Virus record (IMG/VR): IMGVR_UViG_3300038701_001032
Coordinates: 1 to 35,257 of that record
Length of the DNA stretch: 35,257 nt
From: a virus
Strand: one strand, 5' to 3'
Notes under the pieces: generated by a model
Told to the model about the DNA's origin: nothing
Seen by the model: the letters and a program-made list of their open reading frames with translations, nothing else
Databases searched by the model: none
Position numbers and translations under genes: made by a program
In this document: positions 1-35,257 of the stretch, piece by piece
How positions within the stretch are numbered: position 1 is the first letter of the stretch
How the letters are laid out: every line of letters starts with the position of its first letter

Positions 1-110
1 TATAAGGGCCTAAACAGATTGTACACAACAACAGTATTACCATAATTTGCCCGAAAAGCCCGTAAACATTAGGATACAGAACGTTTGACCATAATTGGCC
101 GAACAAACGG
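1..110 (+). repeat. Left-end iterated motif, candidate transposase-binding sites
   Basis: Three related copies can be read. L1 at 1-28 starts TATAAGGGCC and contains GTACACA. L2 at 41-70 starts CATAATTTGCC and contains CGTAAACATT. L3 starts at 91 with ATAATTGGCC followed by GAACAAACGG. L1 and L2 both align to the reverse complement of 35157-35185 (TATAATCGCC, AAAACC, CGTACACATT). Iterated sites of this type at both ends are what MuA-family transposases bind. The binding role is inferred from position and repetition. Confidence 0.55.
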
Positions 111-474
111 AATGTGCAGCCATAAGCATTTAATCCGCATTTAAGCAACGTTTAAATATGCAGGCCACCACAGTTAGCCTGCAAACGCTGTAACGCCCGT
201 ATACAGCGAGATATAGCCGTTAAACACCTTCTTTACAAAGTGACTTTATTGTGTACTACAACAATTGGGTGAAACGCCCTCTTCGTATGTTGGTTCTACA
301 GTTGGTTCTACAGTTGGTTCTACATCTGACCGTTAAAACAGTACCCGTTAACCCCCTGTTAATGGCTTGAAAAACGGCTAAAAGTGCATGAAATGAACGA
401 TAAACACCCCCTTAATACATGGTTGGCGCATTAGTCTTTGCGTTGTAAGTGCTTGAAAGCGTGACTATTAAGCA
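111..474. other. Non-coding left-end region
   Basis: No open frame with a convincing start and composition is seen here. The stretch holds a further GTGTAC/ACAACAAT-type motif near 248-266, similar to the one at 20-34, and the 12-base triplicate at 289-324. It separates the left end from the terminator of the lysogeny operon and may carry additional transposase or host-factor sites. Confidence 0.4.
289..324 (+). repeat. Three tandem copies of a 12-base unit
   Basis: The unit GTTGGTTCTACA is repeated three times without a mismatch. It lies between the left end and the lysogeny terminator, outside any gene. It could be a protein-binding array or simple slippage. Confidence 0.9.
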
Positions 475-499
475 CAAAAAGAGGCCAATTACGGCCTCT
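475..499 (-). terminator. Rho-independent terminator of the repressor/T9SS-cargo operon
   Basis: AGAGGCC (480-486) pairs with GGCCTCT (493-499) around a 6-base loop. On the minus strand the stem is followed by five T residues (475-479). It lies about 50 bases after the stop of the minus-strand T9SS gene, which is where the leftward operon should end. Confidence 0.8.
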
Positions 500-550
500 A
501 AAATTTGTGTGTGCGGTATGAATTGCGCACGTTTTGTATTTAAAATTCGA

Positions 551-1273
551 TTATCTGATGATTAAACGCTCTGCAAATTGCCCGTTAACATGTACCAAGT
601 ATGTGCCAGCTACCATGCCAGATACTGGTAGTGTAATGGTGCCAACATCATTGGTTGGTACAGAGCTTACTACTTGCCCGTGCATATTGATTAACTCAAT
701 GCTGCCCGGTTCTGTTATTTCGAAGGATACCATCTCGCTTGATGGATTTGGATACATGTTAAAACGGCTCCGAGTATCTGGTTCATCAACATCTGTCTGT
801 AATGGCCATGTGCCACCTAAAGAATAAACCTCTGACACGGAAGATATACTTATTATAAGCTTAGGGTCTCCAGCCACTTCTGCCACTACAGCACTACAGT
901 TGTCACATGATTTGGTAAGAAGTTGCGTGCCACTTTCTTTGTAAACTCGAATGATTCGATTGTTCGTTCCTTCTTCATAGTAGTACGCCAAGTATTCCAA
1001 GTCGCTATCAGTGTTAAATAATCCAGTGCCATAGTATTGCGGTGGAATATACATCACATGACCGGGGATGGTCGGAATGTTTATGGTTCTAATCAACTGA
1101 TGATTCGGGCTGTAATGCTTCCATACCTGACTCACGGAGTTAAATACTTGGTATCCTTCCATTCCCCAATAAAGGGTGCTTGCATTTCCGTCACTGTACG
1201 TATGCTCCAGTGTTATCTGCGCGCTTGATGTAGCTGCCGCTAAAATAGCAAGTGATGTAAGTAGCTTTTTCAT
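551..1273 (-). CDS. T9SS-sorted secreted protein carried by the prophage
   Basis: This 240-residue protein starts with a Sec-type signal peptide (MKKLLTSLAILAAATSSAQ, cleavage near residue 19). It ends in a type A T9SS sorting domain of about 75 residues, with the typical RFNMYPNPSSE opening, a GTYLVHV strand and a C-terminal RLIIR. Such proteins cross the outer membrane by type IX secretion and are released or attached to the surface. The middle part (about 20-165) has short beta-strand-like repeats and a CDNC motif, and I recognise no domain in it. The start codon overlaps the repressor stop (ATGA at 1270-1273), so the two are probably co-transcribed and translationally coupled, and hence expressed in the lysogen. 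This suggests lysogenic conversion of the host surface; the actual function is unknown. Confidence 0.85.
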   Translation of the reverse strand: MKKLLTSLAILAAATSSAQITLEHTYSDGNASTLYWGMEGYQVFNSVSQVWKHYSPNHQLIRTINIPTIPGHVMYIPPQYYGTGLFNTDSDLEYLAYYYEEGTNNRIIRVYKESGTQLLTKSCDNCSAVVAEVAGDPKLIISISSVSEVYSLGGTWPLQTDVDEPDTRSRFNMYPNPSSEMVSFEITEPGSIELINMHGQVVSSVPTNDVGTITLPVSGMVAGTYLVHVNGQFAERLIIR

Positions 1274-1677
1274 TGCTTCTGGTTTAGTTTATCGTTAATG
1301 ATTTTTAGTTCTTGTTGCAAGTTGGTTAGTTGCTCATTGACATCATTCATCCACTCATCCATTGATAATCGTTGAACGGTATTAGTTTCTCGACTAGCAG
1401 CATTATACGTTGTATCTTCTTCTTGAGCTAACAATTGTCTGTAATGATCTTTCTCATCCTTCTTAAACCACGTACCTGAGCCAGTTATGAGCCATTCTAC
1501 TCGTATTTCTGGTGCAAACTCTAGGAATTTAAGAATATTCTCCTCGCTAACTCCGCGATTTTTATCTAGCATTCCGTTAGATATGCCAGATTCCTTGTAA
1601 AATTGATACTTACTAACGCCTTGATACTTAAGGTATTGCAGCATTCTTTTTTTGATATGAGTTTTTTTACTCTCCAA
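1270..1677 (-). CDS. Prophage repressor, HTH (XRE-like) with C-terminal coiled coil
   Basis: The 135-residue protein has an N-terminal helix-turn-helix of the lambda-repressor/XRE type (about residues 8-65). It contains SKYQFYKESGIS and the VEWLITGSG segment common in Bacteroidota phage repressors. Residues about 100-135 are a likely coiled coil for oligomerisation (NEQLTNLQQELKIINDKL). No LexA/CI-type self-cleaving peptidase domain is present, so induction by RecA-driven autocleavage is unlikely. It is divergent from the Cro/Ner-like gene at 1741, with a palindromic operator between them. The role as immunity repressor is inferred from family, orientation and operator. Confidence 0.8.
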   Translation of the reverse strand: MESKKTHIKKRMLQYLKYQGVSKYQFYKESGISNGMLDKNRGVSEENILKFLEFAPEIRVEWLITGSGTWFKKDEKDHYRQLLAQEEDTTYNAASRETNTVQRLSMDEWMNDVNEQLTNLQQELKIINDKLNQKQ

Positions 1678-1680
1678 AAC

Positions 1681-1712
1681 TTGGAATCATAGATTAATAG
1701 CTCATATATTTG
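1681..1712 (+). promoter_or_regulatory. Early rightward promoter, Bacteroidota type
   Basis: TATATTTG at 1705-1712 fits the Bacteroidota -7 consensus TAnnTTTG exactly. A TTG at 1681-1683 lies 21 bases upstream, an acceptable spacing for the -33 element. The box lies inside the spacer of the palindrome at 1693-1722 and fires toward the transposition operon. Confidence 0.65.
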
Positions 1713-1722
1713 TGCTATTAAT
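1693..1722. promoter_or_regulatory. Operator palindrome between repressor and Cro/Ner-like gene
   Basis: ATTAATAGC (1693-1701) and GCTATTAAT (1714-1722) form a perfect 9-base inverted repeat with a 12-base spacer that contains the rightward -7 box. A minus-strand box TAACTTTG (1731-1724) next to it could serve the repressor gene. A dimer bound here would block the early promoter. Confidence 0.7.
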
Positions 1723-1740
1723 TCAAAGTTAGTAAATCAA

Positions 1741-1986
1741 ATGCACCAAAAACCAGACACGACTTACCTGAAGCATGGCGACCTCACCATTATTGCTAAA
1801 AAATTCAATGTAACAAGCAGTGCTGTTTCTGCCATTGCCACCGGACACTTCAAGAGCAAGCGCCTATTCCGTGCCATAGAGGCATTGAACGCAGTTAGAA
1901 AAGAGCAGGAAGAAAAAGAGCTGCAAGAGTTATGCGATTCAATTAAGACTGAGTCTCTAACAGATGTCAACCCATCATCATGCTAG
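1741..1986 (+). CDS. Cro/Ner-like DNA-binding protein, first early gene
   Basis: This 81-residue protein has a short HTH-like segment (TIIAKKFNVTSSAVSAIATGH, about residues 16-36) followed by a charged helix rich in E and K. It starts right after the operator and is transcribed away from the repressor, the place of ner in Mu and cro in lambda. A role in turning the early promoter down is an inference. The next small gene starts inside its stop region (ATGCTAG at 1980-1986). Confidence 0.65.
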   Translation: MHQKPDTTYLKHGDLTIIAKKFNVTSSAVSAIATGHFKSKRLFRAIEALNAVRKEQEEKELQELCDSIKTESLTDVNPSSC

Positions 1987-2066
1987 GCGCATTTATCGCA
2001 ATTGGAATTTTCATGGGCTGGGTAATCTACCTCGCTATTGACGCAAACCAAAACCAAAACAAATAA
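1980..2066 (+). CDS. 28-residue single-pass membrane peptide
   Basis: The reading MLGAFIAIGIFMGWVIYLA followed by a short polar tail gives one hydrophobic segment and a DANQNQNK end. It overlaps the preceding gene by seven bases, a coupling typical of this genome. Function is unknown; small membrane peptides in early phage regions often affect host physiology or exclusion. It is too short for statistical support. Confidence 0.4.
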   Translation: MLGAFIAIGIFMGWVIYLAIDANQNQNK

Positions 2067-2068
2067 TC

Positions 2069-2377
2069 ATGGAATCATTTTCAAAAATTAGATACGCTTC
2101 TGAAGAATCAAAAGGATGGCTTACTGAGCCAACTTCTCCACGCGCAAAAAGAGAGGAGTTCCTTCGGAAGCAAAAATTACATCGCTCCAGTTTCTTAGGA
2201 TGGCTATCACGGAAACTAGCTCCGCTTCGGTATGGACCCGTAAGGTTAGGAGAAGTTTACAAACACTCTCTTGGTCAGAGTCGCGAGATAGCAATTCAGA
2301 TTCCATTTTCCAATACTGTTTGGCTGTTGCAATGGTGTGTAGGTAAACAGTGGATTTCGAATCAAGATAAGCACTAG
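2069..2377 (+). CDS. Hypothetical basic protein
   Basis: A 102-residue frame follows the membrane peptide after two bases. It is rich in R, K and S (SPRAKREEFLRKQKL near residues 23-37) and matches no family I know. A frame of similar length lies on the opposite strand at 2121-2429, so coding is supported only by operon spacing and the A-rich leader. About 70 bases without a gene follow. Confidence 0.45.
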   Translation: MESFSKIRYASEESKGWLTEPTSPRAKREEFLRKQKLHRSSFLGWLSRKLAPLRYGPVRLGEVYKHSLGQSREIAIQIPFSNTVWLLQWCVGKQWISNQDKH

Positions 2378-2447
2378 AGCTATCCGTTAGCGGTACTATC
2401 CATTCTAAGGTGATACGATATAATAACACCCATCAAAAGTAACTGAA

Positions 2448-3026
2448 ATGGCTCAAAACGAATTTAGAGAGATACTTCAACGTCTTTGCAAGACATGGAT
2501 ACCCGGCTCTGTAGTCGGTCAGATTACGGCAGTCGATGGTACAGACACGTGTACGGTAGAGCCAGTAGATGGCGGTGCAACACTTTACAAGGTTCGCCTT
2601 CGTGCTACTATTGATGGCAATGATGAAGGCGTGGTAAGTATTCCAGCTGTTGACAGCTTCGTAATTGTATCGCCCATCAATCACAACGACAATCAACTTT
2701 TTGTGTCTCGGTTCAGCAAGGTCGAAAGCTGGCACGTTAAGACTGAGAACAGTACCAGTTTACAAGTAAACGATGATGGTACTGTATTTCTGAACGGCAA
2801 CAACTTCGGTAGCCTCATTAAGATTGACGACATAGTTGATAGGCTCAATTCTATTGAGGATGCAATAAGCGGACTTGTGGACGACCACAATAGCCATATC
2901 CATGATGTGATTGACCCAGTCTCTGGAACCTTAGTGGCTGACCCGCCAACGGTACCGTCTACGCAAAACGCAGGAACAACTACAGTATCCGCAATCGAAA
3001 ACGACAAAGTTCAACACGGAGGATAA
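2448..3026 (+). CDS. Baseplate spike-like protein (Mu gp45/P2 gpV type), displaced into the early region
   Basis: This 192-residue protein has an OB-fold-like N-terminal part (about 15-90: PGSVVGQITAVDG, a run of short strands, then DSFVIVSPINHNDNQLFVSRF). A short strand-rich section and a helix (about 125-145) follow. The C-terminal region has an HxH pair (SHIHDV) and proline-rich VADPPTVPS. Cell-puncturing spikes of contractile tails have this architecture, with histidines binding iron near the tip. The late baseplate cluster (30356-35076) lacks a spike gene, which supports the assignment. The stop overlaps the transposase start (TAATG at 3024-3028). Placement ahead of the transposase is unusual for a late structural gene. 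Confidence 0.65.
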   Translation: MAQNEFREILQRLCKTWIPGSVVGQITAVDGTDTCTVEPVDGGATLYKVRLRATIDGNDEGVVSIPAVDSFVIVSPINHNDNQLFVSRFSKVESWHVKTENSTSLQVNDDGTVFLNGNNFGSLIKIDDIVDRLNSIEDAISGLVDDHNSHIHDVIDPVSGTLVADPPTVPSTQNAGTTTVSAIENDKVQHGG

Positions 3027-5065
3027 TGCTACAAGTGCAAGGAAATAAGGTTGGAGTTCCGGTTCATTTACTTGTGCCAGATTTTTTTCCATCAGAAAAA
3101 GCTTTGTACCAAAAGCTTTGGCGAGACAAGAAGTTGAACTACGGAATGAAACGCCTGCAACGTGGCTGCTATGGCAATTCTTTGCTTGTAGACTTTGATA
3201 CTCTTGATAAAAAAGTGCAAGAGCAAATTGGCGACCCACGCAAACCAGACCACCTATTAGACAACTATTACGAGGTTGATACCGAGGCCGTGGAGTTCTA
3301 CCACAACTGGCAGTACCCGGATGGCAGCTACCTCAAGCCAGATAGCATTGAGCAGTACATCATCAACGCAAGTGTGATGAAAGCTATTTTCAGACTTCGC
3401 GATGCGCGAATTGCTGAACGACAAAGCAAGAACGGCAGCCTGCAAGGCATCACTCAAACGCTTTGCACAGATGCCAACACATACCAGGAGCACCTGCAAG
3501 CAAAGGCAGGCATGAGACACAAGCTCCCAACCAATGCGCGCAGGTTCAAGCAAGCTATGACAGAATTTGAGCGCATTGGTTTCATCTCACTCATTAAGGA
3601 TGCCAAGGGCAACGCCAAAAAGAACGCTGCCAAGGTAGATGAGCAAGTGCTGCAACTACTCAACGACCTCTTTGCAAGCCAAAGCCACAAGCCAACAGCT
3701 ACAGAAGTTGCTGGTCAGTACGATGCTTTCTTGCGTGGACAGCTAGAAGTGTTCAATGCCGAAACAGGCGAGCAGTACACCACAGATGGTTACGCCAGCA
3801 TTAGCACTAGTACGGTTAAGCGATACCTGACCCAATGGCAGAGCCGTATTGCTACGCACCATGTGCGTAGTGGCGACCGACAGAAGTACATGAACAAGTA
3901 CAGCGTACACCACTCGCTCAAGCAACCAGAGTTTGCGGGCGAGATCATCTCCATTGATGACCGCCAACCACCTTTCGAGTACGAACCAGGCAAGCGTATG
4001 TGGTGGTACTTGGGCGTTGACCTCGGCAGTGAGGCCATTACCACTTGGGTACACGGCAAGAGCAAAGAGGGTATCATCCTCGATTTCTACCAGCAGATGG
4101 TACGAAATTACCACGAGTGGGGAATGCCGCTACCATACGAACTGGAGGCTGAAAGCTCGCTCAACAGTTCATTCAAAGAAACCTTCTTGCGCGAAGGTCA
4201 GATGTTTAGCCGAGTGAGGATTGAAGCCAACAAAGCAAGAGCCAAGCGTATTGAGGCGTACTTCCGCCAATTGCGCTACGGCATAGAAAAGAAGCGCGAA
4301 GGATGGCTTGCGCGTCCGTTTGCTGGCAGCGAAAGCAATCAGCTTGGCGGCACCAAGAAAACCATCATTCCTTATGATGAGCTGGTGCATCAATGTCTGC
4401 TCGACATTATGACGTGGAACAACATGGAGCACTCCAAAATCAAGGGCAAGACCCGTTGGGAAGTGTTCTTGGAGCGTCAGCATCCAGAGTTGAAACCAAT
4501 CAACCTGCGTGCTATTCTGCCAGCGTTGGGCCATAGCACCGCTACTAGCGTAAACGTTGGCATCATCCGCTTCAAGAGCCGCGAGTGGCTGTTAGGTGTA
4601 GACGGACAAGTTGCCACAGGCGATACGCTTATCCGGTTAATGAAGGGAGTGGAAGGCGAGGATATTACCATCCATTGGTTGGATAATACCGATGGCAGCG
4701 TAATGAAAGCCTACATCTACCACAACGAGCGGTATGTGTGCGAGGCGGTGCCGAAACCAGTCTACAGCCGTAGCACTATTGGTCGTACAGATGCAGATGT
4801 GGAAGCACGTGCCATTATGAGTGCCTACGCCAACACCGTTGATGGCTACCGAAAAGAAACCGTGAAAGGCTTGAACAAAGTAGCGGTACTCGATAACCGT
4901 AGCCTGACGCTCAACGATAAGTTTCAGATACCAGGAATGGCCAAGCACCGCCCAGCAGAGCAAGAACCGCAAGAGGCTGAGGTGCTGCCAGAACTGCCCG
5001 AAGAAGAAGACTATTCAACACCCATTCAAACATCATTCAAACAAAGTTTAAAAGATAGATTCTAA
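3026..5065 (+). CDS. MuA-type DDE transposase
   Basis: At 679 residues this is close to MuA (663). The N-terminal 250 residues contain the Mu-type DNA-binding region (FPSEKALYQKLWRDKKLNYG early on). The RNase H-like core follows, with ISIDD at 308-312 giving the first acid (D311), then WWYLGVDLGS. The segment MPLPYELEAESSLN (367-380) aligns without gaps to the MuA segment holding its second Asp, and the residue there is E376. NKARAKRIEAYF supplies the final Glu (E410). A Mu-transposase C-terminal beta-barrel spans about 505-580 (VGIIRFKSREWLLGVDGQ to YVCEAVPKP). The tail is acidic, where MuA contacts MuB and ClpX. It catalyses strand cleavage and transfer during integration and replicative transposition. 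Confidence 0.93.
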   Translation: MLQVQGNKVGVPVHLLVPDFFPSEKALYQKLWRDKKLNYGMKRLQRGCYGNSLLVDFDTLDKKVQEQIGDPRKPDHLLDNYYEVDTEAVEFYHNWQYPDGSYLKPDSIEQYIINASVMKAIFRLRDARIAERQSKNGSLQGITQTLCTDANTYQEHLQAKAGMRHKLPTNARRFKQAMTEFERIGFISLIKDAKGNAKKNAAKVDEQVLQLLNDLFASQSHKPTATEVAGQYDAFLRGQLEVFNAETGEQYTTDGYASISTSTVKRYLTQWQSRIATHHVRSGDRQKYMNKYSVHHSLKQPEFAGEIISIDDRQPPFEYEPGKRMWWYLGVDLGSEAITTWVHGKSKEGIILDFYQQMVRNYHEWGMPLPYELEAESSLNSSFKETFLREGQMFSRVRIEANKARAKRIEAYFRQLRYGIEKKREGWLARPFAGSESNQLGGTKKTIIPYDELVHQCLLDIMTWNNMEHSKIKGKTRWEVFLERQHPELKPINLRAILPALGHSTATSVNVGIIRFKSREWLLGVDGQVATGDTLIRLMKGVEGEDITIHWLDNTDGSVMKAYIYHNERYVCEAVPKPVYSRSTIGRTDADVEARAIMSAYANTVDGYRKETVKGLNKVAVLDNRSLTLNDKFQIPGMAKHRPAEQEPQEAEVLPELPEEEDYSTPIQTSFKQSLKDRF

Positions 5066-5364
5066 TGAAAGTTTACATCAGTGGAAAAATTACAGGAATT
5101 GAAGACCAAGCGCCTGCGCTATTTGCAAAAGCTGCAAGCGATGTTGCGGCAATGGGTCACGAGCCAGTCAATCCAATGACCATTAACCATGACCACGACC
5201 AGACTTGGCAGAGCTACATGAAGGCCGATGTGAAAGCATTGTGCGATTGCGATGCCATTTACATGCTCAGCAATTACAAGGACAGCAAGGGTGCGCTAAT
5301 TGAATTGCAGATAGCTAACCACCTAGAGCTTAACGTGCTTCACCAGCACAGAAGAGTAAAATAA
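5065..5364 (+). CDS. DUF4406 protein (nucleoside 2-deoxyribosyltransferase-like fold)
   Basis: The 99-residue protein opens with MKVYISGKITG, the signature of DUF4406, and has the expected late segment CDAIYMLSNYKDSKGALIELQIA. The family resembles nucleoside 2-deoxyribosyltransferases and is frequent in phages; its substrate is not established. It overlaps the transposase stop by one base (TAATG) and is followed by a 45-base A-rich leader to the MuB gene. Confidence 0.8.
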   Translation: MKVYISGKITGIEDQAPALFAKAASDVAAMGHEPVNPMTINHDHDQTWQSYMKADVKALCDCDAIYMLSNYKDSKGALIELQIANHLELNVLHQHRRVK

Positions 5365-5409
5365 GACCAACTAATCCCAAAACCTAACCAAAATCAATAC
5401 GCTAAAACA

Positions 5410-6378
5410 ATGAATGTAACCAACGATTTCCGAGACAGTGTAATGGATGCCCTGCTCATCCGCAAGGGTAACCACCTTGGCACAGAGAAAAGCTTTGCCA
5501 CCCAATGGCAGATACCACACTCCGTTTGGAGTACGCTTAAGACCATTCGCGCAGAGCGCAAAGAAGGCAAGGATACCAGCTACTTCGGTAAGCTGAAAGA
5601 CCAAGACTGGATTCGCCTTGGCCGCGCAATGGAAGTACTCACCAACCGCAGAAAGTGGAACGTGGTAAAAACAGATGTTTTCCTAACCATCGAAGAGGAT
5701 ATCATCTTCTGTAAGGAGCACAGCAAGGCGCGCATATTCGTTGATGATTGCGCCATTGGAAAAACCTTTACCGCCAAGTACCTGAGCCGCAAGCTTCCTA
5801 ACGTCTATTACGTTGATTGCAGCCAGTGCAAGACCAAGAGCGAGTTCTTACGGCTTATTGCCATGCGCATTGGTGTAGACCACAAAGGCAGGCTAATCGA
5901 AATAACCGAAACCATCAAGTACTGGCTCAATGGAATGGATAAGCCGTTGGTCATTTTAGATGAAGCTGGCGACCTGAACCAAGCCGCATTCCTTGCCATC
6001 AAAGAACTATGGAACGCCACCGAAGGCACCTGCGGATGGTACATGATGGGGGCGGATGGCCTACGCGCTAAAATAGACCGTGGCTACAACAACAAGAAGC
6101 TCGGTTATGCCGAAATCTTTAGCCGCTTCTCAGAGAAGTACAGCAGCGTGGTTCCTAACGGCAAAGACGACAAGCGCGCCTTTTACCGCAAGCTGATTAC
6201 CGATGTGCTGTACGCCAACATGAACGAGAACGAGCGCAGAGAACTCGACCAAATTGTAAAGCGCTGCCTGGTTAACGATAACCGTGGCCGCCTTGGTGGA
6301 TTACGCAGAGCTGAATCGCTACTCATCCTCAACGCCCGACCAAACACAGACCTTTTTTCCGCACCAGCAAGAACCTAA
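5410..6378 (+). CDS. MuB-like AAA+ ATPase, target-DNA activator
   Basis: This 322-residue protein has an N-terminal HTH-like region (about 1-60; KSFATQWQIPHSVWSTL) as in MuB. An ATPase core follows, with a Walker A variant DDCAIGKT (112-119), Walker B PLVILDEAGD (179-188) and a sensor-like WYMMGADGL. MuB binds target DNA, delivers it to the transposase and gives target immunity. Position after the transposase agrees with Mu gene order, apart from the inserted DUF4406 gene. The first Gly of the usual P-loop is absent, as often in MuB and TniB-type ATPases. Confidence 0.88.
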   Translation: MNVTNDFRDSVMDALLIRKGNHLGTEKSFATQWQIPHSVWSTLKTIRAERKEGKDTSYFGKLKDQDWIRLGRAMEVLTNRRKWNVVKTDVFLTIEEDIIFCKEHSKARIFVDDCAIGKTFTAKYLSRKLPNVYYVDCSQCKTKSEFLRLIAMRIGVDHKGRLIEITETIKYWLNGMDKPLVILDEAGDLNQAAFLAIKELWNATEGTCGWYMMGADGLRAKIDRGYNNKKLGYAEIFSRFSEKYSSVVPNGKDDKRAFYRKLITDVLYANMNENERRELDQIVKRCLVNDNRGRLGGLRRAESLLILNARPNTDLFSAPART

Positions 6379-6384
6379 TGATAA

Positions 6385-7005
6385 ATGGCCAGAGCCTTAA
6401 CGCTTAAAAACCTAATGAGCAAGAAGCACACAACATATCCTTTCGATGGCATTTGGCTTGATGTAATTGGCACGCCAAGCACCCACGGCATTTGGTTGCT
6501 GTACGGTGCAGAGAAGCACGGCAAGACCACGCTTGCGTTGATGCTTGCCGAGTACATCAGTCAGTTTGCCAAGACCGATTACGTGAGTGCTGAGGAAGGC
6601 ATGGACTACGACTTTGCCCAAGCCGTAAAGCGTGCGCAGCTCGACCCCAACAACCGCAACCTGCACTTTAGAGAGTACACGCCTGTGGAAGAGTTGGAAG
6701 TAATTCTCAGCAAGCGCAAAGCACCCAAGGTAATGGTGCTAGACAATGCCACCATTTACCACGATGAGCTGAAAGGCAATCGATTGAAAGAGTTGCTGCA
6801 ACGCCAGCAGGATAAGCTGTTCATCTTGGTTGCTCACGAAGAGCGAAACGAGCCTTACACCAGTACCGCCAAGTTAGCGCGCAAGCTTGCTAAGGTCATT
6901 ATCAGAGTGCAAGGTTTACAGGCCACCGTTGGCGGTCGCTGCCCTGGTGGCATCATATCTATTAACGAAGAAAAAGCAGAGCTATATCATGGCACAGCAG
7001 AGTAA
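6385..7005 (+). CDS. RecA-like P-loop ATPase, phage recombination type
   Basis: The 206-residue protein has a P-loop GAEKHGKTT (41-49), a Walker B-like strand KVMVLDNA (115-122) and a strand FILVAHEERNEP (146-157) like the one preceding the DNA-binding loops of RecA folds. Its short single-domain form recalls phage RecA-core proteins of the Sak4/AAA_24 type that anneal or load single-stranded DNA. Gene order right after MuB suggests a role in transpososome disassembly or replication. Substrate and partner cannot be told from sequence. Confidence 0.7.
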   Translation: MARALTLKNLMSKKHTTYPFDGIWLDVIGTPSTHGIWLLYGAEKHGKTTLALMLAEYISQFAKTDYVSAEEGMDYDFAQAVKRAQLDPNNRNLHFREYTPVEELEVILSKRKAPKVMVLDNATIYHDELKGNRLKELLQRQQDKLFILVAHEERNEPYTSTAKLARKLAKVIIRVQGLQATVGGRCPGGIISINEEKAELYHGTAE

Positions 7006-7255
7006 AGTAAACGTCAGAATTTCCTCCAAGTACAAATATCTGAGCACTTGTGATGCAGATGAACTATGGTTTGATCAGAACAAGCCAACATGGAACGGAA
7101 CGAACTACGAAAGTGGTGATTACAGGGTTGATGGCCCGAATGAAAATGGCGACCTACTAATTGCCGATACAAAAATCCATTGTCTATACGAAAGGAAAGG
7201 TCATGAATGGATTCTAATTGAAGACGCAGGACAACCAATAAACCATGAGCAATAA
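6989..7255 (+). CDS. Hypothetical protein
   Basis: An 88-residue frame starts at MAQQSKVNVRISS and overlaps the end of the RecA-like gene by 17 bases. An upstream frame extension exists, but it lies wholly within the preceding gene, so this ATG was chosen. The protein is rich in D, N and W with short beta-strand-like pieces (GDYRVDGPNENGDLLIAD, HEWILIEDAG). No family is recognised. Confidence 0.6.
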   Translation: MAQQSKVNVRISSKYKYLSTCDADELWFDQNKPTWNGTNYESGDYRVDGPNENGDLLIADTKIHCLYERKGHEWILIEDAGQPINHEQ

Positions 7256-7709
7256 AATCCCAACCATAGTAGCCAAGCAACTGGAAGAAAAAGCCAAGGC
7301 TTTACCAGTATTGCAGCAGAGTCATCCGAATGGCCGCCCGATGTTTAAAAACACGCGCGTGCTAGGCGCTGATTTAATCAAAGAATTCCCAGATGGTGCA
7401 GATGAGTGGGGTAACCCATTTAACCCAACCAAATACTACTGGAGAGATATGCCTATTCTGGTAAACCACGAGGTGGCACTGCGCCACAAGTTTACCACTG
7501 GCGGCATGGAGGCAGTGGATGCCTATTGCCAAGAGGTGCGCGACTTCTGGGATGTGGCCATCAGACCACGTACACGGTTTGGCGCATTGCTCACTTACTG
7601 GTGGGTTAAAGTTTCTTCATACTTCCTGCGCTGGAAACACCCCATGCAAGAGCGCGCTGAGTTCTTAGCGAGTTTGAATAAAGTAAAACCCGAAACATCG
7701 AAGCAATGA
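7245..7709 (+). CDS. Hypothetical protein
   Basis: The 154-residue protein overlaps the preceding gene by eleven bases and the next by four. It has no signal peptide. A moderately hydrophobic aromatic stretch near residue 120 (FGALLTYWWVKVSSYFLRW) could be a membrane-contacting helix or a core helix. No family is recognised; early-region location suggests a transposition or host-takeover accessory. Confidence 0.65.
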   Translation: MSNKIPTIVAKQLEEKAKALPVLQQSHPNGRPMFKNTRVLGADLIKEFPDGADEWGNPFNPTKYYWRDMPILVNHEVALRHKFTTGGMEAVDAYCQEVRDFWDVAIRPRTRFGALLTYWWVKVSSYFLRWKHPMQERAEFLASLNKVKPETSKQ

Positions 7710-7912
7710 AATCAATCAATCTACTATTTAGGTGGTGCGCCCAATCTAATTACAACTGTAGCATCACGTATCAACGCATCAACGAATACTCTGTAGAAAT
7801 CTACAAAGGATACAAGACCAATTATGAGAAAATCTATTACTCAGATGGTCATTTAACTCCGCTTGAAGCTGCTAAACAAGGATTGAAGTTTCTAAGAATC
7901 CACTCTAAATGA
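7706..7912 (+). CDS. Hypothetical small protein
   Basis: This 68-residue protein is rich in Y, S and N (NYNCSITYQRINEYSVEIYKGYK) and overlaps both neighbours by four bases (ATGA junctions). The pattern suggests a small alpha/beta fold. Function is unknown. Confidence 0.6.
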   Translation: MKSINLLFRWCAQSNYNCSITYQRINEYSVEIYKGYKTNYEKIYYSDGHLTPLEAAKQGLKFLRIHSK

Positions 7913-8346
7913 AAACCCCAACCAAATACATCCAAGCACAGCAGCGCCTTATTGAGCTGTGCGCACAGAATGAGGAATGGCTCAGCCAACTCATTTACCA
8001 CAAAGGCGTGGCGTGGCTAGAGAACCGTTACAAGAACGTGCGGCCCACAATTAACCTACTCAGCAACAGCAAAGCGTTCTGGAGCTGGTGGCGTAACCAG
8101 ATGAACTTGCAAATAGTGGAGTTCATTGAAACCATAGACCTGCACCCAGAGATGTACCATGCTGGTAAGGCTGGTTACCTCACGCCAGAGTTGCAGCAAT
8201 ACATCCTGTTGCAGTTCAGTCACTTCATCAGCACGTACCGCTGCGTGTATCCGAATGAGGTGGTGTGGAAACTTGCTGAAAAGGAAATGTACGCAGCCGT
8301 TGATGTTGAACTTCAGACCAAGCACCATGAAACTGTCAGCAAGTAA
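7909..8346 (+). CDS. Hypothetical helical protein
   Basis: The 145-residue protein is mostly helical by composition and has several tryptophans (EEWLSQL, GVAWLENRY, KAFWSWWRNQMN). It starts inside the stop of the previous gene and its end overlaps the next gene. No family is recognised. Confidence 0.6.
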   Translation: MKTPTKYIQAQQRLIELCAQNEEWLSQLIYHKGVAWLENRYKNVRPTINLLSNSKAFWSWWRNQMNLQIVEFIETIDLHPEMYHAGKAGYLTPELQQYILLQFSHFISTYRCVYPNEVVWKLAEKEMYAAVDVELQTKHHETVSK

Positions 8347-8620
8347 GCACGAGGTCATATTGGCCGCATTGCCAGATGTGATCCAAACGCTCAATGATGG
8401 CGGCACGGTCACTAAGTTTCACGCCTCGGTTCTTACCGAGGTTTGGCAGAAGATGAGCAAGCAGGCGCTGGAGCGCAAATCAGAATACAGCTTTAAACTC
8501 AGCAAGCCACAGAAGCTGGCAATGGTACTGGCTTACGAGCTGGGCTTTTTCAGAGACACCAATTACCTAGAAACAACCACGGGCATGCTGATGCTCGACC
8601 TACACAAAGAAGTAGCATGA
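8327..8620 (+). CDS. Hypothetical protein
   Basis: A 97-residue frame beginning MKLSASKHEVILAALP was chosen. The longer upstream frame lies within the preceding gene. The sequence KFHASVLTEVWQKMSKQALERK looks helical. It overlaps the next gene by four bases. Function is unknown. Confidence 0.6.
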   Translation: MKLSASKHEVILAALPDVIQTLNDGGTVTKFHASVLTEVWQKMSKQALERKSEYSFKLSKPQKLAMVLAYELGFFRDTNYLETTTGMLMLDLHKEVA

Positions 8621-8907
8621 AAGCAGAGACGAAATTTGAAATGAAAAAACGCTTGCAGCGTGAGTTGGTAGACCTTACCAACGACCGTGCAGAGCTGGAA
8701 AGCCAACGCAGCCAACCCGGTGTTGAGTTTGATGAGTTCCTGCGGCTGAGCAATCTCATCAGCGCCATCAGTGTAAAGCAATACACGGCCAAGTACAAAA
8801 TCCATCAACTGGAGAACAACAGGCCGCTGCTGGGTAATACGCTACCCAACCACAGCACATCAGACATGCTAATGCAAGGCCGTGGCGGCATGAAAAAGAA
8901 TAACTAG
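8617..8907 (+). CDS. Coiled-coil hypothetical protein
   Basis: The 96-residue protein is nearly all charged helix over residues 1-65 (KFEMKKRLQRELVDLTNDRAELESQ), likely a coiled coil. A less ordered end rich in G, M and N follows. It is chained by ATGA-type overlap to the genes on both sides. Function is unknown. Confidence 0.6.
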   Translation: MKAETKFEMKKRLQRELVDLTNDRAELESQRSQPGVEFDEFLRLSNLISAISVKQYTAKYKIHQLENNRPLLGNTLPNHSTSDMLMQGRGGMKKNN

Positions 8908-9104
8908 TGCAATTCCCTAACGCCATAAAGTTATTGCGCCAGCGCAGAGAAGAGATTGTGCGGCAGCTAGAATGGTGCCTCGACAACCGGGCGCACAAAT
9001 GGCAAGGCAATAAACGGGTTGGAGTTAAAAACAAGGAGTTTAAAAAGATACAACAGGTTTACAAACAAGTTCAGCAAGAAATAGAAACACTAGAACAGCT
9101 ATGA
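8907..9104 (+). CDS. Small coiled-coil protein, GTG start
   Basis: The start is GTG in TAGTG, overlapping the previous stop by one base. The 65-residue product is basic in its first half (LLRQRREEIVRQLEWCLDNRAHKWQGNKR) and coiled-coil-like at the end (YKQVQQEIETLEQL). It may bind nucleic acid. No family is recognised. Confidence 0.55.
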   Translation: MQFPNAIKLLRQRREEIVRQLEWCLDNRAHKWQGNKRVGVKNKEFKKIQQVYKQVQQEIETLEQL

Positions 9105-9229
9105 GAAAAAGACCCAACAACACCAAGAAAGAAACCCAAGGCATGATTGCAGGTGCCATCATTGCCATGGCCTTGGTGGCCGCAGTGGCCGCCCTGATAA
9201 ACGAGATAATTCAACAAGTATTCAATTAA
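9101..9229 (+). CDS. 42-residue single-pass membrane protein
   Basis: The frame starts at ATG 9101, overlapping the previous stop by four bases. It has a basic N-terminus (MRKRPNNTKK) and one strong transmembrane segment (MIAGAIIAMALVAAVAALI, about residues 15-33). The positive N-terminus predicts the N-in orientation. Function is unknown; chaining within the early operon supports it being real. Confidence 0.55.
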   Translation: MRKRPNNTKKETQGMIAGAIIAMALVAAVAALINEIIQQVFN

Positions 9230-9247
9230 CCTTTAAAACCTAGTAAG

Positions 9248-9838
9248 ATGAGTAAACAATGGATTGACCCAAGTGGCGCAACGGTACCAACAAGATTTGT
9301 ACCCGCCATCGACAAGAAAAAGACCAAGACCGTAGAGCGCATTGTGCGCGAAGCGGAGAAAGCACAGGCACAGTTGCGCAAAGTAAAGAGCCTGCTGTTT
9401 GAAGAGTGCGACAATATTTACGATTTGATGAAGGCAGATGCCAACATCCGCACGGGCAAGAAAGGCAACTACACCATCAGCACCTTTTCTAAAGACAAGA
9501 AGATACAGGTGGATGTGCAAGAATCGTTAACGTTTGACGATAACATTTCTTTTGCCAAAGAGAAGATTGAAGAGTACATCGCAGCCAAAGCGCAGGGTGT
9601 GGACGAAGACCTTCTCAAGCTTGTTCATCTGGCATTTGAAAGCCGTAATGGCAAGCTAGATACCAAGCGTGTTCTTGGTCTGTTCAAGCTTAAGATAAAC
9701 CACGCCAAGTGGAATGAGGCTATGGAGCTTATCAAGAGCAGCATAGACCGAAATTTCTCTAAGCGTTACGCGCGCATCTTTATCCGGCAAGAGAACGGTG
9801 AGTACAAGCCGTTGGAGTTGAACTTTTCGAGTTTGTAA
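9248..9838 (+). CDS. DUF3164 early protein of transposable phages
   Basis: The 196-residue protein begins SKQWIDPSGATVPTRFV. It has the conserved helical middle and the ending HAKWNEAMELIKSSID...SKRYARIFIR typical of DUF3164. This family is common in the early region of Mu-like phages; its role is not established. An 18-base leader separates it from the membrane peptide. It overlaps the next start by one base (TAATG). Confidence 0.8.
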   Translation: MSKQWIDPSGATVPTRFVPAIDKKKTKTVERIVREAEKAQAQLRKVKSLLFEECDNIYDLMKADANIRTGKKGNYTISTFSKDKKIQVDVQESLTFDDNISFAKEKIEEYIAAKAQGVDEDLLKLVHLAFESRNGKLDTKRVLGLFKLKINHAKWNEAMELIKSSIDRNFSKRYARIFIRQENGEYKPLELNFSSL

Positions 9839-10398
9839 TGCCTAGAAAAGTCACAGGTAATAGGGGTTTGAAAGTACAGATGCGCAGGTTTCACTTGATG
9901 TGTGAGTGTGTCCATGAAGGGATGACCTTTGATGAAATAGACCGTTACATCAACTACGCTATGCAGTCAAACTTTAGTAGAAGCACTTTGGAAAAAGACA
10001 TGCTTGTTCTAAAAAAGGACTTGAAAGCACCAATTAAAGTGACTGGTCGACCGTGTGTATATACGTTCAGTGAACCGTGGTCTTTTGTTGATCAAATCGT
10101 AAAGTGGTGCGATGGGTCAGGCAATTATCAATTGTCTGATTCTGACCGCCAACTTGATAAAGAAATAAGCGCTGAGCGCGAGTTGCGAGATGAATCAATG
10201 CGTAAAATGAACAACCAACTTTTTTACTTAAAAAAGGAGCAACAAGAACTTCAGTTGATTACTAATTCAATGTCTTGCATGTCCAAAGATTGGGATGATA
10301 AAGTAAGTCGATTAACACGGGTCAATTCTGATATTTCAATAATTCAAAAGAAGTTGAACAACATTAGAAAGGCTTTGCCAATATTATCCAATGCCTGA
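9838..10398 (+). CDS. Winged-helix-like protein with coiled-coil tail
   Basis: Residues about 12-75 (MRRFHLMCECVHEGMTFDEIDRYIN, then SRSTLEKDMLVLKKDL) resemble the N-terminal winged helix of WYL-type transcription factors. No WYL domain follows. Instead a long coiled coil covers about 105-180. The gene looks more AT-rich than its neighbours. It could be a phage regulator that dimerises through the coil; this is an inference from pattern. Confidence 0.6.
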   Translation: MPRKVTGNRGLKVQMRRFHLMCECVHEGMTFDEIDRYINYAMQSNFSRSTLEKDMLVLKKDLKAPIKVTGRPCVYTFSEPWSFVDQIVKWCDGSGNYQLSDSDRQLDKEISAERELRDESMRKMNNQLFYLKKEQQELQLITNSMSCMSKDWDDKVSRLTRVNSDISIIQKKLNNIRKALPILSNA

Positions 10399-10648
10399 TC
10401 AAAAACCAATAACAGCCGTACCAGGCGCAGTGTATGAAGTGACAGACCATCGCGGATGCGGAAGTACCAACTGTGGCTTTTTGTACATCTACACTTTTGG
10501 AGAGGTTTTAAAATGCGTCAAAGCAACCAAGACCAAAGCATTATTCATGAGGCTTGATCAAAAGGAAGGAATGTACATCAATAAAAAAGTCTATGAAACG
10601 CGATTGAAATTGATAAAGCACCCGAAAGGACAATTGAATCTACAATGA
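10391..10648 (+). CDS. Hypothetical small protein
   Basis: The 85-residue protein overlaps the previous gene by eight bases. A beta-rich pattern (AVYEVTDHRG, GFLYIYTFGEVLKCVKA) suggests a small barrel. A CGSTNC pair near residues 20-25 is present without a second cysteine pair. No family is recognised. Confidence 0.55.
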   Translation: MPDQKPITAVPGAVYEVTDHRGCGSTNCGFLYIYTFGEVLKCVKATKTKALFMRLDQKEGMYINKKVYETRLKLIKHPKGQLNLQ

Positions 10649-11073
10649 ACCTCAACCGCTACATACTAACGCACCCCAACATGCAAGGCGAAGTGGAGCT
10701 TGGCTATGCCATTTCTGGTCGCCTGCTGTTGTGGCACATTAGAGCAGAGCTGAGCACCAAGGCGTACAATAAGTTGCTGGAGAACATACCAACAGATGAG
10801 AAGTACATTGATTACTACATCAAAAAAGGCTTTGCCGTAAAGCATCTGCCGCCAGACCTCAGCTTCGATGCCTTCTGGAATGCCTACGAGTACAAGGTAG
10901 GCAACAGAACGAAGTGCAAGCAGCTGTGGAACAAGCTGACCGATGGCGAGCGCATTGCCGTACTGGAAAGCATACCCAAGTACAACCGATGGCTCAAGCT
11001 TAAAGTAACCGTTGACCGCATTTACCCCGAACGCTACCTCAGTCAGAAACGCTACGAGAACGAATTTAAATGA
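10645..11073 (+). CDS. Replication protein O/DnaT C-terminal-domain-like protein
   Basis: Residues about 72-140 read SFDAFWNAYEYKVGNRTKCKQLWNKLTDGER and end RIYPERYLSQKRYENEF. This is the pattern (FW..Y..K..K..a...W..L...er, ending in a P.rYL....WE-like motif) at the C-terminus of many phage replication-initiator or helicase-loader proteins. The N-terminal 70 residues are shorter than the usual DNA-binding part. It may recruit the host replisome after transposition. The match is by eye only. Confidence 0.55.
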   Translation: MNLNRYILTHPNMQGEVELGYAISGRLLLWHIRAELSTKAYNKLLENIPTDEKYIDYYIKKGFAVKHLPPDLSFDAFWNAYEYKVGNRTKCKQLWNKLTDGERIAVLESIPKYNRWLKLKVTVDRIYPERYLSQKRYENEFK

Positions 11074-11462
11074 GCACTAGAAACAAAACCATGCGCGCTT
11101 TCCACGCTCAGCTTAACAGTTTGGGTTTGATGGATGATAAGGCAAACATCATTAAGCAGTTTACCAATGAGCGCACCAGTAGCGCACGCGAGCTGACAGA
11201 CCAAGAGCTGTACCAGCTGTTGCAAGGATTACAGGTTGGAGCTGTTAAGCCTCCAGGAGACAAGATGCGCAAGGCCATCATCAGCATGGCTCACGAAATG
11301 GGTTGGCGCAAAGCAGGTAGAATTGACATGCTTGCCATCAACACTTGGTGCATCAATAAAGGCAAGTACCACAAAAAGCTCAACGATCATAACATGCAAG
11401 AGCTTACCGAGTTGGTAACGCAGTTTAAAATCATGTACGAAAAGCATTTGAACACCATTTAA
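11070..11462 (+). CDS. GemA/gp16-like early regulatory protein (DUF1018)
   Basis: The 130-residue protein has the family order: an N-terminal helix binding region (FHAQLNSLGLMDDKANIIKQFTNERTSSARELTDQELYQLLQGL, about 10-55), a gap, then MRKAIISMAHEMGW and a C-terminal helical part. In Mu, GemA (gp16) modulates host gene expression and lies directly before mor. It overlaps the preceding gene by four bases. Confidence 0.7.
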   Translation: MSTRNKTMRAFHAQLNSLGLMDDKANIIKQFTNERTSSARELTDQELYQLLQGLQVGAVKPPGDKMRKAIISMAHEMGWRKAGRIDMLAINTWCINKGKYHKKLNDHNMQELTELVTQFKIMYEKHLNTI

Positions 11463-11735
11463 ATGGCCAATAAGAATCCCAATACCAGAGCATCATCCAT
11501 TGCTAAGCGTGCCGCCATCAAAGAAGAGTACGAGAAATGGAACGCCAAGAAAGAAGGCAAGGTGCGCATGTACACCTTTGAGTACATCATGCTTAAGATA
11601 GCGCAGCAGTTCTTTATCTCACCTCGTACTGCCGAAGAAATTGTCAACGGCTGGGGCTACTACAAAGAAGAGGAACCAAAGAACCAGCTAGAAATGTTCG
11701 AGAATGATGAGGATGCCGAAACAGTTGCTGATTGA
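11463..11735 (+). CDS. Small HTH protein, possible Mor-like late activator
   Basis: The 90-residue protein has a basic N-terminus and a segment FEYIMLKIAQQFFISPRTAEEIVNG (about 37-62) that reads as a helix-turn-helix. This is similar in layout to the C-terminal HTH of the Mor/C family (La.ky.iS...I..I). It starts at the base after the GemA-like stop, the position of mor in Mu, and it is the last gene of the early operon. An acidic tail follows. A role as middle/late activator is a positional inference. Confidence 0.45.
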   Translation: MANKNPNTRASSIAKRAAIKEEYEKWNAKKEGKVRMYTFEYIMLKIAQQFFISPRTAEEIVNGWGYYKEEEPKNQLEMFENDEDAETVAD

Positions 11736-11791
11736 ATGTTCTCCAACGGTTTGGCTATGCTTAGTGCGGAAATTAAAAACGAAACTCAACT

Positions 11792-12124
11792 ATGAAAAAG
11801 GAACTTAGAGAAAAGGTTTGGAATAAATATGATTGCAAATGTGCCTATTGTGGCGAAGATTTGGAATACAAAAAAATGCAAGTTGACCACATAGAAGCCA
11901 AATACTTAGGTGGAAAAGACGATATTGAAAATTATAACCCAAGTTGCCGACAATGTAATTTCTATAAAGGAACATTTGACATTGAGGGATTTAAAAAGCA
12001 ATTAGCCACAATTACTGAAAGGATTCAAAAACCATTTATAGTAAGACTTGCAATGAAGTATGGTATTATTTCTTTCAAACCTTTTGACGGAAAATTTTAC
12101 TATGAAAAACGAAACGAGCATTAA
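11792..12124 (+). CDS. HNH endonuclease
   Basis: The 110-residue protein has the compact HNH layout: CAYC (17-20), QVDHIEAKYLGGKDD with D32-H33, then NPSCRQCN giving CRQC (52-55) and N56. The two CxxC pairs bind the structural zinc and the His is the catalytic base. The C-terminal half is basic. Codon use is markedly A/T-rich compared with the early operon. HNH genes near terminase often assist packaging, but composition and flanking repeats suggest a moron or mobile cassette here. Confidence 0.85.
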   Translation: MKKELREKVWNKYDCKCAYCGEDLEYKKMQVDHIEAKYLGGKDDIENYNPSCRQCNFYKGTFDIEGFKKQLATITERIQKPFIVRLAMKYGIISFKPFDGKFYYEKRNEH

Positions 12125-12167
12125 GTATAGCCTTTGTTGTGCTTAACGAAGTGACGTTTTAATGAAG

Positions 12168-12231
12168 CACAACGCCTGGCTAAATCTAGCCGTCTGCCGT
12201 AGGCGATGGCATTTAGCCGCTGTTGGAGAAC
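12168..12231 (+). repeat. attC-like hairpin after the HNH gene
   Basis: CAAC (12170-12173) pairs with GTTG (12222-12225), and GGCTAAAT (12178-12185) pairs with ATTTAGCC (12211-12218). Spacers of unequal length (GCCT against GCT) leave an extrahelical base. A small GCC/GGC hairpin sits in the middle. Two short arms, an unpaired base and a terminal loop are the architecture of integron attC sites. The outer boxes do not fit the integron consensus exactly. Confidence 0.45.
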
Positions 12232-12279
12232 GTTTTTATTCTGTCGGTAGTAGTTGTGCGGATAGGCTCATGTGGCTGA

Positions 12280-12510
12280 TTAAATAAATTCTTCTTCAAC
12301 CGTCCAATCTTCACCACGAATTATTTCAATTATCTGTTCGTGAGAATAAACTTTTTCAACTTCAATAGGACATTCTCCAGCCCAAGATAATATGAACTCG
12401 GTTTCATCTACATTACGCCTAGCTGTTTCGCTAGAATCTTCATCGAACAGGCTGAAATCAATTTTGCTTATCCTTTCAATCGGTAAGACTGTGTAGTTTT
12501 TAGAGTCCAT
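12280..12510 (-). CDS. Small acidic hypothetical protein, last gene of head operon
   Basis: The 76-residue protein is acidic (FSLFDEDSSETARRNVDETEF, EDWTVEEEFI) and overlaps the end of the LamG-like gene. It may be a chaperone or capping partner of that protein. No family is recognised. Confidence 0.5.
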   Translation of the reverse strand: MDSKNYTVLPIERISKIDFSLFDEDSSETARRNVDETEFILSWAGECPIEVEKVYSHEQIIEIIRGEDWTVEEEFI

Positions 12511-13210
12511 ATCTATCTTTTATCGCATTGAAATTTTGTAAAACCTCTGCGGCTGATAATGCCTTAGTGTAAATAAGGGTTTGTGAAGCCCCTCCTTCAA
12601 AGTTTGTCGGACTACCTCCGTCAACTCTTCTGCCCACCCTTACCTGTGGTGTGATACCCGAATTTATGTCAATAGTATAGTTAGCCGTGTCAACCTCTAA
12701 GCCGTTAACGTAAAGTTTTATGTTATTAGATGTAAGTGTTTTGTCATACGTAACGGTTGCATTTACCCAATTTCCTATTGTTATTGAACGGGAAACTTCT
12801 GACCAGCTATGGTTATTCATGTAAAAATATATTACGCCAAATCGGGTAAAAAAGTAACTTAAATTATACCCAGAACCAAAACCGTAACAAAACGGCAAAG
12901 ATGCCGAGCCAGATGCTACGTTTATCCATATAGAAAATGTAATAGGAGACGAAAGTGTCGTTGCCCAAGATAGACATTCAGCGTAATCACTAACCCCATC
13001 AAATTCAAGATAACCACCTTCTGCGCTATTGTATGGAACTCCATTGATAAGCGTAGCGTCATTACCTTCTCCTGAAAGGTCTAACCAATTAACTCCGCTA
13101 CCACCGTAACTTGAAGGTTGACCTGCATCCAAATAAAGGATGAGGTCATCAGTAACTATGTTTGGTGCTGATGTTTCTGAGTATCCGTAAAATATTAGTT
13201 TTCTACTCAT
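12500..13210 (-). CDS. LamG/concanavalin-type jelly-roll protein
   Basis: The 236-residue protein has a short N-terminal anchor (about 1-20). A LamG-like domain (about 22-230) follows, with LILYLDAGQPSSY, WLDLSGEGNDATL, LEFDGVSDYAE, FSIWINV, WVNATVTYDK, IKLYVNGLEVD and the closing LSAAEVLQNFNAIKDRYG. Such domains bind carbohydrate or protein surfaces and occur in phage capsid decorations and fibres. It sits at the end of the head operon, next to two other strand-rich proteins, and its start overlaps the previous stop (ATGA). A virion surface role is likely; the ligand is unknown. Confidence 0.75.
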   Translation of the reverse strand: MSRKLIFYGYSETSAPNIVTDDLILYLDAGQPSSYGGSGVNWLDLSGEGNDATLINGVPYNSAEGGYLEFDGVSDYAECLSWATTLSSPITFSIWINVASGSASLPFCYGFGSGYNLSYFFTRFGVIYFYMNNHSWSEVSRSITIGNWVNATVTYDKTLTSNNIKLYVNGLEVDTANYTIDINSGITPQVRVGRRVDGGSPTNFEGGASQTLIYTKALSAAEVLQNFNAIKDRYGL

Positions 13211-13689
13211 GTGTAAATGCCGCTTAGTTCAATTGTAGCATCACTTCCCGCTGCGTCAAATGTCATTCCTAACGTATCTGAAACGTCCAAATCGAAAGGA
13301 GATGAAACAGGTGAACCGTTGACGTTGACAACTAAGCTAGTCAAACCATCTGCGTCTATTGTGTCAATCGTACCTGATGAATCTGAATCTATCGTTACGG
13401 TTGTAACTGTATCGTCACCGCTTGATACCTTGAAGCGAAGAAAAAGGTTTTTCGCGCAAGCTGTTTCTTCAAAAATATACCCATCAGCCGCAGGCTTGTA
13501 ATCCACCTGCTGGTCGTTGCCATCTTTGTCTTTTACTTTTCCGTAGGGCAACTTCTCTGTTGCACCTGGCGCAACAGTAAGACTGTAGTCTTCAGCTTGG
13601 TTGGTAACTGTGCCATCATCTCCAATGGTCACATTTTTACTTTCCAGTTCTAAATCTCCCTTGCCCGGTGTTTGAATGTCTAAACCCAT
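13207..13689 (-). CDS. Putative structural protein, beta-rich
   Basis: The 160-residue protein is rich in D, T, S and V with strand-like repeats (TVTTVTIDSDSSGTIDTIDADG, LVVNVNGSPVSSPFDLDVSD) and lacks a signal peptide. Its place between the gp37-like and LamG-like genes suggests a virion decoration or collar component. No family is recognised. Confidence 0.55.
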   Translation of the reverse strand: MGLDIQTPGKGDLELESKNVTIGDDGTVTNQAEDYSLTVAPGATEKLPYGKVKDKDGNDQQVDYKPAADGYIFEETACAKNLFLRFKVSSGDDTVTTVTIDSDSSGTIDTIDADGLTSLVVNVNGSPVSSPFDLDVSDTLGMTFDAAGSDATIELSGIYT

Positions 13690-13690
13690 A

Positions 13691-14062
13691 TCAACTAAAG
13701 TTTGAGCCAGCTACACGCTCGGCCATTTTTACTTGAAAGCGTTGCGTCTGTTCGGTGCTACCTGTGGTTACCACTCTGCGCACGGCAATCTCAATCATGC
13801 CTGCGTTCCAATCTTTTTGGTCTGCGCCTGCAATCTTAAGGCTGAAGGTTCCCTCAGCCGCTTCGTTGGTAAGTGCCGTAAAGCCGCTGTCTGTGCCGCC
13901 TCCAGTTTTCCATTGAAACTTCTTGACCATCACGTTATTCAGGAAGACCACAGCCTCCACCTTCTTGAGGCTGGCATCTGGTATCAGCACATCGCTGCTG
14001 TCTTTAACGGTAATGGTTTCGTTGAGGTCGGTGCCTATCGGATGTGTTTCTAGTGTTGGCAT
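13691..14062 (-). CDS. Putative structural protein (neck or appendage)
   Basis: The 123-residue protein opens with a segment like the N-terminal domains of phage appendage proteins (DLNETITVKDSSDVLIPDASLKKVEAVVFLNN), with an alternating strand pattern throughout. It overlaps the gp37-like gene by one base. The function is inferred only from neighbours. Confidence 0.5.
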   Translation of the reverse strand: MPTLETHPIGTDLNETITVKDSSDVLIPDASLKKVEAVVFLNNVMVKKFQWKTGGGTDSGFTALTNEAAEGTFSLKIAGADQKDWNAGMIEIAVRRVVTTGSTEQTQRFQVKMAERVAGSNFS

Positions 14063-14631
14063 TAGCTTTCTGGTAAAATGGTTACTGTTTCATTCATGGC
14101 AAGCGTGCCAGCTGCATTGGTATTATGCTTGGCGCTGTCGTCTTCAAAGCGACAACGGTAGGTCATGCTGTGGCGTATCACGTGGCCAGCGTACTGGTAA
14201 GTGCTCAGGTTTATTCTGTCCAGCGAACTAAAGCATGTGCCATTAAAACCTTGCAACCGATAATGCAATTGGTTGAGCCTTTCCAAGTGATCCATAGCAA
14301 GGTTTCGCTGCACCTGTGGTGTTGGGCTGCTGGTCTTTAACTTGGTAGAGCTGATGAGGTAGAACGTAATAGTTCCGGGAGCCTGTTGCACTTTTCGGCC
14401 AATGGTTTCCATCGGCATCTCGCCAAACTCAATGTAAACGGCTGGCAGGTTGGCAGGTTCAATTGCTTTAACCTGTCCTTTCTCATCCAAATCCTGACCG
14501 TAATAAATGTCTACATGCTTGATGTCGGTAATGAGATGCTGCATGCCGTCTCGTACTTCATCATGCTTCTCTAAAATGCGAGTAATCAACTCGTTGTATG
14601 TGGTCTTTATAAAGCTCATGCTCGTAGCCAT
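14062..14631 (-). CDS. gp37-like (DUF1834-type) tail-terminator protein
   Basis: The 189-residue protein has an N-terminal helix (YNELITRILEKHDEV), then LPAVYIEFGEMPMET and further strands, which is the pattern of tail-completion/terminator proteins. It is adjacent to the gpG- and gp36-like genes in the same operon. It overlaps the gpG-like gene by 16 bases. The match is at the level of layout rather than diagnostic motifs. Confidence 0.5.
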   Translation of the reverse strand: MATSMSFIKTTYNELITRILEKHDEVRDGMQHLITDIKHVDIYYGQDLDEKGQVKAIEPANLPAVYIEFGEMPMETIGRKVQQAPGTITFYLISSTKLKTSSPTPQVQRNLAMDHLERLNQLHYRLQGFNGTCFSSLDRINLSTYQYAGHVIRHSMTYRCRFEDDSAKHNTNAAGTLAMNETVTILPES

Positions 14632-15158
14632 ATTTTCTCAAGCTCTCGCTCGATGTGTTTCTGTATCGATTCATCTGGCACAACCATAAATGGCCGCGCT
14701 GGCATGTTCAACTTCTTTGTGTGTGCTCTTACTTCCACCGTTCCCGTTTTCTTGGTGATGGTCTGCATACGGTTCTTGCGTTTCTCCATGCTTCGGCTAA
14801 ATAGATTGCGCTTGTGCGCTTTCACTTTTACTTCGCCTTCAAAACCATCGTTGTGAAACTTAGCATACGGCACAGAGTTAACTACACGGGCAATGCCTGG
14901 TAGTGGTGAAGCTCTGTTGCCGCGCATCAGCTTGCCAGAGCGAATAAGAATACCACGGCCATTGTCTCGTCTGGTGCGGTTCACCTTCCGCTTGCGCCAG
15001 TTCTTGAGCGTACCGCTTTCAGTCAGGTAGCCTTGCCGTCTGAAGTTCTCGCGCACCTCGCGCTCACCAATCACACTTACATCGCTGGGTAAGCGTGTCA
15101 TCATGGCGCGGAACTGCTTGGCAGCTGCACTAAATGGATGTGGTGCGCGTGGGTTCAT
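14616..15158 (-). CDS. Virion morphogenesis protein (Mu gpG-like)
   Basis: The 180-residue basic protein has the family order: FSAAAKQFRAMMTRLPSDVSVIGEREVRENF near the start, then a RSGKLMRG motif, PYAKFHNDGFEG, and the closing PARPFMVVPDESIQKHIERELEK. Members join head and tail or complete the tail. It follows the portal/MuF gene with an ATGA overlap, as gpG follows gp30 in Mu. Confidence 0.8.
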   Translation of the reverse strand: MNPRAPHPFSAAAKQFRAMMTRLPSDVSVIGEREVRENFRRQGYLTESGTLKNWRKRKVNRTRRDNGRGILIRSGKLMRGNRASPLPGIARVVNSVPYAKFHNDGFEGEVKVKAHKRNLFSRSMEKRKNRMQTITKKTGTVEVRAHTKKLNMPARPFMVVPDESIQKHIERELEKIWLRA

Positions 15159-17725
15159 TTCGATTTAAGCAATAATCCTTTTCTGATGTTATCCTTGGTG
15201 GATGTGAACCAACGACCAATGGTTGGCTTGCCATCATTCAATGCTACATCTGCCACTAGCATTCCATCTGCGTAATGCTGAATGTATCTGGTAAGTGTTT
15301 CAGTTACCATGTACAGCTCATCCGGTTGTTGGATGAGTGATGGCAGCGCGTCAAACTGCTTAATGTGTTTTCGGTTCTTGCCAATGGCGGCAAACTCCAA
15401 ACCAATAGGCAGGTCACCATCGGCACTCAGCAGCATCACATTCTCATTTGCAATTCGCGAATTGCGATGCAGCTCCTGCGCATCCTTCAGCGTTACATCC
15501 GATGCGGGTAATTTATTCGACAATTTACCTGCAATGCTTGTATGCGCGTCAAGGTTACCTTCTTTGTAACCAATACCACTGATGCTAGTGCTGGTTCCTC
15601 GCAAGGTCTCAGCATATTCCTTATTCAAATCGAAGACAATACCGAGGTCTGCACGGTTTACGGCAAAGCCTTCCTTGCGCATTTGGGTAAACTCTGCGCC
15701 CATGCTTTTGCCAGCATCTGCGCCCGTGCTTACGGTTTGGTTGCCATCCAAGCTTGCCAAGCTCTCCAATGAGCAACGGCAGTTGTATCCGTTGGGCGGC
15801 ACAAAGCTGCGCCAATCGTTCTTGGCTACTTCAAATATGCGGCCATCCAACGCGGCATGAGATTGCCGCACGTTATCATCGCCAACGGTTCTGTAACGCA
15901 CGTAAGGAAAAGCATCTTGCGTGTCGATGATGCGCAAGTAATCTCGGCTGTTCTGACCAACAGCCTGCGCCATGTTCTGCTCGGTGCGTAGGTAGTTCTC
16001 GTTGAACTTGCCTAATATCTTGCTCGCTTCCTCTCGGAACTGCTCAAAAGTCTCGGTTGCTTTTACCGCTTGGTTCAGTTCTAAGACTTGTGCCAGGTTC
16101 TTGTTGAATGAGAAACGTTGCAAATTCATTTCCATCATGGTTGCGGCAACGGTATCAGCTTCGCCAAATACCATTGATGGTTGCAAGCCGTCTTGCATTT
16201 CACTTATCAATGCCGTGGCATTCTTTTGGAATGTGTGCAGGTCGTACTTGTTGCCATCGCCATCGAAGAGTGTTTTTAGGAACGCCTCTTCCTCAGCATC
16301 TGGATTATAAGCAGCAACAACATCAATAGCATGGCGTGGGTCTGAGCAACATCCTACGTTGAGGCTTCGACTGCGCTCAGCCTCCGGCTTGTGGTTTGCT
16401 GCAATTTTCAATTTGGCATCAGCCTCATCATCATCGTTATTGCTCGGCTCCTTTGGTGGCTCGCCACCTTTGTTGTTACCAGAACCACCAGCGCCTTTGG
16501 CTTTGCGCTCTGCACCATCTGGCTTTTGTATGCCGTAGGTCTCATACCAGTAGTTTTCTGGGAACTCCACCGCGCCAGAGTTAAACAATTGAATGTCGAT
16601 GCCAATGCGCTTATCCAAGTCCATATCAGAACTCTCTTGAAACATAAACTTACCCTTGTTCAAATTGGGCACACCGTGCAGCGAGAGCACATCTTTTACA
16701 TTCCAATTCAAATCGTACTCAGTCTCAATAAGGTGAGACATCAGTAGCTCGTTTTCTGCCTCTTTGTGTACATCTCCGAGTGAGCGCGCACCGTTCTCGC
16801 CTTGGCTGGTGGTGAGGGTGTTGCCTAAGAAAATCTTGCTCAGTTCCTCGTTGCAGACTTCTTTTATCAATCCCATGTACAGGTCTTTGCCGCCCGTGCC
16901 AACATTGACATTATGAAACTCAATGCTGCTGCCATCTGGAATAACCGCATAACCTGCTGCGCCTGCTTTGCTCATTGCCTCATCCAGCTTCTCTCTGTCG
17001 CCTGGGTTGAATGGATTGTAACGCGCCTCACGGAACGGCATACCGAACAGCTCTACGCATTGCGCATAATCGCCAATGCCACCACGTTTGTAAATAACGT
17101 ACTGCGCAGCGTTCAAGAGTTTGCCCAGGTCTTTCTCTTCGCCAAACTCAATCAAGTATTTCTTGTAGTACTTATCGTGGCGGTAGGCAATGCCGCTGCC
17201 TTCTAAGTTGTTGTAGTCGATTGCCAACCAACCTCGCTCTGGTACTACGTTCAATCGGTTACAAAGCTTGGCATCTGCAATCATGCCTTTGTCAATGATC
17301 AACTCTGCCAAGCTGTGGCCGAATGCCTTTGCCTCCATGCGGTACTTGATGAGCTTGCGCATCCAAGGCGTGTTGATGATGTTCTCGTTGATGAACTCCA
17401 CATCCATACCATCATCCTTCTTGTGCGGAACAAATACCAGGCGTTTGTTGGCAACGCTGGCAATCATCTTTTCCATTACGCTCTCTAGGTGCCCATCAAT
17501 GGTGATGCTGTCGTACAATTCGTACAGCATTCGTCTGCGTGGTTGCAGCGCACTCTTGGCCGCTTGAATGGCGGTCTTCCACTTGGCAATGTCTTGCGTA
17601 GTTACGCGCTTGCTCTCAACGGTAATGGTCTTGCTAATTGGGTAGCTCTTACCGATGCGGCTGCTGCCATTGCTGCTTAGGCCACGGCTGGCAAACTCTT
17701 CTTTTATTTGAGGTTCATTACTCAT
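15155..17725 (-). CDS. Portal (DUF935, gp29-like) fused to MuF-like head protein with C-terminal toxin-like domain
   Basis: The 856-residue product joins what Mu encodes as gp29 and gp30. Residues about 25-425 are the portal (DITKWK-type opening at TTQDIAKWKTAIQAAK, GWLAIDY, QYVIYKRGGIGDYAQ). A Gly/Asn/Asp-rich linker follows (about 425-455). The MuF domain ends in the hallmark RQSHAALDG...WRSFVPPNGYNCRC (about 620-650). The last 85-130 residues (HIKQFDALPSLIQQPDELYMV, then TRYIQHYADGMLVADVALNDG and TIGRWFTSTKDN) resemble the barnase/EndoU/colicin-type nuclease domains (PBECR) found at MuF C-termini. The portal is the dodecameric DNA gate; MuF proteins stabilise it and may be injected. The frame is open throughout. 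Confidence 0.85.
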   Translation of the reverse strand: MSNEPQIKEEFASRGLSSNGSSRIGKSYPISKTITVESKRVTTQDIAKWKTAIQAAKSALQPRRRMLYELYDSITIDGHLESVMEKMIASVANKRLVFVPHKKDDGMDVEFINENIINTPWMRKLIKYRMEAKAFGHSLAELIIDKGMIADAKLCNRLNVVPERGWLAIDYNNLEGSGIAYRHDKYYKKYLIEFGEEKDLGKLLNAAQYVIYKRGGIGDYAQCVELFGMPFREARYNPFNPGDREKLDEAMSKAGAAGYAVIPDGSSIEFHNVNVGTGGKDLYMGLIKEVCNEELSKIFLGNTLTTSQGENGARSLGDVHKEAENELLMSHLIETEYDLNWNVKDVLSLHGVPNLNKGKFMFQESSDMDLDKRIGIDIQLFNSGAVEFPENYWYETYGIQKPDGAERKAKGAGGSGNNKGGEPPKEPSNNDDDEADAKLKIAANHKPEAERSRSLNVGCCSDPRHAIDVVAAYNPDAEEEAFLKTLFDGDGNKYDLHTFQKNATALISEMQDGLQPSMVFGEADTVAATMMEMNLQRFSFNKNLAQVLELNQAVKATETFEQFREEASKILGKFNENYLRTEQNMAQAVGQNSRDYLRIIDTQDAFPYVRYRTVGDDNVRQSHAALDGRIFEVAKNDWRSFVPPNGYNCRCSLESLASLDGNQTVSTGADAGKSMGAEFTQMRKEGFAVNRADLGIVFDLNKEYAETLRGTSTSISGIGYKEGNLDAHTSIAGKLSNKLPASDVTLKDAQELHRNSRIANENVMLLSADGDLPIGLEFAAIGKNRKHIKQFDALPSLIQQPDELYMVTETLTRYIQHYADGMLVADVALNDGKPTIGRWFTSTKDNIRKGLLLKSK

Positions 17726-17727
17726 TC

Positions 17728-17744
17728 AAATGCTCTTTAAATTC
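17728..17744 (-). promoter_or_regulatory. Shared upstream element of portal gene
   Basis: On the minus strand this reads GAATTTAAAGAGCATTT. The core TTTAAAGAGCA also stands directly before the tube gene (26373) and the tape-measure gene (27447). It lies within about 5 bases of the start codon, so a translational role is more likely than a promoter role. Confidence 0.4.
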
Positions 17745-18159
17745 GGTTATCACGTCTGGTTTCGCCACCGTATTTGATGAAGTCACGCTCGCCATCGCCA
17801 TAGGTGGCAATGCCTGTTGGGTTCAAGTACCCTTGGCTTACTTTCTTGAACCAGTCCTTAGCCTCAATGTAGCCATCAAGTACATTCTCCGGTACTTGGT
17901 TGGGGCTTATTTTGCGGTGCAGATAGTACGCACCTATCTCGCAGCCGTAACGCAATAGCAACGGGTGGCGCGCTGCGCCTGTTTTGGCCAGTTCGGTGGC
18001 GGCATCAAAGCGGCTGTTGATGTGCGAGGTAATGAATGCCAGCACGCTTGCCTCAATGTTGTTGATGATGTTGTCATCGAATCGCGTCAGCTCATTCAAT
18101 GTTTCCTCGTCAATAATGCCAAGGTCGATGTAGTCTTGTCTGGTGATGTAACTAGCCAT
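17737..18159 (-). CDS. gp36-like protein (DUF1320)
   Basis: The 140-residue protein has the family opening SYITRQDYIDLGIIDEETLNELT, then a helix AFITSHINSRFDAA and the conserved HPLLLRYGCEIGAYYLHRK. DUF1320 proteins are head-completion components in Mu-like phages. It starts inside the stop region of the 53-residue gene and lies 11 bases before the portal gene. Confidence 0.8.
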   Translation of the reverse strand: MASYITRQDYIDLGIIDEETLNELTRFDDNIINNIEASVLAFITSHINSRFDAATELAKTGAARHPLLLRYGCEIGAYYLHRKISPNQVPENVLDGYIEAKDWFKKVSQGYLNPTGIATYGDGERDFIKYGGETRRDNRI

Positions 18160-18313
18160 TAGGTATTAGGTTTGAGGTATTAGCAATCTCCTTGCATAGT
18201 TCAATTGTCTCAAGCGTTTCATCTTCAGTTGTCAGCTTAAACAGATATGGTTCTGCTGGCTCAATGCCACGCTCGCGCCAAAGCGCAAATGTTTGTTCCT
18301 TGGTGAGTTTCAT
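18152..18313 (-). CDS. 53-residue protein between terminase and gp36-like genes
   Basis: The start overlaps the TerL stop (ATGA at 18310-18313) and its stop overlaps the gp36-like start. The product begins MKLTKEQTFALWRERGIEPA and continues with an acidic helix. The double overlap makes translation likely. No family is recognised. Confidence 0.6.
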   Translation of the reverse strand: MKLTKEQTFALWRERGIEPAEPYLFKLTTEDETLETIELCKEIANTSNLIPNG

Positions 18314-19845
18314 ATCTTAAATCTTGAGCGTTCGCGTTTGCCGATGGTCACTTCTCCTTGTAGGGCCATCATAAATTCGTTGAGCTTGTGGATGCCGCCT
18401 TCCATTGCATCCGGGCCATCCTTTTCGTTGTTCTTTACGCCAACCTTAAAGCGTAGGTATTGCTGGATGATGCGCTTTACAAATGGGTCGTGCTCTTGTT
18501 CAATATCGAAGTAGAACTTGCCCCGCTCGAAGTAGCCAGCGGTGTTGGCAATACGCAGGTCTTTGTCTGGCTTCTTGCGCTTATCGCCTTGCATGGGTAT
18601 GCGGAAGCCGTAGTTGGCTACAGCTGCATCAAAGTGGTCGTGTAGTAATCCCAACAGGAATACTTCCTCCATCCACCATTGGGCGGTGGCGTTCTTTTCG
18701 TTGAGCCATTTGTATAAATCGTAATGCCAAGCGACCATTGTCTCAATGCTGCAATTGTCCACATAGCACTTGCGCAGGTGGTACTCGCCATTGATAAAAC
18801 CAATGAGCACCAATGCTTTCGTATCTGCCGTTTTGCTTTTCTTAAAACCACCATCAAGGTAAGCCACCAAATACTTGTAGCTGTTGAGTGGCGGCATCTT
18901 TTTAAAGTGCATCCAATCCTTTTGGAAGGTGGTGCCCTTGCGTACCGGGTTGTTGAAGTACTCGGTCTGAGCTTCGTCTTCGGCAAGGTGTATCATTTCG
19001 CGGCACTCCTTATCGGAGTAGGCTTCTGACCAATTACTACGACCGTCTGGTGTCGTTAGGTTTACGGTGATGCGTAATGAGCCGTCAATGCCTGTGGCGT
19101 GGTTCCACGCGCGCTCAATGATACAGTCTTCGTCAATTCTATTATTCAAAAACACCACGCGCTTCTTGCCGCTTACATGCATTGCTGGGAATACATCGCC
19201 CGTTACGTACTTCCAGTTCTTATCCAGTCGGTCTGGATTGAGACAGACATCTGGATGGTCGAAGTCATCGAATATGAGGAAGTCGAAACGGTGCGCGGCT
19301 TCGCTGTCCTTCTCACCACGTGGTGTCTGTCCAGCACCAAATGCGCTGAAGGTTATGCCATCTGTTGTACGGAAGTTATGCGCCTCCCAACTGCCAAGGC
19401 TTACACGGTTGCCGTAGTCTCGTGCCAATCGCTGATTGCTTTCAATGGCTTTCTTAATTGGTGAGAGCAATCCTTTTGCCTGGTCTGCCGACCAGCTGAA
19501 CAGTCCGAGGTTCTTAAAGTCCTTTTTTACGTAGTACAGATAGAGCACAACCAATGCAGTTACAGAACTCTTGGCCATGTCTCGGCATACCTTGGCAACG
19601 GCCATGTTGATATTGAACTGCTTGGCGATAAGGTATTTTGAAAACTTCTTGTGCCATTTTGCAAACTCGCTTTTGGTTACTCCAGGAAAGTAGTACTTGG
19701 CCCACAGCTCAAAGTTGGCTTCCAGCTTGGCAATGCGCTTGTGGCGCTCGGCATCGGTTTCAAAGAGGTCGTCTTCGGTGCGTGTATCCCACGCCCTGGC
19801 GAATTTCTCCCACTCCTTTATGGCCTGTCTGTCCTGTACTTTCAT
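18310..19845 (-). CDS. Terminase large subunit (Mu gp28-like)
   Basis: The 511-residue size is typical. The ATPase part has a degenerate Walker A CRDMAKSSVT (87-96) and Walker B FDFLIFDDFD (187-196), followed by GKKRVVFLNNRIDED as coupling region. The C-terminal nuclease begins near YLVAYLDGGFKKSKTADTKAL (about 330-350), whose Asp is expected to bind metal. It packages DNA into proheads; in Mu-like phages cutting is headful and includes host flanks. It overlaps the small subunit gene by four bases. Confidence 0.88.
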   Translation of the reverse strand: MKVQDRQAIKEWEKFARAWDTRTEDDLFETDAERHKRIAKLEANFELWAKYYFPGVTKSEFAKWHKKFSKYLIAKQFNINMAVAKVCRDMAKSSVTALVVLYLYYVKKDFKNLGLFSWSADQAKGLLSPIKKAIESNQRLARDYGNRVSLGSWEAHNFRTTDGITFSAFGAGQTPRGEKDSEAAHRFDFLIFDDFDHPDVCLNPDRLDKNWKYVTGDVFPAMHVSGKKRVVFLNNRIDEDCIIERAWNHATGIDGSLRITVNLTTPDGRSNWSEAYSDKECREMIHLAEDEAQTEYFNNPVRKGTTFQKDWMHFKKMPPLNSYKYLVAYLDGGFKKSKTADTKALVLIGFINGEYHLRKCYVDNCSIETMVAWHYDLYKWLNEKNATAQWWMEEVFLLGLLHDHFDAAVANYGFRIPMQGDKRKKPDKDLRIANTAGYFERGKFYFDIEQEHDPFVKRIIQQYLRFKVGVKNNEKDGPDAMEGGIHKLNEFMMALQGEVTIGKRERSRFKI

Positions 19846-20345
19846 CTGTTACCTGCCACCTTTGCGCTGATGAACTTATCCAAGTAGCCTTTCATTAAAT
19901 CGGCATCATCGTCACTGTATTTCTTAATGAATGGCAGCAGCTCCATGCTTACATCTACAATCTCGCGCACGCCAAGGTCTGTCTCCAGGTAGTTGTATGC
20001 TTTGGTAAGCTTGTTGATGATGTCGGCCTCCTTGCTGTCTGCATGGCGGTTGCCCTCATCTCGTGCTTTAATCTTGGCGTTGAGCTGCTGTATCTGCGCA
20101 GCAATATCGCGCAGCTGGTCTGTCTTGCTCATGGTCTGCGCAGCACGCAGTTTGCGCCAGTCTGGGCGGTTGGGGTCGCCCTCTTTTCCGTTGATCCAAT
20201 TGAGTACGGTGCGGTAACCTACGCCCACCACCGCAGCAATGTCTTTTGCTTCTTTGCCGTGGTCAACGTATAATTGTCGGGCTGATTTGTACTGGTCTTC
20301 TAACCGTACAGAGCGCACTTGTTTACGTTTTCTCTGCTTTGCCAT
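19842..20345 (-). CDS. Terminase small subunit, HTH
   Basis: The ATG start at 20345 (MAKQRKRKQ) was preferred to a TTG nine bases upstream. Residues about 15-55 form an HTH (QLYVDHGKEAKDIAAVVGVGYRTVLNWINGKEG) for DNA recognition. A helical oligomerisation region with heptads (LRDIAAQIQQLNAKIKARDE) follows, and the C-terminal part should contact the large subunit. It is the first gene of the minus-strand head operon. Confidence 0.8.
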   Translation of the reverse strand: MAKQRKRKQVRSVRLEDQYKSARQLYVDHGKEAKDIAAVVGVGYRTVLNWINGKEGDPNRPDWRKLRAAQTMSKTDQLRDIAAQIQQLNAKIKARDEGNRHADSKEADIINKLTKAYNYLETDLGVREIVDVSMELLPFIKKYSDDDADLMKGYLDKFISAKVAGNR

Positions 20346-20492
20346 CACAGGCAAATTTCACCCTATAAAGAGGGTTCGTAAAATCAGCCCATCAGCTTTC
20401 TGCTGTGTGCGTTGGAGGCTTCATTTGCATTTCCCGAAGAATCAACACCCGATTTTTTGAAGGGCTTTTTGCACTCCAAATTTGTGTCAGCA
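20346..20492. promoter_or_regulatory. Divergent region between head operon and late operon
   Basis: This 147-base interval drives both structural operons in opposite directions. No exact TAnnTTTG box is found on either strand. CCAAATTTG about 18 bases before the protease ATG is a weak candidate. Use of a phage-encoded activator would explain the missing consensus. Part of it may be coding if the protease begins at TTG 20412. Confidence 0.45.
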
Positions 20493-21743
20493 ATGAGAGC
20501 GAAAGCAGTTCATGATTTGGGTTTTGGTTTGACAGGAGCACCTGCGTGTCACGTGGGTGTTCCTGTTTTTGCATCCGCAGGCGATGCGCCTTTACATATA
20601 GAGGCGCGTAGCAAGGGCAGCACTGGTATTCTGTTTATGACAGGTTCTATTGGTGGTGAGGAAGGATTGCAAGAGGCTGACATTATAGCAAGCCTTAACA
20701 AGCTTAAGGAAAAGCACAAGAACGTTACTGTGCATCTGCGCAACTTCATGGGTGGAGCTGTTACAGATGGCTCGCTTGTTTATAATGAGTTTGAAGCGGC
20801 AGGAGTTAATACGATAGCTGAGGGTATCGTTGCCAGTTTCGGTACGGTATTGTTTGCCGCTGGAAAAGAACGAGAGATTGTTCGCTTCAGTCGCTTGATG
20901 ATACATGATGCGCGTGGCGGTTTCTCTGGTACTTCCAATCAGATGCGAGCGCATGCCGACTTCATGGACACTTGGTCAAATGAGATGGCCGGGGTCTTCT
21001 CAGAGAAAATGAACAAGCCTGTTGCAGATGTACAGGCCGAGTATTTCGATGGTGAAGACCATTGGATCACTGCCGACCAGGCGGTAAAGATGGGGCTTGC
21101 CACCAAACAGGTGAAGGGAGCTATCAAGAAAGCTGCGCCAACGGCCAAGCTTGCCGATGCGCAAGAGGTTTTCGCATTCTACGAGACACAATTAAACAAC
21201 GAGGATAAATCAATCAATTCTGAAATGAAGAATAAAGGAGCTATTGTGGCGGCTTTGACTTCGGTTAACCCGAAGTTGAAAATCTCTGCCGAAAGCAGCG
21301 ATGAAGTGATACTTGAGGCCATTACGGCTCAGGGCACGGAGCTTACTGATGTAAGGGCCAAGCTGGAAGAGCTTGAGCAGAAAGCTGAGAATGAACTTAA
21401 GGTGAAAGCTGAGGCCAAAGTTGATGAGTACATCAAAGATGGTAAGCTCACTGCTGATAAGAAGGATGCAACAGTTGCAAAGCTTGTTGCTGATTTTGAT
21501 GGCATGACCAGCATCTTGGATGCAGTGCCAGCGCACAAGTCAATTACGTCACAGCTTAATACTGGAGATGGAAACACTGTAACTGGAGCATTTGCAAAGC
21601 TGCAAGCCAAGTTTGAGGGTATGCCATACGCTCAGGTGGTGAAAGCCGAAGGTGGCGAAGCGTATTTGGATGCTTACATGAAAGCAGACAAGGAGGGCTA
21701 CGACAAATTCAAGGCGGCTTATGCAGAGCTACCTACAGAGTAA
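20493..21743 (+). CDS. ClpP-like prohead protease with C-terminal scaffold
   Basis: This start gives 416 residues; an in-frame TTG at 20412 would add 27. The protease part (about 30-215) has the ClpP-type order: GSIGG, the Ser in VASFGTVLFAAG, the His in RLMIHDARGG, and an Asp near YFDGEDHWITADQAVKMGLA. From about 245 the protein is charged and helical (LTDVRAKLEELEQKAENELKVKAEAK), as scaffolds are. In Mu the corresponding gene also yields a separate scaffold from an internal start. It cleaves itself and scaffold during head maturation. It overlaps the next gene by 23 bases. Confidence 0.8.
   Translation: MRAKAVHDLGFGLTGAPACHVGVPVFASAGDAPLHIEARSKGSTGILFMTGSIGGEEGLQEADIIASLNKLKEKHKNVTVHLRNFMGGAVTDGSLVYNEFEAAGVNTIAEGIVASFGTVLFAAGKEREIVRFSRLMIHDARGGFSGTSNQMRAHADFMDTWSNEMAGVFSEKMNKPVADVQAEYFDGEDHWITADQAVKMGLATKQVKGAIKKAAPTAKLADAQEVFAFYETQLNNEDKSINSEMKNKGAIVAALTSVNPKLKISAESSDEVILEAITAQGTELTDVRAKLEELEQKAENELKVKAEAKVDEYIKDGKLTADKKDATVAKLVADFDGMTSILDAVPAHKSITSQLNTGDGNTVTGAFAKLQAKFEGMPYAQVVKAEGGEAYLDAYMKADKEGYDKFKAAYAELPTE
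21225..21743 (+). CDS. Possible nested scaffold protein from internal start
   Basis: An in-frame ATG at 21225 (MKNKGAIVAALTSVNPKLK) is preceded by an A-rich leader (ATAAATCAATCAATTCTGAA) of the kind seen before other genes here. It marks the border between protease and scaffold parts. The product would be 172 residues, matching the I/Z arrangement of Mu and C/Nu3 of lambda. Confidence 0.4.
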   Translation: MKNKGAIVAALTSVNPKLKISAESSDEVILEAITAQGTELTDVRAKLEELEQKAENELKVKAEAKVDEYIKDGKLTADKKDATVAKLVADFDGMTSILDAVPAHKSITSQLNTGDGNTVTGAFAKLQAKFEGMPYAQVVKAEGGEAYLDAYMKADKEGYDKFKAAYAELPTE

Positions 21744-21930
21744 GCTTGAGGCTGTTGGGCCGTCAGCTGTTGGAGTGTTGAGTACACTTCTAGGTAATCA
21801 GCTGGGTTGGATAGAGATGGGTGCAGATGCGATGGTTGCATTTGTGCTCGGAGCAAGCGGAGCGGCAGGCGGCTACATAGTGAAAGAGAGTTTTAACTGG
21901 ATCAGTAAAAAAGTAAAATCGAGAAAATGA
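21721..21930 (+). CDS. Small membrane protein in head module
   Basis: The 69-residue protein has hydrophobic segments (AVGVLSTLLGNQLGW; MVAFVLGASGAAGGYIV) and a basic tail (ISKKVKSRK), a holin- or antiholin-like layout. It lies far from the lysozyme gene and overlaps both neighbours (23 and 4 bases). The recognised holin-like gene is at 24662, so another role is possible. Confidence 0.6.
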   Translation: MQSYLQSKLEAVGPSAVGVLSTLLGNQLGWIEMGADAMVAFVLGASGAAGGYIVKESFNWISKKVKSRK

Positions 21931-22394
21931 AAAGAGCATTTGGAATATTGATGATTGCCTTGATGGCAATTGCAGGAGTGCAAGACGCAAGCGCGCAGGG
22001 TTCTATCACTTACAGTGATGGTAAGTACTTGCAATTTGCACACCCTACATCTGACAGTATTGTAAGTCAGAAGCCGATTTTCCCAACGTATGGGAGCGCT
22101 GTATCTGCTGATGTAAGCACTGACACAGATACCATCTACGTAAACAACTTTCATACATCCATCACATTAGAGGATGTGATTGATGATGATTATGTGTTGA
22201 GCCTTTTTGCAGCACCGTATTTAACTATTGGCGCGCAAGCAGTAATAAGTGTAGAGGCCGATGCAGACGGCAGGGCTTTTACCCTGGCAGGCAATGCCAC
22301 CGGGGCCACAACAGCAGGCGACACGCTTAAACACATCAATCTATTCTATAACGGTACCAACTTTCTCATGTGTGGGGAGAGCTTGGCCGAGTAA
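21927..22394 (+). CDS. Protein with signal peptide in head module, decoration candidate
   Basis: The 155-residue protein begins with a clear Sec signal (MKRAFGILMIALMAIAGVQ, then DASAQG; cleavage near residue 23). A beta-rich body follows (DTIYVNNFHTSITLEDV, AQAVISVEADADGRAFTLAG, HINLFYNGTNFLMCG). Body and place suggest a head-decoration or fibre-tip type protein. A signal peptide on a virion protein is unexpected, since assembly is cytoplasmic. It overlaps the previous gene by ATGA. Confidence 0.6.
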   Translation: MKRAFGILMIALMAIAGVQDASAQGSITYSDGKYLQFAHPTSDSIVSQKPIFPTYGSAVSADVSTDTDTIYVNNFHTSITLEDVIDDDYVLSLFAAPYLTIGAQAVISVEADADGRAFTLAGNATGATTAGDTLKHINLFYNGTNFLMCGESLAE

Positions 22395-22431
22395 ACGCTA
22401 ATCAAGTAATCACTAATCAATCAACAATAAA

Positions 22432-23550
22432 ATGAAAACGTTTAAAGCAATCTTCACAAATGTGCTCCTGGCCGTGTTGGTTGGTTTCGCCATGAGCGCA
22501 ACCGCTGCCACGCAAGGAATTTCCATTGATCCGATGGCAGCATCTGGCGCTGTGTTCGGTGTATCATTCACTGTCCAGACCCTAGCTTGGGGATTAAGCG
22601 CAGTTGGAGCATCAAGCTTTACTGGCGGGTTATCGCTTATGGCGTACCAAGTTGAAATTTGGCAAGACCAGTTAGTTGAGAATCTTTTCAAATATGGAAA
22701 TGAGTTTGCTCAGTTTGCTGTAAGTGCTGATGAATATGTTCTGGACGGTACGGTGGTTTACATTCCACAGGCAGGTAGCACTCCAGCGGTTACGAAAAAC
22801 AGAAACTCTTGGCCAATAACAGTTACCAGAAGAAATGATGATAAGGTATTGTATGCCTTAGATGATTTCTCAACTGATGGTACTCACATTCCTCAAATTG
22901 AGAAGTGGGAGAACAGCGTTGATAAAGTGTCGTCTGTTTTGAGAGACCATTTTGGAACGCTGATGGATCAAGCGATGGATGAGTTGCTGTACAAGTGGAG
23001 CACTTCACTGTCTGCGAATATTGTAAGAACAACTGGTACGGCAGTTTCCACCAACCTTGCGCCAAGTGCAACTGGTTCGCGTAAAATGCTTCTGAAAGAA
23101 GACATTGTAAAGCTTGCTAAGATTTTGAAGAAGAGTAAGATTAAGGGGCAGATGTATGCATCGGTTCCAACCGATATGATGAGTGAGCTGTTGGAGGATG
23201 AGGATTTCGTACTGACATCAAACAAACACATTGAGTCCATCGCTAACATGGCAGAAGGTACGGTTGGTAAATACGCAGGTGTAATTCTTATTGAGAGAAC
23301 ATCAACCACTATTTACGACAACGCTCTTGCTCCAAAAGCACCAGATGCGGTAGGCGCAACAACTGACCACCAAGCGGTTATTGGTTGGAAAGCTGAAGCT
23401 GTAGAGCGTGCGAAGGGAACCATTCAGTTTTTTGAGACACTAGGCGATGCTACGTACCAAGGAGACATTTACTCTGCGCTCATCAAAGTGGGTGGTCGTA
23501 TTCGAAGAAACGCAGGTGATGGAGTAGCGGCAATTGTACAATCAGCTTAA
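22432..23550 (+). CDS. Major capsid protein with hydrophobic N-terminal extension
   Basis: The frame gives 372 residues. From M70 (ATG at 22639, MAYQVEIWQDQLVENLFKYGNEF) the remaining 303 residues fit the length of Mu gpT (305) and read as an HK97-fold capsid (N-arm, EKWENSVDKVSSVLRDHFGTLMDQAMDELLYKW spine, AVIGWKAEAVERAKG, DIYSALIKVGGRIRR end). The first 69 residues begin with a signal-like MKTFKAIFTNVLLAVLVGFA and continue with Gly/Ala/Ser-rich hydrophobic sequence. The leader AATCAACAATAAA before 22432 is a good Bacteroidota start region, so the long form is annotated. The extension may be removed by the prohead protease or be a delta-domain substitute. Confidence 0.75.
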   Translation: MKTFKAIFTNVLLAVLVGFAMSATAATQGISIDPMAASGAVFGVSFTVQTLAWGLSAVGASSFTGGLSLMAYQVEIWQDQLVENLFKYGNEFAQFAVSADEYVLDGTVVYIPQAGSTPAVTKNRNSWPITVTRRNDDKVLYALDDFSTDGTHIPQIEKWENSVDKVSSVLRDHFGTLMDQAMDELLYKWSTSLSANIVRTTGTAVSTNLAPSATGSRKMLLKEDIVKLAKILKKSKIKGQMYASVPTDMMSELLEDEDFVLTSNKHIESIANMAEGTVGKYAGVILIERTSTTIYDNALAPKAPDAVGATTDHQAVIGWKAEAVERAKGTIQFFETLGDATYQGDIYSALIKVGGRIRRNAGDGVAAIVQSA

Positions 23551-23560
23551 TCAAACAAAG

Positions 23561-23899
23561 ATGAAAGCATTAAACGATAAAGAATTGAAAGCGGCAGGTG
23601 TTAGCCTGCTCGCTGCCAACTCTCAGCTTGCTGAGGTGTATATGGCGAAAGATGGTCGAGGCTTTGCGTCAAAGCACGCTGCTCAAGATTACAACAACTC
23701 GATTGGCTTTAAAGGCAAAGACAACGGAGCCTTGAAAGTGTCAAGAGATGGCAACGCTGCTGCAATTGATAAGGAGTCAGAGGCAAATGCTAAAGCGCAT
23801 GAAGCGGCTGTTGCTGCTTCAACTGCTGCTCTTGAAAAAAAGCGCGAGAACAAGAAGGCTTTGAAAGAAGCATTGTCTGAGACCAAAAAAGGCAAGTAA
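23561..23899 (+). CDS. Hypothetical head-module protein
   Basis: The 112-residue protein starts at MKALNDKELKAAGVSLLAANSQ; a frame extension upstream lies in the capsid gene. Its end is a long A/K/E helix (AHEAAVAASTAALEKKRENKKALKEALSE). Position after the capsid suits a head-completion protein. No family is recognised. Confidence 0.6.
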   Translation: MKALNDKELKAAGVSLLAANSQLAEVYMAKDGRGFASKHAAQDYNNSIGFKGKDNGALKVSRDGNAAAIDKESEANAKAHEAAVAASTAALEKKRENKKALKEALSETKKGK

Positions 23900-24051
23900 A
23901 CGCATACCGCACATGCTCAAGGGCGCAGAGCTGCCCACTTAGCGCAGCTCTCGCCCACGTGGTATAGCGGAAAAAGTATCTAAGGCAAACATAGATAGGT
24001 GGTAGAAAGCTCGTAAGCCCCGTAAGGCTGAGAGCACTTACAAAAAGAACA
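23900..24051. other. Structured non-coding interval
   Basis: CGCATACC (23901-23908) pairs with GGTATaGCG (23961-23969). Inside it GGGCGcAGAGCTG (23921-23933) pairs with CAGCTCTCGCCC (23945-23956). A second hairpin lies at 24009-24035 (GCTC..AGCC / GGCT..GAGC). No T-run follows, so these are not simple terminators. It may be a transcript-level element ahead of the lysis genes. Confidence 0.55.
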
Positions 24052-24672
24052 ATGAGAAACGGAGTATTCATTCAAGCGTATGTTGCCATGATAGCTGCCG
24101 AGGGCGGTTACAGCAATCATGCTGCCGATAGGGGTGGAGAAACGTATCGTGGCATTAGCCGCAAGTTCTGGCCACAGTGGGAAGGTTGGGCGCGCGTGGA
24201 TCAACTCAAAGAACCGGGCGACAGCATTAGCGACATTAACGCAAGCTGCGAGGAAGACGGTAAGCTGGCACTGATGGTGCAAACCTTTTACCGAGACAAC
24301 TTTTGGGAGCCGCTTAACTGCGATAAGCTGCCAGAAGATATTGCAGAAGAGTTATTCGATACTGCTGTGAACCAAGGTGTAGGAACTGCTGGTCGTTACT
24401 TACAGGATACGGTAAATTTCCTTAACCGTGGTGGTAGCATTTTCAAGAACATCAAGGTAGATGGTAAAATTGGGCCGATGAGCTTGGCGGCATTTGATGC
24501 CGTGCGCATTTTCCATGTAAACCGCTATGGCGAAAATCGCTTTACACGTGGCGTTATTAAGTGCCTGGATGGTTTCCAGTTTATGCGCTATCAGCACATT
24601 ACTGAGAACGATGAAAGCCAAGAGGTTTTCTTCTTTGGTTGGATAGATAAACGCATTGGCAATGTGGGATAA
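24052..24672 (+). CDS. Endolysin, glycoside hydrolase family 108 type
   Basis: The 206-residue protein shows the GH108 signature AEGGYSNHAADRGGETYRGIS with catalytic Glu at residue 17. It continues with FYRDNFWEPL and FDTAVNQGVGTAGRYLQ, and the peptidoglycan-binding part has VDGKIGPMSLAAF. It cleaves the glycan strands of peptidoglycan at lysis. No signal peptide is present, so it depends on the holin encoded next, which starts within its last 11 bases. Confidence 0.9.
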   Translation: MRNGVFIQAYVAMIAAEGGYSNHAADRGGETYRGISRKFWPQWEGWARVDQLKEPGDSISDINASCEEDGKLALMVQTFYRDNFWEPLNCDKLPEDIAEELFDTAVNQGVGTAGRYLQDTVNFLNRGGSIFKNIKVDGKIGPMSLAAFDAVRIFHVNRYGENRFTRGVIKCLDGFQFMRYQHITENDESQEVFFFGWIDKRIGNVG

Positions 24673-25117
24673 GATAGTTGCAGCATTTGGTGGCAACATC
24701 GTTGATCAACTTGGCTCCACGGTTGACAAGTTTGTGACAACCGATGCCGAAAAGACCAAGCTGAAGCAAGAGCTGAGCCAAGTGGTTATGAGTAACCTTA
24801 ACCGTATGGCAGAGGCGCAAGCATCTGTACTCCAAACAGAAATGAAAGGCGACTTTCTGCAACGCAACTGGCGCCCGATTGTGATGTTGGTGTTTGCCTT
24901 TATTCTGGTTATGAAGTGGTTTGGATGGACAGATGACAGCATTACCGAAGCACTTGAACTGGAGCTGATGACCTTGCTTGAGTTGGGTATTGGCGGTTAC
25001 GTAGCAGGGCGCTCTGTAGAGAAGATTGCCGACACGGTAACCAAGAACATTGACCTGAGCAGCCTGCGCAGAAAAGACAGGAAAGACATTTTGAGAAACC
25101 GAGCAAAAGAAGAATAA
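24662..25117 (+). CDS. Holin (3TM-type)
   Basis: The ATG at 24662 (MWDKIVAAFGGNIVDQLGS) was chosen over a TTG six bases upstream. A charged helix is followed by a strong membrane segment (WRPIVMLVFAFILVMKWFGW, about 69-88) and a second hydrophobic stretch (LMTLLELGIGGYVAG), with a very basic tail. NWRPIVMLVF is typical of this holin family. It times lysis by opening the inner membrane for the endolysin. Confidence 0.8.
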   Translation: MWDKIVAAFGGNIVDQLGSTVDKFVTTDAEKTKLKQELSQVVMSNLNRMAEAQASVLQTEMKGDFLQRNWRPIVMLVFAFILVMKWFGWTDDSITEALELELMTLLELGIGGYVAGRSVEKIADTVTKNIDLSSLRRKDRKDILRNRAKEE

Positions 25118-25120
25118 GAA

Positions 25121-26368
25121 ATGGCAACACCAGTTGTAACTACACTGACAAGCGGTAACCTCGGAAGAGTGGCCGCTAATACAGACGGAACCGCAGGTAT
25201 TATTGTAACAGGCGTTGCAGTGGGTGGTTCGTTTGCCCTGGGCGATGTGCTTGGGCCATTCAAAACCATTCAAGAGGTGGAAGCGGTTGGAATCGATGCC
25301 GCTTACGATACCACCAACAGCACCAATGCGTACCAGCATTGCAAAGAGTTCTTTGAGTTTGCCAACCAATTCGGTGGTGTGAACGGTACGGGCTTATACA
25401 TTATGGTGGTGGCCGATACGGTGAGCATGGAAGACATCTGCGATAAGACCAACGCTTACGCAAAGACATTGCTTACCACCGCAGCTGGAGCAATCAAGCT
25501 ATTGGGAATTACACGAGTGCTTGACAGTGGAACTACGCCAAGCTACACGGCAGAACTGGAAGACGACCTCGCTTTGGCCATTGCCAAACTGAAGGAACTT
25601 TACACAGAAGAGTTCAGCTTTCACCGCCCATTCCAAACGCTTATTGAAGGTATGCAGTGGCAGGGAACTGTTGCCAGTACGCTTGATATGCGCGATGCTT
25701 CGAGTGGTTTTACCTGGGAGCACGGTGGTGTTGTCTTAGGACAGACCGGAGGCATGGCCACGCTTGGCGCAACGGTAACCGAGGTTGCAGAATCTGCATC
25801 TGTTGGAGCTGCGCTTGGTAGCATGGCTGCATGCAGCGTGCAAGAAAGCATTGGCAAGGTGAAGAAAGGAATGGCAACATCTGTTGCTCCTTATACTTCT
25901 GATGGCGAGTTGGTATCTGCTTTGAGCGATGCGCAAATGAGCACTTTGGAAGACCAAGGTTTTATTTTCCTCAGACCACATGTTGGCAAGCCCGGTTATT
26001 ACTGGAGCAATGATGCCAACGCCTGCCCACTTACCAGCGACTACGCTTACGCAAGCCGTAGCCGACCAATTGACAAGGTGGTGCGCTTGGCGTATGATGT
26101 TTACATCGAAGATTACCAAGACGACATTGAGCTGGATGCCGAAACAGGCAAGATGGCACCAAGTGTTGTCAAGTCTTTCCAGGAGCGCATCAAGGAAAGC
26201 GTTGCCGGTAACATGCTTGTGAACAGTGAGCTGAGCGGTTTTGATGCGTATTGCGACCCAGACCAAGATGTGTTGAGCGATGATGAGGTGGATGTGGAGC
26301 TGCGCGCTGTACCAAAGGGAAGAATAAACCAAGTGAGTGTGACGGTTGGATATACAACTTCAGTTTAA
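25121..26368 (+). CDS. Tail sheath protein (DUF2586-like)
   Basis: The 415-residue protein matches the Bacteroidota phage sheath pattern: an N-terminal beta region (LGRVAANTDGTAGIIVTGVAVGG), FETIQEV-like KTIQEVEAVGID, a central domain with GLYIMVV, and a C-terminal part with YWSNDANACPLTSDYAYASRSRPIDKVVRLAYDVYIEDYQDDIELD. Sheath subunits form the contractile tube. It lies directly before the tube gene. Confidence 0.85.
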   Translation: MATPVVTTLTSGNLGRVAANTDGTAGIIVTGVAVGGSFALGDVLGPFKTIQEVEAVGIDAAYDTTNSTNAYQHCKEFFEFANQFGGVNGTGLYIMVVADTVSMEDICDKTNAYAKTLLTTAAGAIKLLGITRVLDSGTTPSYTAELEDDLALAIAKLKELYTEEFSFHRPFQTLIEGMQWQGTVASTLDMRDASSGFTWEHGGVVLGQTGGMATLGATVTEVAESASVGAALGSMAACSVQESIGKVKKGMATSVAPYTSDGELVSALSDAQMSTLEDQGFIFLRPHVGKPGYYWSNDANACPLTSDYAYASRSRPIDKVVRLAYDVYIEDYQDDIELDAETGKMAPSVVKSFQERIKESVAGNMLVNSELSGFDAYCDPDQDVLSDDEVDVELRAVPKGRINQVSVTVGYTTSV

Positions 26369-26372
26369 TAAC

Positions 26373-26390
26373 GATTTAAAGAGCATTTAA
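26373..26390 (+). promoter_or_regulatory. Shared upstream element of tube gene
   Basis: GATTTAAAGAGCATTTAA stands 4 bases before the tube ATG and shares TTTAAAGAGCA with sites before the tape-measure and portal genes. Confidence 0.4.
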
Positions 26391-26393
26391 AAG

Positions 26394-26807
26394 ATGGCAA
26401 CATTTGCAATTAGCTGGCCCGATGTACAACTACTGGCCGATGGTGGTACTACACCAATTATTGGAACAGTAGGCGTTGATTACGCTGTGGAGCGCGACCA
26501 CCAGAACCTGCACGGTCGTGGAGCTGACCCGGTAGAAATGGTGAAAGGCACGAAGAATTACAACGGCACGTTCACTTTCTTGCAAAGTGCTATTGAAGCA
26601 TTGCAAGCTGTGATACCAGCAGGCAAGGACATTACAGACCTTACGTACAACTTTACGGTGGCTTACGCTCCAGAAGGTGGGCAAGTAAAGGTGGATAGAT
26701 TGGAAGGTGTACGGTTTACGTCTGTGCCAAAAGGCATCAGCACAACCAACCCATCAATGGAAATAGCCATGCCGTTTGTGGCTGGTAAAATCAAGTACAA
26801 CGTTTAA
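26394..26807 (+). CDS. Tail tube protein
   Basis: The 137-residue protein is strand-rich with a VDYAVERDHQNLHGRGADPVEMVKG loop, as in Mu gpM-type tubes. Order sheath-tube-chaperones-tape measure fixes the assignment. The TTTAAAGAGCA element lies upstream. Confidence 0.8.
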   Translation: MATFAISWPDVQLLADGGTTPIIGTVGVDYAVERDHQNLHGRGADPVEMVKGTKNYNGTFTFLQSAIEALQAVIPAGKDITDLTYNFTVAYAPEGGQVKVDRLEGVRFTSVPKGISTTNPSMEIAMPFVAGKIKYNV

Positions 26808-26819
26808 GACCTAGAAAGA

Positions 26820-27203
26820 ATGGCTAAGAAGAAAGCAGCAGTGTCTAAAGGCACAGACAGATTTGCAGACAGACCAGGTGCAGACCAGATTGCAAAGTGG
26901 AAAGAGCAATATGGCAAGGATAGCTTAACGGCTATTACTACCGAGGATGATTACATGTGTATTGTCCGACAGCCAAAGGCGCTGGAAATTGAGGATTGCA
27001 TTGGTAAGTTCAAAGAACTGGCCGCTTCGAAAAAAGCAAGCAACCAAAAGGTGCGTAACTACGATTTGCAGCGCATTATCCTTCCGGTAATCAAGGTGTA
27101 CGAAGACAAAGGAATGCTTGAGGATGCAGACCGAATGCTTTATGTACTTGATAAACTGGATGAGGCGGTAAAGTTTGTGTCGGGAGAGGTGAAGAAGCTG
27201 TAG
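26820..27203 (+). CDS. Tail assembly chaperone (gp41-like, short form)
   Basis: The 127-residue protein has a basic N-terminus, a compact body (LTAITTEDDYMCIVRQPKALEIEDCIGKFKELAASKK) and helices to the end. It lies between tube and tape measure, the invariant place of the chaperone pair in long-tailed phages. A second frame opens inside its 3' end without a start codon of its own. Confidence 0.75.
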   Translation: MAKKKAAVSKGTDRFADRPGADQIAKWKEQYGKDSLTAITTEDDYMCIVRQPKALEIEDCIGKFKELAASKKASNQKVRNYDLQRIILPVIKVYEDKGMLEDADRMLYVLDKLDEAVKFVSGEVKKL

Positions 27204-27397
27204 CCTTCTCTTCCGAGGCGTGGCAAACGGCTCAGCAACGCATTGAGAATAACGAGTGGTATCAGATAAAGGCACAGGTAAGCTACTACAGCAACTACCA
27301 ACTGAAGGTGGACGAGCTGACCACAGGCGAATTGCTCAATGCCTTTCACGAAATAATGTGGATACGTAAACGAGAAAAAGAACTCAATATCGAATAA
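27164..27397 (+). CDS. Tail assembly chaperone extension, -1 frame (gp42-like)
   Basis: Frame -1 relative to the previous gene is open from 27164 (after TGA at 27161-27163) to TAA at 27395-27397. From 27191 it encodes EEAVAFSSEAWQTAQQRIEN, then WYQIKAQVSYYSNYQLKVDE and a charged end, clearly protein-like. No ATG, GTG or TTG precedes the main part, so it is most likely translated by programmed -1 frameshifting near 27164-27203. No perfect slippery heptamer is seen; AAAGTTT (27170-27176) and GGGAGAG (27182-27188) are partial candidates. Confidence 0.7.
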   Translation, partial: GGKVCVGRGEEAVAFSSEAWQTAQQRIENNEWYQIKAQVSYYSNYQLKVDELTTGELLNAFHEIMWIRKREKELNIE

Positions 27398-27404
27398 AAA
27401 CAAG

Positions 27405-27445
27405 ACCCCGAACGCCTCTGACATAAGCGCACCAGTCGGGGTTTT
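27405..27445 (+). terminator. Hairpin with T-tract before the tape-measure gene
   Basis: ACCCCGA (27405-27411) pairs with TCGGGGT (27436-27442) across a 24-base loop, followed by TTTT (27442-27445). It resembles a weak terminator or attenuator within the tail operon. The long loop makes full termination doubtful. Confidence 0.45.
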
Positions 27446-27446
27446 C

Positions 27447-27459
27447 GATTTAAAGAGCA
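27447..27459 (+). promoter_or_regulatory. Shared upstream element of tape-measure gene
   Basis: GATTTAAAGAGCA abuts the ATG at 27460 and shares TTTAAAGAGCA with sites before the tube and portal genes. Confidence 0.4.
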
Positions 27460-29322
27460 ATGAAGTTATCTGTTTGGCAATTGAAGTTACAGGATGGGGT
27501 TAGCCGTGGGCTATCTTCCATCAGCTCCATGAGCGATAAGGTAAGCCGCAAGTTTACCAACACGCAAACGCGCATCAGCTCCTTTGCTTCTCGTGCTAAG
27601 AAAGACATTAGCGACTTAACGAGCCAGATACCAGGACTGAGCGGCCTTGGTACTGCCATTATGAACCCAATGGTGGCCGCTGGTGCTGCCATTGCTATTG
27701 TGGCCACGGGTTTTGTAACGGTTACCAAAAAGGCCGCAGCGTTTGAGAACCAGTTCTTGGAGCTGCGCCAGCTTAACCTGGAGAAACCCAACAGCGAACT
27801 CGAAAGGCTTAACGATAATGTTCTCAAGACTGCCTTTAACACAGGTATGCTGGCCAAGGATACGGCCAAGGCATATTTCGATATTCAGAGTGCCACGGGC
27901 AAGTATGGTGCTGAGGTAGATGGCATTGTAGAAAAGACTGCACTTTTTGCCAGAGCTACCAAGACGAATTTCGATAGTGCCATTCAGTCTGTAGGTAAGG
28001 CCATCAATGCATTTGGTATGGATGCCAAGGACATGGTCAAGTTCTTTGCATCGAGTTTCAAAACGGTGCAGGTGGGTATTACCACGTTTGACCAATTGGC
28101 CGCCACGCAAACCGATTACGCTGGTGCTGCGGCAGCTGCGAATCAATCGATTGATGATGCCAACAAGCTCTTTGCCGCCTTTACGCAAACAGCCAAGAGC
28201 ACGCGCGAGGCTGGTACGCTTACCAAGCAGACCTTTAATGACCTGACGCGCAAGAGTACCATTGATGGTTTTAAGGCCATTGGTGTAAGTCTGTTTGACA
28301 ATGCCGGGCAGATGAAGAGCTTGGACACGGTTACCCGTGAGCTGGTGCCGAAGCTGAGCACCATGAGCGATCTGGAGTTCTCGCGCTTTAAAGAAGCGGT
28401 TGGTGGTTCTGAAGGTATTCGTGCGCTATTGGATAGAACCAAGGCGAGTGGCGATAGCTTACTGCAAACGTTTGACAACTTTGATAGCACCAAGTTTGAT
28501 ATGGCGAAGGCGCTGAAGAACGCAAACCTAGACGCAACAATTCTTTGGGATATTCTAGGAAATAAAATTGACACGGTGCTTGTGCGTATCGGCCAAAAAA
28601 CATTACCAAATGTTATTTCTGGTTTCACTACGCTTATTGACAAGTTTGATACGACTGTTAATACGATTGACCAGCTCAATGAGAAGAGCGAACTGTGGAG
28701 TGATACGCTTTCTTTTATATACAACAGAACGGGATTTGCCGCTATGGAGCGCGCGTGGGAAAACATCAGTTCGTTTATTGACGGCATCAATACTGGAACC
28801 GATAACATCTTTCACAAGATAGAATATGGTTATCGAGGCGTAAAGACACTAATCAGCACTATTGCAGAGGCTAGTTCTAGCATGTTTGAAGGTATTGGAT
28901 ATGCCCTCGACCGCAACTTTGGAATGGCGGCAGCTAGTTTACTGGATGTAAAAAATCAGCTTTCTGGTATTTCAAAGATTGATTTTGCTGGGCATCAGTC
29001 GGCAATGGCAGGTTTGCTTGATCCGGGAGTGGCAGGAGATTTTAGTCTTCCGTTTCCGCTGAGGGTACCAGGAGGAGATGCTGGCGGTAACGGTGGCGGC
29101 TTGGCTGCAGGCGGTGGAACCGTAGACCCTACCGATGGCATCAATGCAGTGAGTGGTGGTGGTAAGAGTGTACGAAATGTAACGGTGAACATTCAGAAGT
29201 TGGTGGAGGGTATTACCATTAACACCAGCGAGGTTGCTGGCGAGATGCCAGACATTGAAGAGATGGTAACACGCGCCTTGGTGAGAGCCGTTGGTGGTGC
29301 AGAAATAAGTTTGAGTTCGTAA
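27460..29322 (+). CDS. Tail tape measure protein
   Basis: The 620-residue protein has an N-terminal helix region, a hydrophobic segment (MVAAGAAIAIVATGFVTV, about 68-85), and the tape-measure domain with LNTGMLAKDTAKAYFDIQSATG-type repeats through about 330. A Gly/Ala-rich low-complexity portion lies near 525-565. The length suggests a tail of roughly 90 nm by the usual rule of about 0.15 nm per residue (inference). It sets tail length and is probably ejected into the envelope. Confidence 0.88.
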   Translation: MKLSVWQLKLQDGVSRGLSSISSMSDKVSRKFTNTQTRISSFASRAKKDISDLTSQIPGLSGLGTAIMNPMVAAGAAIAIVATGFVTVTKKAAAFENQFLELRQLNLEKPNSELERLNDNVLKTAFNTGMLAKDTAKAYFDIQSATGKYGAEVDGIVEKTALFARATKTNFDSAIQSVGKAINAFGMDAKDMVKFFASSFKTVQVGITTFDQLAATQTDYAGAAAAANQSIDDANKLFAAFTQTAKSTREAGTLTKQTFNDLTRKSTIDGFKAIGVSLFDNAGQMKSLDTVTRELVPKLSTMSDLEFSRFKEAVGGSEGIRALLDRTKASGDSLLQTFDNFDSTKFDMAKALKNANLDATILWDILGNKIDTVLVRIGQKTLPNVISGFTTLIDKFDTTVNTIDQLNEKSELWSDTLSFIYNRTGFAAMERAWENISSFIDGINTGTDNIFHKIEYGYRGVKTLISTIAEASSSMFEGIGYALDRNFGMAAASLLDVKNQLSGISKIDFAGHQSAMAGLLDPGVAGDFSLPFPLRVPGGDAGGNGGGLAAGGGTVDPTDGINAVSGGGKSVRNVTVNIQKLVEGITINTSEVAGEMPDIEEMVTRALVRAVGGAEISLSS

Positions 29323-29373
29323 TTAATAACCATAAATACATATACAAATGTTCGTACTAAGAAAGATTACCAA

Positions 29374-29379
29374 AGGAGG
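29374..29379 (+). promoter_or_regulatory. Canonical Shine-Dalgarno before ATG 29387
   Basis: AGGAGG lies 7 bases before the ATG at 29387. Most genes here have no such sequence, so it argues for this start rather than the ATG at 29348. Confidence 0.45.
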
Positions 29380-29386
29380 ATTGCAA

Positions 29387-29611
29387 ATGAATTTCAATCT
29401 AGGAAGTCGTTACAATCTGGTTGATGATAAAACCACTCCTGAGCAGTTTGCAAATTTTGCTGGTCACTTATTTACTGAAGGTAAGCCAGATGAAATATAT
29501 GCTTTCATCTCAACTGAGAACTGTGAAATTATTCCGCTTTACAAAGGTCATTCTAACTTCATTATGACTGGTGAAGGAGCTACATTTTCTAACGAAACAT
29601 TCAAAGGGTAG
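29387..29611 (+). CDS. Hypothetical tail-module protein
   Basis: With the start at 29387 the product has 74 residues (MNFNLGSRYNLVDDKTTPEQ onward); ATG 29348 would add 13. The sequence has strand-like parts (EIYAFISTENCEIIPLYKG, NFIMTGEGATFSNE) that could form a small barrel. It ends in TAG overlapping the GTG of the next gene. No family is recognised. Confidence 0.5.
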   Translation: MNFNLGSRYNLVDDKTTPEQFANFAGHLFTEGKPDEIYAFISTENCEIIPLYKGHSNFIMTGEGATFSNETFKG

Positions 29612-30207
29612 TGGCACAGGACACAGCAGCATTTGCAGGAGTAGCGGCCATTGATGCAGCGTATGCGGCATTGGGTTGGATTCGTCCACCTGTTGGTTTT
29701 GGTGTACCAGAAATACTGAGCAACCCAACACCAGAGCAGGTTGGTGAGGTTGGTGACCTGTACTACGAGCGCACCAGTATGCTTGGTACGCCAGTCATTT
29801 TGCCTATTACCATTGATGGTGTGGATCTGCCGGATAATGCTGTGATGACCATTACAGGCCGCAACCGCATTATTGAAACAGACCTGAACAGTAAGCAAGG
29901 CACGTTTAAGGAACTGTGGGCCAAGGATGATTACCGCATCAGCATACGCGGTATTGTGGTGCAAAGCAATGGCAACGAAGATTACCCAGAAGACCAGCTG
30001 CGCCAGATAAAGGAGTTGTTGGATGCTGAGAGCCATTTGCCTATTGAGTGCGATATGACCACGCTCTTCGGTATTACCGATGTGGCTATTTACGATTACA
30101 ACTTTCCAGAATTGCCAGGCGTGAGCATGGCGCAGCCATTTGAGTTGATGTGCAAGAGCGATTACAAGTTTGAATTAGAGTTGGATACTAACGGAGAGGC
30201 GCAATGA
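29611..30207 (+). CDS. DUF6046-like tail/baseplate protein, GTG start
   Basis: The 198-residue protein starts at GTG in TAGTG. It contains LYYERTSMLGTPVILPITIDGVDLPDNAVMTITGRNRIIETDL and YPEDQLRQIKELLDAESHLPIEC, a pattern I associate with Bacteroidota phage DUF6046 proteins in the tape-measure/baseplate region. A connection role between tube and hub (gpN/LysM-like) is possible. Confidence 0.6.
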   Translation: MAQDTAAFAGVAAIDAAYAALGWIRPPVGFGVPEILSNPTPEQVGEVGDLYYERTSMLGTPVILPITIDGVDLPDNAVMTITGRNRIIETDLNSKQGTFKELWAKDDYRISIRGIVVQSNGNEDYPEDQLRQIKELLDAESHLPIECDMTTLFGITDVAIYDYNFPELPGVSMAQPFELMCKSDYKFELELDTNGEAQ

Positions 30208-30359
30208 GAACGTTTTGGAGATTGAGTGTGTTCCCGTTCTTGTTTGTGATGCTTCTGTTGATTGCATTGGCCAAAGTAAAAGGACTGCTAACTGGAAATG
30301 CAGTGATTAATATGAAAGGTTCTTGGTTTGATAATTGGGCTGAGAAGATAGCTGAATGA
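30204..30359 (+). CDS. 51-residue membrane protein
   Basis: The frame starts at ATG 30204 and overlaps the neighbours by four bases on both sides. One transmembrane segment is clear (SVFPFLFVMLLLIALAKV, residues about 8-25). A short exposed tail follows (KGSWFDNWAEKIAE). It may be an accessory lysis or exclusion protein in the baseplate module. Confidence 0.55.
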   Translation: MRTFWRLSVFPFLFVMLLLIALAKVKGLLTGNAVINMKGSWFDNWAEKIAE

Positions 30360-31339
30360 AGTCTATTGTAGCACATAGCGGTTGCGAGGTAACGATTGGA
30401 AGTTTGACTTTCAATTACGTGCATGCCATTGACATTAAAAGCAGTTGGAAAACGCTAAATGATGTCTGCACTATTCAGCTACCGAACCAAAAGGATATGC
30501 TTGCTGCCATCAATAGCATGGAGGCAGGCGCATCGGTTACGGTAAAGCTTGGGTATGATGGTGACCTTTATACAGAGTTTGAAGGCTATGTAAAGAGCGT
30601 TAGTGCCAACCATCCGTACACGGTTACTTGCTGGGATGGTATGTGGAACCTCGCGCAGCAAGAGGTTAGCATGAGCTGGGAAAGTACCACGCTGAAGGAG
30701 GTAGTGCAGTACTTGGTGGGTGACGCAATCGTTACAGATGTGCCAGATGTAACACTTTCGCCATTTTCTCTTGATAGGAAAAATGTACCCACGAAGGCTC
30801 AGGCATTACAGAAGCTGAAGGATGAGTATGGCTTGGTGGCTTATTTCCGTGGTACACAGCTCTACGTTGGGTTGGCTTATTATGAGACTGGTCTTGGTGA
30901 GTACGTGTATCACTTTGAGAAGAATGTAGCCAAGAAGAGCAACAACCTGAAGTTTAAGCGCGCTGAGGATGTGAAGGTGAAGGTGAAGGGCATCTCCATT
31001 CTGCCAGACAATACCAAGGTTGAGGTAAATGCTGGAGACAGCGATGGCGATTTGCGCACGCTGCACTTTTACGACCTGACCGAAGCGGAGCTAAAGCAAC
31101 AGGTGGAGGATAAGGTGAACTTGATGAAGTACAGCGGCTACCGTGGCTCATTTATGAGTAAAGGCGTGCCGCGCCCGGTGCATGGCGGAACCGCTAAGCT
31201 GTTGAGTGCTATTTACCCAGAGCGCAATGGCTCTTATTTGATTGATGAGGTGCACACCACGTTTAATGGGCAGAGTGGATTCAGTAGAAAAGTAACGCTT
31301 GGCCGTTTGGCCGATGCGAGTTTGATAAGCGCTAACTGA
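30356..31339 (+). CDS. Baseplate hub, late control D-like (Mu gp44/P2 gpD type)
   Basis: The 327-residue protein has a beta-rich N-terminus (ASVTVKLGYDGDLYTEFEGYVKSVSANHPYTVTCWD), the hub middle LKEVVQYLVGD and KAQALQKLKDEYGLVAYFRGTQLYVGLAY, and a closing part with YSGYRGSFMSKGVPRPVHGG. These are hallmarks of the gpD/gp27-type hub trimers that hold the spike. It overlaps the next gene by one base. Confidence 0.8.
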   Translation: MKSIVAHSGCEVTIGSLTFNYVHAIDIKSSWKTLNDVCTIQLPNQKDMLAAINSMEAGASVTVKLGYDGDLYTEFEGYVKSVSANHPYTVTCWDGMWNLAQQEVSMSWESTTLKEVVQYLVGDAIVTDVPDVTLSPFSLDRKNVPTKAQALQKLKDEYGLVAYFRGTQLYVGLAYYETGLGEYVYHFEKNVAKKSNNLKFKRAEDVKVKVKGISILPDNTKVEVNAGDSDGDLRTLHFYDLTEAELKQQVEDKVNLMKYSGYRGSFMSKGVPRPVHGGTAKLLSAIYPERNGSYLIDEVHTTFNGQSGFSRKVTLGRLADASLISAN

Positions 31340-31647
31340 TGGCACGAGAGCAGATAGACATATTACTCAATGACAACTTAGAGGTGCAGTTCTCCGGTGG
31401 CGACCTGTCTCTTGGAGAAAGCACGGAGCGGCACCAGCAGTTGTTGCTGTTGTATCGCCCTGGTCAGATACCATTTTTCCCGTTGGCTGGTGTAGGTATT
31501 GGTGACCAGTATCAGAACGATGCGGGTGAGCGCGAAGTGGCCCGGTTGATACAGCGTGAGTTTACGGCTGATGGTTTGACCTTTAATATACTCAGAGTGC
31601 GCAACCTTGCCACGCAGGATGTACAGATAAACGCTTATTACAGATGA
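31339..31647 (+). CDS. GPW/gp25-type baseplate wedge protein
   Basis: The 102-residue protein is of family length and has the GPW/gp25-type order: GGDLSLGESTERHQQLLLLYRPGQIPFFPLAGVGI, then AGEREVARLIQREFTADGLTF. It forms part of the inner wedge and initiates sheath. The next gene overlaps its stop by four bases. Confidence 0.7.
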   Translation: MAREQIDILLNDNLEVQFSGGDLSLGESTERHQQLLLLYRPGQIPFFPLAGVGIGDQYQNDAGEREVARLIQREFTADGLTFNILRVRNLATQDVQINAYYR

Positions 31648-32837
31648 GGGTAACGGTACAACAAGGGCAGAATATTTATGACATCGCAAAGATGTACTAT
31701 GGTGGCGTGGAGGGCGTACAGCTGCTGATTGCTGATAATCCTGAGACTATTACGGACATCCGCGATAGCATTGCTCCTGGCACGGTACTGAACATTGATA
31801 GCGACCCTGTGAATAGCGTGGTGGTGCGTCAGCTACAGAGCCGTGATGAGCGCATTCCATTAAATGAAAAGACGGTATTTGCCAACGATGATAATTACGA
31901 GTTTGATGTTTGGGAAAACATCAGCACGATACCCCTTGGCCGACCTGTAAACTGCGTGACCATAGCGAGTAATGGAGATGTGTGGGTTGGAACCAACCTA
32001 AGTGGCGTGTACAGACGCAAGTATGGCCAGACTTCTTGGATTAACTACACCACCAGTGGTTTAGGGAGTTTGGCATCAAACAGCATCCGTTCCATTATTG
32101 AAGCATCTGGTGGTGTTATATATGCTGCAACTGGTGCTGGCGTTGCGCGCTTCAACGGCTTCATGTGGAACGCTAACTACACCACTAGTGATGGCTTACC
32201 TAGCAATGACTGCCAGTGGTTGGGCGTGTATGATGGCGACTTCGTGGTTGGTACAGACACGGGCGTGAGCTTCACGGCTGACTGGAGCACCTATACGAAC
32301 TACGACAGCACCGATGCAGAATTGAATAGCGATGATGTGCGCCACGGCTTTACTGATGCGAATGGCGACCTATGGTTGGCCACGGATGCAGGTCTGAGCG
32401 TGTGGCGCTTGGCTACATCTACCGTTGACCTATATGACAACGCAGGTGGTGAGCTGCCAAGTGATGATGTGGTACATCTGTTTGGTTACAATGGCATTAT
32501 TTACGTGGCCACGGCTGCTGATGGGCTTGTAATCTATGATGGCAGCAACTGGATTACGCACGATACGAGCGGCCCTAATGCACCTAATGATGAGCCAACC
32601 TTTTTGGTTGCCAATAGCTTGGGTGTGATTTACGCTGGGTTTGAGAATACAAGCAACGGTGTGTTGAGCATTGTGCGCAGGCGCGATAGTTGGAGCGAAG
32701 AGGCTAGCAGCGCCAATAGCGATATGCCGGACGACACGGTGAAGTGCATGGCTATTGATTACGAAGACAATTTATGGATAGGCACCGCAGCGAGCGGCCT
32801 TTTTTACTATAACAAGAACATTCTGATAAATGGCTAG
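31644..32837 (+). CDS. LysM (gpX-like) fused to seven-bladed beta-propeller
   Basis: The 397-residue protein begins with a LysM-like domain (about 1-55: VTVQQGQNIYDIAKMYYGGVEG, LLIADNPE, IAPGTVLNI), the gpX-type baseplate module. From about 90 seven repeats of a G..WVGT..G-type motif can be read: NGDVWVGTNLSGV, GGVIYAATGAGV, DGDFVVGTDTGV, NGDLWLATDAGL, NGIIYVATAADGL, LGVIYAGFENTSNGV and EDNLWIGTAASGL. These match the propeller repeats of two-component sensor kinases. Seven blades suggest a complete closed propeller. It may decorate the baseplate or bind the host receptor. Confidence 0.75.
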   Translation: MRVTVQQGQNIYDIAKMYYGGVEGVQLLIADNPETITDIRDSIAPGTVLNIDSDPVNSVVVRQLQSRDERIPLNEKTVFANDDNYEFDVWENISTIPLGRPVNCVTIASNGDVWVGTNLSGVYRRKYGQTSWINYTTSGLGSLASNSIRSIIEASGGVIYAATGAGVARFNGFMWNANYTTSDGLPSNDCQWLGVYDGDFVVGTDTGVSFTADWSTYTNYDSTDAELNSDDVRHGFTDANGDLWLATDAGLSVWRLATSTVDLYDNAGGELPSDDVVHLFGYNGIIYVATAADGLVIYDGSNWITHDTSGPNAPNDEPTFLVANSLGVIYAGFENTSNGVLSIVRRRDSWSEEASSANSDMPDDTVKCMAIDYEDNLWIGTAASGLFYYNKNILING

Positions 32838-33717
32838 ATCGGTCGATACGATATTCCAAGGCATGCTGCAATACGTTGCAGGAAGTGCCACGCTCAGCAG
32901 CTTGCTCAGCACTACCATCAGCACGGAGCAAGAGTTGCTTGATAAACTGAGCAGCACGAGCCGTGTTGCCATTTGGGTGCTCATGTTCTACGTGGTGGCC
33001 AAGGCTATCAATACTTTCGAGCAGCTGATGGATGTGTTCCGCGCAGAGATAGATGAGACAATAGCCAATAACGTGTATGGCACAGAGCGATGGTGGGTGA
33101 CGTGGTTGAAGCTATTCCAATATGGCGACACACTCACCTTTGTGAATGACCAGCCAGGCTATGCTACGGTGACGCCAGCTAACCGCATCATCACGGCTGC
33201 CGCCTGTGTACCTGGTAGCAATGGTGCCATAACGCTGAAGACCGCCAAGACAAGTGGTGGCGCATTGGTTGCTCTGAGTGGCGCTGAGGTCACCGCTGCG
33301 CAAGCTTACGTTAATCTTATTACTCCGGCAGGTGTTTACCCAACGGTCACCACAGCAGATGCCGATGAGCTGAAGCTGACGGCAACTGTCTATGTAGACC
33401 CTCAAGTAATCAACTTGGCGGATGGTAGCTTGCTCAGCGATTCGAGCGTATATCCGGTTGAAGATGCTATCAACGCTTACTTGAGCACCTTCAGCAATGT
33501 CAATTTCAATGGCCAGATAAATCTGAGCCATGTGAAGGATGCCGTCCAGGCCGTAGCAGGGGTCAATGACTTCGTAATTAGCACTGCTGAGGTGGATGCA
33601 GGAAGCGGTTACACCCCCATTGGTAGATTGTATCAATGCAGCTCTGGTTATATTATTGAGGGTACTGGAGCTGGTAACGCATTCAGCGACACCTTCACAT
33701 ACATTGCAGGTAACTGA
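32830..33717 (+). CDS. Baseplate J-like protein (Mu gp47)
   Basis: The 295-residue protein has TISTEQELLDKLSSTSRVAIWVLMFYVVAKAINTFEQLMDVFRAEIDETIANN, then strand-rich DADELKLTATVYVDPQVI and DAVQAVAGVNDFVISTAEV, the gpJ layout. It is shorter than Mu gp47 (381), with the reduced middle part. It forms the outer wedge ring. The next gene starts at its last base. Confidence 0.7.
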   Translation: MARSVDTIFQGMLQYVAGSATLSSLLSTTISTEQELLDKLSSTSRVAIWVLMFYVVAKAINTFEQLMDVFRAEIDETIANNVYGTERWWVTWLKLFQYGDTLTFVNDQPGYATVTPANRIITAAACVPGSNGAITLKTAKTSGGALVALSGAEVTAAQAYVNLITPAGVYPTVTTADADELKLTATVYVDPQVINLADGSLLSDSSVYPVEDAINAYLSTFSNVNFNGQINLSHVKDAVQAVAGVNDFVISTAEVDAGSGYTPIGRLYQCSSGYIIEGTGAGNAFSDTFTYIAGN

Positions 33718-34244
33718 TGACGAGCTATATCATCAATATCATCCAGCTTATTCATCGCACGCTGTCGTACGACCTGCGCAAGTCGGTGAATGTCTCGTTT
33801 ATCTATGCGCTTAATCGGCCTTTAAACAGCGTTGCAATTGCGTTTGAAGACTTTACGCGCCAGCGCAAGCGCAGCGCCAAATACAATGTCCAGAAGATGG
33901 TTTTGGAGCGTATGCTCAACCTCTACTACTACGGGCAGGACAAGTGGGCCACGGCATCCGACCCAACGGCATCTGGAGGTATCTATATTGAGCAAGCCAT
34001 TGGCAACTTGGACTTCGCGTACAGCTGGACGAATACCGAAGGCACACAGCAAGATTACAGTTGGCGTAACTCGGAGACTCCAGCTTCGCAAAGTTACAGT
34101 TGGACGGATGCTGAGGTGACTAACTTGATTTTCGATTTCAAGGTTAAAATTCCAGCAGCTTTTACGTACAACGAAAATGAGGTCAGAGGCTTGGTAGATC
34201 GATACAAGCTGGCCGGCAAGAGTTACACCATAGAAACATACTAA
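33717..34244 (+). CDS. Baseplate I/gp48-like protein with YSW repeats
   Basis: This 175-residue protein directly follows J and precedes the fibre, the place of gpI/gp48. The N-terminus is helical (HRTLSYDLRKSVNVSFIYAL, then FEDFTRQRKRSAKYNVQKMVLERMLN). Residues about 100-145 contain three copies of YSW at 12- to 13-residue spacing (YSWTNTEGTQQD, YSWRNSETPASQS, YSWTDAEVTN). The assignment rests on position. Confidence 0.55.
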   Translation: MTSYIINIIQLIHRTLSYDLRKSVNVSFIYALNRPLNSVAIAFEDFTRQRKRSAKYNVQKMVLERMLNLYYYGQDKWATASDPTASGGIYIEQAIGNLDFAYSWTNTEGTQQDYSWRNSETPASQSYSWTDAEVTNLIFDFKVKIPAAFTYNENEVRGLVDRYKLAGKSYTIETY

Positions 34245-34245
34245 G

Positions 34246-35076
34246 ATGAACATTACAAGCTTTACGTTAACAGGCGGCAGACCCATAAAAGAGGACAGCT
34301 ACGCACACATGCAAAGTGGCATAATGGAGGCTTTTGCCAACATGCTAAAGGCCACTGGAACATCAAGGCCAGAAGGTGTTATCCTTTTTGGGTGCGAGAT
34401 AACGTTAACTACGACAGCTGTTTCTAACGATACTGCGGAGATAACTGCCGGAGCGGTTTACATTGATGGCGAGATATACACGGTGGATGCTGCAAGTGGA
34501 ATACAGCGCGGTGCTGGCGATACCTTCGTGTTTAATGTTGTTTCGACCACCGCATCTCCATCGCTTACCTATTTCGATGCGACTACGCAGAATCCGCATC
34601 TAGTAAGAAAGGCGGAATTGACTTTCGTGGCAAGTGGAGGCGCAAGTGCTTACATGCCTTATGACGCAGACACGTGGCAAGAACGGCTGCATGGTACGCG
34701 CAAGTTTTGGGGAGCAACGGTGGTGGATGATGATGGCGCTGGAGGTAGCTTAACGCTCAATTCAGATGCAGTGTATTATCAGCATAACTATGCCAACAAT
34801 ACACTGCATTTGGAAGTGAGAATGAGTGTTACAGTCGTCAATGCTGACACTGCTTACATCTTGCTACAGTTGCCAACCGACCGTGATGGTGATCAGTTGA
34901 AGACACCCTTAGCCGCAACTGTGTCAGGCATTGGTGTAGAGGGAGGCAATGTTGTGCTTGTTGAGAATCACACAGACAGGTCGTACCTCAAGATACGTAA
35001 GATTGATGGTGCCGACTTTGCGGTTGGTTCTTTGGGGGCAATAAACTTCAATCTTGATTTGATGACGACTATTTGA
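34246..35076 (+). CDS. Tail fibre-like or baseplate appendage protein
   Basis: The 276-residue protein begins ITSFTLTGGRPIKEDSYAHMQSGIMEAFANMLKATG, a baseplate-attachment-like segment. It continues with strand-rich sequence (CEITLTTTAVSNDTAEITAGAVYIDGEIYTVDA) and a late LHLEVRMSVTVVNADTAYILLQL. As last structural gene it is probably the receptor-contacting fibre or its anchor. No inversion region or second fibre cassette is found. Confidence 0.6.
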   Translation: MNITSFTLTGGRPIKEDSYAHMQSGIMEAFANMLKATGTSRPEGVILFGCEITLTTTAVSNDTAEITAGAVYIDGEIYTVDAASGIQRGAGDTFVFNVVSTTASPSLTYFDATTQNPHLVRKAELTFVASGGASAYMPYDADTWQERLHGTRKFWGATVVDDDGAGGSLTLNSDAVYYQHNYANNTLHLEVRMSVTVVNADTAYILLQLPTDRDGDQLKTPLAATVSGIGVEGGNVVLVENHTDRSYLKIRKIDGADFAVGSLGAINFNLDLMTTI

Positions 35077-35097
35077 GATTGTTTAAAGTGTTATTTA

Positions 35098-35133
35098 AAG
35101 CAGCTTCAAACACTATTTGAAGCTGCTTTTTTT
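35098..35133 (+). terminator. Strong rho-independent terminator of the late operon
   Basis: AGCAGCTTCAAA (35099-35110) pairs perfectly with TTTGAAGCTGCT (35116-35127) around a 5-base loop, followed by T residues to 35133. It lies 22 bases after the last late gene. Confidence 0.93.
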
Positions 35134-35135
35134 GT

Positions 35136-35185
35136 GGGTGTACAAACCGTTTGGTAAATGTGTACGGTTGGTTTTGGCGATTATA
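35136..35185 (-). repeat. Right-end motif, candidate transposase-binding sites
   Basis: On the minus strand 35185-35157 reads TATAATCGCC, AAAACC, CGTACACATT, matching L1 and L2 at the left end. A second TGTACA motif with ACGGTTTG lies at 35136-35153. The two end arrays are inverted with respect to each other, as transposon ends must be. Confidence 0.55.
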
Positions 35186-35257
35186 GTTGGAAAACCCAAG
35201 GTCGGTCATGTCTACTGCCATTGCAAGTTCCGAGCTATGAGAGAGTCGCGCTATAAA
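35186..35257. other. Probable host flank
   Basis: The 72 bases outside the right-end motif carry no phage-like gene. They include the start of a small minus-strand frame that continues into the phage end. Whether the border is exactly at 35185 cannot be decided. Confidence 0.4.

What the first reader, a model, noticed from the sequence alone, without database searches (positions are those of the whole stretch)
551..1677. Prophage-carried T9SS cargo protein translationally coupled to the repressor
The gene after the repressor encodes a signal peptide and a type A T9SS sorting domain, and its ATG overlaps the repressor stop. The operon terminator at 475-499 closes this two-gene unit. The layout predicts that every lysogen displays or secretes this protein, which would be lysogenic conversion through the type IX system. 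Seen: signal, sorting domain, overlap, terminator. Known: T9SS is restricted largely to Bacteroidota. Inferred: expression in the lysogen and surface role.
Basis: partly seen in the sequence, partly recalled or inferred. Interest (0 to 1): 0.75.

Follow-up and report, generated by a model that had tools for sequence, protein, structure and literature searches.

The report
Phage repressor operon with secreted cargo
A Mu-like virus of an unidentified Bacteroidota bacterium carries, directly behind the gene that keeps it dormant, a gene for a protein marked for export through the host's type IX secretion machine, and a second, distantly related virus has a gene of the same family in the same place, so dormant viruses may be decorating or changing the surface of their hosts.

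Summary
ORF 551-1273(-) has a signal peptide obeying the Bacteroidetes Q-rule and a T9SS type A sorting domain (TIGR04183 36.8 bits, cut-off 23). Its ATG overlaps the repressor stop (ATGA), and a terminator (480-499) closes the unit. A Bacteroidota -7 promoter element precedes the repressor, as in 77 of 113 related repressors (5 expected). Closest relatives lack the gene: it is an accessory gene (moron). The same cargo family recurs 4 bp behind an unrelated CI/S24 repressor in a distant Mu-like phage (L174), and next to a terminase in L173; chromosomal homologues occur in about 2% of sampled Bacteroidota genomes. Best reading: repressor-coupled lysogenic-conversion gene using the host T9SS. 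Expression, secretion and function are inferred; surface exclusion of other phages is my guess. Phage-encoded T9SS cargo was reported before (Cryophage, 2020); a place in the repressor operon was not found in the literature searched.

The parts
551..1273 (-). T9SS cargo gene: signal peptide (1-18), about 150-aa middle domain predicted mostly beta (low-confidence model), T9SS type A C-terminal sorting domain (173-239)
   Evidence: family alignment
1270..1677 (-). short HTH repressor, TTG start, no S24 domain; stop overlaps the cargo ATG (ATGA)
1724..1731 (-). TAACTTTG, candidate -7 promoter element of the repressor-cargo unit
   Evidence: same element upstream of 77 of 113 related repressors vs 5.0 expected; consensus TAHHTTTG from PMC6847099
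1705..1712 (+). TATATTTG, candidate divergent -7 element of the early (ner-A-B) unit
480..499 (-). intrinsic terminator of the repressor-cargo unit
289..324 (.). three tandem copies of GTTGGTTCTACA, a left-end element shared with related Mu-like phages
34..117 (+). two imperfect copies of ACCATAATTNGCC, candidate transposase-binding sites near the left end; a related TTTTTGCCCGAAA motif is seen twice at the left end of L007
1741..1986 (+). small Ner/HTH-like gene opening the early unit
   Evidence: phrog_1468 E 0.006 (weak)
3026..5065 (+). MuA-type transposase
   Evidence: phrog_310 E 7.5e-38
5410..6378 (+). MuB-type AAA ATPase
   Evidence: phrog_296 E 5.9e-30

Best explanation
A lysogenic-conversion gene (moron) sits in the immunity operon of a Mu-like phage of Bacteroidota. 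A chromosomal-type T9SS cargo gene was captured between the repressor and the left-end repeats. It is transcribed from the repressor promoter, translated by reinitiation at the ATGA junction, exported by Sec (Q-rule signal peptide), carried across the outer membrane by the HOST type IX system through its type A sorting domain, and anchored or released there. Because the gene shares the repressor's transcript, it should be made in the lysogen and fall silent when lytic growth shuts the repressor off. Shown here: gene anatomy, its place inside the phage, overlap, promoter and terminator motifs, homology to chromosomal T9SS cargos, and recurrence behind another repressor. Inferred: expression, secretion, benefit. 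My guess for the benefit, at about 0.3, is a changed cell surface that hinders adsorption of competing phages, i.e. surface exclusion added to repressor immunity. Adhesion or another host-fitness effect is nearly as likely.
For: T9SS domain and signal peptide. ATGA overlap and terminator. TANNTTTG on the repressor strand within 120 bp upstream in 77 of 113 repressors vs 5.0 expected; window copy at 1731-1724, one of only 10 in the window. Triple tandem repeat behind the repressor: strict criterion 15 loci vs 0 of 297 control segments; looser 32 of 97 vs 3 of 234. It is 981 bp away in the window, 258 after removing the cargo, and 55-404 bp in most others. The same shift is seen where unrelated genes fill the slot (L141 1348 to 301, L149 801 to 273, L005 758 to 353; the last two have only two repeat copies). 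L174: CI/S24 repressor (phrog_4 E 8.8e-20), stop 7957, cargo ATG 7962, TIGR04183 33.1 bits, with MuA and MuB on one side and the phage structural block starting 46 bp beyond on the other. Cargo family in chromosomes: 5 of 395 genomes by tblastn, 8 of 395 with a full-length profile match (my count). Phage copies do not group together in the tree (0% of bootstraps), as separate captures would give.
Against: No expression or secretion data. Host unknown, so a working T9SS in it is assumed. No close relative of the window was found, so conservation within a lineage cannot be tested. The tree has long branches and three phage rows, so separate captures are not proved. The second and third phage copies rest on one contig each. 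Structure models are too poor to name the middle domain (pLDDT 51 and 54).
Confidence: 0.68

Rival explanations
1. The gene is a host gene (or host DNA) at the prophage edge, not part of the phage.
For: It is the leftmost gene of the record; its relatives are mostly chromosomal.
Against: ATGA overlap with the repressor; left-end repeats lie beyond it; in L007 the phage-like repeats begin about 300 bp left of the same element, next to a host-like gene, which puts the phage end near window position 1; in L174 a homologue is enclosed by phage genes on both sides.
Confidence: 0.05
2. The gene is phage-encoded but is a lytic-cycle or virion-related protein (for example a secreted enzyme or lysis helper), with its place behind the repressor incidental.
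For: Phage morons can act in either cycle; L173 has a family member near the terminase genes.
Against: Transcribed away from the early unit, in the repressor unit, in both Mu-like cases; no link to tail or lysis genes in the window; a T9SS type A domain sends proteins to the cell surface or medium, not to virions.
Confidence: 0.12
3. A neutral passenger: captured host gene with no present benefit, expressed or not.
For: Rare in relatives; sequence diverged (24-30% identity to other members).
Against: Open frame of 240 codons with signal, sorting domain and family-conserved residues intact; a gene of the same rare family stands behind the repressor of a second, distantly related phage (MuB 23% identity, MuA barely alignable).
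Confidence: 0.15

Closest known systems
Cryophage T9SS cargo genes (Nat Commun 2020, PMC7468147)
   Same: Phage-encoded proteins with T9SS type A sorting domains, proposed to use the host T9SS.
   Different: Those are an endoglucanase, a glycoside hydrolase 39 and a PA14 protein in variable islands; the passages read do not describe a repressor operon or lysogeny.
T9SS sorting domains on crAss-like phage contigs (Viruses 2019, PMC6949934)
   Same: Bacteroidetes phage genes with T9SS sorting domains near BACON-domain genes.
   Different: Upstream of the head section; no repressor link stated.
Immunity-operon lysogenic-conversion genes such as lambda rexAB behind cI (own knowledge)
   Same: Accessory gene co-transcribed with the repressor, so made by the lysogen.
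   Different: Rex acts inside the cell; this product carries an export signal for the outer surface.
Morons of Mu-like phages of Pseudomonas aeruginosa (PMC4378225)
   Same: Single accessory genes inserted in otherwise conserved Mu-like genomes; morons in general include lysogenic conversion genes.
   Different: No T9SS cargo there (own knowledge); the slot described here is on the repressor's 3' side.
Chromosomal T9SS cargo family of Bacteroidota (L166-L172, L179, L180, L184)
   Same: Signal peptide followed by Q, QITLEHTY-like start of the mature protein, LFNxD-like motif, type A sorting domain.
   Different: On chromosomes without phage modules nearby; some have three copies of the middle domain.

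Membership tests
T9SS type A cargo | C-terminal sorting domain above the curated cut-off | tested here: met
   TIGR04183 36.8 vs 23; PF18962 33.7 vs 27
T9SS type A cargo | N-terminal Sec signal peptide | tested here: met
   By inspection and a crude hydropathy score (2.4); Gln after the site as in the Q-rule (PMC10653852). No SignalP run.
T9SS type A cargo | Secretion through a host T9SS | not testable with these tools
   Host genome unknown; no experiment possible
Mu-like (transposable) phage | MuA and MuB genes behind a divergent repressor/ner switch | tested here: met
   phrog_310 and phrog_296; divergent promoter elements
Mu-like (transposable) phage | Transposase-binding end repeats at both ends and a target duplication | tested here: inconclusive
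   Best repeat shared by both ends scores 13, equal to the maximum of 60 shuffles; host junction not seen
Lysogenic-conversion moron | Accessory: absent from related phages | tested here: met
   No comparable gene in the closest relatives; 0 of 50 related virus records have TIGR04183, though many are fragments
Lysogenic-conversion moron | Located inside the phage | tested here: met
   Left-end triple repeat lies beyond the gene
Lysogenic-conversion moron | Expressed from the repressed prophage | tested here: inconclusive
   Only motifs: shared unit with the repressor, -7 element, terminator
Lysogenic-conversion moron | Changes a host phenotype | not testable with these tools
   Needs a lysogen

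The most novel reading that the evidence does not exclude
Temperate phages of Bacteroidota have repeatedly captured one family of T9SS cargo into the repressor operon as a two-layer immunity unit: the repressor blocks superinfecting genomes inside, while the secreted cargo coats or alters the T9SS-dependent cell surface and blocks adsorption outside.
Probability: 0.2. Interest if true: 0.85.

Novelty: new variant of a known kind. Interest (0 to 1): 0.62.

Why it matters
It would show that a dormant phage can change the outer surface of Bacteroidota cells through the host's own type IX system, with the gene wired to the maintenance of dormancy. T9SS carries adhesins, gliding proteins and enzymes, and mutations in gld/spr (T9SS) genes gave phage resistance in Flavobacterium columnare (PMC9233685), so a prophage-made cargo is well placed to affect phage adsorption and surface traits. 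The comparison also defines a cargo slot between repressor and left end in Bacteroidota Mu-like phages, where other accessory genes can be looked for.

Tried and rejected
Single-sequence scans of viral contigs with the cargo, repressor and MuA found no relatives. No related plasmid; only one weak phage hit (E 0.2). AlphaFold2 gave poor models with one and three sequences (pLDDT 51.2, 53.6). The Foldseek search listed many beta-propellers (NHL, WD40, BtuG2) but at E above 0.02 and TM about 0.2, so no fold is claimed. I did not hand chromosomal homologues from the genome search to the structure tool because its stated rule does not list that source. Sequence profile vs PDB matches only around the sorting domain. 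Terminal repeats by pairwise comparison were not significant alone, so the location argument rests on the triple repeat. Gene neighbourhoods of chromosomal homologues showed no phage modules. A search for close kin of the L174 transposase returned only L174 itself. The sigma-70-type scan is not informative for this phylum.

Full report
What is there. The window is a whole virus record of 35,257 bases, a Mu-like phage: MuA-type transposase 3026-5065 (phrog_310 E 7.5e-38), MuB-type ATPase 5410-6378 (phrog_296 E 5.9e-30), a small HTH gene 1741-1986 with weak repressor/Ner similarity, and a short HTH repressor 1270-1677(-). Behind the repressor, on the same strand, lies ORF 551-1273 of 240 aa. Its ATG (1273-1271) overlaps the repressor stop (1272-1270) in the sequence ATGA. 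It starts with a signal peptide followed by Gln, the Bacteroidetes Q-rule (PMC10653852), and ends with a T9SS type A sorting domain that passes both curated cut-offs. A terminator hairpin with a T-run begins about 50 bp beyond its stop.

Promoter. The Bacteroidota -7 element TANNTTTG (PMC6847099) occurs only 10 times in the window (28 expected), and two of these lie in the 63-bp gap between repressor and early gene, pointing apart: TAACTTTG 1731-1724(-) and TATATTTG 1705-1712(+). In related phages the element lies on the repressor strand within 120 bp upstream of 77 of 113 repressors; 5.0 are expected (some loci are near-copies). So the repressor-cargo unit has a likely promoter and a likely terminator, and its two genes overlap. 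Expression itself was not measured.

Is the gene inside the phage? An alignment of MuB brought in 80 viral and 80 genomic loci. In many of them three tandem copies of a 12-13 bp unit (GTTGGGGTTACA-like) follow the repressor on the side of the left end. With at most two mismatches they are found in 15 loci, window included, and in 0 of 297 control segments; with at most four mismatches in 32 of 97 loci and 3 of 234 control segments. The usual distance from the repressor stop is 55-404 bp; a few loci lie further out. In the window it is 981 bp, and 258 bp once the 723-bp cargo is taken out. Other slot-fillers show the same: L141, with a 1047-bp HSDR_N-type gene, 1348 to 301; L149, 801 to 273; a P. 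gingivalis phage (L005), 758 to 353; the last two have two repeat copies only. In L007, the closest relative by MuA (52%), a host-like reading frame starts near 1228 and runs away from the phage, phage-like repeats (TTTTTGCCCGAAA, twice) begin near 1301, and a similar triple unit (GTGGTACAACA-like) lies near 1592, about 300 bp further on; the window shares TTTGCCCGAAA near 46. Window position 1 is therefore probably close to the phage's left end, and the cargo gene is inside. Pairwise end-to-end repeats alone were not significant, and no host junction was seen.

An accessory slot. The closest relatives have no comparable gene behind the repressor, and 0 of 50 related virus records carry a T9SS domain (many are fragments). 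About ten related loci have a co-directed gene there, mostly unrelated to one another: a lipoprotein (L104), two signal-peptide proteins (L102, L158), a membrane protein and a 165-aa protein with the same 4-base overlap (L153, L125), a ClpP-like protease (L139 and L046, homologous), an HSDR_N protein (L141) and others. For L102, L104 and L158 I have not shown that the gene is inside the phage.

Recurrence. A profile of the cargo family found two more phage-borne members in IMG/VR. In L174 (a 40.9-kb Mu-like phage record) a CI/S24 repressor (phrog_4 E 8.8e-20) ends at 7957 and a T9SS cargo (TIGR04183 33.1 bits) starts at 7962; beyond it, 46 bp away and on the other strand, is a phage gene of unknown function (phrog_6911), then a tail-completion and a tape-measure gene. 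The rest of the record shows the terminase and tail block adjoining the cargo, so the gene is enclosed by phage genes. MuB is 23% identical to the window's, MuA barely aligns and the repressor is a different type. In L173 a member (40.4 bits) lies at the contig edge followed by terminase genes. A second scan with a broader profile gave the same two records.

Origin of the cargo. Chromosomal relatives occur in 5 of 395 sampled Bacteroidota genomes by tblastn and in 8 of 395 as full-length profile matches (my count of the long matches; the 183-genome tally there is dominated by the sorting domain). They share the signal peptide, the QITLEHTY-like start, an LFNxD-like motif and the sorting domain, with one or three middle domains, and have no phage modules nearby. 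In a tree of 11 members the three phage copies do not group (0% of bootstraps), though branches are long. Separate captures from a host family are the simplest reading. Cargo G+C is 0.43 against 0.50 for MuA and MuB.

Function. The middle domain matches no Pfam family above its cut-off, the profile matches solved structures essentially at the sorting domain, and the models are too poor for a fold. Whether the product is displayed or released, and what it does, is inference. Mutations in gld/spr genes of the T9SS make Flavobacterium columnare phage-resistant (PMC9233685), so the T9SS matters for phage entry there; that makes surface exclusion a reasonable guess, not a result.

Known before. Cryophage carries three T9SS cargo genes and was called a unique occurrence (PMC7468147); T9SS domains were also noted on crAss-like contigs (PMC6949934). 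Morons of Mu-like phages are well known (PMC4378225). Full-text searches for T9SS with lysogenic conversion or prophage gave no report of a T9SS cargo in a repressor operon among the titles and passages I read; the library is not complete. I therefore rate this a new variant of a known kind.

Noticed in passing
window 289-324; also L087 6915-6953, L024 949, L086 6502, L006 311, L018 517, L027 451: A conserved triple tandem repeat of 12-13 bp between repressor and left end in Bacteroidota Mu-like phages; function unknown (transposase, enhancer or regulator binding are possible).
   Followed up: partly
window 31644-32837 (+): Tail-region protein with an N-terminal LysM-like part followed by a two-component-regulator-type propeller; best NCBIfam match is PorZ, a T9SS component (NF052228 E 8.8e-13, below its cut-off).
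   Followed up: no
window 21927-22394 (+); L208 11894-12361 (-): A 155-aa protein with a Q-rule signal peptide next to the putative capsid gene; the L174 phage has a protein of the same length with a signal peptide in its structural block, without sequence similarity. The window's putative major capsid protein (22432-23550) also starts with a signal-like stretch.
   Followed up: partly
window 1270-1677 (-): The repressor is short and lacks the S24 peptidase domain found in longer relatives, so induction by self-cleavage is unlikely.
   Followed up: no
L139 4984-6192, L046 1250-2467, L141 5979-7025, L153 6178-6717, L125 6203-6700, L104 811-1461, L158 2549-3160, L102 5955-6626: Other genes directly behind the repressor in related loci, two of them with the same 4-base overlap; a set worth screening for defence or exclusion functions.
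   Followed up: partly

Follow-up and report, generated by a model that had tools for sequence, protein, structure and literature searches.

A LysM baseplate protein joined to a seven-bladed Reg_prop-type propeller in a Mu-like phage related to the Winoviridae

Introduction

Propellers on phage baseplate proteins are already known. The C-terminal domain of PhiKZ gp131 has seven blades, lies at the baseplate periphery and is suspected of receptor binding, its function being unproven (PMC4901313, in excerpt), Kelch propellers occur in phage CBB (PMC5259590, in excerpt), and eCIS fibres bear propeller lectins (PMC12923769, in excerpt). Among bacterial proteins, PorZ binds anionic LPS (PMC8545088, in excerpt). 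In the baseplate of phage A-1(L), the LysM protein gp16 joins the hub and the wedges, and its C-terminal tail either enters the hub or forms a pair with the tube initiator (PMC10966104, in excerpt). The literature compared also took in excerpts of PMC10811340 and PMC10367356, and among open-licence PMC papers none was found on a LysM-propeller baseplate fusion.

Here we analyse the entire IMG/VR virus record IMGVR_UViG_3300038701_001032 (35,257 bases, class linear; referred to as the window), in which a propeller stands on an unusual carrier, a LysM connector. We put at roughly 0.55 the probability that this protein is a small LysM baseplate connector, seated between hub and wedge, whose C-terminal seven-bladed propeller acts as a tethered binder of a receptor or glycan.

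Results and discussion

The phage and its baseplate operon

In addition to the genes listed in Table 1, the window encodes a Mu-type portal and Mu F as one fused gene on the minus strand, together with terminase, protease, capsid, sheath and tape-measure genes. The hub and J proteins are closest to members of the Winoviridae: the named phages among 18 matches to the hub protein infect Winogradskyella and Flavobacterium, and are Winoviridae in the records opened, and those among 18 matches to the J protein are Winogradskyella and Flavobacterium phages and one Bacteroides phage. The terminase is closer to Mu-like phages of Porphyromonas and Bacteroides, and the family placement is therefore mixed. 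Judged by its proteins, the phage is Mu-like and Winoviridae-related, of mixed placement. A Bacteroidota host, as supposed in the initial annotation, is indicated by these relatives and by the T9SS sorting domain (Pfam 4.7e-8, NCBIfam 2.9e-9) of the secreted protein encoded at 551-1273 on the minus strand. This gene adjoins a repressor-like gene (1270-1677, identified by eye), and its product is possibly a surface protein made by the lysogen.

Table 1. Positions of the fusion gene, its parts and other features of the window. Residue numbers refer to the fusion protein.
Feature	Position	Strand	Basis
Spike-like baseplate gene	2448..3026	+	family model 3.6e-41
Mu-like transposase	3026-5065		
MuB-like gene	5410-6378		
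Baseplate hub (gpD-like)	30356..31339	+	phrog_4930 2.8e-62
gp25-like wedge/sheath-initiator gene	31339..31647	+	related-loci family model 2.6e-23; no match in Pfam or PHROGs
LysM-propeller fusion gene, 397 aa	31644..32837	+	ORF; overlaps with both neighbours
LysM baseplate domain, residues 1-75	31644..31868	+	family model 48.6 bits
Linker, residues 76-84	31869..31895	+	no in-frame start codon
Seven-bladed Reg_prop-type beta-propeller, residues 85-397	31896..32834	+	Pfam, PDB, patterns, blade model
N-terminal strand, residues 85-98	31896..31937	+	resemblance to blade outer strands; inference
J-like baseplate wedge protein (named by position)	32830..33717	+	phrog_38413 9.6e-36; phrog_1608 tail 2.8e-5; family model
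I-like wedge protein (named by position)	33717..34244	+	family model 1.8e-38
'fib276', conserved last baseplate/fibre protein	34246..35076	+	family model 7e-32; weak DUF4815
14-bp perfect inverted repeat, then T run	35097..35129	.	inverted-repeat search

Hub, gp25-like and J-like genes surround the fusion gene, and its assignment to a baseplate cluster thus stands. We name the gene before it gp25-like by its position, and 'fib276' is a family name coined in this analysis. The inverted repeat after 'fib276' is likely the terminator of the late operon, and from 35076 to the record end there is no ORF longer than 62 aa. Inverted-repeat and motif searches of the record did not locate the phage's true right end, so that a separate fibre gene may follow beyond the record; a transposase site at this end, considered at first, was dropped when the motif search gave no match. 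At the left end, positions 34-51 (GTATTACCATAATTTGCC) and 83-100 (GTTTGACCATAATTGGCC) are similar repeats, 83% alike, and are possibly transposase sites. The spike-like gene occurs in 160 of 167 hub loci, mostly directly behind the hub; here it is not behind the hub, and its stop codon overlaps the transposase start (TAATG), which reflects either relocation or an assembly join.

LysM and propeller are encoded by one intact gene

The joining of the two domains in a single gene, proposed in the initial annotation, was confirmed. The frame opens with ATG at 31644 and runs without internal stops to a stop codon ending at 32837, and the gene shares 4 nt with the gp25-like gene before it and 8 nt with the J-like gene after it. 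We considered whether an error of sequencing or assembly had run two genes together, since the fusion comes from a single metagenomic record and separate genes lie between LysM and J in 35 of 96 relatives. Across the domain junction (codons 62-104), though, there is no in-frame ATG, GTG or TTG from which a second gene could start, the strand pattern is conserved right past the linker, the overlaps tie the gene to both neighbours, and both domains have the codon usage of the phage (propeller 0.174, LysM 0.159, 11 other genes -0.028 to 0.176). An artefact is therefore highly improbable. A test of the propeller as a compositional island was likewise negative, the propeller matching the phage. With no start codon at the junction and phage-like codon usage on either side of it, the fusion looks real, and old rather than recent.

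The propeller has seven blade registers

Pfam Reg_prop matched the protein at 1.4e-14 with 52.7 bits, above its cut-off of 20.4, and when stretches were taken singly, one of four exceeded the cut-off. The best solved relative of the propeller is PDB 4a2l, a two-component sensor (5.4e-17). A single-blade model, built from nine bacterial proteins only, scored 75.0 bits in total, compared with 10.1 bits for the best of 500 shuffles; it recovered six of the seven blades in order, with blade 3 at -0.4 bits and blade 4 at 3.3 bits, and missed blade 6. Strand motifs were found by pattern at residues 108, 154, 195, 238, 281 and 324 (n=6), and a seventh register, NLWIGT (residues 376-381), came from Pfam and from alignment with bacterial propellers. 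Alignment with seven such propellers gave seven registers. Blades 3 and 6 were accepted because of the even spacing of the registers and the alignment over the whole domain. The earlier count of seven blades thus holds, as six pattern motifs and a seventh from Pfam and alignment, although the blade model sees blades 3 and 4 weakly and misses blade 6.

By eye, the blades end in an outer strand of the form 'W..Y.TS..GLP', which the last blade does not have, and residues 85-98 (YEFDVWENISTIPL) look like such a blade-ending strand. On these two grounds the N-terminal strand, just after the linker, probably closes the seventh blade in a 'velcro' closure. AlphaFold2 gave a mean pLDDT of 36.4 from the single sequence and 33.0 from a three-row alignment, low values that we attribute to the lack of an adequate alignment.

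Some of the blades are degenerate, as might be expected if the propeller were a functionless remnant, or else an enzyme. This is very unlikely given an open frame of 397 codons, the phage-like codon usage and the absence of any convincing enzyme family in Pfam, PHROGs or NCBIfam.

The closest relatives of the propeller are surface and secreted proteins

The initial annotation had suggested capture of the propeller from a host sensor gene, and this was not supported. Pfam and NCBIfam gave no kinase, Y_Y_Y or transmembrane match in the fusion protein, which does not qualify as a hybrid sensor. When loci sampled were ranked by best domain, the top ten relatives of the propeller were not kinase-like and the first kinase-like one came eleventh, as judged by simple motif labels; several of the top ten have a T9SS-like sorting domain at the C-terminus. 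The closest relatives sampled are thus non-kinase, secreted and often T9SS-sorted proteins, and together with the phage-like codon usage they lend no support to a sensor gene as donor. Single-propeller proteins of lipoprotein-like or T9SS-like type were present in the sampled genomes (L226, L225 and L227). The propeller is, by sequence kinship, akin to these surface and secreted propellers of Bacteroidota, the Reg_prop fold being common to sensors as well.

No sorting domain was matched by NCBIfam in the fusion protein itself. The NCBIfam model for PorZ (NF052228), whose structure we take to be 5m11, scored 47.6 bits against a cut-off of 260, which places the phage protein outside that family. 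A near donor gene was not found in two partly overlapping samples of 395 Bacteroidota-side genomes, and with best matches at just about 24-36% identity no donor can be named. As the codon usage of the propeller is that of the phage, any capture would be old: the propeller would have been acquired long enough ago to take on the phage's usage.

The LysM domain is related to a baseplate connector

Residues 1-75, termed gpX-like in the initial annotation, scored 48.6 bits against a LysM family model that was based on 106 homologues of related phages, with the window sequence left out, whereas 500 shuffles of residues 1-85 gave at most 9.5 bits. The general Pfam LysM model was weak (E=0.0083, under its cut-off). 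A profile of the family (an alignment of 13 rows, one of them the window) matched PDB 8kea_J, 'baseplate gp16', at E=4.3e-4, the best of 10 chains listed; going by this name and by PMC10966104 (in excerpt), we infer that 8kea_J is gp16 of Anabaena phage A-1(L). Both kinship to a solved connector and the surrounding hub, gp25-like and J-like genes place the domain among LysM baseplate connectors.

This kinship also bears on where the propeller would lie. The inward direction of the C-terminus of A-1(L) gp16 speaks against an exposed propeller here: with the same topology, the propeller would begin within the baseplate and could have a structural role. It could then be a reinforcement or collar between hub and wedge in place of the gp16-type tail, an idea favoured by the match to 'baseplate gp16', with its inward tail in A-1(L) (PMC10966104, in excerpt), and by the general use of propellers as protein-interaction domains. 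Relatives manage with a short tail, however, so that a collar of 35 kDa answers no evident need, and what stands at this place in the operon varies and is often adhesin-like. We regard a structural role as rather doubtful, and prefer that of a tethered binder.

The fusion is found in one record

The survey started from relatives of the hub gene and took in 166 loci (13 + 153), which deduplication by hub sequence reduced to 141 plus the window. A LysM gene is present in 120 of the 141 non-redundant loci and encodes 74-238 aa. The longer LysM proteins mostly have tandem LysM domains (two or three in L088, L105, L060, L065, L172, L182, L106 and L152). Other C-terminal sequence follows LysM in L165 (188 aa), where Pfam gives no more than a hint of the F5/F8 type (E=0.054), and in L059 (187 aa, truncated at the end of the contig), with no Pfam match. 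A propeller was found on none of the 120 LysM genes, and the blade model (E 1e-3) matched no searched-strand ORF of the 166 loci, compared with 6.3e-22 for the window. Prophage loci were recovered from 395 Bacteroidota-side genomes in seven cases by their hub, and all seven LysM genes (96-189 aa) are without blades.

Wider searches gave a similar picture. A single-protein scan of IMG/VR returned no second fusion, and three propeller scans returned none, one (L203) and none, all of these resting on short patterns that do not exhaust the database. The one hit, L203:3170-5659, is an 829-aa tail protein with propeller-like repeats and another propeller type; it belongs to another phage, in which its gene comes directly behind one that is tape-measure-like. 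tblastn of GenBank phages gave three weak matches (E 0.008-0.8), and the one opened (H1/L003) is a bacterial contig that encodes a sensor kinase. A further tblastn of phage records, with a consensus-like propeller of bacteria as query, matched 17 records, known from that match alone, and a plasmid search found one Rhodothermus record matching the propeller part only. A single metagenomic record is thus known to carry the fusion, and the combination is new to the records searched.

The place after LysM is variable and often adhesin-like

The usual gene order in these loci is hub, spike, gp25, LysM, J, I, 'fib276'. Among 121 non-redundant LysM loci, the window included, J comes next after LysM in 61, ORFs stand between the two in 35, J precedes LysM in 7 and is not reached in 18. 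At least one separate gene, in some cases adhesin-like, therefore intervenes in 35 of the 96 loci in which J follows LysM. A Pfam scan covered 82 of the 93 ORFs of 130 aa or more that intervene or follow, drawn from 127 ORFs with four odd loci excluded; it gave collagen (3), GDSL lipase (3), LamG lectin (2) and Ig-like (2) matches, single matches to K1-lyase C, phage fibre repeats and an NHL propeller, and also lysis genes and others. Beyond 'fib276' there are 70 ORFs of 200 aa or more, and a scan of 51 of them gave two GDSL lipases and one match each to collagen, NHL and CBM. In L061 an NHL-type propeller gene (12092-12910, at the contig end) lies two genes past LysM, a different propeller near the same place.

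The C-terminal tails of the LysM proteins vary with what follows. J comes directly after LysM in 30 of 36 loci with a 'GIGYWxIxxDFxV'-type tail, whereas with other tails a gene intervenes in 46 of 77 (J next/intervening gene 30/6 vs 31/46; Fisher p=1.7e-5, for classes drawn up post hoc and with relatedness ignored). These classes come from L004-L202 and include L058, L077, L132 and L137, where LysM is upstream of the hub. The pattern hints that the tails may be docking peptides for separate proteins.

From this association it could be argued that the propeller is an adaptor that binds another phage protein, for instance a fibre. Yet the tail classes were set after the sequences had been viewed, relatedness aside, and in the window no separate fibre gene stands beside the fusion gene; we consider an adaptor decidedly unlikely. 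More specific, and held only tentatively, is the idea of the LysM C-terminus as a general port for adhesins throughout this large group of phages, at which relatives would dock separate adhesins by a short tail peptide, L059 and L165 would fuse other sequence, and the present phage would carry its only receptor-binding domain, an LPS-binding propeller. Such a propeller, from the surface repertoire of Bacteroidota, would bind LPS glycans of the host as PorZ does.

A proposed tethered receptor- or glycan-binding propeller

For the reading that we prefer, a LysM connector with a tethered binder, the LysM part would anchor up to six copies in the baseplate at the hub-wedge interface, and the propeller would project and attach to the Bacteroidota host through a surface glycan or another receptor. 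By fusion it occupies the place where many relatives have separate genes, and it would replace or supplement a separate fibre. A binding role is suggested indirectly, by analogy with the often adhesin-like genes at this place, with other phage propellers and with the LPS-binding PorZ. The phage has other candidate surface binders in the 'fib276' protein and in a LamG/concanavalin-like lectin protein (12500-13210, minus strand, 2e-16), which ends the minus-strand head genes, has a low GC3 (0.295) and is a possible second surface binder.

Little is known in general about the receptor-binding proteins that phages of Bacteroidota use. If the preferred reading is right, a receptor-binding domain sits on a conserved inward part of the baseplate not regarded as an adhesin carrier before, which would mark a place in many related genomes for seeking adhesins and make a compact domain available for glycan-binding tests.

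Comparison with known systems

As a LysM baseplate connector the protein resembles A-1(L) gp16, T4 gp53 and Milano BW4, which in the excerpts at hand are short, or fused to other baseplate proteins, never to a propeller. Its blades are those of the Bacteroidota hybrid two-component sensors (4a2l, 3v9f, 3ott), solved sequence relatives with Reg_prop blades; sensors of the BT4663 type, as excerpted, have two propellers with Y_Y_Y and kinase parts, whereas the phage protein has one propeller and none of the rest. PorZ of Porphyromonas gingivalis is a Reg_prop relative (8.8e-13) with features of its own, two propellers and a sorting domain, and the phage protein falls far under its family cut-off. 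The secreted or lipoprotein-type Bacteroidota proteins L226, L225 and L227 share a single Reg_prop propeller and a similar size, but have export signals (by eye) and no LysM, and L225 and L227 have a T9SS-like end (by eye).

Among phages, the receptor-binding protein of Staphylococcus phage phi11 likewise places a propeller in a baseplate protein (PMC4901313, in excerpt), although it has five blades on a trimeric stalked fibre, in a siphophage of a Gram-positive host. PhiKZ is a giant phage of Pseudomonas, and the excerpts of PMC4901313 do not mention a LysM connector for gp131. The C-terminal domain of gp131 (PDB 4GBF) and the propeller described here are nevertheless alike, by description alone, as seven-bladed baseplate propellers of contractile tails.
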